Of a stretch of DNA of 64,000 nt, positions 1 to 64,000 are shown one piece after another (the first letter of the stretch is position 1; each line of letters opens with the position of its first letter). The DNA comes from Limnohabitans radicicola (GTDB taxonomy: Bacteria; Pseudomonadota; Gammaproteobacteria; Burkholderiales; Burkholderiaceae_C), in assembly GCF_014837235.1 (NCBI RefSeq), contig NZ_JACYFT010000001.1:248001-312000 (forward strand), in the 5' to 3' direction. Both the position numbers and the translations under genes were made by a program. Below the pieces are notes generated by a model that did no database searches, was not told the origin of the DNA, and saw nothing but the letters and a program-made list of their open reading frames with translations.

Positions 1-76
1 GGGGTGTGGCCTCATCGTGCTCTTGGGCACCGCGTTGTCGAGTGGCTTGATCCACATCGGCCAGCGCAAGACCTGA
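1..76 (+). CDS. 3' end of a probable membrane transporter gene (partial)
   Basis: Only the last 24 codons and a stop are inside the window. The frame starting at base 2 reads a hydrophobic stretch (GLIVLLGTALSSGLIHIG) followed by a short basic tail QRKT and TGA at 74-76. This looks like the last membrane helix and cytoplasmic end of an inner-membrane transporter; EamA/DMT-type exporters often end this way, but that family call is a guess. The stop abuts the stop of the convergent M48 peptidase gene with no gap. The upstream sequence would settle it. Confidence 0.4.
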   Translation, partial: GCGLIVLLGTALSSGLIHIGQRKT

Positions 77-1141
77 TCAGGGCTGCCAGTTGGTGAAAAA
101 CGCGATGCGCTGCGCATCGGACGGGTGGCTGGCCAGACCAATGGGCAAGACATCCTGCACCGAAGTGCCGGAATCCTTGCTTTTGTCCTTGGCTTGCTTG
201 CGCAGGCGCTCGAACAACACGGCCATGACACGCGGGTGGATGTGGTTGCGGTGCAGAAACAAGGCGGCCGCTTCATCGGCCTCGCGTTCGGCATCGCGCG
301 AATAACCTTGCGTGGCCAGCAACATGGGAATCGCCGTCAAGAAGCTGCCCGCATCGCCGATCACCGCGCCGACCAAGGCACTCAGCAGGCTGGTCTTGAC
401 CACCATCTGCATGCCGTGGTGGTGTTCGACATGCCCCAGTTCATGGGCCAGCACCCCCATCAACGCATCGGGCTGGTCACGCAGCAGTTCCACCATGCCA
501 TCGGTCAACACCACGTCGCCGCCAGGCAAGGCAAACGCATTGGCGCCCAACGCGGGTGCTTTGTAAAAGTGCAATCGCCAGGGCACAGGCGGCTGGAGGT
601 GAAGCCGTTGCTCGGGCGTTTGCGCGGCTTGAGTCATCTGCCCAAACCGGTCGCGCAAGCGGGCTTGTTCGTCAGAACCGATGGCGGTGGGTTTGAGCCA
701 AAGACCCTGGATCTGCTCAAGGGCCTGCGAGCCAATGCGCTGCTGCAGCGGCAAAGGAATTTGCGGCGCCACCCACTCGCTGGCCGCCGGGATGCCCCAA
801 CGCCAAGCCGCCGCAGCGATCACCGCAATGCCCAGCACCGAGGCCATCACAGCCCGCCAACTCAAGGTGGTGGCCACCACCCAGGAGGGACGAAAGCCCT
901 GCCGCTCGAACCACTCGTCCCATTGGGCTGCGTTGGCGTGCTGCAGGCTGCTGCCATCGGGCAGATCACACAGGCGGGGGCCATGGCGCGATTTTTCAGG
1001 CCAGCGCACGCTGGGCAAGGCATAAGTGCGTTCAAGGCCATCGCCTTGAACCAGCAATTGCCCCTGCGCCAAAGTCACAGACACGGCCAGCCCTTGCGGG
1101 CTGAGGCCATCAAACCAGGTGGTGGGTAAAGCGTCTTGCAT
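77..1141 (-). CDS. M48 family membrane-anchored zinc metallopeptidase
   Basis: A 354-residue protein with the zinc-peptidase motif HELGH at about residues 233-237 and a downstream ExxAD segment (SRDAEREAD, about 281-289) that would supply the third zinc ligand. One hydrophobic helix at about 96-117 probably anchors it in the inner membrane, with the peptidase domain in the periplasm as in other M48 proteins. The N-terminal ~90 residues are a small uncharacterised domain. The frame stays open to 1309, but ATG 1141 is preferred because it lies just after the stop of the upstream DUF898 gene (1155), whereas longer versions would overlap it by about 150 bp. The two genes look like an operon. The substrate is unknown; a role in membrane protein quality control is inferred from the family. 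Confidence 0.85.
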   Translation of the reverse strand: MQDALPTTWFDGLSPQGLAVSVTLAQGQLLVQGDGLERTYALPSVRWPEKSRHGPRLCDLPDGSSLQHANAAQWDEWFERQGFRPSWVVATTLSWRAVMASVLGIAVIAAAAWRWGIPAASEWVAPQIPLPLQQRIGSQALEQIQGLWLKPTAIGSDEQARLRDRFGQMTQAAQTPEQRLHLQPPVPWRLHFYKAPALGANAFALPGGDVVLTDGMVELLRDQPDALMGVLAHELGHVEHHHGMQMVVKTSLLSALVGAVIGDAGSFLTAIPMLLATQGYSRDAEREADEAAALFLHRNHIHPRVMAVLFERLRKQAKDKSKDSGTSVQDVLPIGLASHPSDAQRIAFFTNWQP

Positions 1142-1154
1142 GCCTGCCAAGTTG

Positions 1155-2294
1155 TCACAAACCCATGTCCATGCCGAAGAAGTCCCCCGAGGCATCGGCC
1201 AGAACACCCGCAGAACCTGGCGGCACTTGCGACACCCAGGTGCCGACATCGCCATCGATCTCCACCGTGATGGCTTCCAGCCGCATGCGGGCCATGCGCA
1301 CTGCGGCAAAGGGCCAGTACAAACCCAGCGTCAACACGATGAACAGCCAATTCAGCGCACTCCAGCCCAGAAAGCGCCAGAAAGACAAATCGCTGTGCAA
1401 GCGCACATGCGCGCTGGCGGTGTGGGACCACAGCAGGTTCTGAGTCAGCACCACGGCCAAACTGTAAATGGCGATGAACGACAGAAAATAACCCAAACCC
1501 ATCAAAGCCGGGATCACGATGGCAGGGTTCCAAAGCAGCACCTTGACCATCAAGAAGCCCACGCCCACCAGCACCGCGACCAGGCCGATGAACACCAGCA
1601 ATAACTTCATGAACAGCCAGTAAAGTGCAGATGCCTTGAGTGTCAAGGCACTGCACTCTTGCGCAAAGCGGTAGCCGTTGTGCTGGAACCGATAGACCTG
1701 AACCATCAGCCAAGGCAGCACCAGCAAAAAGACGCCCGAAATGGCCAACGCGCCCAGCCCAAGAATTTTCACGGATTCAGGATCGGGTTTGATCCAAAGC
1801 GGCAGGACATTCAACGCAATGCCTGGAACAAACAAGGGCAAGAATGCTTTGTAGGCTTGCACCAGATCACCTTCAAAATCAAAACGCACACCGCGCCAGC
1901 TGGTGTTGCGCATCCGGAAACCCAAAGCTGCTCGCCACAAGGCAGGCCAGACCAATGCCATCAACGCCAGTCCAAGCCATTGGTATGTGGGCCACAGATA
2001 AGACAGTGCCGCATAAGTCCCCCCGACCACGAGCAACACCAGATGCCCCCGGAACATCTTCCACGGATCGCCATGAAAACCAAGGGCATGGCCCTGCACT
2101 TCGGTGTGGTTGTGGAAAAACGTCAATCGGCGCGCACGGGCAAAAGGCCAGTACAGCGTGAGCGTGACCAGCGTCAGCAGCAGATTGACGGACCAGATGC
2201 GAAAAAACTCGGAGCCACTGCCCGTGAAACGGATGCGGCTTTGGTGAAGTGGTGCCGAATGTTCTGCACTCGCTTGGAGGTTCGGGTCTTGCAC
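1155..2294 (-). CDS. DUF898 (YjgN-like) multi-pass membrane protein
   Basis: A 379-residue inner-membrane protein of the YjgN/DUF898 family. It has a short soluble N-terminus followed by many hydrophobic segments arranged as repeated modules; the family pattern of aromatic, Arg-rich loops (TLTLYWPFARARR near the start, TLGLYWPFAAVR near the end) appears twice, indicating an internal duplication. The start is GTG 2294, supported by AAAGGA about 6 bases upstream. The upstream stretch 2295-2400 is AT-rich and probably holds the promoter. The gene is followed 13 bp later by the M48 peptidase. The function of the family is not established. Confidence 0.82.
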   Translation of the reverse strand: MQDPNLQASAEHSAPLHQSRIRFTGSGSEFFRIWSVNLLLTLVTLTLYWPFARARRLTFFHNHTEVQGHALGFHGDPWKMFRGHLVLLVVGGTYAALSYLWPTYQWLGLALMALVWPALWRAALGFRMRNTSWRGVRFDFEGDLVQAYKAFLPLFVPGIALNVLPLWIKPDPESVKILGLGALAISGVFLLVLPWLMVQVYRFQHNGYRFAQECSALTLKASALYWLFMKLLLVFIGLVAVLVGVGFLMVKVLLWNPAIVIPALMGLGYFLSFIAIYSLAVVLTQNLLWSHTASAHVRLHSDLSFWRFLGWSALNWLFIVLTLGLYWPFAAVRMARMRLEAITVEIDGDVGTWVSQVPPGSAGVLADASGDFFGMDMGL

Positions 2295-2426
2295 GGTCGT
2301 CCTTTCAGAGATACGGCGAGCACGTCGCGGCCCTTCCGTGCAAAATAATTTACCACTTAATAATTAAATAAATCCAAGATCAAGCCAAAGAGAGGTTCTT
2401 TCGGGTTACCAACCGGGTTCCAGGAA

Positions 2427-3467
2427 TCAACCCTGAGCGGCAAGCGCACGCACGATCTTCACCCGCTGCATCACCTCCCGCGCGCGCAGCTGGCCGCAGC
2501 CCCCATCCACGTCCTGCCCGGCCGACTGGCGCAGCTTGGTCAGCACGCCGCGCTGGTGCAGGGTGCGTGCGATGGCTGCCGCACGCTCCCAGCTGGGCCG
2601 GGCGTAAGGCAGGTCGGGCACGGCGTTGTAGGGGATCATGTTCATCAGCGCGTATTTGCCCTTGAGCAGCCGCACGATGCCTTCGATCTCTTCGTCGCTG
2701 TCATTGACGCCCTCGATCAGCGTCCACTGGTACTGGATCGGGTAGCCGGTGGCGCGCGCGTAGCGCTCACCCGCCTCCACCAGGTCCTGCGGGTCCCACC
2801 TTGGCGCTCGGGGCAGCAGCTGCGCCCGCAAATCGGCCCGCGTGGTGTGCAGCGACAAGGCCAGCGCAGGCTTGACCAGCCCCTGCGGCAAGCGTTCAAA
2901 CACGCGCTCGTCACCCACCGTGGAAAACACCAAGTTCTTGTGGCCGATGTTGCCCACCGTGCCCAGCAGGTCGATGGCCTCCATGACCTGATCGAGGTTG
3001 TGCGAGGGCTCCCCCATGCCCATGAACACCACCTTTTTCACCGGGCGCAGACTGCGGGCCAGTGCCACCTGGGCCACGATCTCGGCGCTGCCCACCTGGC
3101 GCACCAGGCCTTCGCGCCCGGTCATGCAAAACACGCAGCCCACCGCGCAGCCCACCTGAGAGGACACGCACAGGCCATCGCGGGGCAACAGCACACTCTC
3201 GACCGTTTGCCCGTCCCTGAGGCCCACCAGCAGGCGGGCCGAGCCGTCTTCGGCGGGGTGTTGCTCGCGCAGTGTGGCCAAGGCGGCCAGATCCTGGCTC
3301 AACTGCGGCAGCGCATCGCGCAAGGCGGTGGGCATGAAGCTGTCGAGTGCGCGCCGTCCACTGTCCTGCGGCTGCGCCTGCGCCCACAGGCGCAGCACCC
3401 GCAGCTCGTGCTTGGGCCGGGCCCCCAGGGCACGCAGACGCTCACGGATGTCCTGCACGCTCCACAT
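2427..3467 (-). CDS. RlmN-type radical SAM RNA methyltransferase
   Basis: RlmN/Cfr family enzymes methylate C2 or C8 of adenine in rRNA/tRNA with S-adenosylmethionine. The radical SAM cluster motif CxxxCxxC is present (CAVGCVFC), as are the two catalytic cysteines of the family: one in LCVSSQVGC just before the cluster and one in GGCGQL near the C-terminus. The N-terminal RNA-binding region is shorter and more divergent than in canonical RlmN of about 380 residues, so this may be a paralogue rather than the housekeeping rlmN. I chose ATG 3467 (346 residues); a TTG at 3479 overlapping the slyX stop is an alternative. It follows slyX closely and is probably co-transcribed with it. Confidence 0.85.
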   Translation of the reverse strand: MWSVQDIRERLRALGARPKHELRVLRLWAQAQPQDSGRRALDSFMPTALRDALPQLSQDLAALATLREQHPAEDGSARLLVGLRDGQTVESVLLPRDGLCVSSQVGCAVGCVFCMTGREGLVRQVGSAEIVAQVALARSLRPVKKVVFMGMGEPSHNLDQVMEAIDLLGTVGNIGHKNLVFSTVGDERVFERLPQGLVKPALALSLHTTRADLRAQLLPRAPRWDPQDLVEAGERYARATGYPIQYQWTLIEGVNDSDEEIEGIVRLLKGKYALMNMIPYNAVPDLPYARPSWERAAAIARTLHQRGVLTKLRQSAGQDVDGGCGQLRAREVMQRVKIVRALAAQG

Positions 3468-3475
3468 GGCAGGGC

Positions 3476-3697
3476 TCAATAGTGCGGCGGGATCTCGTCG
3501 CGCAGGTTGCGCACATCGGCACCACCGCCACCTTCGGGCATGCGGTCGCGCAAGGTGCGCAACTCGTGGATGAGCGCGTCGATTTGCTGCTGCTGGCGAA
3601 ACACCTGGGCATTGAGCTGGTCCAGCAGGTCTTCGGTGAAACCGGCCTTGATTTCCAGATCGATCAAACGGTTTTCAATGGGGGTGGGAATATCCAT
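3476..3697 (-). CDS. slyX: SlyX family protein
   Basis: A 73-residue acidic coiled-coil protein. The conserved start of the family is visible (ENRLIDLEIKAGFTEDLLDQLN), followed by a Gln-rich helix and a Pro/Gly-rich tail ending in IPPHY, which is typical of SlyX. The molecular role of SlyX is unclear. ATG 3697 is preferred; a GTG at 3703 is possible. The next gene on the same strand (radical SAM methylase) begins within 8-12 bp of its stop. The gene is divergent from metK and shares the 3698-3873 intergenic region with it. Confidence 0.85.
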   Translation of the reverse strand: MDIPTPIENRLIDLEIKAGFTEDLLDQLNAQVFRQQQQIDALIHELRTLRDRMPEGGGGADVRNLRDEIPPHY

Positions 3698-3716
3698 AAG
3701 CACGTATTGGACATGA

Positions 3717-3747
3717 TTTTCAGCAGGGCTTTGTCATCTTTTATAAT
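3717..3747 (+). promoter_or_regulatory. sigma-70 type promoter for metK
   Basis: A perfect -10 hexamer TATAAT lies at 3742-3747. The best -35 is TTTTCA at 3717-3722, with a 19-bp spacer that is long and weak. Transcription would start near 3754, giving a leader of about 120 nt before metK. Confidence 0.5.
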
Positions 3748-3753
3748 CTAACC

Positions 3754-3873
3754 ATCGCCGAGTTATTGAACAACTTGCAGGGCGATTCACAAATCCTGCT
3801 AAAGCGTTCGCCAGGCTCCGGGTTTTCAGGGTCGGCAACGCCGAACAACCACTGCAAAACAGGAGCTTTTTTC
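3754..3873 (+). promoter_or_regulatory. metK 5' leader with possible RNA structure
   Basis: The leader between the TATAAT box and the metK start is about 120 nt. It contains pairing segments that could fold: GGCGA (from 3781) with TCGCC (near 3809), then TCGGC-AAC-GCCGA near 3832-3845, followed by the ribosome site CAGGAG at 3861-3866. metK genes in several phyla carry SAM-sensing leaders; no known class was recognised here, so this is only a candidate. Confidence 0.3.
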
Positions 3874-5055
3874 ATGTCCAACGACTTTCTCTTCACGTCC
3901 GAATCCGTCTCGGAAGGCCACCCCGACAAGGTCGCCGACCAGATCTCCGACGCGATCCTCGACGCCATCTTCCAGCAAGACCCCCGCAGCCGTGTGGCCG
4001 CCGAAACCCTGACCAACACCGGTCTGGTGGTGCTGGCTGGCGAGATCACCACCAACGCGCATGTGGACTACATCCAGGTGGCGCGCGACACCATCAAGCG
4101 CATCGGTTACGACAACACCGACTACGGCATCGACTACAAGGGTTGCGCGGTCATGGTCTGCTACGACAAGCAGTCCAACGACATCGCCCAGGGCGTGGAC
4201 CACGCCTCTGACGACCACCTGAACATCGGCGCAGGCGACCAGGGCCTGATGTTCGGCTACGCCTGCAGCGAAACGCCCGAGCTGATGCCCGCGCCCATCT
4301 ACTACGCCCACCGCCTGGTCGAGCGCCAGGCGCAGCTGCGCAAGGACGGCCGTCTGCCCTTCCTGCGCCCCGATGCCAAGAGCCAGGTGACCATGCGCTA
4401 TGTGGACGGCAAACCCCACAGCATCGACACCGTGGTGCTGTCCACCCAACACAGCCCCGACCAGTCGGAATCGGCCACCAAGATGAAGGCCAGCTTCACC
4501 GAAGCCATCATCGAAGAAATCATCAAGCCCGTGCTGCCCAAAGAGTGGCTGCAGGACACCAAGTACCTGATCAATCCCACAGGTCGTTTTGTGATTGGCG
4601 GCCCCCAGGGCGACTGCGGCCTGACCGGCCGCAAGATCATCGTCGACACCTACGGCGGCGCTTGCCCGCACGGCGGCGGCGCTTTCTCGGGCAAAGACCC
4701 CTCCAAGGTGGACCGCTCGGCCGCTTACGCCGCCCGCTACGTGGCCAAGAACATCGTGGCCGCAGGCCTGGCCGAGAAGTGCCAGATCCAGGTGGCCTAC
4801 GCGATTGGCGTGGCCCGTCCGATGAACATCACCGTGAACACCCTGGGCACTGGCAAAGTGTCCGACGAGGTGCTCTCCGCCCTGGTGGCCGAGCACTTCG
4901 ACCTGCGCCCCAAAGGCATCATCCAGATGCTGGACCTGCTGCGCCCGATTTACACCAAGACCGCCGCCTATGGCCACTTTGGCCGCGACGAACCCGAGTT
5001 CACTTGGGAGAGAACTGACAAGGCTGCTGCGCTGCGTGCAGCGGCAGGCCTGTAA
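3874..5055 (+). CDS. metK: S-adenosylmethionine synthase
   Basis: Makes S-adenosylmethionine from methionine and ATP in the cytoplasm. The 393-residue length is typical. Family signatures are present: [20 protein letters not shown] at the N-terminus, [12 protein letters not shown] (the GAGDQG motif) near residue 120, and [22 protein letters not shown] near 270. The reading frame opens upstream at 3766, but the start at ATG 3874 fits both the family and the CAGGAG ribosome site 7 bp before it. The C-terminal codons (LRAAAGL, stop) are echoed in a second partial copy about 115 bp downstream. The gene ends in its own transcription unit, with a terminator at 5195-5225. Confidence 0.97.
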
Positions 5056-5170
5056 GGACTGCAAGCGCCGAAGGCGCTTCAGCAGCCTTGGGGCGGAACT
5101 CATATGAGCGCAGCGAATGTGAGTGAAGACCACAAAGCACAAGCGCTGCGTGCAGCGGCCAGGCTGTAAG
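5028..5170 (+). repeat. partial direct duplication of the metK 3' end
   Basis: The last bases of metK (5028-5056) recur at 5142-5170: the core GCGCTGCGTGCAGCGGC is identical at 5029-5045 and 5143-5159, and both copies end in an AGG/GGC-CTG-TAA-G context. The second copy lies in a 21-codon open frame (ATG 5104 to TAA 5169) reading ...KAQALRAAARL, against [11 protein letters not shown] in metK. It looks like a remnant of a tandem duplication rather than a gene. A small hairpin (AAGCGCC/GGCGCTT) lies between the copies near 5063-5079. Confidence 0.55.
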
Positions 5171-5194
5171 TTCAGTTCGCCAACACACACGCCA

Positions 5195-5225
5195 GGCCGC
5201 ACCCTTCATCCGGTGCGGCCTTTTT
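5195..5225 (+). terminator. rho-independent terminator after metK
   Basis: Stem GGCCGCACC (5195-5203) pairs perfectly with GGTGCGGCC (5212-5220), with an 8-nt loop and TTTTT at 5221-5225. It sits 140 bp after metK and 67 bp before the phosphoribosyltransferase gene, separating the two transcription units. Confidence 0.88.
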
Positions 5226-5291
5226 CATGGTCCAGACAGCCGAAAAAAAGCGGCGTTCTTTCCACAATGTCTTCAGACAAAAGGAAGAACG

Positions 5292-6029
5292 ATGTTCAAG
5301 GACCGATCAGACGCTGCGCAGCAGCTGGCCCAAAGGCTGATGCGCTACCGCGGCCAGCACCCGCTGATTCTGACCATCCCGCGTGGTGCGGTGCCGATGG
5401 GCCGTATCCTGGCCGAGGCACTGCAAGGCGACCTGGACGTGGTGCTGGTGCACAAGCTGTGCGCGCCTTTTGACCCCGAGGTGGCAATTGGGGCCGTGGA
5501 TGAAAACGGCCACACCTGGCTGAGTCCGCATGCGAGCACACTGGGTGCCAGCGCACCTTATGTGCAGGCCGAGAGACAAAGGCAATTGCAGCTGTTGCAA
5601 GAGCGGCGGCGGCATTACACCGCGATCCGTGCCCCCATCAGCGCCGTCGGGCGCTTGGTGATTGTGGTGGACGATGGGCTGGCCACGGGGGCCACCATGA
5701 TGGCGGCACTGATTGCACTGCGAGCGCAGCGCCCCAGTCGTCTGGTGTGCGCAGTGCCCGTCGCTTCAACCGAAGCATTGAGCAAGATCCGCCCCCTGGC
5801 CGATGAGGTGATTTGCCTGTCTGTGCCGCCCTTCTTCCAGGGCGTCGGGCAGTTTTACGAAATGTTCGAGCAGGTCAGCGACGAGGAAGTGATGGCCCAA
5901 TTGCACCAGCGCACCTTGTTCAACGAACCGCCGTCCTCTTTGAATCAGGCAAACACGTCGGCATCGGCCAGCAGACGGCCTGCAGCATCCTTGGCGGCCA
6001 GCAAAGGGGCCGTGCACAGTGGCCATTGA
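5292..6029 (+). CDS. phosphoribosyltransferase family protein
   Basis: A 245-residue cytoplasmic protein of the type I phosphoribosyltransferase fold. The PRPP-binding signature VIVVDDGLATGATM lies at about residues 121-134, and the hood/loop motif PRGAVPMG at about 30-37. This resembles the free-standing PRTase proteins of unknown substrate (Rv0571c type) rather than apt, hpt or upp. A ribosome site AAGGAAG precedes the ATG. The C-terminal ~28 residues (Ser/Ala-rich, low complexity) overlap, tail to tail, the last 85 bp of rfbC on the other strand and look like read-through past a lost stop. Function is unknown; nucleotide salvage or phosphorolysis is a family-level inference. Confidence 0.8.
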   Translation: MFKDRSDAAQQLAQRLMRYRGQHPLILTIPRGAVPMGRILAEALQGDLDVVLVHKLCAPFDPEVAIGAVDENGHTWLSPHASTLGASAPYVQAERQRQLQLLQERRRHYTAIRAPISAVGRLVIVVDDGLATGATMMAALIALRAQRPSRLVCAVPVASTEALSKIRPLADEVICLSVPPFFQGVGQFYEMFEQVSDEEVMAQLHQRTLFNEPPSSLNQANTSASASRRPAASLAASKGAVHSGH

Positions 6030-6496
6030 ACCGCCACGGTCGGGTCCGACCACAGCAGGCTGCGCTCGTGCTCGGGGTACCAGTAATCGGTGGTCTTGTA
6101 GAGGAACTCGGCGCTCTCGCTCGTGACCACAAAGCCATGCGCGAACCCGGGGGGCACCCACAGCTGGCGGTGGTTGTCGGCGCTCAGGTGGACCCCGACC
6201 CACCGGCCAAACGTGGCCGAGCTTTTGCGCAGGTCCACCGCCACATCGAACACCTCGCCTTGCACCACACGCACCAGCTTGCCCTGCGGATGCTGGATCT
6301 GGTAGTGCAAACCACGCAGCACGCCTTGGGCCGACTTGCTGTGGTTGTCCTGCACAAAGTCCACATCCAGGCCGGTGGCCTGGGCAAAGTCGCGTGCATT
6401 GAAGGATTCAAAAAAGAAGCCCCGCGCATCGCCAAAGACCTTGGGCTCAAGGATCAGGACATCAGGGATCTCGGTGGGCGTGACGGTGTAGGGCAT
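5945..6496 (-). CDS. rfbC: dTDP-4-dehydrorhamnose 3,5-epimerase
   Basis: Third enzyme of dTDP-L-rhamnose synthesis, converting dTDP-4-keto-6-deoxyglucose to its L-lyxo isomer. The 183-residue length and cupin fold motifs are typical: FFFESFN (about 27-33), GVLRGLHYQ with the catalytic His near residue 64, DLRKSSATFGRW, and YKTTDYWYPEHERSLLWSDP near 133-152. It starts 3 bp after rfbA on the same strand and is clearly co-transcribed with it. The rfbB and rfbD partners are not in the window. Its 3' end overlaps the convergent phosphoribosyltransferase gene. Confidence 0.95.
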   Translation of the reverse strand: MPYTVTPTEIPDVLILEPKVFGDARGFFFESFNARDFAQATGLDVDFVQDNHSKSAQGVLRGLHYQIQHPQGKLVRVVQGEVFDVAVDLRKSSATFGRWVGVHLSADNHRQLWVPPGFAHGFVVTSESAEFLYKTTDYWYPEHERSLLWSDPTVAVQWPLCTAPLLAAKDAAGRLLADADVFA

Positions 6497-6499
6497 GGC

Positions 6500-7372
6500 T
6501 TACTTCAGCAAATTCAGCAGGTACTGGCCGTAGCCGTTCTTGGCCAGGGGTTGCGCCAGTTTTTGCAGCGCGGCTGCATCGATCCATTTCTGGTGAAAGG
6601 CAATTTCTTCGGGGCACGCGACCATCAGGCCCTGGCGCTTTTGCAGCGTGGCAATGAAGCCGGCGGCTTCGAGCAAGCTGTCGTGCGTGCCCGTGTCCAG
6701 CCAGGCATAACCACGGCCCATGATTTCCACATTGAGTTGCTGCTGCGCGAGATAGCGCTTGTTCACGTCGGTGATCTCCAGCTCACCCCGGGCCGATGGC
6801 CGGATGTCGGCCGCGATGTCGCAGACCTGCTGGTCATAGAAATACAGACCGGTGACGGCGTAGTTGCTCTTGGGCGACTGCGGTTTTTCCTCGATCGACA
6901 AGGCCCGGAAGTCGGCATCGAACTCCACCACACCGTAGCGCTCCGGATCGTGCACGTGGTAGGCGAACACGCTGGCCCCGCTGGTACGAGCATGGGCACT
7001 GTGCATCAGCTTGACGAGGTCATGCCCATAGAAAATGTTGTCCCCCAGCACCAGCGCGCTCGGGTCCTGGCCCACGAAGTCCTTGCCGATGATGAAGGCC
7101 TGGGCCAGCCCATCCGGGCTGGGTTGCACTGCGTACTGGATGTTCATGCCCCACTGGCTGCCGTCCCCCAGCAAGTCACTGAAACGGGGCGTGTCCTGCG
7201 GTGTGCTGATCAGCAACACATCGCGGATGCCCGCCAGCATCAGCGTGGTGAGCGGGTAATACACCATGGGCTTGTCGTAAATCGGCATCAGCTGTTTGCT
7301 GACCGCCTGGGTCACCGGGTACAGGCGTGTGCCCGAACCGCCCGCCAAAATGATGCCTTTGCGTTTTTGCAT
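6500..7372 (-). CDS. rfbA: glucose-1-phosphate thymidylyltransferase
   Basis: Catalyses dTTP + glucose-1-phosphate to dTDP-glucose, the first step of dTDP-rhamnose synthesis. The nucleotidyltransferase signature [25 protein letters not shown] is at about residues 11-35; [13 protein letters not shown] and [18 protein letters not shown] are also family hallmarks. The 290-residue length is normal. It is the middle gene of uppS-rfbA-rfbC on the minus strand: 32 bp after uppS and 3 bp before rfbC. The product feeds O-antigen or other rhamnose-containing surface polysaccharide. Confidence 0.96.
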
Positions 7373-7404
7373 GGGTGTGTCCTTGAACCTGTGTGCTCAG
7401 TGCG

Positions 7405-8127
7405 TTACAGGGGTGCCGACGAGCCGAAACGGCGGTCGCGTTGTCCAAACCAGGAGATGGCCTCGCGCAGGCGATCGGCCCCGAAGTCAGGCCACAAATC
7501 GTCGGTGAAAAACAGCTCGGCATAAGCCGCTTGCCAGAGCAGGAAGTTGCTCACACGCGACTCGCCACCTGTGCGGATCAGCAAGTCCACCTCCGGTGCA
7601 TCGGCCGTACTCAGGTAGGGTGCCAACGCGTCTTCGGTCAAAGCCTGCAGGGATTGGCCGGGGTGCGCCTGCTGCCAGGACTTGACCGCATGGAGCATGT
7701 CCCAACGGCCACCGTAATTGGCACAAACCATCAGGGTGATGCCCTGGTTGGCTGCTGTCCGCTGCTGCGCGTCGGCAATCAGCTCCCTCAAAGGTTCGGA
7801 AAACCGCTGGGTATCGCCCAGCACCCTCAGACGCACGCCGTTGGCGTTCATCGAGGCCACCTCCTTCTGGAGGTAGGTCATGAACAAGCCCATCAGGCTG
7901 CTGACCTCGTCTTCGGGGCGTTTCCAGTTTTCCGTGCTGAAAGCGAACAGGCTCAGGTGCGTGACCCCCGCTTCGGCACAGGCCTGCACCACCTCACGCA
8001 CACGCTTGGCCCCGGCCGCATGGCCCAACGCTGCGGGCATGAACCTGTTTTTAGCCCACCGCCGATTGCCATCCATGATGATGGCCACGTGGCGGGGAGT
8101 GGCGGAAGGGGAAGGAGCTTGCGACAA
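7405..8127 (-). CDS. uppS: polyprenyl diphosphate synthase (undecaprenyl-PP synthase type)
   Basis: Cis-prenyltransferase that elongates farnesyl diphosphate to the C55 lipid carrier used for peptidoglycan and O-antigen. The 240-residue protein has the N-terminal signature HVAIIMDGNRRWA and the C-terminal RTGGESRVSNFLLWQAAYAEL. The usual MDGNGRWA is MDGNRRWA here. The only conventional start in frame is TTG 8127, with a stop a few codons upstream and no clear ribosome site. The location before rfbA, not in an frr-uppS-cdsA-dxr cluster, suggests either a rearranged or a second uppS dedicated to surface polysaccharide. Confidence 0.88.
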   Translation of the reverse strand: MSQAPSPSATPRHVAIIMDGNRRWAKNRFMPAALGHAAGAKRVREVVQACAEAGVTHLSLFAFSTENWKRPEDEVSSLMGLFMTYLQKEVASMNANGVRLRVLGDTQRFSEPLRELIADAQQRTAANQGITLMVCANYGGRWDMLHAVKSWQQAHPGQSLQALTEDALAPYLSTADAPEVDLLIRTGGESRVSNFLLWQAAYAELFFTDDLWPDFGADRLREAISWFGQRDRRFGSSAPL

Positions 8128-8222
8128 GGTGCAGGGGGTCGTGTGGAATGCCAGAGGATTCTAAAGGTCTGCACCTCGATCCGTCGGGGCAGCGCCGTGT
8201 GGGACGGGCTGCCCTGACCGTG

Positions 8223-10580
8223 TCAGGCTGCCGCAGCCTTGACCGCTTCGCAAGCCATCAAGATGCGCTCAGGCGTGGCGGGGGCGTCCATGCGTACCAC
8301 CACCTTGTGGTCAGCGCTGGCCGCCACCGCATCGCGCAAGGCGAAGAAAGCCGACAGGCCGAGCATCAAAGGCGGCTCGCCCGTGGCCTTGCTGTTGAAC
8401 GGCGTAGGCTTCAAGTTGGCGTTGTCGAACAAAGACACCTTGAAGTGCTCTGGAATGTCGCCCGCCACGGGAATCTTGTAGGTACTGGGGCCGTGCGTGA
8501 GCAGCTTGCCCTTTTTGTCCCAAATGCACTCTTCCATGGTGAGCCAGCCCATGCCTTGCACGTAGGCGCCTTCGATCTGGCCTTTGTCCAATGCGGGGTT
8601 GATGCTGCGGCCCACGTCGTGCACGATGTCCACGGCCTTGAGCCACCACTCGCCGGTGCGGGTGTCGATTTCCACTTCGCTCACGGCGGCGCCGTAGCAG
8701 TAGTAGTAGAACGCACGGCCGTTCAGGGTGGTGAAGTCGTATTTGATTTCGGGCGTCATGTAGAAACCCGTGACGCTCAAGCCCACGCGGTCGAGCCACG
8801 CTTGCTTGGTCACATCACCCCACTTCACCGACTTGCCGCCGCCATGCACTTCGTTGTTGGCAAAGGTCACATCGCCTTCGGCGCAGCCCAGCATGCGGGC
8901 GGCCACGGGCTTCAAGCGCTCTCGCATTTGCGCGGTGGCGTTCATGATGGCCGCGCCGTTGATGTCGGCACCGCTCGATGCGGATGTGGCCGACGCGTTG
9001 GGCACTTTTTGCGAGTCGGTGGCCGTGATGCGCACATGGTCCACGCTGATGCCCAAACCATCGGCACACACCTGCGCCATCTTGGTGTTGAGGCCCTGGC
9101 CCATTTCGGTGCCGCCGTGGTTGCAGCTCACCGAGCCGTCCATGTACACCACCAGCAATGCGCCGCCCTGGTTCAAGTGCGTAGCGGTGAAGCTGATGCC
9201 AAACTTCAAAGGCACGAGCGCAATGCCGCGCTTGCGGGTTTTGCTCTTGGCGTTGAAAGCTTGCACTGCGGCGCGGCGCTCGGCGTACTTCGACTCTTGC
9301 TCCACCTGCGCGATCACCTTGTCGCCCACCCAGTCTTCGATGAGCTGGTTGTATTGGGTGGTCATGGTGTCGGGCGTGCCGCTGATGGACGGGTCTTTGT
9401 AGAGGTTGAGCTTGCGCACTTCCAAGGGGTCTTTGCCCAAAGTCATCGCAATTTCGTCCATCACCGTCTCGATGCCGAACATGCCTTGTGGACCGCCGAA
9501 ACCGCGGAAAGCGGTGGCGCTTTGCGTGTTGGTTTTGCAGCGGTGGCTCACCAGCTTGAGCGCAGGCAAATGGTAGGTGTTGTCAATGTGAAGGCAAGCG
9601 CGATCGTTGACGGGGCCCGAGTAGTCGGTGCTGTAGCCGCAGCGCGACATGAGCGTGATGTCGGCACCCAAGACGCGGCCGTTGTCGTCAAAGCCCACTT
9701 CGTAGTCGATGCGGAAGTCGTGACGCTTGCCGGTGATGGTCATGTCGTCGTCGCGGTTCACACGCAGCTTGACCGGCTTGCCCAGCTTGTGCGCAGCCAA
9801 AGCAGCACTTTGGCTGAAGATGCTGGCGTTGCCTTCTTTGCCACCAAAGCCGCCACCCATTCGGCGGCAAATCACTTCGACGTCGTTGGTGTGCAGGTTC
9901 AGGGCGTGCGCAGCTTCGCGCTGGTTGCCGTCGGGGTGCTGGGTCGACACGTACAGCGTGAGCTGGCCGTCTTCTTTCGGCACCGCGTAAGTGATCTGGC
10001 CTTCCAGATAAAACTGCTCTTGCTGGCCGGTGCGGGTGGTGCCCTTGATCTTGTGCGGCGCGCTGGCAATGGCCGCAGCGGCATCACCGCGTGTGATGCC
10101 CTTGGGCGGCATGATGAAACTGCCCGCTTCCATGGCCTCTTCCACCGTCAAGATGGGCTTGAGTTCTTTCACCAAGACCTTGGCCTTTTTGGCGGCTTCA
10201 CGGGCGTAGAGCATGTCGCGCGCCACGACCACAGCCACGGCTTGGCCGACGAACTCGACCTTGCCAGCGGCGAGGAAAGGGTCATCGTGCACGATGGGGC
10301 CGCAGTTGTTTTCGCCAGGAATGTCTTTGGCAGTGTAAACCGCGACCACGCCGTGCTCTTTGAGGATAGCTTCGCGGTCAATGCCGTCACCAATCAATTC
10401 GCCGTGCGCCACGGGCGACAGAATGAGCGCGGCATACAAAGTGCCTGCATGCTCAGGGATGTCATCGATGTAGGTGGCCGAGCCCGTGACGTGCAGGTGC
10501 GCGGACTCGTGAACGATGTCGGTGCCTTGCTGAACGCCTGACACAGGCAGCAGGTTTTTGAGTGCGGTAGGAGCGTTCAT
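8223..10580 (-). CDS. xdhB: xanthine dehydrogenase molybdenum-binding subunit
   Basis: Large catalytic subunit of xanthine dehydrogenase, oxidising hypoxanthine/xanthine to urate at a molybdopterin centre. The 785 residues match bacterial XdhB. Visible motifs: the Moco-binding RMGGGFGGKE near residue 240, SATAFRGFGGPQGMF near 355, and TGEPPLMLG near the C-terminus, whose Glu is the catalytic base. It begins directly at the stop of xdhA (TGA then ATG with no gap), so the two are translationally coupled. No xdhC maturation gene follows; uppS comes next on the same strand after 95 bp. Confidence 0.96.
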   Translation of the reverse strand: MNAPTALKNLLPVSGVQQGTDIVHESAHLHVTGSATYIDDIPEHAGTLYAALILSPVAHGELIGDGIDREAILKEHGVVAVYTAKDIPGENNCGPIVHDDPFLAAGKVEFVGQAVAVVVARDMLYAREAAKKAKVLVKELKPILTVEEAMEAGSFIMPPKGITRGDAAAAIASAPHKIKGTTRTGQQEQFYLEGQITYAVPKEDGQLTLYVSTQHPDGNQREAAHALNLHTNDVEVICRRMGGGFGGKEGNASIFSQSAALAAHKLGKPVKLRVNRDDDMTITGKRHDFRIDYEVGFDDNGRVLGADITLMSRCGYSTDYSGPVNDRACLHIDNTYHLPALKLVSHRCKTNTQSATAFRGFGGPQGMFGIETVMDEIAMTLGKDPLEVRKLNLYKDPSISGTPDTMTTQYNQLIEDWVGDKVIAQVEQESKYAERRAAVQAFNAKSKTRKRGIALVPLKFGISFTATHLNQGGALLVVYMDGSVSCNHGGTEMGQGLNTKMAQVCADGLGISVDHVRITATDSQKVPNASATSASSGADINGAAIMNATAQMRERLKPVAARMLGCAEGDVTFANNEVHGGGKSVKWGDVTKQAWLDRVGLSVTGFYMTPEIKYDFTTLNGRAFYYYCYGAAVSEVEIDTRTGEWWLKAVDIVHDVGRSINPALDKGQIEGAYVQGMGWLTMEECIWDKKGKLLTHGPSTYKIPVAGDIPEHFKVSLFDNANLKPTPFNSKATGEPPLMLGLSAFFALRDAVAASADHKVVVRMDAPATPERILMACEAVKAAAA

Positions 10581-12053
10581 TCAAGCCACCTCTTTCTGTT
10601 CTTCAATGAATTCAAGGGCCAGGTTGCGCGCCACCAATGCGCGGTATGCCCATGTGGCACGCAAGCCGTCGCGTGCGGTGAAGCTCGCGGCAATAGCGGC
10701 GTCCAGGTCTGCGGCTTTCACGTCAGCGGGTGATTTGCCTTCGAGCATGGCTTCGAGTTTGGGCGCACGTGCTGGGAAGGGGCTCAGGCCGTTGTAGGCC
10801 AGCTTCACGCCAGACAGCTTGCCGCCTTTGAGCGTGTAACTGATGGCGGCGCAAGTGGCCGAAATGTCTTGCTCAAAACGCTTGCTCACCTTGTGGGCGC
10901 GGAACACTTGCCCCGCCACAGGCTTGGGCAACTCGACCGCTTCGATGAACTCACCGGCTTCGAGCACGTTTTTCTTCATGCCGGTGTAGAAGTTGTCCAG
11001 CAACACGTTGCGGGTCTTCTCGCCACGGCGCAACACGAGATTGGCACCCAACGCCAGCAAGCAAGGCATGGAGTCGCCAATCGGCGAACCGTTGGCAATG
11101 TTGCCCGCCAGTGTGGCAGTGGAGCGGATGGGGGGCGAGCCAAAGCGGCGCAGCACTTCGGTGAAGTCCGGGTAAGCCTGGGCGACCAGCGCTTCGACTT
11201 GCGTCAGCGACACGGCCGCGCCAATGCGCCAGGCCTTGTCGGTCTCTTGGATCTGACGCAGCTCAGCGACATTGCCCAGATACATGATGTGGTCGGGGCG
11301 GCTGAACTGCTTGTTGACCTGCAGACCGATCTCGGTGCTGCCGGCCAGCAGCGTGGTCGTGGGGTGCTTGACCAAGTAGTCGGCCACTTCGGCGATGGTG
11401 GCGGGCGAGACAAACTCGTTGCCCTTGCGTGTGCGCACCACCGGCTGGACGATGATCTCGCCGTCCAGGCTCAGCGTGGGCGTTTTGGCACGCTGGATCT
11501 CCTTGAGCAACGGCACATCGGCGCTGTCGTCGATCTTGAGCGCCTCGGGTTTGGCGCAAGCCTTGGTGGCCGATTCGATGATTGGCTTGTAGCCGGTGCA
11601 ACGGCACAGGTTGCCACTGAGTGAATCGGTGATCTGCTGGCGACTTGGGACGGGCAAGACCTGCACCAGGTTCACCAGGCTCATCACGATGCCGGGGGTG
11701 CAAAAGCCGCACTGCGAACCGTGGCACTTGACCATTTCCTCCTGCACCGGGTGCAGCGAGCCATCGGCTTTTTTCAGGCTCTCGATGGTCTTGACCGATT
11801 TGCCGTCCAGCGAAGGCAACAACTGGATGCACGAATTGGTAGCCACATAGTCGACGCCCGTACCCGCAGCATTGAGCTCACCCACCATGACCACGCAGGC
11901 GCCGCAATCGCCTTCGGCGCAGCCCTCTTTGGTGCCGGTGCGGTGCAATTGTTCGCGCAGGTAGTCCAGAACAGTGGTGGTGCGGCGCTCGCCTTGAGCT
12001 TCAACGATGCGGCCGTCGAGCACAAAGCGCACGGTGTTGGTGACTTGGGTCAT
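10581..12053 (-). CDS. xdhA: xanthine dehydrogenase small subunit (2Fe-2S/FAD)
   Basis: Electron-transfer subunit of xanthine dehydrogenase, 490 residues. The N-terminal plant-type 2Fe-2S cluster motif CAEGDCGACVV lies at about residues 39-49; the second cluster is bound by CGFCTPGIVMS near 117 and LCRCTGYKPI near 149. The C-terminal half is the FAD-binding domain, with GSTEIGLQVNK and TLAGNIANGSPIGDSMP. It is the first gene of xdhAB. The start ATG 12053 agrees with the family. No good Shine-Dalgarno is visible upstream. Confidence 0.96.
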   Translation of the reverse strand: MTQVTNTVRFVLDGRIVEAQGERRTTTVLDYLREQLHRTGTKEGCAEGDCGACVVMVGELNAAGTGVDYVATNSCIQLLPSLDGKSVKTIESLKKADGSLHPVQEEMVKCHGSQCGFCTPGIVMSLVNLVQVLPVPSRQQITDSLSGNLCRCTGYKPIIESATKACAKPEALKIDDSADVPLLKEIQRAKTPTLSLDGEIIVQPVVRTRKGNEFVSPATIAEVADYLVKHPTTTLLAGSTEIGLQVNKQFSRPDHIMYLGNVAELRQIQETDKAWRIGAAVSLTQVEALVAQAYPDFTEVLRRFGSPPIRSTATLAGNIANGSPIGDSMPCLLALGANLVLRRGEKTRNVLLDNFYTGMKKNVLEAGEFIEAVELPKPVAGQVFRAHKVSKRFEQDISATCAAISYTLKGGKLSGVKLAYNGLSPFPARAPKLEAMLEGKSPADVKAADLDAAIAASFTARDGLRATWAYRALVARNLALEFIEEQKEVA

Positions 12054-12138
12054 GGTGAGGGAGTGAGGATAAATAAACGTCAGGCCCTGATTTTAAAGAA
12101 CCGGGGCCTTGTCGGGCGGGTTTGGCGACGGATTAATT

Positions 12139-12177
12139 GGGATCTGACCCCGATTGATTCAATGGGGGTCAGATCCC
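12139..12177. repeat. GGGGTCAG-type palindromic repeat between xdhA and uraH
   Basis: An inverted repeat: GGGATCTGACCCC (12139-12151) pairs perfectly with GGGGTCAGATCCC (12165-12177) across a 13-nt loop. It sits between the start of xdhA and the end of uraH, so it could also stop uraH transcription. A related element sits inside hrpA at 53287-53330. Such GGGGTCAGA palindromes are dispersed extragenic repeats in many proteobacteria. Confidence 0.75.
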
Positions 12178-12184
12178 CATTGTT

Positions 12185-12538
12185 TCAGGAACCGCGGTAG
12201 GTCGAATAGCTCCAGGGGCTGGCGAGCAGGGGCACGTGGTAGTGCTGGTCTTCGTGGGCCACGCCAAAGTCCAGGCTGACTTTGTTCAAAAAGTTCGGCT
12301 CGGGCAGCTGAACGCCCTTGGCCTGGAAGTAGCCCGCCACGTCAAACACCAGGCGGTACGTGCCTTTGCGCAGGCTGGCGTGGTCGTACAGCATGCCATC
12401 GGGGTTGCGGCCATCGTGGTTCAGGGTGAAGCTTTTGACCAAGGTGGCCTGCTCGCCCTGCGTGGTGTAGAGGGCCACCTGCATGCCTGCGGCGGGGCAG
12501 CCGTGCATGGTGTCCAGAACGTGTGTGCTCAATCCCAT
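12185..12538 (-). CDS. uraH: 5-hydroxyisourate hydrolase
   Basis: Transthyretin-like enzyme hydrolysing 5-hydroxyisourate to OHCU in urate breakdown. The 117-residue length is typical. Signatures: LSTHVLDTMHGCPAAGM at the N-terminus with the first active-site His, NHDGRNPDG around residues 40-48, and the diagnostic C-terminal YRGS. It is divergent from the gntR-puuE operon and shares the 12539-12670 control region, which carries the TGTATACA palindrome. The next step (OHCU decarboxylase) is encoded in the uraD-allC fusion. Confidence 0.96.
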   Translation of the reverse strand: MGLSTHVLDTMHGCPAAGMQVALYTTQGEQATLVKSFTLNHDGRNPDGMLYDHASLRKGTYRLVFDVAGYFQAKGVQLPEPNFLNKVSLDFGVAHEDQHYHVPLLASPWSYSTYRGS

Positions 12539-12604
12539 GGTTTTGCTCGCTTTTCAACAGTTTTCAAAAGTTGGATGGGGCACGCCGCATCCAGTCGACC
12601 AAAG

Positions 12605-12612
12605 TGTATACA
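12605..12612. promoter_or_regulatory. candidate GntR operator TGTATACA (uraH/gntR)
   Basis: A perfect 8-bp palindrome, TGTATACA, in the divergent region between uraH and the GntR gene. The same palindrome occurs at 17400-17407 before the purine permease. It overlaps possible -10 elements (TACAAT on plus). FCD-type GntR proteins bind short palindromes of this kind, so this is the likely site for the adjacent regulator. Confidence 0.5.
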
Positions 12613-12670
12613 ATTTTCAATTGGGTGGCTATCATGGGCACCCACAAGACAAACCCGATCTGCCAGAGAC

Positions 12671-13336
12671 ATGGAAACTTCGACCACCCACCACATTGTC
12701 GAGTCGCTCACGCGGGCGATTGTGGAACACCGCTTGCTGCCCGGCGCCAAGCTGGTGGAGCAAAAACTGGCCGACCACTTTGGTGTCTCCCGCACGCTGG
12801 TGCGGCAGGCCCTCTTCCAGCTGGCGCAAAACCGTTTGATCAAGCTCGAACCGGCCCGAGGCGCCTTTGTCGCCGCGCCCTCTGTGGAGGAAGCCCAGCA
12901 GGTGTTTGCCGTGCGCCGCATGCTGGAAGCCGAGATGACCCGTGCCTTTGTGCAGCAAGTCACCCCTGAGCAGATCAGCGCCTTGCAGGCGCACATCGTG
13001 CAGGAGCGCGCCGCCGTGAGCCAGGGCGATGTGCCGGGCCGCACCGAGCTGCTGGGCGACTTCCATGTGCGCATGGCCGAGCTGATGGGCAACCAGGTGC
13101 TGGCCCAGGTGCTCGGCGAGCTGATCTCGCGCTGCGCCCTGATCACCCTGATGTACCAATCGCGCAACGAAGCCGAGCACTCCACCGACGAGCATGAAGC
13201 CATCGTCGCTGCGCTGGCTGCAAAAGACAGCGACCAAGCCGTGCAGCTGATGCACGAACACCTGCTGCACGTCGAAGAAAGCCTGACCTTTGACCGCCAG
13301 GTGCCGACCCACGACATTTCTCTGGCCCTGGCCTGA
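12671..13336 (+). CDS. GntR family (FadR/FCD type) transcriptional regulator
   Basis: A 221-residue DNA-binding regulator. The N-terminal winged helix-turn-helix (IVEHRLLPGAKLVEQKLADHFGVSRTLVRQAL, about 16-47) is the GntR signature; the C-terminal FCD ligand domain spans about 75-205 with the metal/ligand His and Asp pattern of the family (FHVRMAELMGN). The frame is open far upstream, but ATG 12671 gives the usual N-terminus. It heads the puuE-uraD/allC-M20 operon and faces uraH, so it most likely controls purine degradation in response to a pathway intermediate; this is inferred from context. Confidence 0.9.
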   Translation: METSTTHHIVESLTRAIVEHRLLPGAKLVEQKLADHFGVSRTLVRQALFQLAQNRLIKLEPARGAFVAAPSVEEAQQVFAVRRMLEAEMTRAFVQQVTPEQISALQAHIVQERAAVSQGDVPGRTELLGDFHVRMAELMGNQVLAQVLGELISRCALITLMYQSRNEAEHSTDEHEAIVAALAAKDSDQAVQLMHEHLLHVEESLTFDRQVPTHDISLALA

Positions 13337-13357
13337 CCCCTTGCACCGAACACCGCC

Positions 13358-14308
13358 ATGAGCACCTACGATTCCACCCTCCCCTACCCCCGCGACTTGA
13401 AAGGCTACGGCCGCCATGTGCCGCACGCCCAGTGGCCGGGCGGCGCACGTGTGGCCGTGCAGTTTGTGCTGAATTACGAAGAAGGCGGCGAAAACTCGGT
13501 GCTGCATGGCGATGCCGGCTCCGAGCAGTTCCTGTCCGAGATGTTCAACCCCGCATCCTTCCCCGAGCGGCACATCAGCATGGAAGGCATCTACGAGTAC
13601 GGCTCTCGGGCGGGCGTGTGGCGCATCCTGCGCGAGTTTGAAAAGCGAGGCCTGCCGCTCACCGTCTTTGGCGTGGCCACCGCCCTGCAAAAACACCCAG
13701 AATTAACGGCCGCGTTCAAAGAGCTGGGCTACGACATCGCCTGCCACGGCCTCAAGTGGATTCACTACCAAAACATCGACGAAGCCACCGAACGCGCGCA
13801 CATGGCCGAAGCGATGGAGATCATTCAGAAGCTGACCGGCGAGCGGCCCTTGGGCTGGTACACCGGGCGCGACAGCCCCAACACCCGGCGCCTGGTGGCC
13901 GACTTTGGCGGCTTTGAGTACGACAGCGACTACTACGGCGACGACCTGCCCTTCTGGATGAAGGTACGCAAGTCAGACGGTACCGATGCACCGCAACTGA
14001 TCGTGCCTTACACCCTGGACTGCAACGACATGCGCTTTGCGCTGCCGCAGGGCTATTCGCACGCCGACCCGTTTTTCCAGTACATGAAAGACACCTTTGA
14101 CGCGCTGTACGCCGAAGGCAATCCTGATGGCGACAACGCGCCCAAGATGATGAGCATCGGCATGCACTGCCGGCTGCTGGGCCGCCCGGGCCGCATCACC
14201 GCGCTGCAACGCTTTCTGGACCACATCCAGTCGCACGACAAAGTCTGGGTGGCGCGCCGCATCGACATTGCGCAGCACTGGAAGGCGACCCACCCCTACA
14301 AGGATTGA
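13358..14308 (+). CDS. puuE: allantoinase PuuE (polysaccharide deacetylase fold)
   Basis: Cofactor-independent allantoinase hydrolysing allantoin to allantoate. The 316 residues match PuuE, which belongs to the NodB/polysaccharide deacetylase family and is unrelated to the metal AllB. Characteristic stretches: RVAVQFVLNYEEGGE near residue 30, SMEGIYEYGSRAGVWRILREFE near 72, and the deacetylase-like DIACHGLKWIHYQN near 127. It begins 21 bp after gntR, and its TGA is followed within 3 bp by the ATG of the uraD-allC fusion. All members of this operon act on urate-derived ureides. Confidence 0.95.
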   Translation: MSTYDSTLPYPRDLKGYGRHVPHAQWPGGARVAVQFVLNYEEGGENSVLHGDAGSEQFLSEMFNPASFPERHISMEGIYEYGSRAGVWRILREFEKRGLPLTVFGVATALQKHPELTAAFKELGYDIACHGLKWIHYQNIDEATERAHMAEAMEIIQKLTGERPLGWYTGRDSPNTRRLVADFGGFEYDSDYYGDDLPFWMKVRKSDGTDAPQLIVPYTLDCNDMRFALPQGYSHADPFFQYMKDTFDALYAEGNPDGDNAPKMMSIGMHCRLLGRPGRITALQRFLDHIQSHDKVWVARRIDIAQHWKATHPYKD

Positions 14309-14310
14309 AC

Positions 14311-16086
14311 ATGGCCCTGACCCTGGAACAACTCAACAGCGCGTCGCACGCCGACGCAGCGAACATGCTCGACGGCCTGTACGAGCATTCGCCCTGGATC
14401 GCCGAGCAGGCGCTGGCCCAGCGCCCCTTCACCTCGCTGGCGCACCTCAAGCACACCATGTGCGAGGTGCTGGCACACGCCGGGCGCGAGGCGCAACTCG
14501 GCCTGATCCGCGCTCACCCTGAACTCGCGGGCAAGGCCATGGTCAGCAAGACGCTGACAGCCGAGTCCACCAACGAGCAGACCAAGGCGGGCCTGACAGA
14601 CTGCACGCCCGAAGAGTTCGCCAAAATCCAAAAGCTCAACGCCGACTACAACGCCAAGTTTGGCTGGCCCTTTATCCTGGCCGTGCGCGGCCCGCGCGGT
14701 GTGGGCTTGAACAAGCAGCAGATCATCGACGCGTTCGAGCGTCGCCTGCATGGGCACCCCCAATTCGAACTGGCTGAGTGCCTGCGCAACATCCACCGCA
14801 TCGTCGAGATCCGCCTGAACGACAAGTTCGGCGTGGAACCCACCCTGGGCCACCAGGTCTGGGACTGGCAGGAAAAGCTGGCGCAACACTCCGACCCCGG
14901 CTTTGCCGAAGCAGGCCAACTCACCGTCACCTACCTCACCGACGCGCACCGGGCCTGCGCCCAGCGCATCACCCAAAACATGCGCGACTGCGGCTTTGAC
15001 GAGGTCTACACCGACGCCGTGGGCAATGTGGTGGGGCGCTACCATCCGGCCACTGTGGGCGGCAAATACCTCTTGACCGGCAGCCACTACGACACCGTGC
15101 GCAATGGTGGCAAATACGACGGTCGCTTGGGCATCTTTGTGCCCATGGCCTGCGTGCAGCAGCTGCACCAACAAGGCAAACGCCTGCCCTTTGGCATCGA
15201 GGTCGTGGCCTTTGCCGAAGAAGAAGGCCAGCGCTACAAAGCCACCTTCCTGGGCTCTGGCGCACTGATCGGCGACTTCAAGCCCGAATGGCTGGAGCAG
15301 CAAGACGCCGACGGCATCACCATGCGTGCGGCCATGCAGCACGCGGGTCTGTGCGTGGACGACATCCCCAAAATTCAACGCGACCCGGCGCAGTACCTCG
15401 GCTTTGTCGAAGTCCACATCGAACAAGGCCCGGTGCTCAACGAAGTCAACATCCCACTGGGCGTGGTCACGTCGATCAACGGCAGCGTGCGCTACCTGTG
15501 CGAAGTGATTGGCACCGCCAGCCACGCAGGCACCACCCCCATGGATCGCCGCCGCGACGCAGCCTGCGCTGTGGCCGAACTGGCGCTCTACATGGAGCAG
15601 CGCGCTGCCAAGGATGGCGACAGCGTGGCCACCATCGGCCAACTCAACGTGCCCAATGGCTCGATCAACGTGGTGCCTGGCCGCTGCAGTTTCAGCCTGG
15701 ACATGCGCGCCCCCACCGATGCACAGCGCGATGCGCTGGTGGCCGATGTGATGGCGCAGCTGCAAAGCATTTGCGAGCGCCGCAGCGTACGCTACACCGC
15801 CGAGCTGACCATGAGCGCCGCCGCCGCGCCCAGCGCCCCCGAGTGGCAAGCCCGCTGGGAACGCGCCGTGAGCGCCTTGGGTGTGCCGCTGTTCAAGCTG
15901 CCCAGCGGCGCAGGCCACGACGCCATGAAGCTGCACGAAGTGATGCCGCAAGCCATGCTGTTCGTGCGTGGCGAAAACGCGGGCATCAGCCACAACCCGC
16001 TCGAATCCACCACCAGCGACGACATGCAACTGTGCGTCGACGCTTTCACCCATGTTCTGAATCAACTTTCGCAGGAATTGTCATGA
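14311..16086 (+). CDS. bifunctional OHCU decarboxylase / allantoate amidohydrolase fusion
   Basis: A 591-residue fusion of two pathway enzymes. Residues about 1-170 are OHCU decarboxylase (UraD): the catalytic His in RAHPELAGK (about 69), STNEQ, and FGWPFILAVRG. Residues about 180-591 are an M20-type allantoate amidohydrolase (AllC/HpxK): metal ligands in TGSHYDTV (His ~259), KYDGRLG (Asp ~270), FAEEEGQRY (Glu ~304), HIEQGPVL, and a C-terminal SHNPLE. The first half makes S-allantoin from OHCU, the second removes a carbamoyl group from allantoate with release of ammonia and CO2. PuuE, acting between these two steps, is encoded just upstream. ATG 14311 is chosen; TTG 14305 is also in frame. 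The stop overlaps the next start (ATGA). Confidence 0.93.
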   Translation: MALTLEQLNSASHADAANMLDGLYEHSPWIAEQALAQRPFTSLAHLKHTMCEVLAHAGREAQLGLIRAHPELAGKAMVSKTLTAESTNEQTKAGLTDCTPEEFAKIQKLNADYNAKFGWPFILAVRGPRGVGLNKQQIIDAFERRLHGHPQFELAECLRNIHRIVEIRLNDKFGVEPTLGHQVWDWQEKLAQHSDPGFAEAGQLTVTYLTDAHRACAQRITQNMRDCGFDEVYTDAVGNVVGRYHPATVGGKYLLTGSHYDTVRNGGKYDGRLGIFVPMACVQQLHQQGKRLPFGIEVVAFAEEEGQRYKATFLGSGALIGDFKPEWLEQQDADGITMRAAMQHAGLCVDDIPKIQRDPAQYLGFVEVHIEQGPVLNEVNIPLGVVTSINGSVRYLCEVIGTASHAGTTPMDRRRDAACAVAELALYMEQRAAKDGDSVATIGQLNVPNGSINVVPGRCSFSLDMRAPTDAQRDALVADVMAQLQSICERRSVRYTAELTMSAAAAPSAPEWQARWERAVSALGVPLFKLPSGAGHDAMKLHEVMPQAMLFVRGENAGISHNPLESTTSDDMQLCVDAFTHVLNQLSQELS

Positions 16087-17336
16087 GCGCCACCCCAGCC
16101 CAATACCAACAACTCGATGCTTGGATCGACGCGCACTTCGACGAGCAGGTCAAGTTCCTGCAGGCCCTGGTGCAGGTGCCCACCGACACGCCACCGGGCA
16201 ACAATGCGCCGCACGCCGAGCGCACGGCCGAGCTGCTCAAAGGCTTTGGTTACGAAGCAGAAAAACACGCTGTGCCCGAGGCCGACGTGAAGGCTTATGG
16301 TCTGGAGTCGATCACCAACCTGATCGTGCGCCGCCAATACGGCGCAGGCAAAACCATTGCCCTGAACGCCCACGGCGACGTGGTGCCCCCGGGCGAAGGC
16401 TGGACGCACGCGCCCTACGGCGGCGAGATCGACAACGGCGCCATGTACGGCCGCGCCACCGCCGTGAGCAAGAGCGATTTTTCCACCTTCACCTTTGCCA
16501 CCCGCGCGCTCGAATCTCTGGGCACCCCGCTCAAAGGCGGTGTGGAACTGCACTTCACCTACGACGAAGAGTTTGGCGGCGAGATGGGCCCCGGCTGGCT
16601 GCTGGCCAAAGGCCTGACCAAACCCGATTTGATGATTGCGGCGGGTTTCAGCTACCAGGTGGTCACCGCCCACAACGGCTGCCTGCAAATGGAAGTGACA
16701 GTGCAAGGCGAGATGGCCCACGCGGCCATCCCCGACAGCGGCACCGATGCGCTGCAAGGCGCGGTGCACATCCTGAACGCGCTGCATGCTCTGAACGCAC
16801 AGTACCTGAAAGTCACTTCCCAGGTCGAAGGCATCACCCACCCCTATCTGAACGTGGGCCAGATCAGTGGCGGCACCAACACCAACGTCGTGCCCGGCAA
16901 GGTCGTCTTCAAACTCGACCGCCGCATGATCCCCGAAGAGAACCCCGCCGAAGTGGAAGCCAGCATCCGCCAGACCATTGACGACGCCGCCGCCACCTTC
17001 AACCCGCCGCGTGGTGGGAAAGAACTCAAAGTGGACGTGCGCCGCATGCTGCTGGCCAACGCCATGAAGCCGCTGGCGGGCAACCAGCCCCTGGTGGACG
17101 CGATCCAAAAGCACGGCGGCGAAGTCTTTGGCGAAGCCATCCCCGCCGTGGGCACGCCGCTCTACACCGACGTGCGCCTGTACGTGGAACGCGGCATCCC
17201 CGGCGTGATCTACGGTGCAGGCCCCCGCAGCGTGCGCGAGTCCAACGCCAAGCGCTCAGACGAACATGTGCAACTCGAAGACCTGCGCCGGGCCACCAAG
17301 GTGGTGGCGCGCACGCTGCTGGATTTGCTCGCTTGA
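16083..17336 (+). CDS. M20 family metallohydrolase of the ureide operon
   Basis: A 417-residue ArgE/DapE-like amidohydrolase. First metal ligands are in ALNAHGDVV (His ~97, Asp ~99) and the catalytic Glu pair in DEEFGGE (~161-167). The segment that normally reads GRGxxDMK, holding the bridging Asp, reads GRATAVSK here (~123-130), with Val at the Asp position and a D two residues after the Lys. This may mark a subfamily or a changed metal site. It overlaps the uraD-allC stop by ATGA and ends the operon before a terminator. It may act on a ureide such as ureidoglycolate or a related carbamoyl compound; the substrate cannot be read from the sequence. Confidence 0.85.
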   Translation: MSATPAQYQQLDAWIDAHFDEQVKFLQALVQVPTDTPPGNNAPHAERTAELLKGFGYEAEKHAVPEADVKAYGLESITNLIVRRQYGAGKTIALNAHGDVVPPGEGWTHAPYGGEIDNGAMYGRATAVSKSDFSTFTFATRALESLGTPLKGGVELHFTYDEEFGGEMGPGWLLAKGLTKPDLMIAAGFSYQVVTAHNGCLQMEVTVQGEMAHAAIPDSGTDALQGAVHILNALHALNAQYLKVTSQVEGITHPYLNVGQISGGTNTNVVPGKVVFKLDRRMIPEENPAEVEASIRQTIDDAAATFNPPRGGKELKVDVRRMLLANAMKPLAGNQPLVDAIQKHGGEVFGEAIPAVGTPLYTDVRLYVERGIPGVIYGAGPRSVRESNAKRSDEHVQLEDLRRATKVVARTLLDLLA

Positions 17337-17343
17337 CCCGCAC

Positions 17344-17375
17344 CCCTGCCTGAGGTACGCCAGAGGCAGGGTTTT
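17344..17375 (+). terminator. terminator of the gntR-puuE-allC-M20 operon
   Basis: CCCTGCCT (17344-17351) pairs with AGGCAGGG (17364-17371) over a 12-nt loop and is followed by TTTT. It lies 8 bp after the M20 gene and before the purine permease promoter. Confidence 0.7.
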
Positions 17376-17399
17376 CACGCATCCACACCCCTCCTGTTT

Positions 17400-17407
17400 T
17401 GTATACA
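17400..17407. promoter_or_regulatory. candidate GntR operator TGTATACA (purine permease)
   Basis: A second copy of the palindrome TGTATACA seen at 12605-12612, here about 78 bp before the permease start and downstream of the preceding operon's terminator. Its TATACA could itself be the -10 box, so binding would block the promoter. Confidence 0.5.
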
Positions 17408-17484
17408 GTTCAGCACACAAAGCTGCAAAGTTCTAGCCGCTTTGGGATGTTTCCCTCCCCGTTTATTTGCAAGGAGCCTCCTCC

Positions 17485-18972
17485 ATGAGTTCAACCACCC
17501 ACCCCGTGGACGAAAAGCTGCCCTCGGGCCAACTCGCCGCTTTGGGCCTGCAGCACGTGCTGGTGATGTACGCCGGTGCCGTGGCCGTGCCCCTGATCGT
17601 GGGCCGCGCCCTCAAGCTCAGCCCGCAAGACGTGGCTTACCTGATCTCGGCCGACCTGTTTTGCTGCGGTCTGGTCACCCTGATCCAGTCGCTGGGCGCC
17701 ACGCAGTGGTTCGGCATCCGCCTGCCCGTGATGATGGGCGTGACCTTCGCCTCCGTGGCCCCCATGGTGGCCATGGCCAACAGCAACCCCGGCGAGATGG
17801 GGGCGCAGCTGATCTTTGGCTCCATCATCGGGGCGGGCATCATCTCGATCATCATCGCGCCGCTGGTCAGCCGCATGCTGCGCTTCTTCCCGCCGGTGGT
17901 CACCGGCACCATCATTGCCGTGATCGGCATCAGCCTGATGCGCATCGGCATCAACTGGATCTTTGGCAACCCCTTCGGCCCCACCGCTCCGAGCGTGGTC
18001 ACGCCCGAGCACAAAGCCTGGCTGGACGCGGCCGCGGCCGCGGCCAGCGCCCCTGGCTCTACGCTGCCGGCCATCCCCAAAGACCTGGCCTTGCTGCCCA
18101 AGATGCCCAACCCCAAGTACGCCGATCTGGGCGGCGTGGGTGTGGCCGCTTTGGTGCTGGTGTCGATCTTGCTGATCGCCCGCTATGCCAAAGGTTTCGT
18201 GGCCAACATTTCGGTGCTGCTGGGCATCGTGATCGGCGGCGTGGTCGCCACCGCCATGGGCCTGATGACCTTTGACAAGGTCGGCAAGGCCGACTGGTTC
18301 GGCATCGTGACGCCTTTCCACTTTGGCATGCCGGTGTTTGAGCCGGTGTTGATCCTGACCATGTCCCTGGTCATGATCGTGGTGATGATCGAATCCACTG
18401 GCATGTTCCTCGCCCTGGGCGAGATGACCGACAAAAAAGTCGACCAGGCCGCACTCACACGCGGTCTGCGCACCGACGGTCTGGGCACGCTGATTGGCGG
18501 CATCTTCAACACCTTCCCCTACACCAGCTTCTCACAGAACGTGGGTCTGGTCGCCGTCACCGGTGTCAAGAGCCGTTTTGTGTGCGTGGCCGGTGGTTTG
18601 ATTTTGGTGGCGCTGGGCCTGCTGCCCAAGATGGCGGCCCTGGTCGAGTCGCTGCCCACCGTGGTGCTGGGTGGTGCGGGTCTGGTGATGTTCGGCATGG
18701 TGGCCGCCACCGGCATCCGCATCCTGGGTGGTGTGGACTTCAAGAACAACCGCTTCAACGCCTTGATCGTGGCGATTTCGATCGGCATCGGCATGATCCC
18801 GCTGATCGCCCCCAACTTCAAACAGTGGATGCCACACAACCTGCACCCATTGATTGAATCGGGCATCCTGCTCGCCTCCATCAGCGCGGTGATTTTGAAC
18901 CTGTTCTTCAATGGCGCAAGCGGTGACAACCGCGATGCGATCGAGGCGGCCAAGCAAGCCGAAGCCCACTGA
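17485..18972 (+). CDS. NCS2 family uracil/xanthine/urate permease
   Basis: A 495-residue inner-membrane permease of the nucleobase:cation symporter 2 family with about 12-14 hydrophobic segments. Family hallmarks: GLQHVLVMYAGAVAVPLI near the N-terminus, RLPVMMGVTFASVAP, and the NCS2 signature region AALVESLPTVVLGGAGLVMFGMVAATGIRIL near residue 380. A Lys/Pro/Ala-rich linker (about 170-205) is longer than usual. An AAGGAG ribosome site 9 bp before ATG 17485 decides the start over an upstream in-frame TTG (17467). Xanthine or urate is the likely substrate given the neighbours. Confidence 0.93.
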   Translation: MSSTTHPVDEKLPSGQLAALGLQHVLVMYAGAVAVPLIVGRALKLSPQDVAYLISADLFCCGLVTLIQSLGATQWFGIRLPVMMGVTFASVAPMVAMANSNPGEMGAQLIFGSIIGAGIISIIIAPLVSRMLRFFPPVVTGTIIAVIGISLMRIGINWIFGNPFGPTAPSVVTPEHKAWLDAAAAAASAPGSTLPAIPKDLALLPKMPNPKYADLGGVGVAALVLVSILLIARYAKGFVANISVLLGIVIGGVVATAMGLMTFDKVGKADWFGIVTPFHFGMPVFEPVLILTMSLVMIVVMIESTGMFLALGEMTDKKVDQAALTRGLRTDGLGTLIGGIFNTFPYTSFSQNVGLVAVTGVKSRFVCVAGGLILVALGLLPKMAALVESLPTVVLGGAGLVMFGMVAATGIRILGGVDFKNNRFNALIVAISIGIGMIPLIAPNFKQWMPHNLHPLIESGILLASISAVILNLFFNGASGDNRDAIEAAKQAEAH

Positions 18973-19066
18973 AGACCGCTTTGAACAGGTAGGACGACGC
19001 CCCTCACCAACTGGCGCTGACAACACCGCCAACATTGCCCCCGAGGGTGGGTTCCTACAGTCACTC

Positions 19067-19102
19067 AAAAGGCCAAGCCAAGTGCTTGGCCTTTTGCTTT
19101 TT
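19067..19102 (+). terminator. terminator after the purine permease
   Basis: AAAAGGCCAAGC (19067-19078) pairs with GCTTGGCCTTTT (19084-19095) around a 5-nt loop, then a T-rich run. It separates the permease gene from maeB. Confidence 0.85.
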
Positions 19103-19184
19103 AGAGGGGTAATGTTCGTCAGGAAGCGGTTACAAATGAGTTACGCTGCTGCCCATTCCCTGTTCTTTCTTTGAGACAACAACA

Positions 19185-21482
<2,298 letters not shown>

Positions 21483-21488
21483 GTCACA

Positions 21489-21505
21489 CACACCAAACTG
21501 GTGCC
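21489..21505. promoter_or_regulatory. NtrC-like binding site 1 upstream of the NitT ABC-ureD operon
   Basis: CACACCA-AAC-TGGTGCC matches the NtrC consensus TGCACCA-N3-TGGTGCA at 11 of 14 positions. Its centre is 31 bp, about three helical turns, from the second site at 21520-21536 and roughly 114 bp before the predicted sigma-54 start. Confidence 0.6.
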
Positions 21506-21519
21506 CCGCCCGCCAGGGC

Positions 21520-21536
21520 TGCACCAGCTTGGGGTT
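21520..21536. promoter_or_regulatory. NtrC-like binding site 2
   Basis: TGCACCA-GCT-TGGGGTT: a perfect left half of the NtrC consensus and a partial right half. A short hairpin (CCTGACG/CGTCAGG, 21551-21569) lies between this site and the promoter and may be the weak end of the maeB transcript. Confidence 0.5.
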
Positions 21537-21584
21537 GATCTGAGCACCGACCTGACGCGAAACGTCAGGGGCATCCCTGATAAT

Positions 21585-21600
21585 GGGCACTGAACTTGCT
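21585..21600 (+). promoter_or_regulatory. sigma-54 promoter of the NitT ABC-ureD operon
   Basis: GGGCACTGAACTTGCT contains the invariant GG (21586-21587) and GC (21598-21599) exactly 10 bp apart, within a good match to TGGCACG-N4-TTGCT. It lies 40 bp before the substrate-binding protein gene and downstream of two NtrC-like sites. Confidence 0.7.
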
Positions 21601-21639
21601 TGACCGAGTTCACCGTTTAATTGATCCAGGAGCCCCCCG

Positions 21640-22674
21640 ATGAACAAGCGTTTTTTCCTCCAGGCCACCGCCGCATTGGCTGCTGCCGCCAGCCTGGGTG
21701 CCGCACAAGCCCAAACCACCCCGATCAAATTCCAGCTCGACTGGCGTTTTGAAGGGCCATCGGCGTTCTTCCTGCTGCCAGCTGCCAAGGGCTACTTCAA
21801 AGACGCCAAGCTCGACGTGAGCGTGGACGCGGGCAACGGCTCGGGTGGTGCGGTCACCCGCGTGGCCTCGGGCACCTACGACCTGGGCTTTGCTGACCTG
21901 GCCGCCCTGATGGAATTCCACGCCAACAACCCCGACGCGCCCAACAAGCCCGTGGCGGTGATGATGGTGTACAACAACACCCCTGCATCGGTGATGGCCC
22001 TCAAGAAATCGGGCATCAAAACCCCGGCCGATCTGGCGGGCAAGAAGCTGGGCGCCCCCGTGTTCGACGCAGGCCGCCGTGCTTTCCCGATCTTCGCCAA
22101 GGCCAACAACGTGGGCAATGTGGCCTGGACCGCGATGGACCCCCCATTGCGCGAAACCATGCTGGTGCGCGGTGATGTGGATGCCATCACTGGCTTCACC
22201 TTCACCTCGCTGCTCAACATCGAAGCGCGTGGCGTCAAGGCCGACGATGTGGTCGTGCTGCAGTACCCCGACTACGGCGTCAAGCTGTATGGCAACGCCA
22301 TCATCGCCTCGCCTAAGATCATCAAAGAAAACCCAGCGGCTGTGAAAGCCTTCCTGGCCGCCTTCACCAAGGGTGCCAAGGACGTGATCGCCGATCCGGC
22401 CAAAGCCATTGAAAGCGTCAAGGCGCGCGACGGCATCATCAACGTGGAACTCGAAACCCGTCGTCTGAAGCTGGCCATCGACACCGTGATCAACAGCCCC
22501 GACGCACGCGCCGAAGGCTTTGGCCAGGTCAAGGGCCCCCGCCTGAGCCTGATGGCTTCGCAAGTGTCTGACGCCTTCAATACCAAAACCCGCGTGAAAG
22601 CCGATGACATCTGGAACGGTTCGTTCCTGCCCTCGGCCAAAGAGCTGGACATCCTGCCCAAAGGCAAAAAGTGA
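21640..22674 (+). CDS. NitT/TauT-type ABC transporter substrate-binding protein
   Basis: A 344-residue periplasmic protein of the SsuA/THI5-like family. It has a signal peptide (MNKRFFLQATAALAAAASLGAAQA, cleavage about residue 24) followed by FQLDWRFEGPSAFFLLPAAKGYF, the hydrophobic pocket segment of the family, and AGKKLGAPVFDAGRRAFPIFAKAN. CAGGAG precedes the ATG. It is the first gene of a set with an ATPase, a permease and ureD. The transported compound is unknown; because the operon has a sigma-54/NtrC-type control region and contains a urease gene, a nitrogen compound is likely (ureide, pyrimidine or amine). Confidence 0.9.
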   Translation: MNKRFFLQATAALAAAASLGAAQAQTTPIKFQLDWRFEGPSAFFLLPAAKGYFKDAKLDVSVDAGNGSGGAVTRVASGTYDLGFADLAALMEFHANNPDAPNKPVAVMMVYNNTPASVMALKKSGIKTPADLAGKKLGAPVFDAGRRAFPIFAKANNVGNVAWTAMDPPLRETMLVRGDVDAITGFTFTSLLNIEARGVKADDVVVLQYPDYGVKLYGNAIIASPKIIKENPAAVKAFLAAFTKGAKDVIADPAKAIESVKARDGIINVELETRRLKLAIDTVINSPDARAEGFGQVKGPRLSLMASQVSDAFNTKTRVKADDIWNGSFLPSAKELDILPKGKK

Positions 22675-22756
22675 GCTTCGGGTCGCAATCTGCGGCCTGA
22701 AACCGAATCGCTCGGGCCTGCGGGTCCGGGCGTGAACCTGCGCAAAGAGTTTCACC

Positions 22757-23575
22757 ATGTCCCAAGACGCATTCGTCGATTTCCAGAATGTCTGGCTGGC
22801 CTACAACGAAGAGTTGCTGGCCCAAAACCACTTTGCGGTGGAAGACATCAACCTGCAGGTCAAGCAAGGCGAGTTCATCGCCATCGTGGGCCCGTCGGGC
22901 TGTGGCAAGTCTACCTTCATGAAGCTGACCACGGGCCTGAAAATGCCCAGCAAGGGCCGCATCCTGATCGACGGTCAGCCCGTCACCGGGCCGCTCAAGA
23001 TCAGTGGTATGGCCTTCCAGGCCCCCTCGCTGCTGCCCTGGCGCACCACGCTCGACAACGTGCTGCTACCGCTGGAAATCGTGGAGCCCTACCGCGCCAG
23101 CTTCAAGCAGAAAAAAGCCGAATACGTCGAACGTGCCCGCAAGCTGCTACAGACTGTGGGCCTGGGGGGGTATGAAGACAAATTCCCCTGGCAACTCTCG
23201 GGCGGCATGCAGCAACGCGCCAGCATCTGCCGCGCCCTGATCCACGAGCCCAAGATGCTGCTGCTCGACGAGCCCTTTGGTGCGCTCGACGCCTTCACCC
23301 GCGAAGAGCTGTGGTGCATCTTGCGCGACCTGTGGACCGCGCAAAAATTCAACGTCATTCTGGTCACGCACGACCTGCGCGAATCGGTCTTTTTGGCCGA
23401 CACGGTGTACGTGATGAGCAAGAGCCCGGGCCGCTTTGTGGTCAAAAAAGAAATCGACCTGCCGCGCCCCCGCGATCTGGAAATCACCTACACGCCCGAA
23501 TTCACCAACATCGTGCACGAGCTGCGTGGGCACATCGGTGCCATGCGCAAGACCGGCGCAGCCATCCACCAATGA
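22757..23575 (+). CDS. NitT/TauT-type ABC transporter ATP-binding protein
   Basis: A 272-residue ATPase related to SsuB/TauB. Walker A GPSGCGKST (about residues 46-54), Q-loop in MAFQAPSLLPWRTT, ABC signature LSGGMQQRASICRAL (about 146-160), Walker B MLLLDEPFGALD, and the switch His in ILVTHDLRESVFLAD. It drives import by the permease encoded next, whose ATG overlaps this stop (ATGA at 23572-23575). Confidence 0.93.
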   Translation: MSQDAFVDFQNVWLAYNEELLAQNHFAVEDINLQVKQGEFIAIVGPSGCGKSTFMKLTTGLKMPSKGRILIDGQPVTGPLKISGMAFQAPSLLPWRTTLDNVLLPLEIVEPYRASFKQKKAEYVERARKLLQTVGLGGYEDKFPWQLSGGMQQRASICRALIHEPKMLLLDEPFGALDAFTREELWCILRDLWTAQKFNVILVTHDLRESVFLADTVYVMSKSPGRFVVKKEIDLPRPRDLEITYTPEFTNIVHELRGHIGAMRKTGAAIHQ

Positions 23576-24351
23576 GTGCCCTCATGAAACAAAAAAACCT
23601 TGAACGCTGGGCCCCCTGGGTGCTGTTGATCGTCAGCATTCTGGTCTGGGAAGGCCTGTGCCGCGCCTTCAACGTGTCGGAATTTGTGTTCCCCAGCCCT
23701 TCGCGCATCGCGCAGCAAACGGTCGAATACCGCGACGTGATCGCCGGTCACGCCTGGCGCACCTTCTGGGTGACCATGGTCGGCTTTGGCATCGCCATCG
23801 TGGTGGGGGTGCTGCTGGGCTTTGTCATTGGCAGCTCGCGCCTGGCCTACGCCGCCGTCTACCCACTCATGACCGCCTTCAACGCCCTGCCCAAGGCGGC
23901 CTTTGTGCCCATCTTGGTCGTGTGGTTCGGCATCGGGGTCGGCCCGGCCATCTTGACGGCCTTCCTCATCAGCTTCTTCCCGATCATGGTGAACATTGCC
24001 ACGGGCCTGGCCACGCTGGAGCCCGAGCTGGAAGACGTGTTGCGCGTGCTGGGCGCCAAGCGCTGGGACGTGCTGGTCAAAGTCGGCCTGCCGCGCTCCA
24101 TGCCCTACTTTTATGGCTCGCTCAAAGTGGCCATCACACTGGCCTTTGTGGGCACCACCGTGTCGGAGATGACCGCAGCCAACGAAGGCATTGGTTATCT
24201 GCTGATCTCGGCCGGCTCGGCCATGCAGATGGGCCTGGCGTTTTCGGGTTTGGTGGTTGTGGGTGCCATGGCCATGGTGATGTACGAACTCTTCAGCACC
24301 ATTGAAAAGCACACCACCGCCTGGGCCCACCGCGGCTCGCAAGGCGAATAA
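23572..24351 (+). CDS. NitT/TauT-type ABC transporter permease
   Basis: A 259-residue inner-membrane permease with about six helices. The EAA loop that contacts the ATPase is visible (VLRVLGAKRWDVLVKVGLPRSMPYFYGSLKVA). The start ATG 23572 overlaps the ATPase stop; the frame is open further upstream but that region lies within the ATPase gene. ureD follows after 9 bp, so transporter and urease assembly factor share one transcript. Confidence 0.92.
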   Translation: MSALMKQKNLERWAPWVLLIVSILVWEGLCRAFNVSEFVFPSPSRIAQQTVEYRDVIAGHAWRTFWVTMVGFGIAIVVGVLLGFVIGSSRLAYAAVYPLMTAFNALPKAAFVPILVVWFGIGVGPAILTAFLISFFPIMVNIATGLATLEPELEDVLRVLGAKRWDVLVKVGLPRSMPYFYGSLKVAITLAFVGTTVSEMTAANEGIGYLLISAGSAMQMGLAFSGLVVVGAMAMVMYELFSTIEKHTTAWAHRGSQGE

Positions 24352-24360
24352 GCCCCGCCA

Positions 24361-25191
24361 ATGACTTGGCACGCCAGCCTGCGACTCGACTACACGCTGG
24401 AGTCTGAACGCAGCGTCGCCCGCTACCAGCACCAAGGGCCGCTGCGCATCCTGCAAAGCCTCTACCCCGAAGGCGATGCGGTCTGCCACAACGTGCTGGT
24501 GCACCCGCCCGGCGGCCTGGTGGGCGGCGACACGCTGGACATGCGGATCACGGTGGGCCAAGGCGCACACGGCCTGGTGACCACACCTGGCGCCACACGG
24601 TTTTACCGCTCCACCACCGGTTTGGCCAAACAGCAAGTCCATGCCCAAGTGGCGGAAGGTGCACGGCTCGAATGGCTGCCGCTGGAGGCCATTGCCTACA
24701 ACGCCTGCGATGCGCTCAACCGTGCCACGTTTGAACTCGCACCCGGTGCAGAAATGATGACCTGGGACATCACAGCGCTGGGCCTCCCCGCCGCCGACTT
24801 GCCCTTTGAGCAAGGCACCTTCCGCCAACACATGGAGATCCCTGGCGTTTGGCTGGAGCGCGGCAGCATCCACGCCAGCGATGCACGGTTGATGAACAGC
24901 CCTTTAGGATTAGCAGGTCAGCGCTGCATGGCCACACTGGCGTTTGCCGCAGGCAGCGCCATCGCCGCCGAGCGCAGCGAACGGGCATTGGCCTGTGCCC
25001 GCGAACTGCTCGATGCCTCCCCATTGCGCCTGACGGCAGGCGCCACATCGCCGCACCCGCAGGTCATCGTACTGCGCGTGCTGGCCCCTGTGACCGAACC
25101 CGCGCTGCAACTGCTGCGCCTGGTCTGGGCTGCGTGGCGGCAGGAGATGTGGGGGCTGCTGGGGACAGTGCCTCGGTTGTGGAACCTGTAG
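24361..25191 (+). CDS. ureD: urease accessory protein UreD
   Basis: Scaffold that, with UreF and UreG, delivers nickel to the urease active site. The 276-residue protein has the family stretches GPLRILQSLYPEGDAVCHNVLVHPPGG(LVGGD), TTPGATRFYRS and RLEWLPLEAIAYN. It is separated from the other urease genes by the oppositely oriented urt operon and is attached to the NitT ABC operon instead. The stop codon TAG (25189-25191) lies within a REP-like repeat that starts at 25188, so the repeat helped shape the C-terminus. Confidence 0.94.
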   Translation: MTWHASLRLDYTLESERSVARYQHQGPLRILQSLYPEGDAVCHNVLVHPPGGLVGGDTLDMRITVGQGAHGLVTTPGATRFYRSTTGLAKQQVHAQVAEGARLEWLPLEAIAYNACDALNRATFELAPGAEMMTWDITALGLPAADLPFEQGTFRQHMEIPGVWLERGSIHASDARLMNSPLGLAGQRCMATLAFAAGSAIAAERSERALACARELLDASPLRLTAGATSPHPQVIVLRVLAPVTEPALQLLRLVWAAWRQEMWGLLGTVPRLWNL

Positions 25192-25266
25192 GAGCGGCGC
25201 CCTCGCCGCGTTAGGGCATGGGCTGCTCCAAGTTTCACTGATCGCGACGAAGAAATCGCGCCTACA
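25188..25266. repeat. paired REP-like palindromes (BIME) between ureD and urtE
   Basis: Two inverted copies of a GTAGG-headed palindrome: GTAGGAGCGGCG...CGCCGCG from 25188 to about 25210 and, on the other strand, GTAGGCGCGA...TCGCGAT at 25241-25265. They fill the gap between two convergent genes, a usual place for such elements. The first supplies the ureD stop codon. The GTAGGAGC head resembles REP sequences known from Pseudomonas. Confidence 0.75.
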
Positions 25267-25269
25267 AAA

Positions 25270-25974
25270 TCAAATCGCCACCAACTGCTGAATGTTCTTC
25301 ACCTTCATCTCACTCCCCGGTCCGCTGGCGATCACTTCGCCGCGCTCCATCACCAAGTACTGATCGGCCAACTCTTCGGCAAAGTCGTAGTACTGCTCGC
25401 ACAGCAAAACGCCCATGCGCTGGCCTTGCAGGCCAACGTCGGCCAGTTGGCGGATGACGCGGCCAATGTCCTTGATGATGCTGGGCTGGATGCCTTCGGT
25501 CGGTTCGTCCAATATCAATAGGCGCGGCTTGGCGGCCAGTGCGCGGGCAATGGCCAGCTGCTGCTGTTGGCCGCCAGACAAGTCACCGCCACGGCGGTGC
25601 AGCATTTGTTTGAGCACCGGGAAAAGCTCAAACAACTCGGGAGGGATCGGCGTGCCACCGGGCTGCGTGGCCAGGCCCATGCGCAGGTTGTCTTCGACAG
25701 TGAGGCGGGCAAAGATTTCGCGGCCCTGGGGCACATAGCCAATGCCAGCCGCTGCGCGTTCGTAGGGTTTGGCTTTGGTGATGTCCTGACCAGCGAGCGT
25801 GACGCTGCCGCTTTGGATGGGCACCAGACCCATCAGGCTTTTGAGCAGCGTGGTCTTGCCCACGCCGTTGCGGCCCAGCAGCACCGTCACGCGGCCCTGG
25901 GCGGCGCTCAGGCTCACGTCGCGCAGGATGTGCGAACCGCCGTAGTACTGGTGAATATTTTTGACTTCTAGCAT
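25270..25974 (-). CDS. urtE: urea ABC transporter ATP-binding protein UrtE
   Basis: LivF-like ATPase of the urea importer, 234 residues. Walker A LLGRNGVGKTT (about 32-42), signature LSGGQQQQLAIARAL, Walker B LLILDEPTEGIQPSI; the EPTEGIQPSII stretch is typical of UrtE. Last gene of urtABCDE. A REP-like palindrome (25994-26018) lies in the 51-bp gap after urtD and may tune relative expression. Confidence 0.95.
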   Translation of the reverse strand: MLEVKNIHQYYGGSHILRDVSLSAAQGRVTVLLGRNGVGKTTLLKSLMGLVPIQSGSVTLAGQDITKAKPYERAAAGIGYVPQGREIFARLTVEDNLRMGLATQPGGTPIPPELFELFPVLKQMLHRRGGDLSGGQQQQLAIARALAAKPRLLILDEPTEGIQPSIIKDIGRVIRQLADVGLQGQRMGVLLCEQYYDFAEELADQYLVMERGEVIASGPGSEMKVKNIQQLVAI

Positions 25975-25993
25975 GTGCGTTTCTTCGGAATTT

Positions 25994-26018
25994 ATCGCGG
26001 CGAGGGCGCCGCTCCTAC
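25994..26018. repeat. REP-like palindrome between urtD and urtE
   Basis: ATCGCGGCGAGG...GCTCCTAC, the same element as at 25188 in opposite orientation, inside the urt operon. On the mRNA it forms a strong hairpin that could protect upstream message or reduce urtE expression. Confidence 0.7.
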
Positions 26019-26025
26019 AGGGGGG

Positions 26026-26901
26026 TCATCGACCAAGGTAGACCTCAATCACCCGCTCGTCGGCCTGCACTTGGTCGAGCGTGCCCTGGGCCAGCACAGA
26101 GCCGTCGCACAGCACGGTGACGATGCCCCCGAGGGTGCGGATGAAGCTCATGTCGTGCTCCACCACCATCAGCGAGTGCTTGCCCTTGAGCGTGAGGAAC
26201 AGCTCGGCCGTGCGCTCGGTCTCGTGGTCGGTCATGCCGGCAACGGGCTCGTCCAGCAGCAGCAGCTTGGGGTCCTGCATGAGCAGCATGCCGATCTCCA
26301 GCCACTGCTTTTGACCGTGGCTGAGCAGCCCTGCTGGCTTGCTGACGCTGTCCGCCAGGTGGATGGTGTGCAGCACTTCGGCCAAACGGCCTGACTGCAC
26401 CGAATCGAGCTTGAAGAACATCGAGGCCTTGACGCCTTTGTGGGTCTTGAGCGCGAGTTCCAGGTTTTCAAACACGGTGAGCTGCTCGAACACCGTGGGC
26501 TTCTGGAACTTGCGGCCAATGCCCAGCTGGGCGATCTCGGGCTCGTTGTGGCGCAACAGGTCGATGGTGCTGCCAAAGTACACCGTGCCTTCGTCGGGCC
26601 GGGTCTTGCCGGTGATGATGTCCATCATCGTGGTCTTGCCCGCGCCGTTGGGGCCGATGATGCAGCGCAGCTCGCCCGGGGCGATGTCGAGCGACAACTT
26701 GTTGATAGCCTTGAAGCCGTCAAAGCTCACGCTCACGTCTTCCAGGTAGAGGATGCGGCCGTGGCTCACATCCACTTCGTTGCGGTCTTGTACCACGCGG
26801 CCGTAGCCTGCGCTGCGGCCACCGGACTCGGTGGATTCAACCCTCAGTTTGGCGTGTTCGGCGATGCGCTCGGCGCCTTGTTTGAGCAGGTCGGGCGTCA
26901 T
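26026..26901 (-). CDS. urtD: urea ABC transporter ATP-binding protein UrtD
   Basis: LivG-like ATPase, 291 residues. An N-terminal extension of about 45 residues precedes the ABC domain; Walker A GPNGAGKTTMMDIITGKTRPDEG, signature LLSHGQKQWLEIGMLLMQ (SHGQK in place of SGGQ, as is usual in UrtD), Walker B LLLLDEPVAGMTDHE. The start overlaps the urtC stop by ATGA. Confidence 0.95.
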   Translation of the reverse strand: MTPDLLKQGAERIAEHAKLRVESTESGGRSAGYGRVVQDRNEVDVSHGRILYLEDVSVSFDGFKAINKLSLDIAPGELRCIIGPNGAGKTTMMDIITGKTRPDEGTVYFGSTIDLLRHNEPEIAQLGIGRKFQKPTVFEQLTVFENLELALKTHKGVKASMFFKLDSVQSGRLAEVLHTIHLADSVSKPAGLLSHGQKQWLEIGMLLMQDPKLLLLDEPVAGMTDHETERTAELFLTLKGKHSLMVVEHDMSFIRTLGGIVTVLCDGSVLAQGTLDQVQADERVIEVYLGR

Positions 26902-28010
26902 GCGGCACCGCCTTTCTTGTTTTTGAGTTTGGCAACAAGCCCAACCACGCCGTTCGGTAAATACAAAGTCACGGCAATGAACAGAGCGCCCAAGAAGTAC
27001 AACCAGAATTCAGGCGCAGTCACCGTCAGCCAGCTCTTGGCACCGTTGACCAGGAAGGCACCCACGATGGGGCCAATGAGCGTGCCGCGACCACCGACAG
27101 CCGCCCAGATGGCGATCTCGATCGAGTTGGCGGCGCTCATCTCGCCGGGGTTGATGATGCCCACCTGCGGCACGTACAGGGCTCCGGCCACACCGCACAT
27201 GACGGCAGAGATGACCCAGATGCTCAGCTTGTAAGGCAGCGGCGAATAGCCCGAGAACATGACACGGGTTTCCGCATCGCGGATGGCCTGCAACACACGG
27301 CCATACTTGCTCGTGACCAGCCAGCGCGCGAACAAGAAGAAGCCCAGCAGCGTGAGGCCCGTGATCACAAACAAACTCATGCGCATGCCCGGGGTGGCTA
27401 TCGGCATGCCCAAAATGCGCTTGAAGTCGGTGAAACCGTTGTTGCCACCAAAGCCGGTTTCGTTGCGGAAGAACAGCAGCAAAGCCGCATAGGTCATGGC
27501 CTGCGTGATGATGGAAAAGTACACCCCCTTGATGCGCGAGCGGAAGGCAAAGAAGCCAAACACCCCGGCAATCACCGCAGGCACCAGCACCACCAGCACC
27601 AGCGTGGCGACAAAGCTGTCCGACAGCAGCCAGTGCCAGGGCAGCTCTTTCCAGTCCAAGAAGACCATGAAGTCGGGCAGATCGCTTTTGTAGTTACCGT
27701 CTTGCCCGATCTGGCGCATGAGGTACATGCCCATCACGTAGCCGCCCAGCGCAAAGAACAGGCCGTGCCCCAGGGACAGGATGCCGGTGTAGCCCCAGAT
27801 CAGGTCCATGGCCAGCGCACAGATGGCGTAGCACATGATCTTGCCGACCAGGGCGATGGCGTAGTCGCTCATGTGCAAGGCACTGCCCGCAGGCACCACC
27901 AGGTTGAGCACCGGGGCCAGCACGCCGACCACAAGCAGACAGATTAAAAAAGCAGTCCAGGCCTTGCGTGACAGCAAAGCGGGTGCCGCAGGAAGAATCA
28001 GTGGGCTCAT
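26898..28010 (-). CDS. urtC: urea ABC transporter permease UrtC
   Basis: LivM-like inner-membrane permease, 370 residues, with about nine hydrophobic segments. Family stretches include LIWGYTGILSLGHGLFFALGGYVMGMYLMRQIG and FSGYSPLPYKLSIWVISAVMCGVAGALYVPQVGIINPGE. Start and stop both overlap neighbours by ATGA, so urtB-urtC-urtD are translationally coupled. Confidence 0.95.
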   Translation of the reverse strand: MSPLILPAAPALLSRKAWTAFLICLLVVGVLAPVLNLVVPAGSALHMSDYAIALVGKIMCYAICALAMDLIWGYTGILSLGHGLFFALGGYVMGMYLMRQIGQDGNYKSDLPDFMVFLDWKELPWHWLLSDSFVATLVLVVLVPAVIAGVFGFFAFRSRIKGVYFSIITQAMTYAALLLFFRNETGFGGNNGFTDFKRILGMPIATPGMRMSLFVITGLTLLGFFLFARWLVTSKYGRVLQAIRDAETRVMFSGYSPLPYKLSIWVISAVMCGVAGALYVPQVGIINPGEMSAANSIEIAIWAAVGGRGTLIGPIVGAFLVNGAKSWLTVTAPEFWLYFLGALFIAVTLYLPNGVVGLVAKLKNKKGGAA

Positions 28011-29584
28011 GCTTCTGCACTCCGACCTTTCATCGCGAAGATGCCCTGCGGGCGCTTCTGGATGAACACAATGATGAAAACCAGCACACAGATCTTGGCC
28101 AGCACCGCGCCGGTCCAGCCTTCGAGCAGTTTGTTGACGAGGCCCAAGCCCAGCGCGGCATACACCGTGCCCGCCAGCTGGCCCACGCCACCCAGCACCA
28201 CCACCATGAACGAGTCCACGATGTAGCTCTGGCCCAAATCAGGGCCGACGTTGCCGACCTGGCTGAGGGCGCAGCCCGCCAGCCCGGCAATACCCGAACC
28301 CAAAGCAAACGCGTAGGTGTCGATGCGTGCGGTGTTGACGCCCATGCACGAGGCCATGGGACGGTTTTGCGTGACGCCACGCACGAACAGGCCCAGGCGC
28401 GTCTTGCCGATCAAGAGCGCCATGCCCACCAGCACGGCAGCCGCAAACGCGATGATGATCAGGCGGTTCCAGGGCAGCTGCAGGTTGGGCAACAACTGCA
28501 AGGAGCCGCTCATCCACGCGGGGTTTTCTACACCCACGTTTTGTGCGCCAAACAGGCTGCGCACGCCTTGCATGAGCACCAAGCTGATGCCCCAGGTGGC
28601 CAGCAGGGTTTCGAGCGGGCGACCGTAGAGGTGCTTGAGGATGGAGCGTTCCAGCGCCGCACCCACCAAGGCCGAAGTCAAAAATGCCACCGGCATCGCC
28701 GCCAGCAGGTAATAGTCAAACGCACCCGGAAGGTACTGACGGAAAGCGACCTGCACCACATAAGTGGCATAAGCGCCAATCATCATCAGCTCGCCATGCG
28801 CCATGTTGATGACGCCCATCAGGCCATAGGTGATGGCCAGGCCCAACGCCACCAGCAGCAAGATGGAGCCCAGGCTCGCGCCGGTAAACAGCTGACCGAG
28901 CCGCTCGCCCCAGCGCAGGCCGTCCTGCACTTCACGCAGCGAGGCCTTGATGACGCTCTGAACAGCGGGATCGGTTTCAGCCGTGAGTTGCTGATTCAGC
29001 AGTAAAAGTACTTCGGGCTGGGCACTGCCTGCGAGTTCACGCGCGGCGAGCAGGCGGTCGTTGGGCACTTCGCTTTGCAGCAGCACGGCGGCGCGCGCCT
29101 GCTTGATCAGGGCGTACACCTTGGGGTCTTGTTCTGCGGCCAGTGCTTTGTCGAGCACAGGCCTGCGGCTGGCGTCGGGTTCCTTGAGCAAGGACAACGC
29201 TGCCTGCGCACGGATCTTCACCTCGGGGCTGAACAGCTTGAGTGCGGCCAGGGCCGCATCCACCTCGCCGCGCAGGCGGTTGTTCAGCATCACATCTTCG
29301 GCGTCTGCAGGCAGGTCGACTTTCTCGCCTGTCACCGGATCGGTGGCCTGGCCGCCTTGCAGCACCAGCACCCTGCCGCCAACGATTTTGACCGCGTCGT
29401 CGGCCAGGGCCTGCAGGTAAGCCGCTGTTTTCTCATCGCCTTGCGCCACCGCTTTGGCCAGGGCCTCGACCCGGGCATCGTTGTCTCCGGCGGCAATGCC
29501 CAGGGCTTCTTCCCGGGTCAAAGCCTGCGCAGTGCCCACCCACAACAGGCACAGCACCAGCAACCATCTCGTCATTGTTTGCAT
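28007..29584 (-). CDS. urtB: urea ABC transporter permease UrtB
   Basis: LivH-like permease with the N-terminal extension typical of UrtB. Residues 1-20 form a signal peptide (WLLVLCLLWVGTAQA), the next ~200 residues are a periplasmic helical domain with HEAT-like repeats (EVKIRAQAALSLLKEPDASRRPVLDKAL), and the last ~290 form the membrane permease (YGLMGVINMAHGELMMIGAYATYVVQ). Total 525 residues. ATG 29584 is preferred, with AAAGGAA 8 bp upstream; ATG 29575 is possible. A hairpin with terminator shape separates it from urtA. Confidence 0.94.
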   Translation of the reverse strand: MQTMTRWLLVLCLLWVGTAQALTREEALGIAAGDNDARVEALAKAVAQGDEKTAAYLQALADDAVKIVGGRVLVLQGGQATDPVTGEKVDLPADAEDVMLNNRLRGEVDAALAALKLFSPEVKIRAQAALSLLKEPDASRRPVLDKALAAEQDPKVYALIKQARAAVLLQSEVPNDRLLAARELAGSAQPEVLLLLNQQLTAETDPAVQSVIKASLREVQDGLRWGERLGQLFTGASLGSILLLVALGLAITYGLMGVINMAHGELMMIGAYATYVVQVAFRQYLPGAFDYYLLAAMPVAFLTSALVGAALERSILKHLYGRPLETLLATWGISLVLMQGVRSLFGAQNVGVENPAWMSGSLQLLPNLQLPWNRLIIIAFAAAVLVGMALLIGKTRLGLFVRGVTQNRPMASCMGVNTARIDTYAFALGSGIAGLAGCALSQVGNVGPDLGQSYIVDSFMVVVLGGVGQLAGTVYAALGLGLVNKLLEGWTGAVLAKICVLVFIIVFIQKRPQGIFAMKGRSAEA

Positions 29585-29629
29585 TCCAGTTTTCCTTTGC
29601 AGGCGCACAGCCCACGGCGCCTTGCACTC

Positions 29630-29666
29630 CAACAAAAAAAGGGGAGGACGTGCGCCCTCCCCTTTT
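29630..29666 (-). terminator. partial terminator/attenuator between urtA and urtB
   Basis: Read on the minus strand, AAAAGGGGAGG (29666-29656) pairs with CCTCCCCTTTT (29647-29637) over an 8-nt loop and is followed by a run of T to about 29634. It lies 19 bp after urtA within the operon. Highly expressed binding-protein genes are often followed by such partial terminators, giving more UrtA than permease. Confidence 0.8.
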
Positions 29667-29684
29667 CAGGACGCTGCTGCCCAA

Positions 29685-30959
29685 TTACTTCTTGACAGGT
29701 TCGTCAGGCTTGGAAGCATTGCCTTCGATGAAAGGGCTCCATGGCTTGGCCTTGACGGGGCCAGGGGTCTTCCAGACCACGTTGAACTGGCCATCGGCCT
29801 TGATCTCGCCGATGAACACCGACTTGTGGAGGTGGTGGTTCTTTTCGTCCATCTTGCTGGTGATGCCAGAAGGTGCCTTGAAGGTCTGACCCGCCATGGC
29901 CTTGATCACGGCATCCACATCGGTGGTCTTGGCTTTCTCAACCGCTTGCTTCCACATGTTGATGCCGATGTAGGTGGCTTCCATCGGATCGTTGGCCAGC
30001 GGCTTGTCTTTGTGACCCGCGATGCCTTTGGCCTTGGCGTAAGCAGACCACTTCTTGATGAAGTCGTCGTTGGCAGGGTTCTTGATGCTCATGAAATAGT
30101 TCCATGCCGCCAAGTGGCCGACCAAAGGCTTGGTGTCCACGCCACGCAACTCTTCCTCACCCACCGAGAAGGCGACCACGGGCACGTCCTTGGCCTTCAG
30201 ACCGGCGTTGCCCAGTTCCTTGTAGAACGGCACGTTGGAGTCGCCGTTGATGGTGGAGACCACTGCGGTCTTGCCACCGGCACTGAACTTTTTGATGTCA
30301 GCGACGATCGTCTGGTAGTCAGAGTGACCAAACGGGGTGTACTTCTCATCGATGTCGCTGTCTTTCACGCCTTTGCTCTTGAGGTAGGCGCGCAGAATTT
30401 TGTTGGTGGTGCGGGGGTACACATAGTCGGTGCCCAGCAGCACCCAGCGCTTGGCCGAGCCACCGTCTTTGCTCATCAGGTAGTCCACTGCAGGAATGGC
30501 TTGCTGGTTGGGGGCAGCGCCTGTGTAGAAAACGTTTTTGGACAGCTCTTCACCTTCGTACTGCACGGGGTAGAACAGCAGGCCGTTCATTTCTTCCACA
30601 ACAGGCAACACCGATTTGCGAGACACCGAAGTCCAGCAACCGAAGATGACCGAAACTTTGTCCTGGCCCAACAGCTGCTTGGTTTTTTCAGCGAACAGAG
30701 GCCAGTTGGAGGCAGGGTCGACCACAACAGGTTCGAGCTTCTTGCCCAGAACGCCGCCCTTGGCGTTGATTTCGTCAATCGCCATCAGCACGGTGTCTTT
30801 CAACACAGTTTCAGAGATGGCCATGGTGCCAGACAGGCTGTGCAACACACCGACCTTGATGGTATCGGCTGCTTGCGCTTGCAAAGAGAAAGTCAATGTG
30901 CCAGCAGCCAAGGCAGATGCCAGGGCCAAAGCTTTGAGGTTGCCGCGACGGTTCATCAT
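29685..30959 (-). CDS. urtA: urea ABC transporter substrate-binding protein UrtA
   Basis: Periplasmic urea-binding protein of the Leu/Ile/Val-BP family, 424 residues. Signal peptide MMNRRGNLKALALASALAAG to about residue 30 (cleavage after QAQA). Then IKVGVLHSLSGTMAISE, DPASNWPLFAEKTKQLL and GCWTSVSRKSVLPVVEEMNGLLFYPVQYEGEE, all typical of UrtA. The frame is open to 31088, but ATG 30959 has GGAG about 10 bp before it and yields the signal peptide. A sigma-54 promoter lies about 70 bp upstream, so import is induced under nitrogen limitation (inference). Confidence 0.95.
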   Translation of the reverse strand: MMNRRGNLKALALASALAAGTLTFSLQAQAADTIKVGVLHSLSGTMAISETVLKDTVLMAIDEINAKGGVLGKKLEPVVVDPASNWPLFAEKTKQLLGQDKVSVIFGCWTSVSRKSVLPVVEEMNGLLFYPVQYEGEELSKNVFYTGAAPNQQAIPAVDYLMSKDGGSAKRWVLLGTDYVYPRTTNKILRAYLKSKGVKDSDIDEKYTPFGHSDYQTIVADIKKFSAGGKTAVVSTINGDSNVPFYKELGNAGLKAKDVPVVAFSVGEEELRGVDTKPLVGHLAAWNYFMSIKNPANDDFIKKWSAYAKAKGIAGHKDKPLANDPMEATYIGINMWKQAVEKAKTTDVDAVIKAMAGQTFKAPSGITSKMDEKNHHLHKSVFIGEIKADGQFNVVWKTPGPVKAKPWSPFIEGNASKPDEPVKK

Positions 30960-31027
30960 GAGATCACTCCAGTAGGGAAAAGTTTTTTGAACACTTGAGG
31001 GCAAGATTGCCAACCCGCAGAGGTATT

Positions 31028-31043
31028 CGCAAACACCGTGCCA
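31028..31043 (-). promoter_or_regulatory. sigma-54 promoter of urtABCDE
   Basis: On the minus strand TGGCACG-GTGT-TTGCG is a near-perfect -24/-12 promoter, with invariant GG (31042-31041) and GC (31030-31029) 10 bp apart. Transcription would start near 31017, about 58 nt before urtA. Confidence 0.75.
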
Positions 31044-31051
31044 GCTTTTTG

Positions 31052-31070
31052 CTGGTGTACAACGCACCAG
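31052..31070. promoter_or_regulatory. palindrome between the divergent sigma-54 promoters
   Basis: CTGGTG-N7-CACCAG, a 19-bp inverted repeat about 10 bp upstream of the urtA -24 element and about 45 bp upstream of the ureA one. The two arms resemble NtrC half-sites (TGGTGTA and CGCACCA) but point the opposite way to a standard NtrC site. It is a candidate activator site for one or both promoters. Confidence 0.35.
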
Positions 31071-31115
31071 AAAACGGCATACTTGCAATGGACTTCTCCA
31101 TGGCGCCTATAAAGA

Positions 31116-31131
31116 GGGCACGCAATTTGCA
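31116..31131 (+). promoter_or_regulatory. sigma-54 promoter of the ureA operon
   Basis: GGGCACG-CAAT-TTGCA fits the -24/-12 consensus with only the first base off. GG (31117-31118) and GC (31129-31130) are 10 bp apart. The start point would be near 31142, leaving a leader of about 32 nt before ureA. Confidence 0.75.
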
Positions 31132-31173
31132 TGGAATGACACAACGCACGAATTCGGAAAGACGCGCACCAAG

Positions 31174-31476
31174 ATGGAACTCACTCCCCGCGAAAAAGAC
31201 AAGCTGCTGATCTTCACCGCCGCACTGTTGGCCGAGCGCCGCAAGGCCCGTGGCCTCAAGCTCAACTACCCGGAAGCGGTGGCATTGATCAGCGCCGCCG
31301 TCATGGAAGGCGCGCGCGACGGCAAGACCGTGGCGCAGCTCATGAGCGAAGGCCGCACCGTGTTGACGCGCGCGGATGTGATGGACGGCATCGCGGAAAT
31401 GATTCCGGACATCCAGGTCGAAGCCACTTTCCCGGACGGCACCAAATTGGTGACCGTGCACCAACCCATCGTCTGA
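31174..31476 (+). CDS. ureA: urease gamma subunit
   Basis: The 100-residue smallest structural subunit of urease. Family stretches: [14 protein letters not shown] at the start, [29 protein letters not shown], and the conserved end [14 protein letters not shown]. First gene of ureA-(small protein)-ureBCEFG behind a sigma-54 promoter. No overlap with neighbours: 20 bp to the small His-rich gene. Confidence 0.97.
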
Positions 31477-31496
31477 AAACACCAAGGAGCACACCC

Positions 31497-31670
31497 ATGA
31501 ATACCAAATACCTCGCCACTTTGCTTGTTGGTGCATTCACCCAAATGGGGGCACTCGCCCACGACGGCCACGGCATGGCCGGAGCCCACTGGCACGCCAC
31601 GGACGCCGTCGGTTGGGTGGTCGCCATCGCACTGGCGGTGGCGGGCTGGTACATCGGCACGCGCAAGTGA
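31497..31670 (+). CDS. small His-rich exported or membrane protein within the urease operon
   Basis: A 57-residue protein between ureA and ureB, preceded by a perfect AAGGAG (31484-31489) 7 bp before the ATG. The N-terminus [21 protein letters not shown] looks like a signal peptide or first helix; the middle [15 protein letters not shown] has five His and two Asp; the end [19 protein letters not shown] is a membrane helix with a basic tail. The ureB ribosome site (GAGGT) overlaps its stop. The His cluster, probably on the periplasmic face, suggests nickel binding or transfer, but this is inference. I do not recognise a named family. Base composition matches the neighbours. Confidence 0.75.
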
Positions 31671-31677
31671 GGTGCGC

Positions 31678-32007
31678 ATGACACCCGGTGAACTTTTGAT
31701 CGACGATGGCGAGCACGCCATCAACACCGATCGCCGCAGCGTCACGCTCGTGGTGCAGAACACGGGCGACCGCCCGATCCAGGTGGGGTCGCACTACCAC
31801 TTTGCCGAGACCAACGCGGCGCTGGGCTTTGACCGCCTCGCCGCCCAAGGCATGCGGCTGAACATCGCGGCGGGCACGGCTGTGCGCTTTGAGCCTGGGC
31901 AGCAACGCACGGTGGAGTTGGTGGACTATGCGGGCGACCGTGTGGTTTACGGCTTCCGTGGTTTGACGAATGGGCAACTTGACACCAACGTCAAAGGAAA
32001 GCTTTGA
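31678..32007 (+). CDS. ureB: urease beta subunit
   Basis: A 109-residue structural subunit of urease. Begins [22 protein letters not shown] and contains [24 protein letters not shown] and GFRGLTNGQ, all highly conserved. The start ATG 31678 follows the small His-rich gene by 7 bp. ureC starts 1 bp after its stop. Confidence 0.97.
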
Positions 32008-32008
32008 T

Positions 32009-33727
32009 ATGGCAACGATTGGAAAACGCGCTTATGCGGAGATGTTCGGCCCCACCGTGGGTGACCGCGTGCGGCTGGCCGACACCGAACTCGTGATCGA
32101 GGTCGAAAAGGACTACACCCTGCAAGCGGGCGGCTATGGCGAAGAGGTCAAGTTTGGCGGTGGCAAGACGATCCGCGACGGCATGTCGCAGTCGCAGCGC
32201 ACCCGCGCAGAGGGTGCCGTAGATTGCGTGCTGACCAATGCGCTCATCATCGACCACTGGGGCATCGTCAAGGCCGACATTGGCCTGGTGGGCAACCGCA
32301 TCGCCGCCATCGGCAAAGCGGGCAACCCCGACACGCAGCCGGGGGTCGACATCGTGATTGGCCCGGGCACCGAAGTCATCAGCTGCGAGGGCATGATCGT
32401 CACCGCAGGCGGTGTGGACACGCACATCCACTTCATCGCGCCGCAGCAGATTGATGAAGCCCTGGCCAGCGGCGTGACCACCATGCTCGGCGGCGGCACG
32501 GGCCCGGCCACCGGCACCTTTGCCACCACCTGCACGCCCGGCCCCTGGAACATCGAACGCATGATGCAGGCGGCCGACGCCTTTCCGATGAACCTGGGCT
32601 TTTTGGGCAAGGGCAACGCCGCACTGCCTGCAGCGCTGCACGAGCAGATCAGCGCGGGCGCCATTGGCCTCAAGCTCCACGAAGACTGGGGCACCACACC
32701 AGCAGCCATCGACAACTGCTTGAACGTGTCCGAAGAAACCGACACGCAAGTGGCCATCCACACCGACACGCTCAACGAGTCGGGTTTTGTGGAAGACACC
32801 GTGGCCGCGTTCAAGGGCCGCACCATCCACACCTTCCACACCGAAGGCGCAGGCGGCGGGCACGCGCCCGACATCTTGAAAGTGGTGGGCGAAGCCAATG
32901 TGCTGCCGTCTTCCACCAACCCGACACGGCCCTACACCGTCAACACGCTCGACGAGCATGTGGACATGCTCATGGTCTGCCACCACCTGGACCCGGCCAT
33001 TGCCGAGGATTTGGCCTTTGCCGAAAGCCGCATCCGTAAGGAAACCATTGCGGCCGAAGACATCCTGCACGACCTGGGCGCCATCAGCATGATGAGCAGC
33101 GACAGCCAGGCCATGGGCCGGGTGGGCGAGGTCATCATCCGCACCTGGCAGACGGCGCACAAGATGAAGGTGCAGCGCGGCAAGCTCGATGGCGATACCA
33201 ACCGCCACGACAACGCCCGCGTCAAGCGCTACATCGCCAAATACACGATCAACCCCGCGATTGCACACGGCATCAGCCACGAGGTGGGCAGCGTCGAGGT
33301 GGGCAAGTGGGCCGATCTGGTGATCTGGAAGCCCGCCTTCTTTGGCATCAAACCCGCCATCGTCATGAAGGGTGGCTTCATCGCGCTGGCCGCCATGGGC
33401 GACCCGAACGCTTCCATCCCGACACCCCAGCCCGTGCATTACCGCCCGATGTTTGGCAGTTTTGGCGGCGCACTGGCTAAGGGTTCGCTGACCTTTGTGT
33501 CGCAGGCCGGGCTACTGGCGGGTGTGGGCGAGCGCTATGGCCTGGCCAAAACGCTGTCAGCGGTCAAGAACATCCGCAACGTGGGCAAAAAGGACATGGT
33601 CCACAATGCCTACGCGCCGCGCATGGAGGTGGATGCCCAGACCTATGTGGTGCGCGCCGACGGCATGCTGCTGACCTGCGAGCCCGCAGCCAGCCTGCCA
33701 ATGACCCAACGCTACTTTTTGTTCTGA
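32009..33727 (+). CDS. ureC: urease alpha (catalytic) subunit
   Basis: Catalytic subunit hydrolysing urea to ammonia and carbamate at a two-nickel site. 572 residues. All nickel ligands and active-site residues are present: His139 and His141 (DTHIHF), Lys222, the carbamylated lysine (GLKLHEDWG), His251, His277, the catalytic flap His325 (VCHHL) and Asp365 ([10 protein letters not shown]). These are the Klebsiella positions shifted by five. Ribosome site AAAGGAAA before ATG 32009. ureE begins on the last base of the stop codon (TGATG). Confidence 0.98.
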
Positions 33728-34332
33728 TGCTCCACTGCTCCAAACTCATGCCGCAAGGCCGTGGCCTGGCCCGTGTGCTGGTCCAACGCGCCAGCACCAT
33801 CACGCTCGACTGGGACGTGCGCCAGAAAAGCCGTTTTGATGCGACAGACAGCGCGGGCCGCGCCCTGGGCATCTTTTTGCCCCGAGGCACCGTGGTGCGC
33901 GGCGGCGATGTGCTGGTGGCCGAAGACGGCTCGCTGGTCCGCGTCGAGGCAGCACCCCAAGCGGTGCTGCGCATCACCGCCTGCACAGAGCACGGCTCGC
34001 CCTTTGACCTGACCCGCGCCGCCTACCACCTGGGTAACCGCCATGTGCCCATTGAGCTGCAGCCCGACCATCTGAAGATCGAACCCGACCATGTGCTGGC
34101 CGACATGCTGCGCGCCATGCACATGACGGTGGTGGCCGTGTCTGAGCCCTTTGAGCCCGAGAGCGGCGCTTATGGCGACCACAGCGGCCATGCGCACAGT
34201 GGTCATTCGCACGGAAGCCAGGGCCACAGCCACGATCACGCACCCGTCGCAGCCAAGCGCATCGCCATACCGATCCACTCGGCCCCTGCCGCGCCCCATG
34301 TGCACGGACCCAACTGCAACCATGCGCACTGA
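33727..34332 (+). CDS. ureE: urease nickel metallochaperone UreE
   Basis: Nickel-binding chaperone, 201 residues. The N-terminal domain (about 1-75) and the metal-binding domain (about 76-145; [13 protein letters not shown] and [13 protein letters not shown] with the conserved dimer His) are followed by a long His-rich tail (about 150-201, [21 protein letters not shown] and a final [11 protein letters not shown]). The tail would bind several nickel ions. It overlaps ureC by one base and ureF by 11 bp. Confidence 0.96.
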
Positions 34333-35011
34333 CACCGCGCCCTCGGGTTTGCTGCAACTGATCTGGCTCGCATCGCCTGCGCTGCCAATCGGCGGCTTCT
34401 CGTATTCCGAAGGCCTGGAAGCTGCCATCGAGCAAGGCCTGGTAGATGACGAAGCCAGCGCCACCGACTGGGTGGTGGACCAACTGCACCTGACGCAGTC
34501 GCGCGGCGACATGGCGGTGTTGGCGCAAGCCATCCCCGCCTGGCAGCGCGGCGACACCGTACGCCTGCAAGAGCTCAACGATTGGGTCATGGCCACCCGC
34601 GAAACCGCCGAGATGCGCTTGCAAACCGAGCAGATGGGCCGATCCCTGCTCGACTGGCTGCGCAACCTGCAGCAAGCCAGCGACGATCAACTTCACGTGT
34701 GTGCCCAATTGCCAACAACCTACCCTTTGGCCATGGCACTGGCCTTGTCCTTGGCACAAGCGCCCCTCGACCAAGCGCTGCAAGCCTGCGCCTTTGGCTG
34801 GGCCGAAAACATGACCCAGGCCGCCCTCAAGGCCGTGCCGCTGGGCCAAAGTGCTGGCCAGCGCATGTTGGCGCGGCTGGCCCGCGAAATACCTCTGGCC
34901 GTGAAAACGGCCATGCAAACCCAGGACGAAGACCGGCAAGCCTTCAACCCCATGCTGGCCATCCTGTCGGCACGTCACGAAACCCAATACTCCCGAATTT
35001 TCCGATCATGA
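34322..35011 (+). CDS. ureF: urease accessory protein UreF
   Basis: All-helical assembly factor that forms a complex with UreD and UreG and gates GTP hydrolysis. 229 residues; [27 protein letters not shown] near the N-terminus and a C-terminal [22 protein letters not shown] are diagnostic. ATG 34322 lies inside the ureE tail; earlier in-frame starts would overlap ureE far more. The stop overlaps the ureG start by ATGA. Confidence 0.96.
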
Positions 35012-35667
35012 GCTCTGCACTGCACCACATCCCGAATCGCACCAAAAAACTACCGCCCCTGCGCGTGGGCATTGGCGGGCCTGTGGGCTCCGGCAAAACC
35101 ACGCTGCTCGAGATGCTCTGCAAAAACATGCGCGAGCGTTGGGACCTCATCGCCATCACCAACGACATTTACACCAAGGAAGACCAGCGCTTGCTCACCG
35201 TGAGTGGCGCGCTGCCCGCCGAGCGCATCATGGGCGTGGAAACGGGCGGCTGCCCGCACACGGCCATCCGCGAAGACGCGTCCATCAACCTCGAAGCGAT
35301 CGACCGCATGCTGGAGAAGTTCCCGAACGCCGACGTGGTCTTCATCGAAAGCGGCGGCGACAACCTGGCCGCCACCTTCAGCCCCGAACTGTCTGACCTC
35401 ACGATCTATGTGATCGATGTGGCCGCAGGCGAAAAAATCCCCCGCAAGGGCGGCCCCGGCATCACCAAGAGCGACCTGTTCGTCATCAACAAGACCGACC
35501 TGGCGCCGCACGTGGGCGCTGACCTGGAAGTGATGCGCGCCGACACCGACCGCATGCGCCCCAACCGCGAGACACGCCCCTGGGTGATGACCAACCTCAA
35601 AACGCTGGATGGCCTGGCCGAAGTGGTCACCTTCATCGAAAAGCGGGGCATGCTCCACAGCGCCTGA
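35008..35667 (+). CDS. ureG: urease accessory GTPase UreG
   Basis: SIMIBI-class GTPase that powers nickel insertion into urease. 219 residues. P-loop [15 protein letters not shown] (about 22-36), [15 protein letters not shown], the metal-binding Cys-Pro-His motif in [15 protein letters not shown], and the specificity motif NKTDL. Last gene of the urease operon; tRNA-Ser follows about 40 bp later. Confidence 0.97.
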
Positions 35668-35694
35668 AAAAGCGCCCGAGGATGCCGCTACAAT
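35665..35694 (+). promoter_or_regulatory. probable tRNA-Ser promoter
   Basis: A -10 TACAAT (35689-35694) with a weak -35 TGAAAA (35665-35670) and an 18-bp spacer, about 13 bp before the mature tRNA end and partly inside the 3' end of ureG. Confidence 0.45.
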
Positions 35695-35707
35695 ATTGCC
35701 ATCGACG

Positions 35708-35795
35708 GGAAGAGTGGCAGAGTGGTCGATTGCAACGGTCTTGAAAACCGTCGACTCGCAAGGGTCCGTGAGTTCGAATCTCACCTCTTCCGCCA
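35708..35795 (+). tRNA. tRNA-Ser (anticodon TGA)
   Basis: An 88-nt class II tRNA. Acceptor arm GGAAGAG (35708-35714) pairs with CTCTTCC (35785-35791), discriminator G and encoded CCA. The anticodon loop CTTGAAA gives anticodon TGA (35742-35744), flanked by ACGGT/ACCGT-type stems. A long variable arm and the GTTCGAATC T-loop confirm a serine tRNA. It marks the left border of an AT-rich accessory region. Confidence 0.96.
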
Positions 35796-35811
35796 GCCCC
35801 CCAATCAAATT

Positions 35812-35832
35812 AAGCGCTTAGGCGCTTTTTTT
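35812..35832 (+). terminator. terminator after tRNA-Ser
   Basis: AAGCGC (35812-35817), loop TTAG, GCGCTT (35822-35827), followed by a run of T to 35832. Confidence 0.8.
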
Positions 35833-36258
35833 GTCTCAACTATCAAATCGACTTTCAACTGAGCTTAGGCCACCCGCCACGATTAAGACCCTGATTCGTC
35901 CAAATCATCCACGCCATCGTGATCGGACACACTATCCGCGTTGGGCTTGGCTCATTAGGAAATTCAAAAAATGCTTGGCCTCCCTTAGGTAGGGCAAAGG
36001 AATGGAACATAGTCATAGGTTGGATCGCGAAAGATCTGAAATTTTTTAAAGTTATTTAGCGATTAGATCACTGAGCCTTGATGTTCATGTCGTAGGTCAA
36101 ATTGTCTTTTCGACACAAACACCGTTACCACCAATTGCAGCAACCATCTTCTCAAATTAAGAAGCCTTCTCGGTTTCCGGGATGGTTCAGCTGGACTAGG
36201 TACATCAACAGCGACAAATGATATATTACGAATTAATAGTTATTTTTTGGAGGATAGT
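35833..36258. other. AT-rich intergenic region before the RTX protease
   Basis: About 425 bp with no convincing gene. Composition is clearly poorer in G+C than the flanking urease genes. A 51-codon open frame on the minus strand (36010 to 35855) has no family likeness or ribosome site that I can see and may be a decayed fragment. Near 36222-36230 there is a TATATTA-like box that could be the -10 of the RTX gene promoter. No direct repeat of the tRNA-Ser 3' end was found that would define an attachment site. Confidence 0.5.
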
Positions 36259-38439
36259 ATGGGAATTGCTTCGCTATCAAAAAATCCGTATGCACTTACA
36301 GGAAATTCGATCATCGATGCCACGACTAATGGTTACAAGTGGTACTTCCCAGCAGGTGCAAGCCAAGTCTTAAACTGGTCCGTCTCTTCTTCGGCATGGA
36401 GCCATCCTTCACTTCAAACATCAGCGATTCAAAAAAATTTTACACAAGCATTTGCAAATATTGCTGAATTCATTGATGTGACGTTCAATTTTTTGGGCTA
36501 CGTCGATGGAAGTGGCAACAAGTATGGGTATGAGAATGCTCGACTTCAGGGCTCCGATATGAACATCACGTTCGCATACGAAGGTCTGACGTCTTCCGGA
36601 TTTTTACTATCTGATAAAAAATTCACGTCAGCTAGCGCAACAGCTTTTTGCTACTTTCCCGATGCAGACTTAGACACTCTAGAATATTTTGGAGCACCTG
36701 GTGATACATGGTTAAATTACAATAATCCTTTTATAAGTAGTCGTAATTTTAACGTTGGCACAAATGGGTTCCAACTTTTATCGCATGAGATATTGCACGG
36801 ATTAGGACTTAAACATCCACACGATAGCGGGGGTACAGGAAGACCAACTTATACACAGCTAGGTATTCAATTTGCGGACAGGCAGTGGGTATCTATTATG
36901 TCCTATGACTTGACCAAAAATGGTGGAGATTCAGCGTATCAAGGATCACAACCTATTGGCCCAATGATCTATGACGCAATTGCCTTGCAGTTTTTATACG
37001 GCGAGTCAAAATTCAACTCTGGCAATACTACCTATGACATTAATCAATACCTTGGGAACTACTACAACTGCCAATGGGACGCTTCAGGTACGGATACATT
37101 GAATGGTGCGAATTTAACTTATGGCGTTGTGGTTGATTTGGGTTACGAAAAAGAGTCCAACGGTTCGAAAATACATAACGTAGGATTTATTACAACCTGG
37201 CTTGATAGCTTAAATCTCTCCGATAATGGAACTAACCCTGAAAAGTGGACGTGGCTTTGGGGTGAGTATGAGAATATCATCGGTTCCAACTTTAATGATA
37301 TTTTTAATGGCAATGATTTTAATAACGATATCAATGGTGGTAGTGGTGATGACTATATGAGTGGTCGTGAAGGCGATGATCGTTTTGATTGGGACTCTTC
37401 TCAGCGTGGTGGAGCAGATACCATGGTCGGTGGTCTCGGAAATGATATATACGTTCTGGATTCAGTTTATGATAATATAATCGAATTGGGAGGCGAAGGA
37501 GTTGACACCGTATATGTAGGCTTCAACTACTCTATAACCAATACATTCCTTGAAAATATCAGAACTTTCAGCGATCAGACGACGCCTTTGGTCTTTACTG
37601 GGAACTCCTGGAACAACATCATCGTTAGTGGTGATGGTGCAGATACGATTTACGGAAACGAGGGAGATGACACACTTACCGGAGGCAATGGAAGCGACTT
37701 CATCAATGGTGGCGTTGGAACGGATACCGCCAGCTGGACTAGGAAAGCTGTCAACTTTCAATTGATCAAAGTTGCAGGTGGTTGGCAGGTTAAGGACAAA
37801 ACTGGCACTGAAGGCACTGATACAGTGTCCAATGTCGAACGTCTGCAGTTTGCCGACAAAAATGTCATCATCGACTCCAATGCACACGTCAGCTACGCCA
37901 ATCTGCCCGTAGGCCTGTACCAGTTCTTCATCACCGCCTTCAATGCAGCACCGGGTGTGACCTACATGGACCAGCTGGCCGCAGCTTATGGGGCGGGCAT
38001 GTCGGTTAAGCAGATCGTGGATGTTTTCACCACCAAGTCGCAGTTCACAGATATGTACCCCACCGGCATGAGCAACGCTCAACTGGCTCAGGCGTTGGTG
38101 AACAACATTGTCAAAACCAGTGCAAGTGACGCCACCAAGCAGCAAGCAGTCAAGGACATCACGGACGCGATGTCGAACGCCAAATGGACGGTGGGGCAAG
38201 TGATTTACCAGGTGTTTGGCAACTTGACCAATTTTGCGTACACCGACCCGACCTGGGGCAACACGGCTAAACAGTTTGCCAACGAGATTGCGGTGGCCAA
38301 GACCTACACCGACACGCTGAGCCAAAGCACGACCGATCTGGCGACGCTCAGGAGCGTGATGGCGCCTGTGTCGCACTTGACGGATGTATCAACGCCAGAG
38401 CTGCAGATTACGCTGATTGGGCAGGCGTTGATGGGTTGA
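36259..38439 (+). CDS. serralysin-like (M10-type) zinc protease with RTX repeats and DUF4214-like C-terminus
   Basis: A 726-residue protein probably exported by a type I system, lacking a signal peptide. The metzincin site HEILHGLGLKH (about 176-186, HExxHxxGxxH) and Met-turn SIMSYD (about 212-217) define the protease. Glycine/Asp-rich RTX calcium repeats (INGGSGDD, REGDDRFD, YGNEGDDTLTGGNGSDF) lie at about 360-495. The last ~190 residues look like the DUF4214-type module found after RTX repeats. ATG 36259 is set by GGAGG at 36249-36253. The first 1.5 kb is AT-rich, whereas the C-terminal module has host-like G+C, suggesting a foreign protease joined to a resident tail. No type I transporter genes are adjacent. 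Confidence 0.88.
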   Translation: MGIASLSKNPYALTGNSIIDATTNGYKWYFPAGASQVLNWSVSSSAWSHPSLQTSAIQKNFTQAFANIAEFIDVTFNFLGYVDGSGNKYGYENARLQGSDMNITFAYEGLTSSGFLLSDKKFTSASATAFCYFPDADLDTLEYFGAPGDTWLNYNNPFISSRNFNVGTNGFQLLSHEILHGLGLKHPHDSGGTGRPTYTQLGIQFADRQWVSIMSYDLTKNGGDSAYQGSQPIGPMIYDAIALQFLYGESKFNSGNTTYDINQYLGNYYNCQWDASGTDTLNGANLTYGVVVDLGYEKESNGSKIHNVGFITTWLDSLNLSDNGTNPEKWTWLWGEYENIIGSNFNDIFNGNDFNNDINGGSGDDYMSGREGDDRFDWDSSQRGGADTMVGGLGNDIYVLDSVYDNIIELGGEGVDTVYVGFNYSITNTFLENIRTFSDQTTPLVFTGNSWNNIIVSGDGADTIYGNEGDDTLTGGNGSDFINGGVGTDTASWTRKAVNFQLIKVAGGWQVKDKTGTEGTDTVSNVERLQFADKNVIIDSNAHVSYANLPVGLYQFFITAFNAAPGVTYMDQLAAAYGAGMSVKQIVDVFTTKSQFTDMYPTGMSNAQLAQALVNNIVKTSASDATKQQAVKDITDAMSNAKWTVGQVIYQVFGNLTNFAYTDPTWGNTAKQFANEIAVAKTYTDTLSQSTTDLATLRSVMAPVSHLTDVSTPELQITLIGQALMG

Positions 38440-38488
38440 TGGGTTGATGGGTTGATGGGTTGATGGATTGATGGGTTGATGGGTTGTT
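38427..38488. repeat. 8-bp tandem repeat at the 3' end of the RTX gene
   Basis: About seven copies of GGGTTGAT (one with A in place of G) run from inside the last codons of the RTX gene past its TGA stop. Because every reading frame of the unit reaches TGA within 24 bp, copy-number changes would alter the final residues only slightly. Confidence 0.85.
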
Positions 38489-38504
38489 GATAATTGAAGG
38501 AACT

Positions 38505-38601
38505 TCAAGAATCCCTAGCCACTTGAACATATCCGTGACCAATGACCTTTATCAATGACTTGCTTAACCGCATCAGACTTGAACTCGGAGGTGACGGGTT
38601 C
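38505..38601 (-). pseudogene. remnant of an IS3-family transposase OrfA
   Basis: On the minus strand from 38601 the frame reads TSEFKSDAVKQVIDKGH, a good match to the N-terminal HTH of IS3-family OrfA (pattern F-x-x-EFK-x-x-AV-x-x-V). A one-base shift later the neighbouring frame would continue VTDMFKWLGI, as expected of OrfA. There is no proper start, the frame is broken and the rest of the element is missing. It lies at the right edge of the AT-rich RTX region. Confidence 0.6.
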
Positions 38602-38710
38602 TAAAGTTTAGTGCAACACCCTGCCCTCAATAGATGAGGGTAGAGTGCGAGGGCTATGCAAGAGCAATACATCTTGGATGTGCGTTTTTTTCTTTCAAGC
38701 TGCAACACGC
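38602..38710. other. non-coding gap between IS remnant and oxidoreductase gene
   Basis: Just over 100 bp with one small hairpin (CCCTCA 38624-38629 with TGAGGG 38635-38640) and no gene. The upstream part may be the decayed end of the insertion sequence. Confidence 0.35.
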
Positions 38711-39670
38711 TCAACACACCAGCATCACCTCCACCAACTCCTGCACAGCCAAAGCTTCTTCTGCCGTGGCGAGTTTGTGAGGTTGGCCCTTCAGCCACAA
38801 GTCCGCCTCCGTCAATTGACGCTGCAACGCGCTGGTGCGGGGGTCTTCGGTGGACCAGTCCAGAGCCTCTTGCCATGGCCCGCCATCGGATCGCCACAGC
38901 TGGTAAAACTCGCGGAACTGGTGGTTCATGCGGCTGCCGCGCACGGTGACTTCCTGGCGGTCTGGCTGCTGGCCTCCGGTCGTGGCCATGACCGTCACGG
39001 GCCTTCCGTCTGCCGTGGTGAGTCGCGCCAGCATGTCCAGCTCGCAAAGCGTCGGGTCTTGCGGGTAACGGGGCGATGCGTGCTGCAAAGTCAGCGGCCC
39101 CAGAAAGCGACCCGCCAAAAACAAGAAATGCGAAATCACCTCTCGGGTGTAGCCCCCTTCGTGGCGCAGCCGCAGCCAGTCGGCGTCTTTTTGCCAGGCG
39201 CGGGGCCAGGCGGGGTAGTTGACAACGATGTCGATGCCCAGCAGCTCGCCCGTCTCATCCGTGTCGATGGCGCGTTGCAGCTCTGCAAAGCCGCGTGAGG
39301 CGGCCTGGGTGAAGTTGACCACGCCGGGCAAGCGGGCCTGACTGAGTTGCGCGAGCAGATCGCGGCTTTGCGCGTTGTCCGTGCCCAAGGGCTTTTCCAT
39401 GAAGACGCCCTGCCCGGCTGCAGCGGCCTGCAAGGCGTAGGCTTTTCGGGGGCCAGGCGGGCAAGACAGGTACACCACGTCCGCTCCGGCCATGGCCGCC
39501 TGCGCACTCTCGGCCACGGGGGCTGCGGGCAGAGTCTGCCGCGTCTTGGCCACCGAGTCAGTCGATGGATCCCACACGCCGCTGACCTCAAAAGCAGGGT
39601 GTTGCAAGGCGTTTTCCAACATGCGTCGACCCATGATGCCCAGCCCGATGATCGCCATTCGATGTGTCAT
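38711..39670 (-). CDS. Gfo/Idh/MocA family oxidoreductase
   Basis: A 319-residue NAD(P)-dependent dehydrogenase. Rossmann motif MAIIGLGIMGRRMLENAL at the N-terminus, and the family motif VFMEKPLGTD (EKP, about residues 89-98) with the catalytic Lys. The C-terminal alpha/beta domain contains WLRLRHEGGYTREVISHFLFL. A ribosome site AAAGGAGA precedes ATG 39670. Substrate unknown; sugars, inositols or other polyols are typical of the family. It is divergent from the small winged-helix regulator gene at 39774, which may control it. Confidence 0.85.
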   Translation of the reverse strand: MTHRMAIIGLGIMGRRMLENALQHPAFEVSGVWDPSTDSVAKTRQTLPAAPVAESAQAAMAGADVVYLSCPPGPRKAYALQAAAAGQGVFMEKPLGTDNAQSRDLLAQLSQARLPGVVNFTQAASRGFAELQRAIDTDETGELLGIDIVVNYPAWPRAWQKDADWLRLRHEGGYTREVISHFLFLAGRFLGPLTLQHASPRYPQDPTLCELDMLARLTTADGRPVTVMATTGGQQPDRQEVTVRGSRMNHQFREFYQLWRSDGGPWQEALDWSTEDPRTSALQRQLTEADLWLKGQPHKLATAEEALAVQELVEVMLVC

Positions 39671-39773
39671 GTGTGTCTCCTTTGCGTTGAGCTTAACCAT
39701 TCACCCCACACCATGCCCCTAAATGTCTTGCAAAACCCGACAACCAACCGCCAATTTCTATAAAATTATCAGC

Positions 39774-40145
39774 ATGACTGATTCCAATAGTTCTCCGCTG
39801 GCCAGTGCGTACCTCCGGTTTTTGCAACTGGCGCGTGCCGTGCAGGAGCTGCCCGATGGTTCCGGCATGGACGCCAACGAAACGGCCTTGCTGGAGGCCG
39901 TGGTTCTGCGCTGGCACGAAGGGCAAGCCATGACGGTCCGCGAAGCCATCAGCCTGGAGCACCTGGGCTCACCCGCCACGCTGCACAAGCGCATCACGCG
40001 CCTGCGTGAGAAGGAAATGCTGACCACCTTCAACCAGGAAGGCGACCGCCGCGCCAAGTTCCTGGTGCCGACTGAACGCACTTTGGCGCACTTCAGCCAG
40101 CTGGGCCGTTCGATCCAACAAGTTCAGCTTCAAGCCGGCACATGA
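39774..40145 (+). CDS. small winged-helix (MarR-like) regulatory protein
   Basis: A 123-residue protein with a predicted winged helix-turn-helix (about 35-110): TALLEAVVLRWHEGQAMTVREAISLEHLGSPATLHKRITRLREKEMLTTF followed by a wing rich in Asp/Arg. It resembles a MarR-type domain without the usual dimerisation helices. ATG 39774 gives a natural N-terminus. The promoter probably includes TATAAAAT at 39760-39767. It overlaps the following membrane protein gene by ATGA, so the two are co-expressed. Confidence 0.7.
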   Translation: MTDSNSSPLASAYLRFLQLARAVQELPDGSGMDANETALLEAVVLRWHEGQAMTVREAISLEHLGSPATLHKRITRLREKEMLTTFNQEGDRRAKFLVPTERTLAHFSQLGRSIQQVQLQAGT

Positions 40146-40747
40146 ACCGACGGATTCGGCAAGGCTTGGAGATGACCGCCATGGTCGCCATCAGTGCCTT
40201 GCTGTATGTGGAGTTTTTCAGACTCAACGAACTGATGTTTGCGCGCCTGGAGCACATCCAGGGCGTGAACTGGGTGTTTCTGCCTGCGGGTTTCCGCGTC
40301 TTGCTGGTTCTGTGCATGGGCCTGCCCGGCGCTGCAGGCATTTTGATGGGCAATTGCTGGCTCGACCGGGACAATTTCAGCGCAGACACTTTGTACTTGC
40401 TGCTGGCCACGGGGGTGGTGTCTGGTTTCACCCCTTGGTGCGTCAAGTGGGTGATGGAAAAAAAGCGCCTTTTGACACAGCAGTTGCAGAAACTGAGCGC
40501 GCGATGCCTGCTCCAATTTGTGCTGGCCTATGCTGCAGCCAATGCGCTGGGTCACCAGCTCGTGTGGTGGGCGCTCGATCGCCCGGGCACCAACCCCTGG
40601 GTCGATGTCTGGCCCATGTTCGTGGGCGATGCCATTGGCGCACTCATGATCCTGTACACCTTGAAACTGATGCTGCCCGCGCTGCTGGTGTGGGCGACAC
40701 GCTTCAGGTCGAAGCCCCGGGCAAAAACAAGGCCTGCAGGTCGCTGA
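40142..40747 (+). CDS. hypothetical inner-membrane protein (about five helices)
   Basis: A 201-residue protein with hydrophobic segments at about 10-25, 45-70, 82-100, 120-140 and 155-182, separated by short loops and ending in a basic tail (FRSKPRAKTRPAGR). The N-terminus (VAISALLYVEFFRLNELMF) is amphipathic. I recognise no family; it is somewhat like the membrane half of sensor proteins. It is translationally coupled to the winged-helix protein upstream, so it may be a membrane partner of that regulator. It overlaps the end of hemW by 44 bp. Confidence 0.65.
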   Translation: MNRRIRQGLEMTAMVAISALLYVEFFRLNELMFARLEHIQGVNWVFLPAGFRVLLVLCMGLPGAAGILMGNCWLDRDNFSADTLYLLLATGVVSGFTPWCVKWVMEKKRLLTQQLQKLSARCLLQFVLAYAAANALGHQLVWWALDRPGTNPWVDVWPMFVGDAIGALMILYTLKLMLPALLVWATRFRSKPRAKTRPAGR

Positions 40748-41918
40748 GGAAATCAAAGCCCCTGGCCGTGGGCCAGACGCGCGAAAAATCACGCTCGATC
40801 AAACCCAGTCGCTCACCCTCTTGCAAGCCTTGTTGCAGGCTGGTCATGGCCAGCCCCGTGCGCTCCATGTAGTCCGCGAGCGCGAAGCCTTCTTTCAGCC
40901 GGAGGGCGTTGAGCATGAATTCAAACGGCAGATCTTGCCGTGCAATCTCGTGGTGCTGCGTGACCGGCTCGCCCTGAGTGGCCTGCGTCATGTAAAGCTG
41001 GGGCTCGCGGTAACGCACCTGGCGCACGATCCGGTGGGCAAAACTCAGTTTGCTGTGTGCGCCTGCGCCGATACCCAGGTAATCCCCAAACTGCCAGTAA
41101 TTCAGGTTGTGCGCGCAAGCGTGGCCCGGTTTGGCATAGGCCGAGACCTCGTAACGTCCCAGACCCGCTTGGGCCGTGCGCTCGGTGATGCGGTCCATCA
41201 TCGCGTAGGCGTCATCGTCTTCGGGCAGCACAGGCGGGTGCTTGGCAAACAGGGTGTTGGGCTCGATGGTGAGGTGGTAGATCGACAGGTGCGGTGGTGC
41301 AAAGCCCAGGGCCGTATTCACATCGTCGGTGAGCTGCGCCAGCGTCTGCCCGGGCAGCGCGTACATCAGGTCCAGATTGAAGGTGTCGAACACCTGCGCC
41401 GCCTCGTTGAGCGCAGCCAGGGCCTGCGATCGGTCATGCACACGGCCCAAGGCCTTGAGGTGGTCGTCGTTGAAGCTTTGCACCCCCACCGACAGGCGGG
41501 TGATGCCCGCTTGTCGGAACGCCTTGAAGCGGTCTTTTTCAAAAGTGCCGGGGTTGGCTTCGAGCGTGATTTCGCAGGTGCCCGACAGGCGCAGCCGCGC
41601 ACGCAGGCCAGCGATGAGTCGGTCAATCGCCTCGGGCGAAAACAGACTGGGCGTGCCGCCACCCAAAAAGATGGTGTGGACCGTGCGGCCCCAGATCAGA
41701 GGCAAACTCGCTTCCAGATCAGCGAACAAGGCGTCGATGTAGGCGTCCTGCACGGACGCAGCGTCATCGCCCGAGCGGAACTCATGCGAATTGAAGTCGC
41801 AGTAGGGGCACTTTTTGAGGCACCAGGGCAGATGCACATACAGCGACAGAGGCGGCAGTGCTGGCAACTGCAGCAAGCCTGGGCGCATGGCATGCACCGG
41901 ATCGAGCGGGTGGCTCAC
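40704..41918 (-). CDS. hemW: radical SAM heme chaperone HemW
   Basis: HemW binds heme and a 4Fe-4S cluster and is thought to deliver heme to respiratory enzymes; it was long annotated as a coproporphyrinogen oxidase. The SAM motif CLKKCPYC lies in LYVHLPWCLKKCPYCDFNSHE near residues 35-50, then IFLGGGTPSLFSPEAIDRL and RLSVGVQSFNDDHLKALGR. About 404 residues. The start is uncertain: GTG 41918 has GGGGGA before it and follows rdgB directly; GTG 41945 and ATG 41888 are alternatives. Co-transcribed with rph and rdgB. Confidence 0.9.
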   Translation of the reverse strand: MSHPLDPVHAMRPGLLQLPALPPLSLYVHLPWCLKKCPYCDFNSHEFRSGDDAASVQDAYIDALFADLEASLPLIWGRTVHTIFLGGGTPSLFSPEAIDRLIAGLRARLRLSGTCEITLEANPGTFEKDRFKAFRQAGITRLSVGVQSFNDDHLKALGRVHDRSQALAALNEAAQVFDTFNLDLMYALPGQTLAQLTDDVNTALGFAPPHLSIYHLTIEPNTLFAKHPPVLPEDDDAYAMMDRITERTAQAGLGRYEVSAYAKPGHACAHNLNYWQFGDYLGIGAGAHSKLSFAHRIVRQVRYREPQLYMTQATQGEPVTQHHEIARQDLPFEFMLNALRLKEGFALADYMERTGLAMTSLQQGLQEGERLGLIERDFSRVWPTARGFDFLSDLQALFLPGAST

Positions 41919-41922
41919 GGGC

Positions 41923-42528
41923 TCAGTCCCCCATCCAGCGTTCACGCATCAGCATCAGCATTTGTTGGGTGGCGCGGCCGCGGTGGCTGTTGGCGTTTTT
42001 GACCTCGATCGGCAGCTCGGCAAAGGTCTTGCCGAATTCGGGAATGAACATGATGGGGTCAAAGCCAAAACCGTTGCTGCCCCGGCGCTCGGTGGCGATC
42101 TCGCCCACCACGCGGCCCACGGCAATCAGTGGCTCCGGGTCATCGGCACTGCGCACCGCCACCAAGGTGCTGACCATGGCGGCTCGGCGGTTGGTGATGC
42201 CTTGCATTTGCTCGAGCAGCGCCGTCACGTTGTTGTCATCGCCTTTTTCATAGCCAAAACGGGTGGCGTAATACGCCGTGTCCACACCCGGTTGCCCGCC
42301 AAAAGCGTCCACACACAGACCCGCGTCATCGGCCAGCGCGGGCAGACCCGACAGGCGCGAGGCGTGGCGCGCTTTGGTCAGCGCGTTCTCAACAAAGGTG
42401 CGGTAGGGCTCTTCGGCCTCGGGAATGTTCAGGTCAGCCTGACGCACCAGCTCGACCTGCAGCGGGGCCAGCATGGCCTGCAGCTCGACCAGCTTGCCCT
42501 GGTTGTTGGACGCCAGAACGATCTTCAT
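41923..42528 (-). CDS. rdgB: XTP/dITP diphosphatase
   Basis: House-cleaning pyrophosphatase (HAM1 family) that removes dITP and XTP from the nucleotide pool. 201 residues; [16 protein letters not shown] at the start, [22 protein letters not shown] with the catalytic Asp residues, and [20 protein letters not shown]. It overlaps rph by ATGA, so rph-rdgB-hemW form one operon. Confidence 0.95.
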
Positions 42529-43256
42529 GCCGACAACGCCTGCTTTTGCAGCTGGACCAATTGGCCGATGCCTTGCTCGGCCAGTTGCAGCATGCTGTTC
42601 ATCTCGGCGCGGGTGAAAGCCACGCCTTCGGCCGTGCCCTGCACTTCCACAAAATTACCCGCCCCCGTCATCACCACGTTCATGTCGGTGTCGCAGGCCG
42701 AGTCTTCGGGGTAGTCCAGGTCCAGCAGCGCGGTGCCGTCCTTGAGGCCCACCGAAATCGCGGCCACATGGTCAATGATCGGCGTGGCTTGCAGCTTGCC
42801 GGTCGCGATCAGCCAGTTCACCGCGTCTTGTGCGGCCACAAACGCCCCGGTGATGCTGGCCGTGCGGGTGCCGCCATCGGCCTGCAGCACATCGCAGTCC
42901 AGGTGGATGGTGCGTTCGCCCAGTTTTTTCAGGTCAAACACGGCGCGCATAGAGCGGCCAATCAGGCGCTGAATCTCTTGCGTGCGGCCGCTTTGCTTGC
43001 CGCGTGCGGCTTCGCGGTCGCCTCGGGTGTGGGTCGCGCGGGGCAGCATGCCGTACTCGGCCGTGACCCAGCCTTCGCCACTGCCTTTTTTGTGGCCGGG
43101 CACCTTTTCTTCGACCGAAGCGGTACAGAGCACGCGGGTGTTGCCAAACTCGATCAGGACCGAGCCTTCGGCGTGGATGGTGTAACCCCGGGTGATGCGC
43201 ACGGTGCGCAAGGCATCGGCAGCGCGGCCGGTTCGGACATAGGCGGAAGAGGTCAT
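42525..43256 (-). CDS. rph: ribonuclease PH
   Basis: Phosphorolytic 3' exonuclease that trims tRNA precursors. 243 residues. Signatures: [73 protein letters not shown], and [23 protein letters not shown] with the catalytic Asp. The 146-bp region to yicC is divergent, as in E. coli where yicC and rph are also neighbours. Confidence 0.97.
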
Positions 43257-43402
43257 GTGAGGGTTCTCAGGGTGTGGGGTTCGGCGCCCGCCCGGCGAGG
43301 CTTGGCGAGTTTGCGATAATGGCTTGTTTCATGCCGCCCATTCAGCGCGGCACATGGGGGCCAAGCCTTGAATTCACGGGTCGGCCCGAAGGAACTTGAT
43401 CA

Positions 43403-44320
43403 ATGCCAGTTTACAGTATGACCGGGTACGCCAGCGTGCAGAAAACACTGCAGCAGGCCGAGGGCGAGAATGCCACCAGCCCCCACCAGCACACCCGTCT
43501 GGGCCTGGAGATTCGCTCGGTCAACAGCCGCTTTCTGGACCTGGGTTTCCGCCTGCCCGAAGAGCTGCGCCAGCTCGAACCGGCCCTGCGCGAGCTGGTC
43601 ACCAAACACCTGCGCCGGGGCAAGGTTGAAGTGCGCGCCAGCCTTGAAGCCGGTGAAGGCGCGGCTCTGCCCTCCCCCAGCCCGCAAGCCCTGCAACGCC
43701 TGGCCGCCTTGCAGGACAAGATTCAGGATTGGCTGCCCAAGGCGCGCGACCTGAGCGTGGCCGATGTGCTGCGCCTGAACCAGGGCAGCAGCAGTACCCA
43801 ACCCGTGGACGATGCCGCCTGGACTGCGCTGGCGCTTGAAGCAATTGACGCCTTGCGCGAAGCCCGTGCCCGCGAAGGCGCCCGCCTGACCGAGATGCTG
43901 CAAGGCCACATTGGGCAGCTGCTTGCACTGGCCGAGCAAGCCGTACCCTTGGTGCCGCAATTGGTCGAGCAGCAGCGCCTGCGTTTTCTGGAGCGCTGGA
44001 AGGACGCCATGGCCCTGGCCGATGGCAACCACTTGCCCGAAACAGCCCAAGACCGGGCCCTGACCGAAGCCACAGCCTTTGCCATCCGCATCGATGTGGC
44101 CGAAGAACTGACCCGCCTGCGCGCCCACCTGGACGAGATCAGCCGACTGCTGGACAAGGGCGGCGACATCGGCAAGCGCCTGGACTTCCTGATTCAAGAG
44201 TTGCACCGCGAGGCCAACACCCTGGGCTCCAAATCTGCCGTGCTGGAGATGACCCGCATCTCGGTGGACATGAAAGTGCTGATCGAGCAAATGCGCGAGC
44301 AGGTCCAGAACATCGAATAA
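43403..44320 (+). CDS. yicC: YicC family endoribonuclease
   Basis: A 305-residue protein of the YicC/UPF0701 family, recently shown to be an RNA-cleaving enzyme in E. coli. The start [13 protein letters not shown] and the C-terminal [41 protein letters not shown] are diagnostic. AAGGAA 10 bp before the ATG. First gene of yicC-gmk-rpoZ-spoT; gmk begins 14 bp after its stop. Confidence 0.94.
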
Positions 44321-44334
44321 ACACAGAAAAAACC

Positions 44335-44955
44335 ATGGACTACCCAGGCAATCTTTTCGTCGTCGCCGCCCCCAGCGGGGCTGGCAAATCGAGCCTCGTC
44401 AAGGCGCTGATGGAGCTGGACTCGGGCGTGCACCCATCCGTCTCGCACACCACCCGCGCACCCCGTGGCCAGGAAAAACACGGGCGCGAGTACTTTTTTG
44501 TCTCCCCCCAGGAGTTCGACAGCATGGTGCTGGCCGACGCCTTTGTCGAGTGGGCCCATGTGCATGGCCAGCGCTACGGCACCTCCAAGAAAATGATCGA
44601 GGACCGCATGGCCCAGGGCTCCGATGTGGTGCTCGAAATCGACTACCAGGGCGCCATCCAGATCAAACGCATGTATGCCAATGCGGTGCTGATCTTCATC
44701 CTGCCGCCCAGCTGGGAAGAGTTGCGCTCGCGCCTGGAGCGCCGTGGCGAGGATGCCCCCGACATCATCGAGTTGCGTCTGAAAAACGCCGCCGAGGAAC
44801 TGGCCCAGGCCAAGGAATTCGACTTCGTTATAATCAACGAAGTCTTTGAACGGGCCTTGTTTGACCTCAAAGCTGTGGTGCATGCCCAGCGGCTCAAATA
44901 CACCGCTCAGCGCCGCGCCCGGGCTGACACTTTCAGAGCCCTCAAAATCGACTGA
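44335..44955 (+). CDS. gmk: guanylate kinase
   Basis: Phosphorylates GMP to GDP. 206 residues. P-loop [16 protein letters not shown] near the N-terminus, [20 protein letters not shown] with the GMP-binding region, and [17 protein letters not shown]. In this gene order it feeds guanine nucleotides to the (p)ppGpp system encoded downstream. rpoZ starts 17 bp later. Confidence 0.97.
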
Positions 44956-44972
44956 ATCCTAAGGAAATCATC

Positions 44973-45173
44973 ATGGCCCGCATCACGGTTGAAGACTGCC
45001 TGCAACAAATCCCTAACCGCTTCCAGCTCGTGTTGGCTGCCACTTACCGCGCCCGCATGCTGAGCCAGGGTCACACCCCCCGCATCGAAAGCAAGAACAA
45101 GCCTGGCGTGACCGCCCTGCGCGAAATCGCGGCCGGCAAAGTCGGCATCGAAATGCTCAAACGCGTGGTCTGA
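44973..45173 (+). CDS. rpoZ: RNA polymerase omega subunit
   Basis: A 66-residue subunit assisting RNA polymerase assembly. [31 protein letters not shown] is conserved; it also carries part of the ppGpp binding site in proteobacterial enzymes. TAAGGAAA ribosome site. spoT follows after about 110 bp. Confidence 0.97.
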
Positions 45174-45282
45174 CACCATATCCCGCTGATCCGGCAATCA
45201 CCGGATCCATTCAAGGCCCCAGCGATGGGGCTTTGTCACGTCTGGGCCCTTTGTCACCCTCTGCTTGCGTTACATTGATGCC

Positions 45283-47541
45283 ATGAGCGCTGCCACCCCT
45301 GTCACAACGAAACTTGGCACAAGCCCCACTCCGGGCCAAGGGCAAGCTGCGGCCAATGCGGCCGCAGCCAGTTTTGCCGCGTTGACAGACCGCCTCGAAT
45401 ACATGAGCGCGCCAGACATCGACATGGTGCGCAAGGCCTACCGCTTTGCCGACGACGCCCATCTGGGCCAGATGCGCAAAAACGGCGAGCCCTACATCAC
45501 CCACCCCATCGCAGTCGCAGCCCTGTGCACCGAATGGAAGCTGGACGCGCAGGCCCTGTGCGCCGCACTCATGCACGACTGCATGGAAGACTGCGGCGTC
45601 ACCAAGATCGAGCTGATCGAAAAATTCGGCGCTCCAGTGGCTGAACTGGTGGACGGCCTGACCAAGCTGGACAAGCTGGAATTCAACACCCGCGAAGAAA
45701 ATCAAGCCGAGTCTTTCCGCAAGATGCTGCTGGCCATGGCACGCGATGTGCGCGTGATCCTGATCAAACTGGCCGACCGCACCCACAACATGCGCACCAT
45801 GGGCGACATGCCGCGCAGCAAGTGGGAGCGCATCTCCTCCGAAACTCTGGAGATTTACGCCCCGATCGCCCACCGCCTGGGCCTGAACCAGATTTACCGC
45901 GAACTGCAGGACCTGTCGTTCCGGCATCTGATGCCGTGGCGCTACGCGGTGCTGACCAAAGCCGTGTCCCGCGCGCGCAACCGCCGCCGTGACCTGATCC
46001 AGAAAGTCCAGTCCGAGCTGGAAACCGTGTTTGCGCAAGCGGGCATGCAAGTGCGCATCAGTGGCCGCGAAAAAACCCTGTACTCCATTTACCGCAAGAT
46101 GGCCGACAAACACCTGAGCTTTGCCCAGGTGACCGACATCTACGGTTTTCGGGTCATCGTGCCCGAGGTGCTGGACTGCTACACGGCCCTTGGCTTGCTG
46201 CACCAGCTCTACAAACCCGTGCCTGGCAAGTTCAAGGACCACATCGCCATTGGCAAGGTCAACGGCTACCAGTCGCTGCACACCACGTTGGTGGGCCCCT
46301 CGGGTGTGAACGTCGAATTCCAGATGCGCACCGAGGCCATGCACCTGGTGGCCGAGTCTGGTGTGGCCGCGCACTGGCTGTACAAAACCAACAAATCGGT
46401 CAATGCCCAGTCCGAGCGGCTGGGCACCCAGTGGCTGCAGTCGCTGCTGGACATCCAGAGCGAAACGCGCGACGCAGCAGAGTTTTGGGACCACGTCAAA
46501 GTCGACCTGTTCCCCGATGCCGTGTACGTGTTCACCCCCAAGAGCCAGATCATGGCCCTGCCCCGTGGTGCCACGGTGGTGGACTTTGCCTATGCCATCC
46601 ACAGCCGCGTGGGCGACCACGCCATGGCGGCCAAGATCAACGGCGACCAGGTGCCTTTGCGCACCGAGCTGAAAAACGGCGATGTGGTCGAAATCATCAC
46701 GGCCCCGGTGTCGGCTCCGAACCCGGCATGGCTGGGGTTTGTGCGCACGGGCCGCGCCCGCTCCAAGATCCGCCACCACCTCAAGACCATGGCACAGACC
46801 GAGTCCACCCAGCTCGGCGAAAAGCTGCTCAGTCAGGCCCTGCGCGCCGAAGGCATCGACAAGCTGCCCGGCAACGAGCCTGCGCTGCAGCCGCTGTGGG
46901 ACAAATTGCTGCGCTTCACTGGCAACCGCCACCAGCAAGACCTGCTGATGGACATCGGGCTGGGCAAGCGCATTGCCAGCATTGTGGCCAAACGCCTGGT
47001 CGTGCTGCTGGGCGAACAAGGCCAGAAACCCGACGCCCTGCTGATGACCCGCGAGCGCTTCACGGCGCACGAAACCGTGTCACAAGGCGCCATCACACTC
47101 GACGGCAGCGAGAACGCATCGGTCACTTATGCCCGGTGCTGTCACCCGATTCCTGGCGACGAGATCGTGGGCTATCTGGGTCGGGGTGAAGGCCTGGCCG
47201 TGCACCGCAGCCAATGCGCCAACGCCCGCAAGCTGCAGCAAAAAGACAGCGAGCGGTTCATCGGTGTGGAGTGGTCGGACGAAATCGTCCGCAACTTCGA
47301 AACCGCCATCGAGGTCAGCGTGGTCAACGGCAAAGGGGTTCTGGCCCGGGTGGCCGGGGCCATGGCGGCGGCCGAAGCCGACATTGTCCACGTCGACATG
47401 GGCCAGGAAACCGCCCAGGACACGGCCGAGCTGCGCTTCATGATTTCGGTGCGCGACCAGCAGCATCTGGACGGCGTCCTGCGTCAACTCAAGCGCACAC
47501 CGTCCGTCATCAAAGCCGAGCGGCAAACCCTGCGCAACTGA
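45283..47541 (+). CDS. spoT: bifunctional (p)ppGpp synthetase/hydrolase (SpoT/Rel type)
   Basis: Makes and degrades the stringent-response alarmone. 752 residues in the usual order: HD hydrolase (about 45-200; HPIAVAALC and HDCMED retain the metal His-Asp and Glu-Asp), synthetase (about 240-350; GREKTLYSIYRKM and GYQSLHTTLVGPSG), TGS (about 395-455; DAVYVFTPKSQIMALPRGATVVDFAYAIHS), a Cys-containing linker (YARCCHPIPGDEIVGYLGRGEGLAVHR) and a C-terminal ACT domain. Both catalytic halves look intact. ATG 45283 is preferred over an upstream in-frame TTG (45265). The gene runs to within 4 bp of greB on the other strand. Confidence 0.96.
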   Translation: MSAATPVTTKLGTSPTPGQGQAAANAAAASFAALTDRLEYMSAPDIDMVRKAYRFADDAHLGQMRKNGEPYITHPIAVAALCTEWKLDAQALCAALMHDCMEDCGVTKIELIEKFGAPVAELVDGLTKLDKLEFNTREENQAESFRKMLLAMARDVRVILIKLADRTHNMRTMGDMPRSKWERISSETLEIYAPIAHRLGLNQIYRELQDLSFRHLMPWRYAVLTKAVSRARNRRRDLIQKVQSELETVFAQAGMQVRISGREKTLYSIYRKMADKHLSFAQVTDIYGFRVIVPEVLDCYTALGLLHQLYKPVPGKFKDHIAIGKVNGYQSLHTTLVGPSGVNVEFQMRTEAMHLVAESGVAAHWLYKTNKSVNAQSERLGTQWLQSLLDIQSETRDAAEFWDHVKVDLFPDAVYVFTPKSQIMALPRGATVVDFAYAIHSRVGDHAMAAKINGDQVPLRTELKNGDVVEIITAPVSAPNPAWLGFVRTGRARSKIRHHLKTMAQTESTQLGEKLLSQALRAEGIDKLPGNEPALQPLWDKLLRFTGNRHQQDLLMDIGLGKRIASIVAKRLVVLLGEQGQKPDALLMTRERFTAHETVSQGAITLDGSENASVTYARCCHPIPGDEIVGYLGRGEGLAVHRSQCANARKLQQKDSERFIGVEWSDEIVRNFETAIEVSVVNGKGVLARVAGAMAAAEADIVHVDMGQETAQDTAELRFMISVRDQQHLDGVLRQLKRTPSVIKAERQTLRN

Positions 47542-47545
47542 AGCC

Positions 47546-48100
47546 TCAAGCTGGGGCGGGGTACTGAACGTCCAGCACCTCGATGTCCAGCACCCCGGTG
47601 GGGGTCACGAGCTTGAGCTCATCACCCACGCGTGACTTGAGCAAGGTGCGCGCAATGGGTGACACCCAACTCACCTGGCCTTGCAGGCTGTCGGCCTCGT
47701 CGATGCCCATGATGGTGATGGTGCGCTCCACGCCATCGGCTTCGGCATAGGTGACCGTGGCACCAAAAAAGACCTGGTCGTTGCCGTGGTGCAAGGACGG
47801 ATCGGTGACTTCGGCGATTTCAAGGCGCTTGGTCAGGAAACGGATGCGGCGGTCGATCTCGCGCAAGCGCTTTTTGCCATACAGGTAGTCGCCATTTTCC
47901 GAGCGGTCGCCATTGCTGGCCGCCCAGTGCACCACCTCCACCACCTTGGGACGCTCGTTGTCGATCAGGTCGAACAACTCCGCACGCAGCCGGGCATAAC
48001 CCGCAGGGGTCATGTAGTTGCGTGTGCCCGACGGCAGCGCGGGCAGGCCAATCTCATCGTCGTCATCTGAATCGGTTTCTTTGGTGAACGCTTTGCTCAT
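47546..48100 (-). CDS. greB: transcription elongation factor GreB
   Basis: Rescues backtracked RNA polymerase by stimulating transcript cleavage. 184 residues: an acidic N-terminal tail (TDSDDDDE), coiled coil (YMTPAGYARLRAELFDLIDNERPKVVEVVHWAASNGDRSENGDYLYGKKRLREIDRRI, with the catalytic Asp/Glu tip in NGDRSENGDY) and a C-terminal FKBP-like domain. The frame is open to 48406; ATG 48100 matches the family. No clear ribosome site. Confidence 0.93.
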   Translation of the reverse strand: MSKAFTKETDSDDDDEIGLPALPSGTRNYMTPAGYARLRAELFDLIDNERPKVVEVVHWAASNGDRSENGDYLYGKKRLREIDRRIRFLTKRLEIAEVTDPSLHHGNDQVFFGATVTYAEADGVERTITIMGIDEADSLQGQVSWVSPIARTLLKSRVGDELKLVTPTGVLDIEVLDVQYPAPA

Positions 48101-48145
48101 GCCGTGATGATGCCGCAGTTTGGAGGCTCCGATGGAGGTCTTATG

Positions 48146-48943
48146 ATGATTTCCACAGAACTGGAGTGCCATGACTTCCACCATCCCAACCGCCTCAAAA
48201 CCCTCCTGATCGCTGCCACGTTCTGGGTCAGCAGCTTGGCGCAAGCGCAAACGCACCCCACACAGGCCACAGAAGGCGATCCAAGCAGCGCTGCGCCGTG
48301 GCAATTCAAACTCACGGCGTCCAACTACGACACCCATGGCCAAATTTCGGCACAAGACATCAACCTGCGTGGCATGCGCGAAGACACCACCTGGTGGCTG
48401 GCGCACTACCGGCGGGCCTCGGAGTTCGAGCAGTCAAGGGCTGGCTGGGAACAAAACTGGGGCTTTGGCTGGGGACAACTGACCTCCTCACTGCAAGTGG
48501 CCTCACACGGCTTTGCAGGCGGCGCACTGAGCGCCCGGCTCGGTGACGAAGCGCTGTACGGACTGATTGGCTGGGGCCGAACCAACCTCAGGGACTACTA
48601 CAACCTGAACTTCGACCCCAACGATGCCGTCACCCTGGGCGTGGGCGGGAAGCTGCAAGGCAGCGCCAATTACACCTTGTTCACTGTCAAAGACGACCGC
48701 TTGCACACGGGTCAACAAATCAGCCATGCTGTGCTGCGTCTGCCGCTCCAGGCATCTACCCGTTTGACTCTGGACTATGCCTACAAACGCGGACGCAGCT
48801 CCGCGCAGGACCCACTGCTGCACGGCAATGCGTTGGCCATCGGGCTCGATCACCACGATGTGTTTTTGCGTGTGACGGCCGACAACAAGGTCAACTTCAG
48901 CAACTACAACCAAACCCGTGTGGCGGTGGGTCTGCGGTTTTGA
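48146..48943 (+). CDS. putative outer-membrane beta-barrel protein
   Basis: A 265-residue protein with an N-terminal signal peptide (RLKTLLIAATFWVSSLAQAQ) and a body of alternating short beta-like strands rich in aromatic residues, ending in VAVGLRF, the C-terminal Phe pattern of outer-membrane barrels. GGAGGT (48134-48139) supports the start; ATG 48146 and ATG 48143 are equally close. No named family was recognised. A role in outer-membrane transport or surface structure is inference. It is convergent with tRNA-Arg. Confidence 0.65.
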   Translation: MISTELECHDFHHPNRLKTLLIAATFWVSSLAQAQTHPTQATEGDPSSAAPWQFKLTASNYDTHGQISAQDINLRGMREDTTWWLAHYRRASEFEQSRAGWEQNWGFGWGQLTSSLQVASHGFAGGALSARLGDEALYGLIGWGRTNLRDYYNLNFDPNDAVTLGVGGKLQGSANYTLFTVKDDRLHTGQQISHAVLRLPLQASTRLTLDYAYKRGRSSAQDPLLHGNALAIGLDHHDVFLRVTADNKVNFSNYNQTRVAVGLRF

Positions 48944-48987
48944 GACGGCCCGGCAAGGGCCTGCAGAAAGCGGATCACCAAATGAAA

Positions 48988-49015
48988 ACGGGTCAATCTT
49001 TTCAGATTGACCCGT
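48988..49015 (-). terminator. terminator of tRNA-Arg
   Basis: A perfect 12-bp stem, ACGGGTCAATCT (48988-48999) with AGATTGACCCGT (49004-49015) and a 4-nt loop. On the minus strand it is followed by TTTT, fitting a terminator for the tRNA gene just upstream. Confidence 0.8.
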
Positions 49016-49021
49016 CCATAA

Positions 49022-49098
49022 TGGTGCGGCTGGCAGGAATCGAACCCACGACCCCTTGGTTCGTAGCCAAGTACTCTATCCAGCTGAGCTACAGCCGC
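49022..49098 (-). tRNA. tRNA-Arg (anticodon ACG)
   Basis: A 77-nt tRNA on the minus strand. Acceptor GCGGCTG pairs with CAGCCGC, discriminator A, encoded CCA. Anticodon stem CTTGG/CCAAG encloses CTACGAA, giving ACG (read as ICG) for arginine. The GTTCGATTC T-loop is standard. Confidence 0.96.
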
Positions 49099-49152
49099 GC
49101 AATACATGTATTCTAGCACAGGATTTTGCGGCTACAGCCCGCCCCCTCAAAT

Positions 49153-50562
49153 TCATTCTCTTGGGCGAGTGGCCTCACCCCATGGGGTGATCTTGATGAT
49201 CCACACTGTGCTCAGGCCATACACCGCCATGCCCGCACCCACCAGCGCAAAAATCATCCAGGCAGGCGACTGCCAGTAAGACAGCAACGCACCGCCCAAG
49301 GCCACCACCAGCAAACGCAGCGTGCCCGCTATGACCGGACCAATGGCCTTGCCTGCCCCCAGCGACGAGAAATACAAAGACAAACCCAGGCCAAACAAAC
49401 CATAAAAAGGCCCCGCCCACATCAGGTAGCTGGCGGCAGATGCGAGCACCGACGGGTCCTGGGTATAGAGGGAAGACCAGACATCGGGCGCCAGGGTCAC
49501 GATCAAACCCAACGATTCCAGCACGGCAGTGGCCACGGCTGCCGCTGTCCATGCGGCCTTGCGCGCACGGGCAATTTGTCCTGCGCCGATGGCCATGCCC
49601 ACCAGCGGCACCGAAGCCACCCCCACGGCAAAAGCGATGGGGACCAGCAAAAACTCCAGGCGCGTGCCAATGCCATAGCCCGCCAGCGCTTGCGTGCCCA
49701 AAGTGGCCACCAAGCGGGTCAAAATCAAAATCGTCAGCACCGTCTGGAGCGGTGAAATGCAAGCCACGGCCCCCACGCGCAAGATGTCGATCAGGTGCTT
49801 GCGGTCCAGCGTGGTGCGGCGCACCTGTAACTGAATCTTGGCGCGCCCCGAAGACAGGTAGCTCCACAGAAACAAGGCCCCGCACAGATTGGCCAGCACA
49901 CCGCCTGCGGCCACGCCGCGCATGCCCCACTGTGGCAACGGCCCCCAGCCCAGACCCAGAGCGCCCCCCATCAACACTTGCGCCAATGCCACGGCAAACA
50001 ACGTGACCGAAGGCACTTTCATGTTGCCGCTGCCTCGAATGACCGAAGACAAGGTGTTCACAATCCACACAAAGACCGAGCCGACAAAGGCCACCTCGCC
50101 ATAGGCCACGGCCTGCGCCAGTGCCTCACCCTTGCCGCCCAGGATCGCCATGAATGTCGGCCCCAGCAACTCCATCAAAACCATGTAAAACAGGCCCAGC
50201 GTGATGCCAATCCACAAGGCATGCACCGCCAGCACATTGGCCCGCCCGACATCGCCCGCCCCCAGCGCACGGCTCACAGCAGACGACACCCCTCCGCCCA
50301 TGGCCCCAGCCGACATCATGTTCTGCAACATCACAAAGGGGAACACCAGCGCCATGCCCGCCAAAGCGGGAGCGCCGAATTGCCCAACATAGCTGGTCTC
50401 CGCGATCGCTGCCAACGCCGTGGCCAGCATGGCCACCATGTTAGGCAAGGAAAACCGCAACAAGATGGGCAGGATCGGCCCGGTCAACAAAGGGTTGGCT
50501 GCTGGTGAATTCGTGGGGTTTCCGTTCTGGGGTGGGTTGAATTCACTCACCGCTCGCCTCAT
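49153..50562 (-). CDS. MATE family efflux transporter
   Basis: A 469-residue inner-membrane exporter of the multidrug and toxic compound extrusion family with about 12 helices in two similar halves (LPNMVAMLATALAAIAETSYVGQFGAPALAG in the first, VGAVACISPLQTVLTILILTRLVATLGTQALAGYGIG in the second). MATE pumps use Na+ or H+ gradients; the substrate is unknown. ATG 50562 overlaps the marR gene by 20 bp; a GTG at 50550 is an alternative. The MarR protein encoded immediately upstream on the same strand is its probable regulator. Confidence 0.9.
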   Translation of the reverse strand: MRRAVSEFNPPQNGNPTNSPAANPLLTGPILPILLRFSLPNMVAMLATALAAIAETSYVGQFGAPALAGMALVFPFVMLQNMMSAGAMGGGVSSAVSRALGAGDVGRANVLAVHALWIGITLGLFYMVLMELLGPTFMAILGGKGEALAQAVAYGEVAFVGSVFVWIVNTLSSVIRGSGNMKVPSVTLFAVALAQVLMGGALGLGWGPLPQWGMRGVAAGGVLANLCGALFLWSYLSSGRAKIQLQVRRTTLDRKHLIDILRVGAVACISPLQTVLTILILTRLVATLGTQALAGYGIGTRLEFLLVPIAFAVGVASVPLVGMAIGAGQIARARKAAWTAAAVATAVLESLGLIVTLAPDVWSSLYTQDPSVLASAASYLMWAGPFYGLFGLGLSLYFSSLGAGKAIGPVIAGTLRLLVVALGGALLSYWQSPAWMIFALVGAGMAVYGLSTVWIIKITPWGEATRPRE

Positions 50563-51010
50563 CGGCCAGGGGTTCGAGCAAAGCCATGGAACTGTCAATC
50601 AAATCGTGCAGCTGAGCCACCTTGTCGGTGCCCAGCATGCGCTGAATGTCGTCTTGCGCCACACGCCAGCGGCGCTGTGCTTCGGCGCGCTTGAGACGCC
50701 CCGCTTCAGTCAGGCTCACCAAACGGCTTCTCGCGTCATTGCCCGCTGACACGACCACCCACTGCGCATCCACCAAAGGCTTGAGGTTGCGTGAAAGCGT
50801 GGATGTGCCCATCTTGATGTGGCTCGCCAACTCGGTTTGCCCGATGGGTCCCAACTTGGCGATGTAGGAAAGCAAGGAGTACTGGGTCGTCTTGAGACCC
50901 ACCTTGGCCAACTGCACGTCATAGTGCTGCGTCACGCGCCGCATGAACTGCCGCAACTTGAGGTTGGTGCAACCCAGGGGACTGGCCGAGGGACTGAAGG
51001 TTTCCGTCAT
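50543..51010 (-). CDS. MarR family transcriptional regulator
   Basis: A 155-residue winged-helix regulator. The MarR core TTQYSLLSYIAKLGPIGQTELASHIKMGTSTLSRNLKPLVDAQWV (about 45-90) is clear, followed by the wing and dimerisation helices. The frame runs upstream to 51238, but ATG 51010 gives the natural start. It overlaps the MATE gene and is divergent from the thioesterase gene; two palindromes in the 48-bp gap are probable operators. Confidence 0.92.
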   Translation of the reverse strand: MTETFSPSASPLGCTNLKLRQFMRRVTQHYDVQLAKVGLKTTQYSLLSYIAKLGPIGQTELASHIKMGTSTLSRNLKPLVDAQWVVVSAGNDARSRLVSLTEAGRLKRAEAQRRWRVAQDDIQRMLGTDKVAQLHDLIDSSMALLEPLADEASGE

Positions 51011-51016
51011 GACTTG

Positions 51017-51044
51017 ATTGTATCTACAATTGTTGCATATGCAA
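51017..51044. promoter_or_regulatory. two palindromic MarR operators between marR and the thioesterase gene
   Basis: ATTGTA-TC-TACAAT (51017-51030) and TTGCATATGCAA (51033-51044) are adjacent palindromes in the 48-bp divergent region. They overlap the likely promoters of both genes and have the size expected of MarR dimer sites. Confidence 0.6.
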
Positions 51045-51058
51045 TTAAAGGAGATTTC

Positions 51059-51607
51059 ATGACCACCACCCACATCACTGCAGACGCCACCGATTGGACC
51101 CACCAGCAAATGCAGGCGCGTCAGTACATGCACAGCCACGGCGGACAGCCGGGCATCGCCACCATGGCGCAACTGGCTGGAAAAAGCGGACGCGAAATTC
51201 TGGAAGGCATGATGGATGGCAGCCTGCCTCACCCGCACATGAACGAATCATTGGGCCTGGACCTGCTGGAAGTGGGCGATGGCATGGCGGTGTTTCAGGG
51301 TGTGCCTGATTTGCGTTATTTCAACCCCATGGGTACGCTGCACGGCGGCTGGTACTCGACGCTTCTTGACTCGGCGCTGGGTTGCGCCGTGCAATCCAAG
51401 TTGCCCGTGGGCCGTGCATACACGACGGCCGAATTGAGCATCAACATCGTGCGCCCTGCCACACAAAAGACGGGCCCACTGCGTGCCACCGCCAACGTGA
51501 TTCACATGGGCAAGCAAATGGCCACTGCCGAAGCCAAGATCCTCGACGAACAAGGCCGCTTGTATGCCCACGCCACGACCACCTGCTTTGTGTTTGATGT
51601 GAGCTGA
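51059..51607 (+). CDS. PaaI-type hotdog-fold thioesterase
   Basis: A 182-residue protein of the PaaI/hotdog thioesterase family. The catalytic region NPMGTLHGGWYSTLLDSALGCAVQSKLPVGRAYTTAELSINIVRPA (about 86-130) contains the HGG motif and the later Asp. An N-terminal extension of about 60 residues precedes the hotdog domain. AAAGGAG 6 bp before ATG 51059. It faces the marR-MATE pair, so all three may respond to one compound, for example an aromatic acid; this is inference. Confidence 0.85.
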   Translation: MTTTHITADATDWTHQQMQARQYMHSHGGQPGIATMAQLAGKSGREILEGMMDGSLPHPHMNESLGLDLLEVGDGMAVFQGVPDLRYFNPMGTLHGGWYSTLLDSALGCAVQSKLPVGRAYTTAELSINIVRPATQKTGPLRATANVIHMGKQMATAEAKILDEQGRLYAHATTTCFVFDVS

Positions 51608-51703
51608 GCCTCACCCCTGCACCCGGTGTGTCAAGTACCGCACCGACACGCAAAGACCAGGCGTGCGTCAATGGGTTCTCTTCATCATCTTCAAGGGAAC
51701 CCC

Positions 51704-52255
51704 ATGAAAACACGCCGACCACTCCTTGCCGTCTTCCTGTGCCTCGGACTGCTGACACTCACGGCAGTGCAAGCCGAGACGATCAGCAAAACCGAATACA
51801 AGGCGGGCAAAACCCGCATCAGCGATACCTACAAGGCAGACAAAGCCGCCTGCAAATCTCATTCAGGCAACGCCAAAGACGTGTGCATCGAAGAAGCCAA
51901 GGCCAAAGAAAAAGTGGCACACGCCGAGCTGGAATACAGCTACACGGGCAAAGCCACTGACCGCAACAAAATGCACGTGGTGAAAGCCGAGACCGACTAC
52001 GCGGTGGCCAAGGAAAAGTGCGACGACCTCGCAGGCAATGCCAAGCACGTGTGCGTGCAAGAAGCCAAAGCCGTTGAGCAAAAAGCCCTGGCCGACGCCA
52101 AGATGGGCAAAGAAATCGGCGAAGCCAAAAAAGACGCTGCTGCTGAAAAAATGGACGCCGACTACAAAGTCGCCATGGAAAAGTGCGACGCCCTGGCTGG
52201 CGACGCCAAGGCCAGCTGCGTGGCAGCGGCCAAGAGCAAGTTCGGCAAGAAGTAA
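51704..52255 (+). CDS. periplasmic protein with three Cys-pair repeats
   Basis: A 183-residue secreted protein. Signal peptide RRPLLAVFLCLGLLTLTAVQA (cleavage after about residue 23), then three repeats of a helical unit of roughly 40-60 residues with the pattern C-x(7-8)-GxAKxxC: ACKSHSGNAKDVC, KCDDLAGNAKHVC, KCDALAGDAKASC. The rest is rich in Lys, Ala and Glu and likely helical. The cysteine spacing suggests each repeat holds one disulfide. Similar proteins occur in Comamonadaceae without known function. Ribosome site AAGGGA. It forms its own unit. Confidence 0.7.
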   Translation: MKTRRPLLAVFLCLGLLTLTAVQAETISKTEYKAGKTRISDTYKADKAACKSHSGNAKDVCIEEAKAKEKVAHAELEYSYTGKATDRNKMHVVKAETDYAVAKEKCDDLAGNAKHVCVQEAKAVEQKALADAKMGKEIGEAKKDAAAEKMDADYKVAMEKCDALAGDAKASCVAAAKSKFGKK

Positions 52256-52400
52256 ACCCGGGGGGCATGAGATAACTTTGAGCGACGACCCGGATGTCTG
52301 CCTAGATCATCTCGCTTTCGCCTCATGACTACTCCGAAGACTCGAGCGTGCGGGGTACAAATGAAGATCTACAAGAGCCGTCTGCTGACTAAAACCATCC

Positions 52401-55400
52401 TCAATGGTTCAACTGCCCCCAAGCCTTCTCCAGCCGCTTGATGCTCACCGGCTGCGGGGTTCGGAGTTCCTGCGCGAAGAAGCTCACGCGCAGCTCTTCC
52501 AGTAGCCAGCGGAATTCGAGCATGCGGGCGTCCTGGGCGCCTTTGCGTTCGGCCACGAGACGCCAGTAGCGCTGTTCTTGCGGCTTGAGCTCGGTCAGGC
52601 GCTGGGCGTCGCGGGCGGGGTCGGCGCGGTACTTGTCCAGGCGCAGGGTGATGGCCTTGAGGTAGCGGGCGTAGTGCTGCAACTGTGGCCACGGGGTGGC
52701 GGCCATGAAGTTTTTGGGCATCAGGCGCTGAAGTTGCTGCGTGCAGTCTGCCGTCGCGTCGGGGGCGTTTTTGGTGTCCTTGATCTTGCGGGTGGCCGCG
52801 CCAAACTCCAGCAAGATGGTGCCCGCCAGCCGGGCCACTTCGTTGGCAATCAGGGTGAGGCGGCCCCGGCCTTCTTCGATGCGGCGCTTGAACGTCGTCT
52901 CGTCGTTGGGCAGCGGGTCCAGCAAAAAGGCGCGGTCGAGCGCCACGTCGATGATCTGGGTTTTCAGCTCGTCGGCGGTGCCCAGTGGCATGTAGGCCAC
53001 GGCCATTTTTTGCAGATCGGGGATGTTTTTCTCAAGGTACTTGAGCGCGTCTTTGATCTGCAGCGCAAACAAGCGGCGCAGGCCTGCTCGGTTTTTGCTG
53101 GCGGCCACTTCGGGCTCGTCAAACACCTCGATGGTCACGGCGTCTTGCATGTCCACCAGCGCCGGGAAGCCGATCAAGGTCTGGCCGCCTTTGCTGATTT
53201 CCATCAGCTCGGGCAGTTCGCCGAAGGTCCAGGCTGTGTAGCGCTGATCGGCGGATTGAGCGCTCTGCCTCTGCGAGGAATCAATCGGGGTCAGAGCCCG
53301 ATTTCCTTCGGACAATCGGGATCCGACCCCATTGGATTTGGAGTCTGCTGGCGAGGCAGCCGCAGGCGCAGAAGTCACCTTCAGCTGCGCCAGCGCCTGG
53401 AACGCGCCACGCGCTTTGGCGCCCAGCTCGCCTTTGAGTGCGCCCAGGTTGCGGCCCATGCCCAACTGGCGGCCATGTTCGTCCACCACACACAGGTTCA
53501 TGAACAGGTGCGGGCTGAGCATCTCGTGCTTGAAGTCGGTGCGCTTCACGTCCAGGCTGGTTTCGTCGCGCACTTTTTTGAGCAGCACGTCCGTCAAAGA
53601 GCCTTGCCCAAACAGTTCAGGCGCCGACAGCTCGGCCGCGATGCGTGTGGCCGATTCGGGCAGCGGCACAAAGCGGCTGCGCGGGCGCTGCGGCAGGCTT
53701 TTGAGCAAGGCCTGGATTTTGTCTTTGAGCAAACCGGGCACCAGCCATTCGCAGCGGTCTTCGCTCACCTGGTTCAGCACAAACAAAGGCACCGTCACCG
53801 TCACGCCATCGCGGGCATCGCCCGGCTCGTGCAGGTAAGTGGCTTGGCAGTCGGTGCCACCCAGGCGAATGTGTTTGGGGAAGGCCTGCGTGGTGATGCC
53901 AGCGGCCTCGTGACGCATCAGCTCTTCGCGGGTCAGCAGCAACAGCCGTGGCTGCTTGGCGCTTTCGGCGCGGTACCAGTTCTCCAGCAAGCGGCCGCTG
54001 CACACCTCGGGCGGGATCTGCTGGTCATAAAAAGCGTAGATCAGCTCGTCGTCCACCAGCACGTCTTGCCTGCGCGACTTGTGCTCCAGCTCTTCGACCT
54101 TGGCGATCATCTTGTGGTTGGCGGCCAGGAAAGGCAGTTGGGTCTCCCACTGGTCACCCACCAGCGCTTCGCGGATGAAAATTTCGCGGGCGCCGTGCAG
54201 GTCCACCCGGCTGTAGGGCGTGCGGCGGCCGTTGTAGACCACCAGGCCGTAAAGCGTGGCGCGCTCCAGCGCCACCACTTCGGCGGTCTTCTTTTCCCAA
54301 TGCGGGTCGAGCAGTTGCTTCTTGAGCAGATGCGCGCCAACTTGCTCCAGCCACTGTGGCTCAATCGCCGCAATGCCCCGGCCAAACAGGCGCGTGGTCT
54401 CGACCAGTTCGGCCACCACGATCCAGCGGCCCGGCTTTTTGGAAAGGTGCGCGCCAGGGTGGCGGTAAAACTTGATGCCCCGAGCGCCGAGGTACACGTC
54501 TTCGTCGTCGAGCTTGTAGCCCACATTGCCCAGCAGGCCCGCCAACATGGACAGGTGCAATTGCTCGTAGCTCGCAGGCTGCGTGTTGATGCGCCAGCGG
54601 TGCTCGGTCACCACCGTGAGCAGCTGGGTGTGCGTGTCGCGCCACTCGCGCACACGGCGGATGTTGACGAAGTTCTGGCGCAGCAGTTGTTCGTACTGGC
54701 GGTTGCTGAGCTTGTGCTCGGTGCCGTGGCCACCTCGGGCGTCATGAATCCACTTCCACAGCTTGAGGTAGCCCGTGAATTCGCTCTTGTCGTCGTCGAA
54801 CTTGGCGTGCGCCTGGTCGGCCTGGGCTTGCGCGTCCATGGGGCGATCGCGCACGTCCTGCACGCTCAAGGCGCTGGCGATCACCAGCACTTCTTCGAGC
54901 GCCTGGCGGTCGCGCGCCTCCAGGATCATGCGGCCCACACGCGGGTCCAGTGGCAGGCGGGCCAGCTCCTGGCCCATGGGCGTGAGTTCGTTGGCGTCAT
55001 CCACCGCGCCCAGCTCGGCCAGCAGCTGGTAGCCGTCGGTGATGGCACGCTTGGACGGTGCTTCGATGAACGGGAAGTCTTCCACCACGCCCAGGTGCAG
55101 GCTCTTCATGCGCAAGATCACGCCCGCCAGAGACGAACGCAAAATCTCCGGATCGGTGAAGCGCGGGCGACCTGCAAAGTCCTTCTCGTCGTAGAGGCGG
55201 ATGCAGATGCCGTTGGCCACACGGCCGCAGCGGCCCGCCCGCTGGTTGGCTGCCGCCTGGCTGATGGGCTCAACCATCAGCTGTTCGACCTTGCTGCGCA
55301 GGCTGTAGCGCTTGACACGGGCCGTGCCCGCATCGATCACATAGCGGATGCCGGGCACCGTGAGCGAGGTTTCGGCCACGTTGGTGGCCAGCACGATGCG

Positions 55401-56321
55401 GCGGCCGTTGGACGAATCAAACACCCGGTCTTGTTCGGCCTGCGACAAGCGGGCAAACAGGGGCAGCACTTCGGCCCCGCGTGTCAGCGGCTGGTGCGAC
55501 AGGTGTTTGCGCAGGTGATCCGCAGCCTCTCGGATTTCGCGCTCACCGGGCAAAAACACCAGGATGTCGCCACCCATGCCCCCGGCCCAGAGTTCGTCCA
55601 CACCATCGGCAATCGCGTCGTTGAGGTCGTGGTCGCGGGACTCTTCAAACGGGCGCCAGCGTTGCTCGACCGGAAAGGTCCGACCCGAGACCATGATGAT
55701 GGGCGCGTCACCCTTGCTGGAGGCAAAGTGCTTGGCAAAGCGGTCGGCGTCGATGGTGGCCGAGGTGACCACCACTTTCAGGTCCGGGCGGCGCGGCAGG
55801 ATCTGGCGCAGGTAGCCCAGCAAGAAGTCGATGTTCAGGCTGCGTTCGTGTGCCTCGTCGATGATGATGGTGTCGTAGGCCTGCAGCAGTGGGTCGTTTT
55901 GCGTTTCGGCCAGCAAGATGCCGTCGGTCATCAGTTTGACCGAGGCGTTTTTGGAGAGGCGGTCCTGGAACCGCACCTTGTAGCCCACCACCTCGCCCAG
56001 CGGGGTCTTGAGTTCTTCGGCAATGCGCTTGGCCACCGAGCTGGCCGCAATGCGCCGGGGCTGGGTGTGGCCGATGAGACGGCCCTTCTCTCCTGGCTTG
56101 GCGTTCAAGCGCCCACGGCCCAAGGCCAGCGCGATTTTGGGCAGCTGGGTGGTCTTGCCCGAGCCGGTTTCACCGCAGACGATGATGACCTGGTGCTGGT
56201 CCATGGCGGCCATGATTTCGTCGCGACGGGCCGAGACCGGCAGGCTGTCGGGAAACTCGATTTGGAGGGGGGTGGCGGACAAGGCGGAAAACTCTGTAAA
56301 AATCAGGTCAAAGCGGTTCAT
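52401..56321 (-). CDS. hrpA: ATP-dependent RNA helicase HrpA (DEAH box)
   Basis: A 1306-residue DEAH-box helicase involved in rescue of stalled or collided ribosomes in E. coli. P-loop GETGSGKTTQLPK (about residues 50-62), DEAH in IIDEAHERS, motif VVTSATIDADRF, QRAGRCGR motif VI, then HA2, OB and the C-terminal DUF3418 domain. ATG 56321 is chosen over an upstream in-frame start at 56351. A palindromic repeat (53287-53330) lies in frame between the OB and C-terminal regions and encodes a short segment including GSRLSEGNRALTP. Divergent from argA, with only 38 bp between the two starts. Confidence 0.95.
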   Translation of the reverse strand: MNRFDLIFTEFSALSATPLQIEFPDSLPVSARRDEIMAAMDQHQVIIVCGETGSGKTTQLPKIALALGRGRLNAKPGEKGRLIGHTQPRRIAASSVAKRIAEELKTPLGEVVGYKVRFQDRLSKNASVKLMTDGILLAETQNDPLLQAYDTIIIDEAHERSLNIDFLLGYLRQILPRRPDLKVVVTSATIDADRFAKHFASSKGDAPIIMVSGRTFPVEQRWRPFEESRDHDLNDAIADGVDELWAGGMGGDILVFLPGEREIREAADHLRKHLSHQPLTRGAEVLPLFARLSQAEQDRVFDSSNGRRIVLATNVAETSLTVPGIRYVIDAGTARVKRYSLRSKVEQLMVEPISQAAANQRAGRCGRVANGICIRLYDEKDFAGRPRFTDPEILRSSLAGVILRMKSLHLGVVEDFPFIEAPSKRAITDGYQLLAELGAVDDANELTPMGQELARLPLDPRVGRMILEARDRQALEEVLVIASALSVQDVRDRPMDAQAQADQAHAKFDDDKSEFTGYLKLWKWIHDARGGHGTEHKLSNRQYEQLLRQNFVNIRRVREWRDTHTQLLTVVTEHRWRINTQPASYEQLHLSMLAGLLGNVGYKLDDEDVYLGARGIKFYRHPGAHLSKKPGRWIVVAELVETTRLFGRGIAAIEPQWLEQVGAHLLKKQLLDPHWEKKTAEVVALERATLYGLVVYNGRRTPYSRVDLHGAREIFIREALVGDQWETQLPFLAANHKMIAKVEELEHKSRRQDVLVDDELIYAFYDQQIPPEVCSGRLLENWYRAESAKQPRLLLLTREELMRHEAAGITTQAFPKHIRLGGTDCQATYLHEPGDARDGVTVTVPLFVLNQVSEDRCEWLVPGLLKDKIQALLKSLPQRPRSRFVPLPESATRIAAELSAPELFGQGSLTDVLLKKVRDETSLDVKRTDFKHEMLSPHLFMNLCVVDEHGRQLGMGRNLGALKGELGAKARGAFQALAQLKVTSAPAAASPADSKSNGVGSRLSEGNRALTPIDSSQRQSAQSADQRYTAWTFGELPELMEISKGGQTLIGFPALVDMQDAVTIEVFDEPEVAASKNRAGLRRLFALQIKDALKYLEKNIPDLQKMAVAYMPLGTADELKTQIIDVALDRAFLLDPLPNDETTFKRRIEEGRGRLTLIANEVARLAGTILLEFGAATRKIKDTKNAPDATADCTQQLQRLMPKNFMAATPWPQLQHYARYLKAITLRLDKYRADPARDAQRLTELKPQEQRYWRLVAERKGAQDARMLEFRWLLEELRVSFFAQELRTPQPVSIKRLEKAWGQLNH
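53287..53330. repeat. GGGGTCAG-type palindrome inside hrpA
   Basis: GGGGTCAGAGCCCGATT (53287-53303) and AATCGGGATCCGACCCC (53314-53330) form an imperfect inverted repeat with a 10-nt loop, related to the intergenic element at 12139-12177. Here it is part of the hrpA coding sequence and keeps the frame. Confidence 0.75.
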
Positions 56322-56359
56322 TGGATTATCCCCGCTCCACCTGCCCCACACCCTAGCCC

Positions 56360-57706
56360 ATGTCCACTGTCTTCAACTTCACCTTCGTGCCCTGGTTCCG
56401 GTCGGTGGCGCCCTACATCCACATGCACCGGGGCAAGACCTTTGTGGTGGGCATCGCGGGCGAGGCGATTGCAGCGGGCAAGCTGCAAAACCTGGCGCAA
56501 GACTTGGCGCTGATCCAGAGCATGGGCGTCAAGATCGTGCTGGTGCACGGCTTTCGGCCGCAGGTCAACGAGCAGCTGGCGGCCAAAGGTCACACGCCCA
56601 AGTATTCGCACGGCATCCGCATCACCGACAGCGTGGCGCTGGACTGCGCCCAAGAAGCCGCAGGTCAGCTGCGCTACGAGATCGAAGCGGCCTTCAGCCA
56701 GGGCTTGCCCAACACGCCCATGGCAGGCTCGACCGTGCGGGTGATTTCGGGCAACTTCATCACGGCGCGCCCGGTGGGCATTGTGGACGGCGTGGACTTC
56801 ATGCATTCGGGTCTGGTGCGCAAAGTCGACGTGCAAGGCATCACCAACACGCTGGACATGGGCGCGATGGTGCTGCTCTCGCCCTTTGGCTTCTCGCCCA
56901 CGGGTGAAGCTTTTAACCTGACCATGGAAGAAGTCGCCACCAGCGTGGCCGCCGAGCTGCAGGCCGACAAACTGATCTTTTTGACCGAGGTGCCCGGCAT
57001 CCGCATCGACCCGCACGCCCCGGCCAGCGACGACAACCCCATCGACACCGAGCTGCCGCTGGCCGCCGCCAAAAAACTGCTGGCCGAGTCACCCAACCCC
57101 ACACAGCCCACCGATCTGGCGTTTTACCTGCAGCACTGCGTCACGGCTTGCGAAGAAGGCGTGGAGCGCAGCCACATCCTGCCCTTTGCGGTCGACGGCG
57201 CACTGCTGCTGGAGGTGTACGTGCACGACGGCATCGGCACCATGATCGTGGACGAAAAACTTGAAGAACTGCGCGAAGCCACCGCCGACGATGTAGGCGG
57301 CATTCTGCAATTGATCGAACCGTTCGAAAAAGACGGCACCCTGGTCAAGCGCGACCGCACCGAGATCGAGCGCGACATCGACCACTACACCATCATCGAC
57401 CACGACGGCGTGATCTTTGCCTGCGCGGCGCTCTACCCCTACCCCGAGGCCAAAACGGCCGAGATGGCGGCGCTCACCGTGTCGCCCCAGTCACAGGGTC
57501 AGGGCGATGGCGAAAAAGTGCTCAAACGCATCGAGCAGCGCGCCCGCGCCATGGGCCTCAAAAGCATCTTCGTGCTGACCACACGCACCATGCACTGGTT
57601 CATCAAGCGCGGCTTTGTGCAGGTGGACCCAGACTGGCTGCCCGAAGCACGCAAACGCAAATACAACTGGGACCGCAAGAGCCAGGTGCTGGTCAAGAAG
57701 CTCTGA
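56360..57706 (+). CDS. argA: N-acetylglutamate synthase
   Basis: First step of arginine synthesis: acetyl-CoA + glutamate to N-acetylglutamate. 448 residues: an amino-acid-kinase domain (about 1-290; KTFVVGIAGEAIAAGKLQNLAQDLALIQSMGVKIVLVHGFRPQVNEQL) and a C-terminal GNAT acetyltransferase (about 300-448; LTVSPQSQGQGDGEKVLKRIEQRARAMG). This is the classical ArgA architecture. No strong ribosome site. Divergent from hrpA. Confidence 0.96.
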   Translation: MSTVFNFTFVPWFRSVAPYIHMHRGKTFVVGIAGEAIAAGKLQNLAQDLALIQSMGVKIVLVHGFRPQVNEQLAAKGHTPKYSHGIRITDSVALDCAQEAAGQLRYEIEAAFSQGLPNTPMAGSTVRVISGNFITARPVGIVDGVDFMHSGLVRKVDVQGITNTLDMGAMVLLSPFGFSPTGEAFNLTMEEVATSVAAELQADKLIFLTEVPGIRIDPHAPASDDNPIDTELPLAAAKKLLAESPNPTQPTDLAFYLQHCVTACEEGVERSHILPFAVDGALLLEVYVHDGIGTMIVDEKLEELREATADDVGGILQLIEPFEKDGTLVKRDRTEIERDIDHYTIIDHDGVIFACAALYPYPEAKTAEMAALTVSPQSQGQGDGEKVLKRIEQRARAMGLKSIFVLTTRTMHWFIKRGFVQVDPDWLPEARKRKYNWDRKSQVLVKKL

Positions 57707-57714
57707 CCCTTGTT

Positions 57715-57739
57715 GTAGGAGCCCCGCCCTCGGGGCGAT
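57715..57739. repeat. REP-like palindrome between argA and the aminotransferase
   Basis: GTAGGAGCCCCG...GGGGCGAT, a variant of the 25-bp element with GCCCCG arms. It lies between two convergent genes and may serve as a bidirectional transcription barrier. Confidence 0.7.
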
Positions 57740-57748
57740 GTTGCGGCG

Positions 57749-58930
57749 TCAAACGTTCAGCCACGCGCGCAAACGCTCCGCCCCCTGCGACAGGCGTGAC
57801 AAGTCCTTGGACGCAAAGCACCAGCGCAACCAGCCCGCCGCCTCGGGGGCAAAGGCCTCGCCCGGGGCCAGGCCCAAGCCCGCCTCGGTGACCAGGCGCT
57901 TGGCCGTGGCCACCGTGTCCGGGTGTCCATCCAACTGAAAGAACGCATACATGCCCCCTTTGGCCGGAGCCACCCGAACGCCGGGCACGGCCTGCAAGAG
58001 CGGCACCAGCGTATCGCGGCAGGCCTGGAGGTGGGCCACCACGCGGGGCGTGATGTCAGCCGTGTGCTGCAGCGCGGCGATGCCTGCGCGCTGGGTGAAC
58101 ACCGAGATGCACGAGGTGTTGAACTCGATGAGCTTGCCCACGGGCTGTGTCATGGCGGGCGGCATGACCAGCCAGCCCAAACGCCAGCCGGTCATCAAAA
58201 AGCTTTTGGAGAAGCTGTGCACCACGACCAGACGGTCGTCAGGTGTGGCGAGGTCGAGGAACGACGGCGCGCAGCCGTTGACGGTGTCTGCCTCGTAGTA
58301 CAGGCGCTCGTAGACCTCGTCGGCCAGGATCCAGGTGCCTGTCTGGCGGCAGTGGTCGAGGATGGCTTGCTGCTCGGCGCGGGTCAGCGTCCAGCCTGTG
58401 GGGTTGTTGGGCGCGTTGAGCACCAGCACGCGGGTGGCCGGGGTCACGGCGGCTTTCAGGGCGTCGATGTCGAGCACCCACTGGCCATTGATGGGTTTCA
58501 GGCTCACGCACTTCAGGCGTGCGCCCATGACCAGCGGTTGCGCCGTGAGGTTAGGCCAGACGGGGGTGACGGCCACAACTTCGTCGCCCGCATCGACCAG
58601 CGACTGGAACGCCAGCATGAGCGCGTTGACCCCGCCCGATGTGATGGCGATGCGGTCCATGCCGATGTGTCCGTGCAAGCCGCTCATGTAGTCGGCCACC
58701 GCCTGGCGCAGCTCGGGCAGGCCCAGGTTGTGCGAATAGAAGGTCTCGCCGCGTTGCAGCGAGTCGATGGCCGCCTGGCGGATCACATCGGGCGTGACTT
58801 CGTCCGACTCGCCAAACCAGAAGGCCAGCACATCGCTGCGCCCCAGGCCCGCATTGGCCACCTCGCGGATGCGGGATTCTTCGAGGTCGAGCACCGTCTG
58901 GCGCATGAATGGCGTGGCTGTGTTGTTCAT
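57749..58930 (-). CDS. PLP-dependent aminotransferase (class I/II)
   Basis: A 393-residue fold-type I aminotransferase. The PLP lysine is in VHSFSKSFLMTGWRLGW (about residues 232-248), with NAPNNPTGWTLTRAEQ near 172 and YERLYYEAD near 210. The sequence is like aspartate/aromatic aminotransferase-like enzymes of Burkholderiales; the amino donor cannot be told. ATG 58930. It stands alone between REP repeats and a divergent small exported protein gene. Confidence 0.9.
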   Translation of the reverse strand: MNNTATPFMRQTVLDLEESRIREVANAGLGRSDVLAFWFGESDEVTPDVIRQAAIDSLQRGETFYSHNLGLPELRQAVADYMSGLHGHIGMDRIAITSGGVNALMLAFQSLVDAGDEVVAVTPVWPNLTAQPLVMGARLKCVSLKPINGQWVLDIDALKAAVTPATRVLVLNAPNNPTGWTLTRAEQQAILDHCRQTGTWILADEVYERLYYEADTVNGCAPSFLDLATPDDRLVVVHSFSKSFLMTGWRLGWLVMPPAMTQPVGKLIEFNTSCISVFTQRAGIAALQHTADITPRVVAHLQACRDTLVPLLQAVPGVRVAPAKGGMYAFFQLDGHPDTVATAKRLVTEAGLGLAPGEAFAPEAAGWLRWCFASKDLSRLSQGAERLRAWLNV

Positions 58931-59020
58931 GCCCAGATGCTAACGCCAGCAGAGCACGGGGGTTTTCACACAGGCGTCAGCGGCCTATCATGGCCACACA
59001 AAAACACCAGGGAGAGAGAC

Positions 59021-59275
59021 ATGAACACACACGGCTTCATGGGCAAGACCAGGGGCATGACCGCATGGGTCCTGCTGGCCCTGGCTGCCGTGCTGGCACT
59101 GCCGAGCGCACAGGCACAGGCGACGACCAGCACGTCAAAGAACACCCGCGCCAAAACCCGCAAGCCACCCGTGGACAAGGGCCCGGCCGAGTCACGCGCC
59201 GAACGCGACAAGCGCCTGCAGCGGGAATGCAAAGGCAAGCCCAATGCGGGGGCTTGTGAAGGTTACGGCGGTTAG
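59021..59275 (+). CDS. small basic exported protein
   Basis: An 84-residue protein with a signal peptide (GMTAWVLLALAAVLALPSAQAQA, cleavage about residue 34) and a basic, Lys/Arg/Pro-rich mature part with two Cys near the end (LQRECKGKPNAGACEGYGG). The pattern REC-x(8)-C recalls small periplasmic PsiF-like or Cys-rich repeat proteins, but the match is weak. GGAGAG precedes the ATG. Function unknown. Confidence 0.6.
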   Translation: MNTHGFMGKTRGMTAWVLLALAAVLALPSAQAQATTSTSKNTRAKTRKPPVDKGPAESRAERDKRLQRECKGKPNAGACEGYGG

Positions 59276-59279
59276 GTTT

Positions 59280-59354
59280 ATCGCGGCGGGGGCGCCGCTC
59301 CTACAGCAGGCGCCGCTCCTACAAGGAATGTGGGAGCCCCGCCCTTGGGGCGAT
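59280..59354. repeat. cluster of REP-like palindromes
   Basis: Three pieces of the 25-bp element in a row: one full copy (59280-59304) in one orientation, a truncated copy (GGCGCCGCTCCTAC, 59309-59322) and a GCCCCG-arm variant (59330-59354) in the other. They fill the space between the small exported protein gene and recD. Confidence 0.75.
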
Positions 59355-59363
59355 TTCAGGCCG

Positions 59364-61463
59364 TCAAAGCCACCACTGTGCCAAGCCACTTGCCCGCACG
59401 CTCGGGCGGTCAATGGCCGCTTCGAGCAAGCCCGCCTCAGCCTCGATCAGCGTGAACTGCTCCCGTGCCCGGGAAATGCCCGTGTAGGCCAGCTCGCGAC
59501 TCAGCACTTCGGCACCGCCCGGAGGCAACACCAGCGCGGTGTGCTCGAACTCCGAGCCCTGGCTCTTGTGCACCGTCATGACGAAAGCGGTTTCAACATG
59601 GGGCAGGCGCATCACACTCACCGAGCGCAGTGCCTCGCCGTCGAGGAACCAGACCTTGAGCGTGCCTTCGGCGTTGGGCAACACCACGCCCACATCGCCG
59701 TTGAAAACGCCCAGCTGCGCGTCGTTGCGGGTGACCATGACAGGCCGCCCGGCGAACCATTCGCCCGTGACTTTGAGCAGACCCTTGTCGGCCAGGGCTT
59801 TTTGTACGGCGGCGTTGAGGCCTTCGGTGCCCCAGTCGCCCCGGTGCACCGCGCACAGGATTCGAAAACGCTCGAAAGTCTTGAGCACGCTGCGCACCCA
59901 AGCGGCATGGACTTCGGCGTCTTGCCCACCCGGCACCTGCTGCATGAGGTGCAGGTAGTCGGCATACGACGGTTTGCCGGATGTGCCAAGCGCCAAGGTG
60001 CAAACAGCTTGTGGCGTGGACGGTTGGAGGGCGAGCAAAGGGGCCACATCGTCACCTGATCGCGGCGAGGGCGCCGCGCCTACAGGGTTCAGGAAAGCTG
60101 CGCGGGCAGCAGCCGCGTCACCGCCATTCACCGCCAGGGCCAGCTGGCCAATGGCACCTTTGAAGCGGCGACTATGGTGCAGCATCACGGTTTGTTGGGC
60201 GAGCAAGGGCGCAGTGCCCGCAGACAGGTATTGGGCAGGCAAGGTCTGCCCTGACACAGCCTGCACAAACTGCACGGTGTCCGCGCTGTAACGGCCTGCG
60301 GCAGCGTCGCGGCACAGGTCGCCCAGCACCGCGCCCGCCTCGACCGAGGCGAGCTGATCTTTGTCGCCCAGCAGCACCAGCCTCGCCGTGGGGGGCAGCG
60401 CCTGCAGCAGCGCGTCCATCATTTCCAGATGCACCATCGAGGCTTCGTCCACGATCAGCACGTCCACATCGAGCGGGTTGGCCGCGTAGTGGCGGAACTG
60501 GCGCGTGTCGGGCCGCGCACCCAGCAGCGAATGCAGCGTACGAGCCGGGCCCATGCGGGCGATCAGCGTGTTCAAGTCGAGGCCGCTGCCCTCTGGCACC
60601 TGGTCTTGCAAACTGGTCAGTGCGTTGTCGATGGATTGCTTGAGCCGCGCCGCCGCCTTGCCCGTGGACGCAGCCAATGCCACGCGCAGCGGACTGCCCT
60701 CCTCGTGCAGAGCCAGCAGCAGGGCCAGCAAACGGGCTGCGGTGTAGGTCTTGCCCGTGCCCGGCCCGCCCGTGATGACCGACAGACGCGCACGCAGCGC
60801 CACCGCGCAGGCCACCTTTTGCCAGTCGGTGTCGGCGGGTGCGTCCGCATGGGGCACAAAAAAGCGGTCCAGCCAGCGGCGTGCCGCCGCCTCGGGCACA
60901 GGCAGCGGTTCGCTGGCCCTTTGCAGCAGACCTTGGCCCACACGCTTTTCATAGCCTGCATAACGGCGCAGGTACAAGAGGGGTGCATCAGCGCTGCCGC
61001 CCAGCACCAGCGGCTGGCCTTGGTCGGGTGCATCGCTGTGGCGCATGCAGGCCTTGGAGGATGTCGCCCTTTGCAAAGCGGCTTGCCAGTCGGGCAGCGT
61101 GGCGGGCAGGTGCGCCCACAGGGCTCGCAAGCCTTGCGGCCCTTCCACCGCCACGGTGGGCCAACCTAGCAGGGCCACAGGCGGTGCGCACAGGTCGGCC
61201 AAGGGCAGGCAGGTGTGGCCCCGCCCTTCCATTTGTGCGAGCAAGGCCGCCGCCACCAGCAGCGCAGGGCTGGCCTGCGCATCGAGCCGCAGCAATTGGG
61301 CTGCAAGGGCGCTGTCGATGTGGCGCAGCAGGCCCTGCTCGGTCCACAGCTGCAGCCATTGCAGCGTTTGCGCGCCGCTCAGGCCTTGGGCGGGCAAGTC
61401 GTTCAACCAATCCATTTGCGTGGTGGGAACAGACATAATGCGCGAGGGCTTTTTGAAACTCAT
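59364..61463 (-). CDS. recD: exodeoxyribonuclease V alpha subunit (RecD)
   Basis: Fast 5'-3' helicase of the RecBCD enzyme. 699 residues. Walker A VITGGPGTGKTYTAARLLALL (about 233-253), DEAD-like motif DVLIVDEASMVHLEM, LLGDKDQLASVEAGAVLGDLC, and the C-terminal FVMTVHKSQGSEFEHTALVLP. A REP-like repeat at 60059-60083 is part of the coding sequence and encodes VGAAPSPRS in a surface loop. The ATG overlaps the recB stop (ATGA). recC should precede recB outside the window. Confidence 0.95.
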   Translation of the reverse strand: MSFKKPSRIMSVPTTQMDWLNDLPAQGLSGAQTLQWLQLWTEQGLLRHIDSALAAQLLRLDAQASPALLVAAALLAQMEGRGHTCLPLADLCAPPVALLGWPTVAVEGPQGLRALWAHLPATLPDWQAALQRATSSKACMRHSDAPDQGQPLVLGGSADAPLLYLRRYAGYEKRVGQGLLQRASEPLPVPEAAARRWLDRFFVPHADAPADTDWQKVACAVALRARLSVITGGPGTGKTYTAARLLALLLALHEEGSPLRVALAASTGKAAARLKQSIDNALTSLQDQVPEGSGLDLNTLIARMGPARTLHSLLGARPDTRQFRHYAANPLDVDVLIVDEASMVHLEMMDALLQALPPTARLVLLGDKDQLASVEAGAVLGDLCRDAAAGRYSADTVQFVQAVSGQTLPAQYLSAGTAPLLAQQTVMLHHSRRFKGAIGQLALAVNGGDAAAARAAFLNPVGAAPSPRSGDDVAPLLALQPSTPQAVCTLALGTSGKPSYADYLHLMQQVPGGQDAEVHAAWVRSVLKTFERFRILCAVHRGDWGTEGLNAAVQKALADKGLLKVTGEWFAGRPVMVTRNDAQLGVFNGDVGVVLPNAEGTLKVWFLDGEALRSVSVMRLPHVETAFVMTVHKSQGSEFEHTALVLPPGGAEVLSRELAYTGISRAREQFTLIEAEAGLLEAAIDRPSVRASGLAQWWL
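60059..60083. repeat. REP-like palindrome within recD
   Basis: ATCGCGGCGAGGG...CGCGCCTAC is the same element as at 25994-26018 with one arm base changed. It lies in the recD coding frame and adds about nine residues to the protein. Confidence 0.75.
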
Positions 61464-64000
61464 GCGTTCACCTCGGCATTCAACATGGCGTCGAGGCCAT
61501 CGAGCAATTCGAGCGGCGCAGGCAAGGTGCAGCAGCCGCCCGCTGGTCCGTCGATACCGCGCAAGAACAGGTACACCGCACCGCCCAGCTGCTGCGCCGG
61601 GTTGTAGGCCTCGCCCAGGCGGGCGCGCAGCAGGCGGTGCAGCGCCAGCATGTAGAGCGCGGCCTGCACCTCGTAGCGGTGATGGGCCATGGCCTGGTCC
61701 AGGGCCTGTGGTGTGTAGGCCGCATCGTCAGGCCCCAGGTGGTTGGATTTGTAGTCGAGCACCCAGTAGCGGGCTTCGTACTCGAACACCAGATCGGCAA
61801 AGCCCATCAGCATGCCGTGCAGCTGCGCATCGGGCAGCTGGGGGCGGCTCAAGCCAGGCAGCAGGTGCTGCTGGCACAAGGCGTCCACCTCGCGGGCATG
61901 CAGCCGCTCGGCGGGCAGCCAGAACTCCATCTCGGGCAACAAGGTGCCCAGCGCGTTCAGGGGTGCATCCGGACCACGCAAGGGCTGGGCCACCACACGG
62001 GTGAGCCACTGCACCACGTCGTCGGCCTGGCTTGTGTAGCCTGCGTTGTCGCAACGCTTTTTCAGTCGCTCGGCCTTGGGCGCGTCCAGCACAAAACCAT
62101 CGGCGGCCAGCCATTCGAGCTGGTCGTGCAAAAAGTTGCCTGCGCTCGGGCCTTTGGCAAAGCGGTGCCAGGGGACCAAGGCGCCCAGGGGGTTTGCGGC
62201 TGCAGGCAGCGCCTGCGCGTCCACGGGCGGCTCGTCGTCGGCCGGGCGAGGCGGGGCCATGTGCAGCACCGTTTGCGAAGCCAGGTCACGCGTCAGGCGC
62301 GAGAAGCTGGCGATCGTCCACGACTTGTCGATGCGGGCGGTGCAGCTCAGCGCGTCGCGCAGCTCGGTGGGGCGCACGGGCCGCGCCCAGACAGTGCACG
62401 GCACCTCTTCGCTCGCGCTCACCAGTTGCACCGACAAGCGCTGCTCATCTGCATCTTTTTCCAGCGCTTGCAGCTTGGACAACCAGTCGGTGGCCTCCAA
62501 TGCCAAACCACCGCCCAGCAAATGGCCTGCCGCGCTGTCGTGGTTGACACAGCTTTTGCCCGAGCCGCGCGTGACAGGGCTCCAGCCCACCCAGAGCGCA
62601 TGCCGCGCACGCGTGAGCGCCACGTACCACAGGCGCAGGTCTTCGCGCAGGCGGTCGCGGTCGGCCAGCTTCGTGTCGTCTTTGTCAAAGTCCAGCGTCC
62701 AGTGCCGCTCGCCCTCGCCGTCGTCCAATTGCAGCACCGGGGTTTTGTGCGCTTCCATCCTGCGATGGCTGTGCGCAAAGGGCAGGCACACCACCGGGTA
62801 CTCCAGGCCTTTGCTGGCGTGGATGGTGATGACCTTGACCAGGTCTTCGTCGCTCTCCAGGCGCACGGTCTGCTCTTCGCTGTCGCCTGCGCCGCCCGCG
62901 TTCACCTCGTCAATCTGCTGGGCCAGCCAGCGGATCAGGGCCTGTTCGCCGTCCAGCTGGCTGCTGGCGGTCTGCAGCAGCTCGGCCAGATGCAGCACAT
63001 TGGTCAGGCGGCGCTCGCCGTCGTTCTGGCCACGCCAGCGCCCGGCCAGTTGCAGCACGTGCAGCGACTGGCGCAACATGGCCAGCACGCCCTGCTGCAG
63101 CCAGACTGTGCGCAACTCGCGCATCTGCTCGGAGCGTTGGTCCAGCAGTTCATCATCGGTGGCCAACGCGTGCAACTCGGCCAGCGACAGGCCCACGGTG
63201 CGCGTACCCAGGGCCGCGCGCACGCGGCGCATGTCCTGGGGCTCGGCCACGCCGCGCAGCCACAGGCACAGGTCGCTGGCTTCGTCGCTGGCAAACACCG
63301 AGTCGCGGTCCGACAGGTACACCGAAGCCACGCCCCGCACCCGCAAGGCCTCGCGCACGGCGTTGGCCTCCTTGCCGGTGCGCACCAGCACGGCGATGTC
63401 TTTGGCTTGCAGGGGCTGGTCGCCCTTTTCAGCGTTGACAAAACGGGCCTGCGGGTCGCTCAGCCAGACCACGATCTGCTCGGCGCACAGGGCCGACAAA
63501 TGCGTTTGCGCATCGCGCTGGCTGCGCAACGTGGCGTCGTGGACCACGGTCAGGGCTTTCACCTCGCCGTCGAGGGTGGTGAAGACCTCGTTGCGCCCTT
63601 TGGCGTCCACGGGCTGGAAAGGCAGCGGGTCTTCATCGCCGCGCCGGTAGCCAAAGGCGTCCGGCGCAATCTGGAACCAGCGGTTGACCACATCGACCAC
63701 ATCTTGGGTCGAGCGGTAATTGGTGCCCAGCACATGGTGGCGACCAGCGGTGGCGCGGCGGGCGCTCAGGTAGCTGTGGATGTCGGCGCCGCGAAAGCCG
63801 TAGATCGACTGCTTGGGGTCGCCGATCAACAGCAATGCCGTCTCTGGATCATTGGCAGAGGTTCGGTAGATGCGGTCAAAAATCCGGAACTGCAGCGGCG
63901 AGGTGTCCTGGAATTCGTCGATGAGTGCCACCGGGAATTGCTCGCGCAGGCGCTGCGCCAGGCGCTCGCCTGAATCGGGGTCGGCCAGCGCCACATCCAG
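61460..64000 (-). CDS. recB: exodeoxyribonuclease V beta subunit (RecB), 3' part
   Basis: The last 846 codons of recB; the gene continues past the window edge at 64000. Visible: part of the UvrD-type helicase core (LIDEFQDTSPLQFRIFDRIY with motif II, LIGDPKQSIYGFRGADIHSYL motif III, ASKGLEYPVVCLPF motif V, LWYVALTRARHALWVGW motif VI) and the C-terminal RecB nuclease (about the last 220 residues; WVLDYKSNHLG with the Asp and Lys of the DxK active site). Start not seen. Overlaps recD by ATGA. Confidence 0.95.
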   Translation of the reverse strand: MDVALADPDSGERLAQRLREQFPVALIDEFQDTSPLQFRIFDRIYRTSANDPETALLLIGDPKQSIYGFRGADIHSYLSARRATAGRHHVLGTNYRSTQDVVDVVNRWFQIAPDAFGYRRGDEDPLPFQPVDAKGRNEVFTTLDGEVKALTVVHDATLRSQRDAQTHLSALCAEQIVVWLSDPQARFVNAEKGDQPLQAKDIAVLVRTGKEANAVREALRVRGVASVYLSDRDSVFASDEASDLCLWLRGVAEPQDMRRVRAALGTRTVGLSLAELHALATDDELLDQRSEQMRELRTVWLQQGVLAMLRQSLHVLQLAGRWRGQNDGERRLTNVLHLAELLQTASSQLDGEQALIRWLAQQIDEVNAGGAGDSEEQTVRLESDEDLVKVITIHASKGLEYPVVCLPFAHSHRRMEAHKTPVLQLDDGEGERHWTLDFDKDDTKLADRDRLREDLRLWYVALTRARHALWVGWSPVTRGSGKSCVNHDSAAGHLLGGGLALEATDWLSKLQALEKDADEQRLSVQLVSASEEVPCTVWARPVRPTELRDALSCTARIDKSWTIASFSRLTRDLASQTVLHMAPPRPADDEPPVDAQALPAAANPLGALVPWHRFAKGPSAGNFLHDQLEWLAADGFVLDAPKAERLKKRCDNAGYTSQADDVVQWLTRVVAQPLRGPDAPLNALGTLLPEMEFWLPAERLHAREVDALCQQHLLPGLSRPQLPDAQLHGMLMGFADLVFEYEARYWVLDYKSNHLGPDDAAYTPQALDQAMAHHRYEVQAALYMLALHRLLRARLGEAYNPAQQLGGAVYLFLRGIDGPAGGCCTLPAPLELLDGLDAMLNAEVNA

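Follow-up and report, generated by a model that had tools for sequence, protein, structure and literature searches.

What signal governs urea use in Limnohabitans radicicola, where the genes for urea import and those for urea hydrolysis lead away from one another out of a common spacer? The window, the whole stretch of 64,000 nucleotides that was analyzed, includes urtA, followed by urtB to urtE, which run on to position 25270 and have Pfam ABC matches. On the other side of a 214-base spacer lies ureA, with ureB, ureC, ureE, ureF, and ureG downstream to about position 35667 (Table 1). The ureB product passes its urease model, and ureC, ureE, ureF, and ureG were read from their translations and from cross-matching among relatives. 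Judging from its sequence and that of its relatives, this locus is very probably a conserved divergent sigma-54 urea unit under NtrC.

Table 1. Coordinates of genes, promoter elements, and candidate regulatory sites, in order along the window
Feature	Position	Strand	Sequence	Remarks
NtrC-type box	21490..21504	plus	ACACCAAACTGGTGC	1 mismatch; -113 from estimated start of third promoter
NtrC-type half-box	21521..21535	plus	GCACCAGCTTGGGGT	2 mismatches; -82 from estimated start of third promoter
Third sigma-54-type element	21585..21600	plus	GGGCACTGAACTTGCT	Score 14; 41 bases before NMT1-type ABC substrate-binding gene
Putative operon: NMT1-type ABC transporter (binding protein, ATPase, permease) and ureD	21640..25191	plus
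urtA, urea ABC transporter substrate-binding protein	29688..30959	minus		TIGR03407, 600.6 bits (cut-off 492.75); first base of start codon 30959
Sigma-54 -24/-12 element of urtA	31028..31043	minus	TGGCACGGTGTTTGCG	TGGCACG-GTGT-TTGCG; estimated start about 31018
CTGGTG-N7-CACCAG palindrome	31052..31070		CTGGTGTACAACGCACCAG	Exact; complete in 1/51 regions
GCACCAG half-site (right arm of palindrome)	31064..31070	plus		-77 from estimated ureA start
Sigma-54 -24/-12 element of ureA	31116..31131	plus	GGGCACGCAATTTGCA	GGGCACG-CAAT-TTGCA; estimated start about 31141
Degenerate half-site	31145..31152	plus	CGCACGAA	About +5 of ureA; 20 bases before start-codon box
NtrC-type box over ureA start codon	31166..31180	plus	GCACCAAGATGGAAC	2 mismatches
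ureA, urease gamma subunit	31174..31476	plus		Passes urease model; ATG at 31174

The predicted divergent urtA and ureA promoters

Sigma-54 promoters carry a GG and a GC dinucleotide separated by 10 bases, set within the consensus TGGCACGN4TTGCW. Dinucleotides so spaced are found in two elements of the urtA-ureA spacer, one facing urtA and the other ureA (each scoring 15 of 16 by the sigma-54 score), as well as in the 21585 site discussed below (14). An earlier note on this DNA had proposed such back-to-back -24/-12 elements, and both lie exactly at the ends given there. They are the only two copies of the exact pattern GGCACGN4TTGC (0 mismatches) in the 64 kb window; genome-wide, this pattern occurs 16 times in 3,341,854 bases, compared to five for a backward-read control pattern. 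Random placement of 16 sites would yield an opposing exact pair within 120 bp about 0.002 times per genome. When the region was mononucleotide-shuffled 2000 times, two shuffles reached a score of at least 15 of 16 on one strand; a score of 13 was reached in about 6 percent (118/2000).

By reading, five of the 16 exact sites lie upstream of genes, and the remainder are inside gene frames. The five precede a flgB-like gene (its identity by eye, without an NCBIfam match), urtA, ureA, a gene for cytochrome c-550 PedF (L029, C1:981693), and one for a PQQ-dependent dehydrogenase (L030, C1:995463). The site before the PedF gene adjoins the gene for L003, a sigma-54 activator whose N-terminal part is long. 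Another exact site, L038, was rejected as a gene-upstream promoter because, by eye, it sits in the frame of an upstream permease.

To compare relatives, we drew on genomes in which UrtA was found (104 of 150 from the family, 44 of 60 from the genus) and on a further 80 named loci among the matches listed, of 586 relatives found. This gave 138 loci, the L. radicicola locus included, of which 137 could be scored (L124 had too little upstream sequence and was left out). In 55 loci ureA is divergent from and adjacent to urtA; these correspond to 51 unique regions after removal of four duplicates, and, being mostly from one genus, they are not independent. A urtA site scoring at least 14 of 16 occurs within 130 bases in all 55, versus 5 of the 82 loci of other layout, where three more score 13. 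Across the unique regions the urtA sites score 14–16, 27 of them the full 16, and are 47–80 bases away from the start of urtA. At ureA the score is 14–15 in 41 regions, 13 in nine, and 12 in one; 39 of the 51 ureA sites are 40–50 bases before the ATG, and that of L042 is 199 bases away. The recurrence of the urtA site in every divergent locus, and of a ureA site scoring 14–15 in 41 of the 51 regions, supports the earlier proposal that urtA and ureA each have a sigma-54 promoter, the two divergent. Of 21 ureA genes scanned that have no adjacent urtA, 18 show a site scoring at least 13 within 400 bases; in 15 of the 18 the distance is no more than 100 bases.

On a urtA gene tree with 87 members (L124 and L139 were left out of 89 picked rows), we also asked how far the urtA site follows gene layout. 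The site changes 10 times on this tree. Among eight independent pairs that differ in layout, it differs in 3.8 on average, all in the expected direction, which is not significant (sign test, median p 0.125). The idea that the urtA sigma-54 site strictly follows the divergent layout was rejected, their link not being shown beyond descent.

NtrC-type boxes and the candidate activator

The L. radicicola genome contains one RpoN match (7.4e-65) and five full sigma-54 activators, one of which is NtrC (TIGR01818, 673.6 bits, above the equivalog cut-off of 558.6); two further weak activator matches appear Clp ATPase-like by eye. A known NtrC enhancer system is that of glnA in Escherichia coli, glnAp2. 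Before the glnA gene of this genome (TIGR00653, 633.9 bits, cut-off 429.15), a sigma-54-type element scoring 14 lies at a distance of about 47 bases from the gene start, and at -131 there is a perfect match to GCACC-N5-GGTGC, which we take to be the NtrC consensus. The urtA/ureA pair is similar in combining sigma-54-type promoters with a candidate box of this type, but its best box is weaker (two mismatches) and overlaps a start codon.

We infer from these elements that NtrC and sigma-54 probably induce urea import, urease, and UreD jointly at nitrogen limitation, by way of looping enhancers. Sigma-54 RNA polymerase would occupy the two back-to-back promoters, with urtABCDE to be transcribed one way and ureABCEFG the other. 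At nitrogen limitation, phosphorylated NtrC would bind GCACC-N5-GGTGC boxes, in this case the one over the start codon of ureA, together with half-sites near -77 or +9 of that gene, and would loop to both polymerases, upon which both transcripts would begin. The putative third promoter at 21585, with NtrC-type boxes of its own, would add ureD, and import, hydrolysis, and enzyme maturation would therefore rise together. If this model is correct, the locus would be a compact case of one nitrogen signal driving all three functions from three promoters.

The start-codon box (GCACCAAGATGG) includes a 12-mer, GCACCAANATGG, formed by the GCACCA copy at +28. This 12-mer covers the ureA start codon in 28 of the 51 regions; the other 23 carry different sequence before the ATG. 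It occurs five times in the genome, compared to two for a control pattern: at the glnA enhancer, at the ureA start, and three times inside long open frames, which makes the glnA enhancer the only other copy outside such a frame. Among regions with the start-codon box, 24 have a spacer of less than 260 bases, and 23 of these contain a second half-site near -77 or between 0 and +15 (two contain both); GCACCA itself occurs between 0 and +15 in 14 of the 24.

With promoters masked, GCACC-N5-GGTGC with at most one mismatch is found in 10 of the 51 regions versus 0.2 expected, the top of 32 order-and-spacing combinations; GGTGC-N15-GCACC (7/51 versus 0.5) and GGTGC-N3-GCACC (6/51 versus 0.3) come next. 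With up to two mismatches the count is 24/51 versus 4.1 expected, and many other spacings are likewise raised two- to four-fold. Because other half-site arrangements also exceed expectation, the spacing argument is not exclusive. The 7-mer GCACCAA is present in 48 of the 51 divergent regions versus 3.8 expected; alone it is not enriched in the window (18 versus 19.5 expected). NtrC boxes with at most one mismatch are common genome-wide (669), and between urtA and the ureA ATG the window contains none with two mismatches or fewer.

An NtrC-like site with one mismatch, GCACCAAATTGGTGA, also occurs inside ureA (31439-31453). A site with at most one mismatch is found in 33 of 50 divergent loci, including that of L. 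radicicola, and the encoded protein sequence may account for its recurrence.

The start-codon box could have a more particular function. Measured by hand, it lies at about -155 relative to the estimated start of urtA and at about +32 relative to that of ureA, and it is conceivable, if doubtful, that this single box is an enhancer shared by both promoters that sets the ratio of import to hydrolysis, with control of urtA having passed in some relatives to a dedicated two-component system upstream of urtA (a kinase and a LuxR-type regulator). Against the box count its two mismatches, its position downstream of the ureA start, and its presence in only 28 of the 51 regions.

The sigma-54 elements may also be real while GCACCAA beside the ureA start is no NtrC box, serving instead as a translation signal or as the target of an unknown protein; we regard this as unlikely. 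GCACCAA does occupy the ribosome-binding position in the 28 regions, and the window lacks a clear purine-rich Shine-Dalgarno sequence before ureA. Moreover, GCACCA, which clusters near positions -80, +9, and +28 relative to the estimated start of ureA, is nearly always in the sense of ureA (93 versus 7 in the 51 divergent regions), a strand bias not accounted for by symmetric NtrC sites. However, this reading fits poorly with the 23 regions that differ in sequence before the ATG, with the glnA enhancer as the only other site of the 12-mer outside long open frames, and with the occurrence of GCACCA at about -77 of ureA and of GCACCAAAA upstream of glnA, away from a start codon.

It is improbable that an enhancer-binding protein other than NtrC drives one or both promoters, with both sigma-54-dependent, through the CTGGTG-N7-CACCAG palindrome. 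There are four other full sigma-54 activators in the genome, none above a listed equivalog cut-off, and the palindrome does lie between the promoters in exact form, as the earlier note had described, centered about 43 bp away from the estimated start of urtA and lying at about -80 from that of ureA. The window holds no other copy at 0 mismatches, and two exact copies occur genome-wide. L152, the nearest relative, differs in the two outer bases of the left arm and retains the inner GGTG-N7-CACC; the right-arm GCACCA recurs in part of the genus. However, the complete palindrome is found in one of the 51 regions and its inner part in two, the remaining 49 lacking it; it is also not enriched in the genome, with 27 copies at up to one mismatch versus 36 for a control pattern. 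None of the other four activators is encoded within the window. Usual enhancers sit farther out than about -43, its distance from the estimated urtA start, and NtrC-type boxes with the NtrC spacing occur above expectation. We therefore judge the palindrome unlikely to be an activator site. Nor does it resemble an NtrC site: its half-sites are reversed in order relative to the NtrC consensus, and its own form, GGTGC-N5-GCACC, occurs in 2 of 51 regions versus 0.2 expected (promoters masked). The start-codon box appears to be the better NtrC-type candidate.

Least plausible is a chance origin of the sigma-54-like matches, with the operons run from sigma-70-type promoters, given the rarity expected of an exact opposing pair and the preservation of the urtA site throughout the 55 divergent loci; a scan of 30700-31500 also found no sigma-70-type match, which carries little weight because only 0.2 are expected by chance.

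The putative third promoter and ureD

The gene for UreD, whose product passes the Pfam UreD model, is located nine bases behind NMT1-type ABC transporter genes. It is thus apart from the other ure genes and convergent with urtE, with its own sigma-54-type promoter.

A third sigma-54 unit had been proposed at 21585. By score this site is not unusual, since 10 other places in the window also reach 14. Its position and its recurrence in relatives support it as a candidate promoter: a similar site is found 38–45 bases before the same gene in four of six relatives with enough upstream sequence (L070, scoring 15; L089, 13; L120, 13; and L141, 14). The exceptions are L078, with a score of 12 at 50 bases, and L108, with a site only at 111 bases; rows L077, L082, L100, L105, L106, and L144 were left out of this comparison. 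The NtrC-type boxes lie at -113/-82 in the window and at -113/-81 in L070. A copy of the palindrome with one mismatch at 21498-21516, considered as a site shared with this promoter, was dropped because it overlaps the better NtrC-type box at 21490-21504.

Precedents and alternative control in relatives

Passages from several studies describe control of this kind. For Burkholderia cenocepacia, an ntrC mutant is reported to show no growth on urea, with log2 changes of -4.4 for ureA, -5.2 for ureC, -4.2 for urtD, and -5.9 for urtB (passages of PMC5491218). The urea transporter and urease genes of strain H111 are thus NtrC-dependent, as predicted here, and the large majority of NtrC-regulated genes in H111 are also under sigma-54 (same passages). 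This experimental precedent supports the suggestion, made earlier for the L. radicicola locus, that import and hydrolysis of urea would be switched together. The layout appears to differ: in H111 the locus tags I35_0775 (urea-binding protein) to I35_0765 (ureF), given in those passages without strands, suggest one gene run, whereas here two putative operons diverge from two promoters, with ureD under a third.

Herbaspirillum seropedicae is similar in having a sigma-54 promoter before urtA and probable Ntr control, but its urtABCDE genes are upstream of ure, and the passages of the report name the urtA promoter only and do not describe a divergent pair (PMC3093359). Urease genes of Pseudomonas stutzeri require NtrC, according to a passage of PMC8443478. 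Among predicted NtrC regulons of Proteobacteria, urease and urea transporters are targets in some groups; the relevant passage names Alteromonadales, Oceanospirillales, Rhizobiales, and Rhodobacterales and does not name betaproteobacteria (PMC5343134). A 2025 survey of sigma-54 regulons, in the part available, places urease genes among targets mainly in alpha- and beta-Proteobacteria (PMC12316311). The titles and abstract openings among the matches listed from the open-licence literature describe neither a divergent urtA/ureA pair nor urea control in Limnohabitans. The type of control is already known; it appears to take a variant form here, with a divergent layout and a candidate box over the start codon of ureA.

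Most relatives of other layout lack the urtA sigma-54 site. Many of these loci instead suggest a different control: a response regulator gene upstream of urtA on the same strand is found in 32 of the 82 (within 1 kb in 12), and in none of these 32 does urtA have a site scoring at least 13. No comparable regulator was found upstream of urtA in the 55 divergent loci, many loci having short flanks. This comparison suggests two controls of the same transporter among relatives, the global nitrogen regulator or a dedicated two-component system. If this is correct, the two-way control of urtA would be a natural experiment in regulatory replacement.

Acidovorax soli (L112:4896-9769) and Hydrogenophaga (L140:5238-9847) each encode a histidine kinase and then a REC-LuxR response regulator between ureA and urtA, both colinear with urtA, which has no sigma-54 site in either locus. 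By eye, the N-terminal half of the kinase is membrane-spanning and resembles an NCS1 permease; the Pfam matches in the Acidovorax soli pair are HisKA, HATPase, and REC only.
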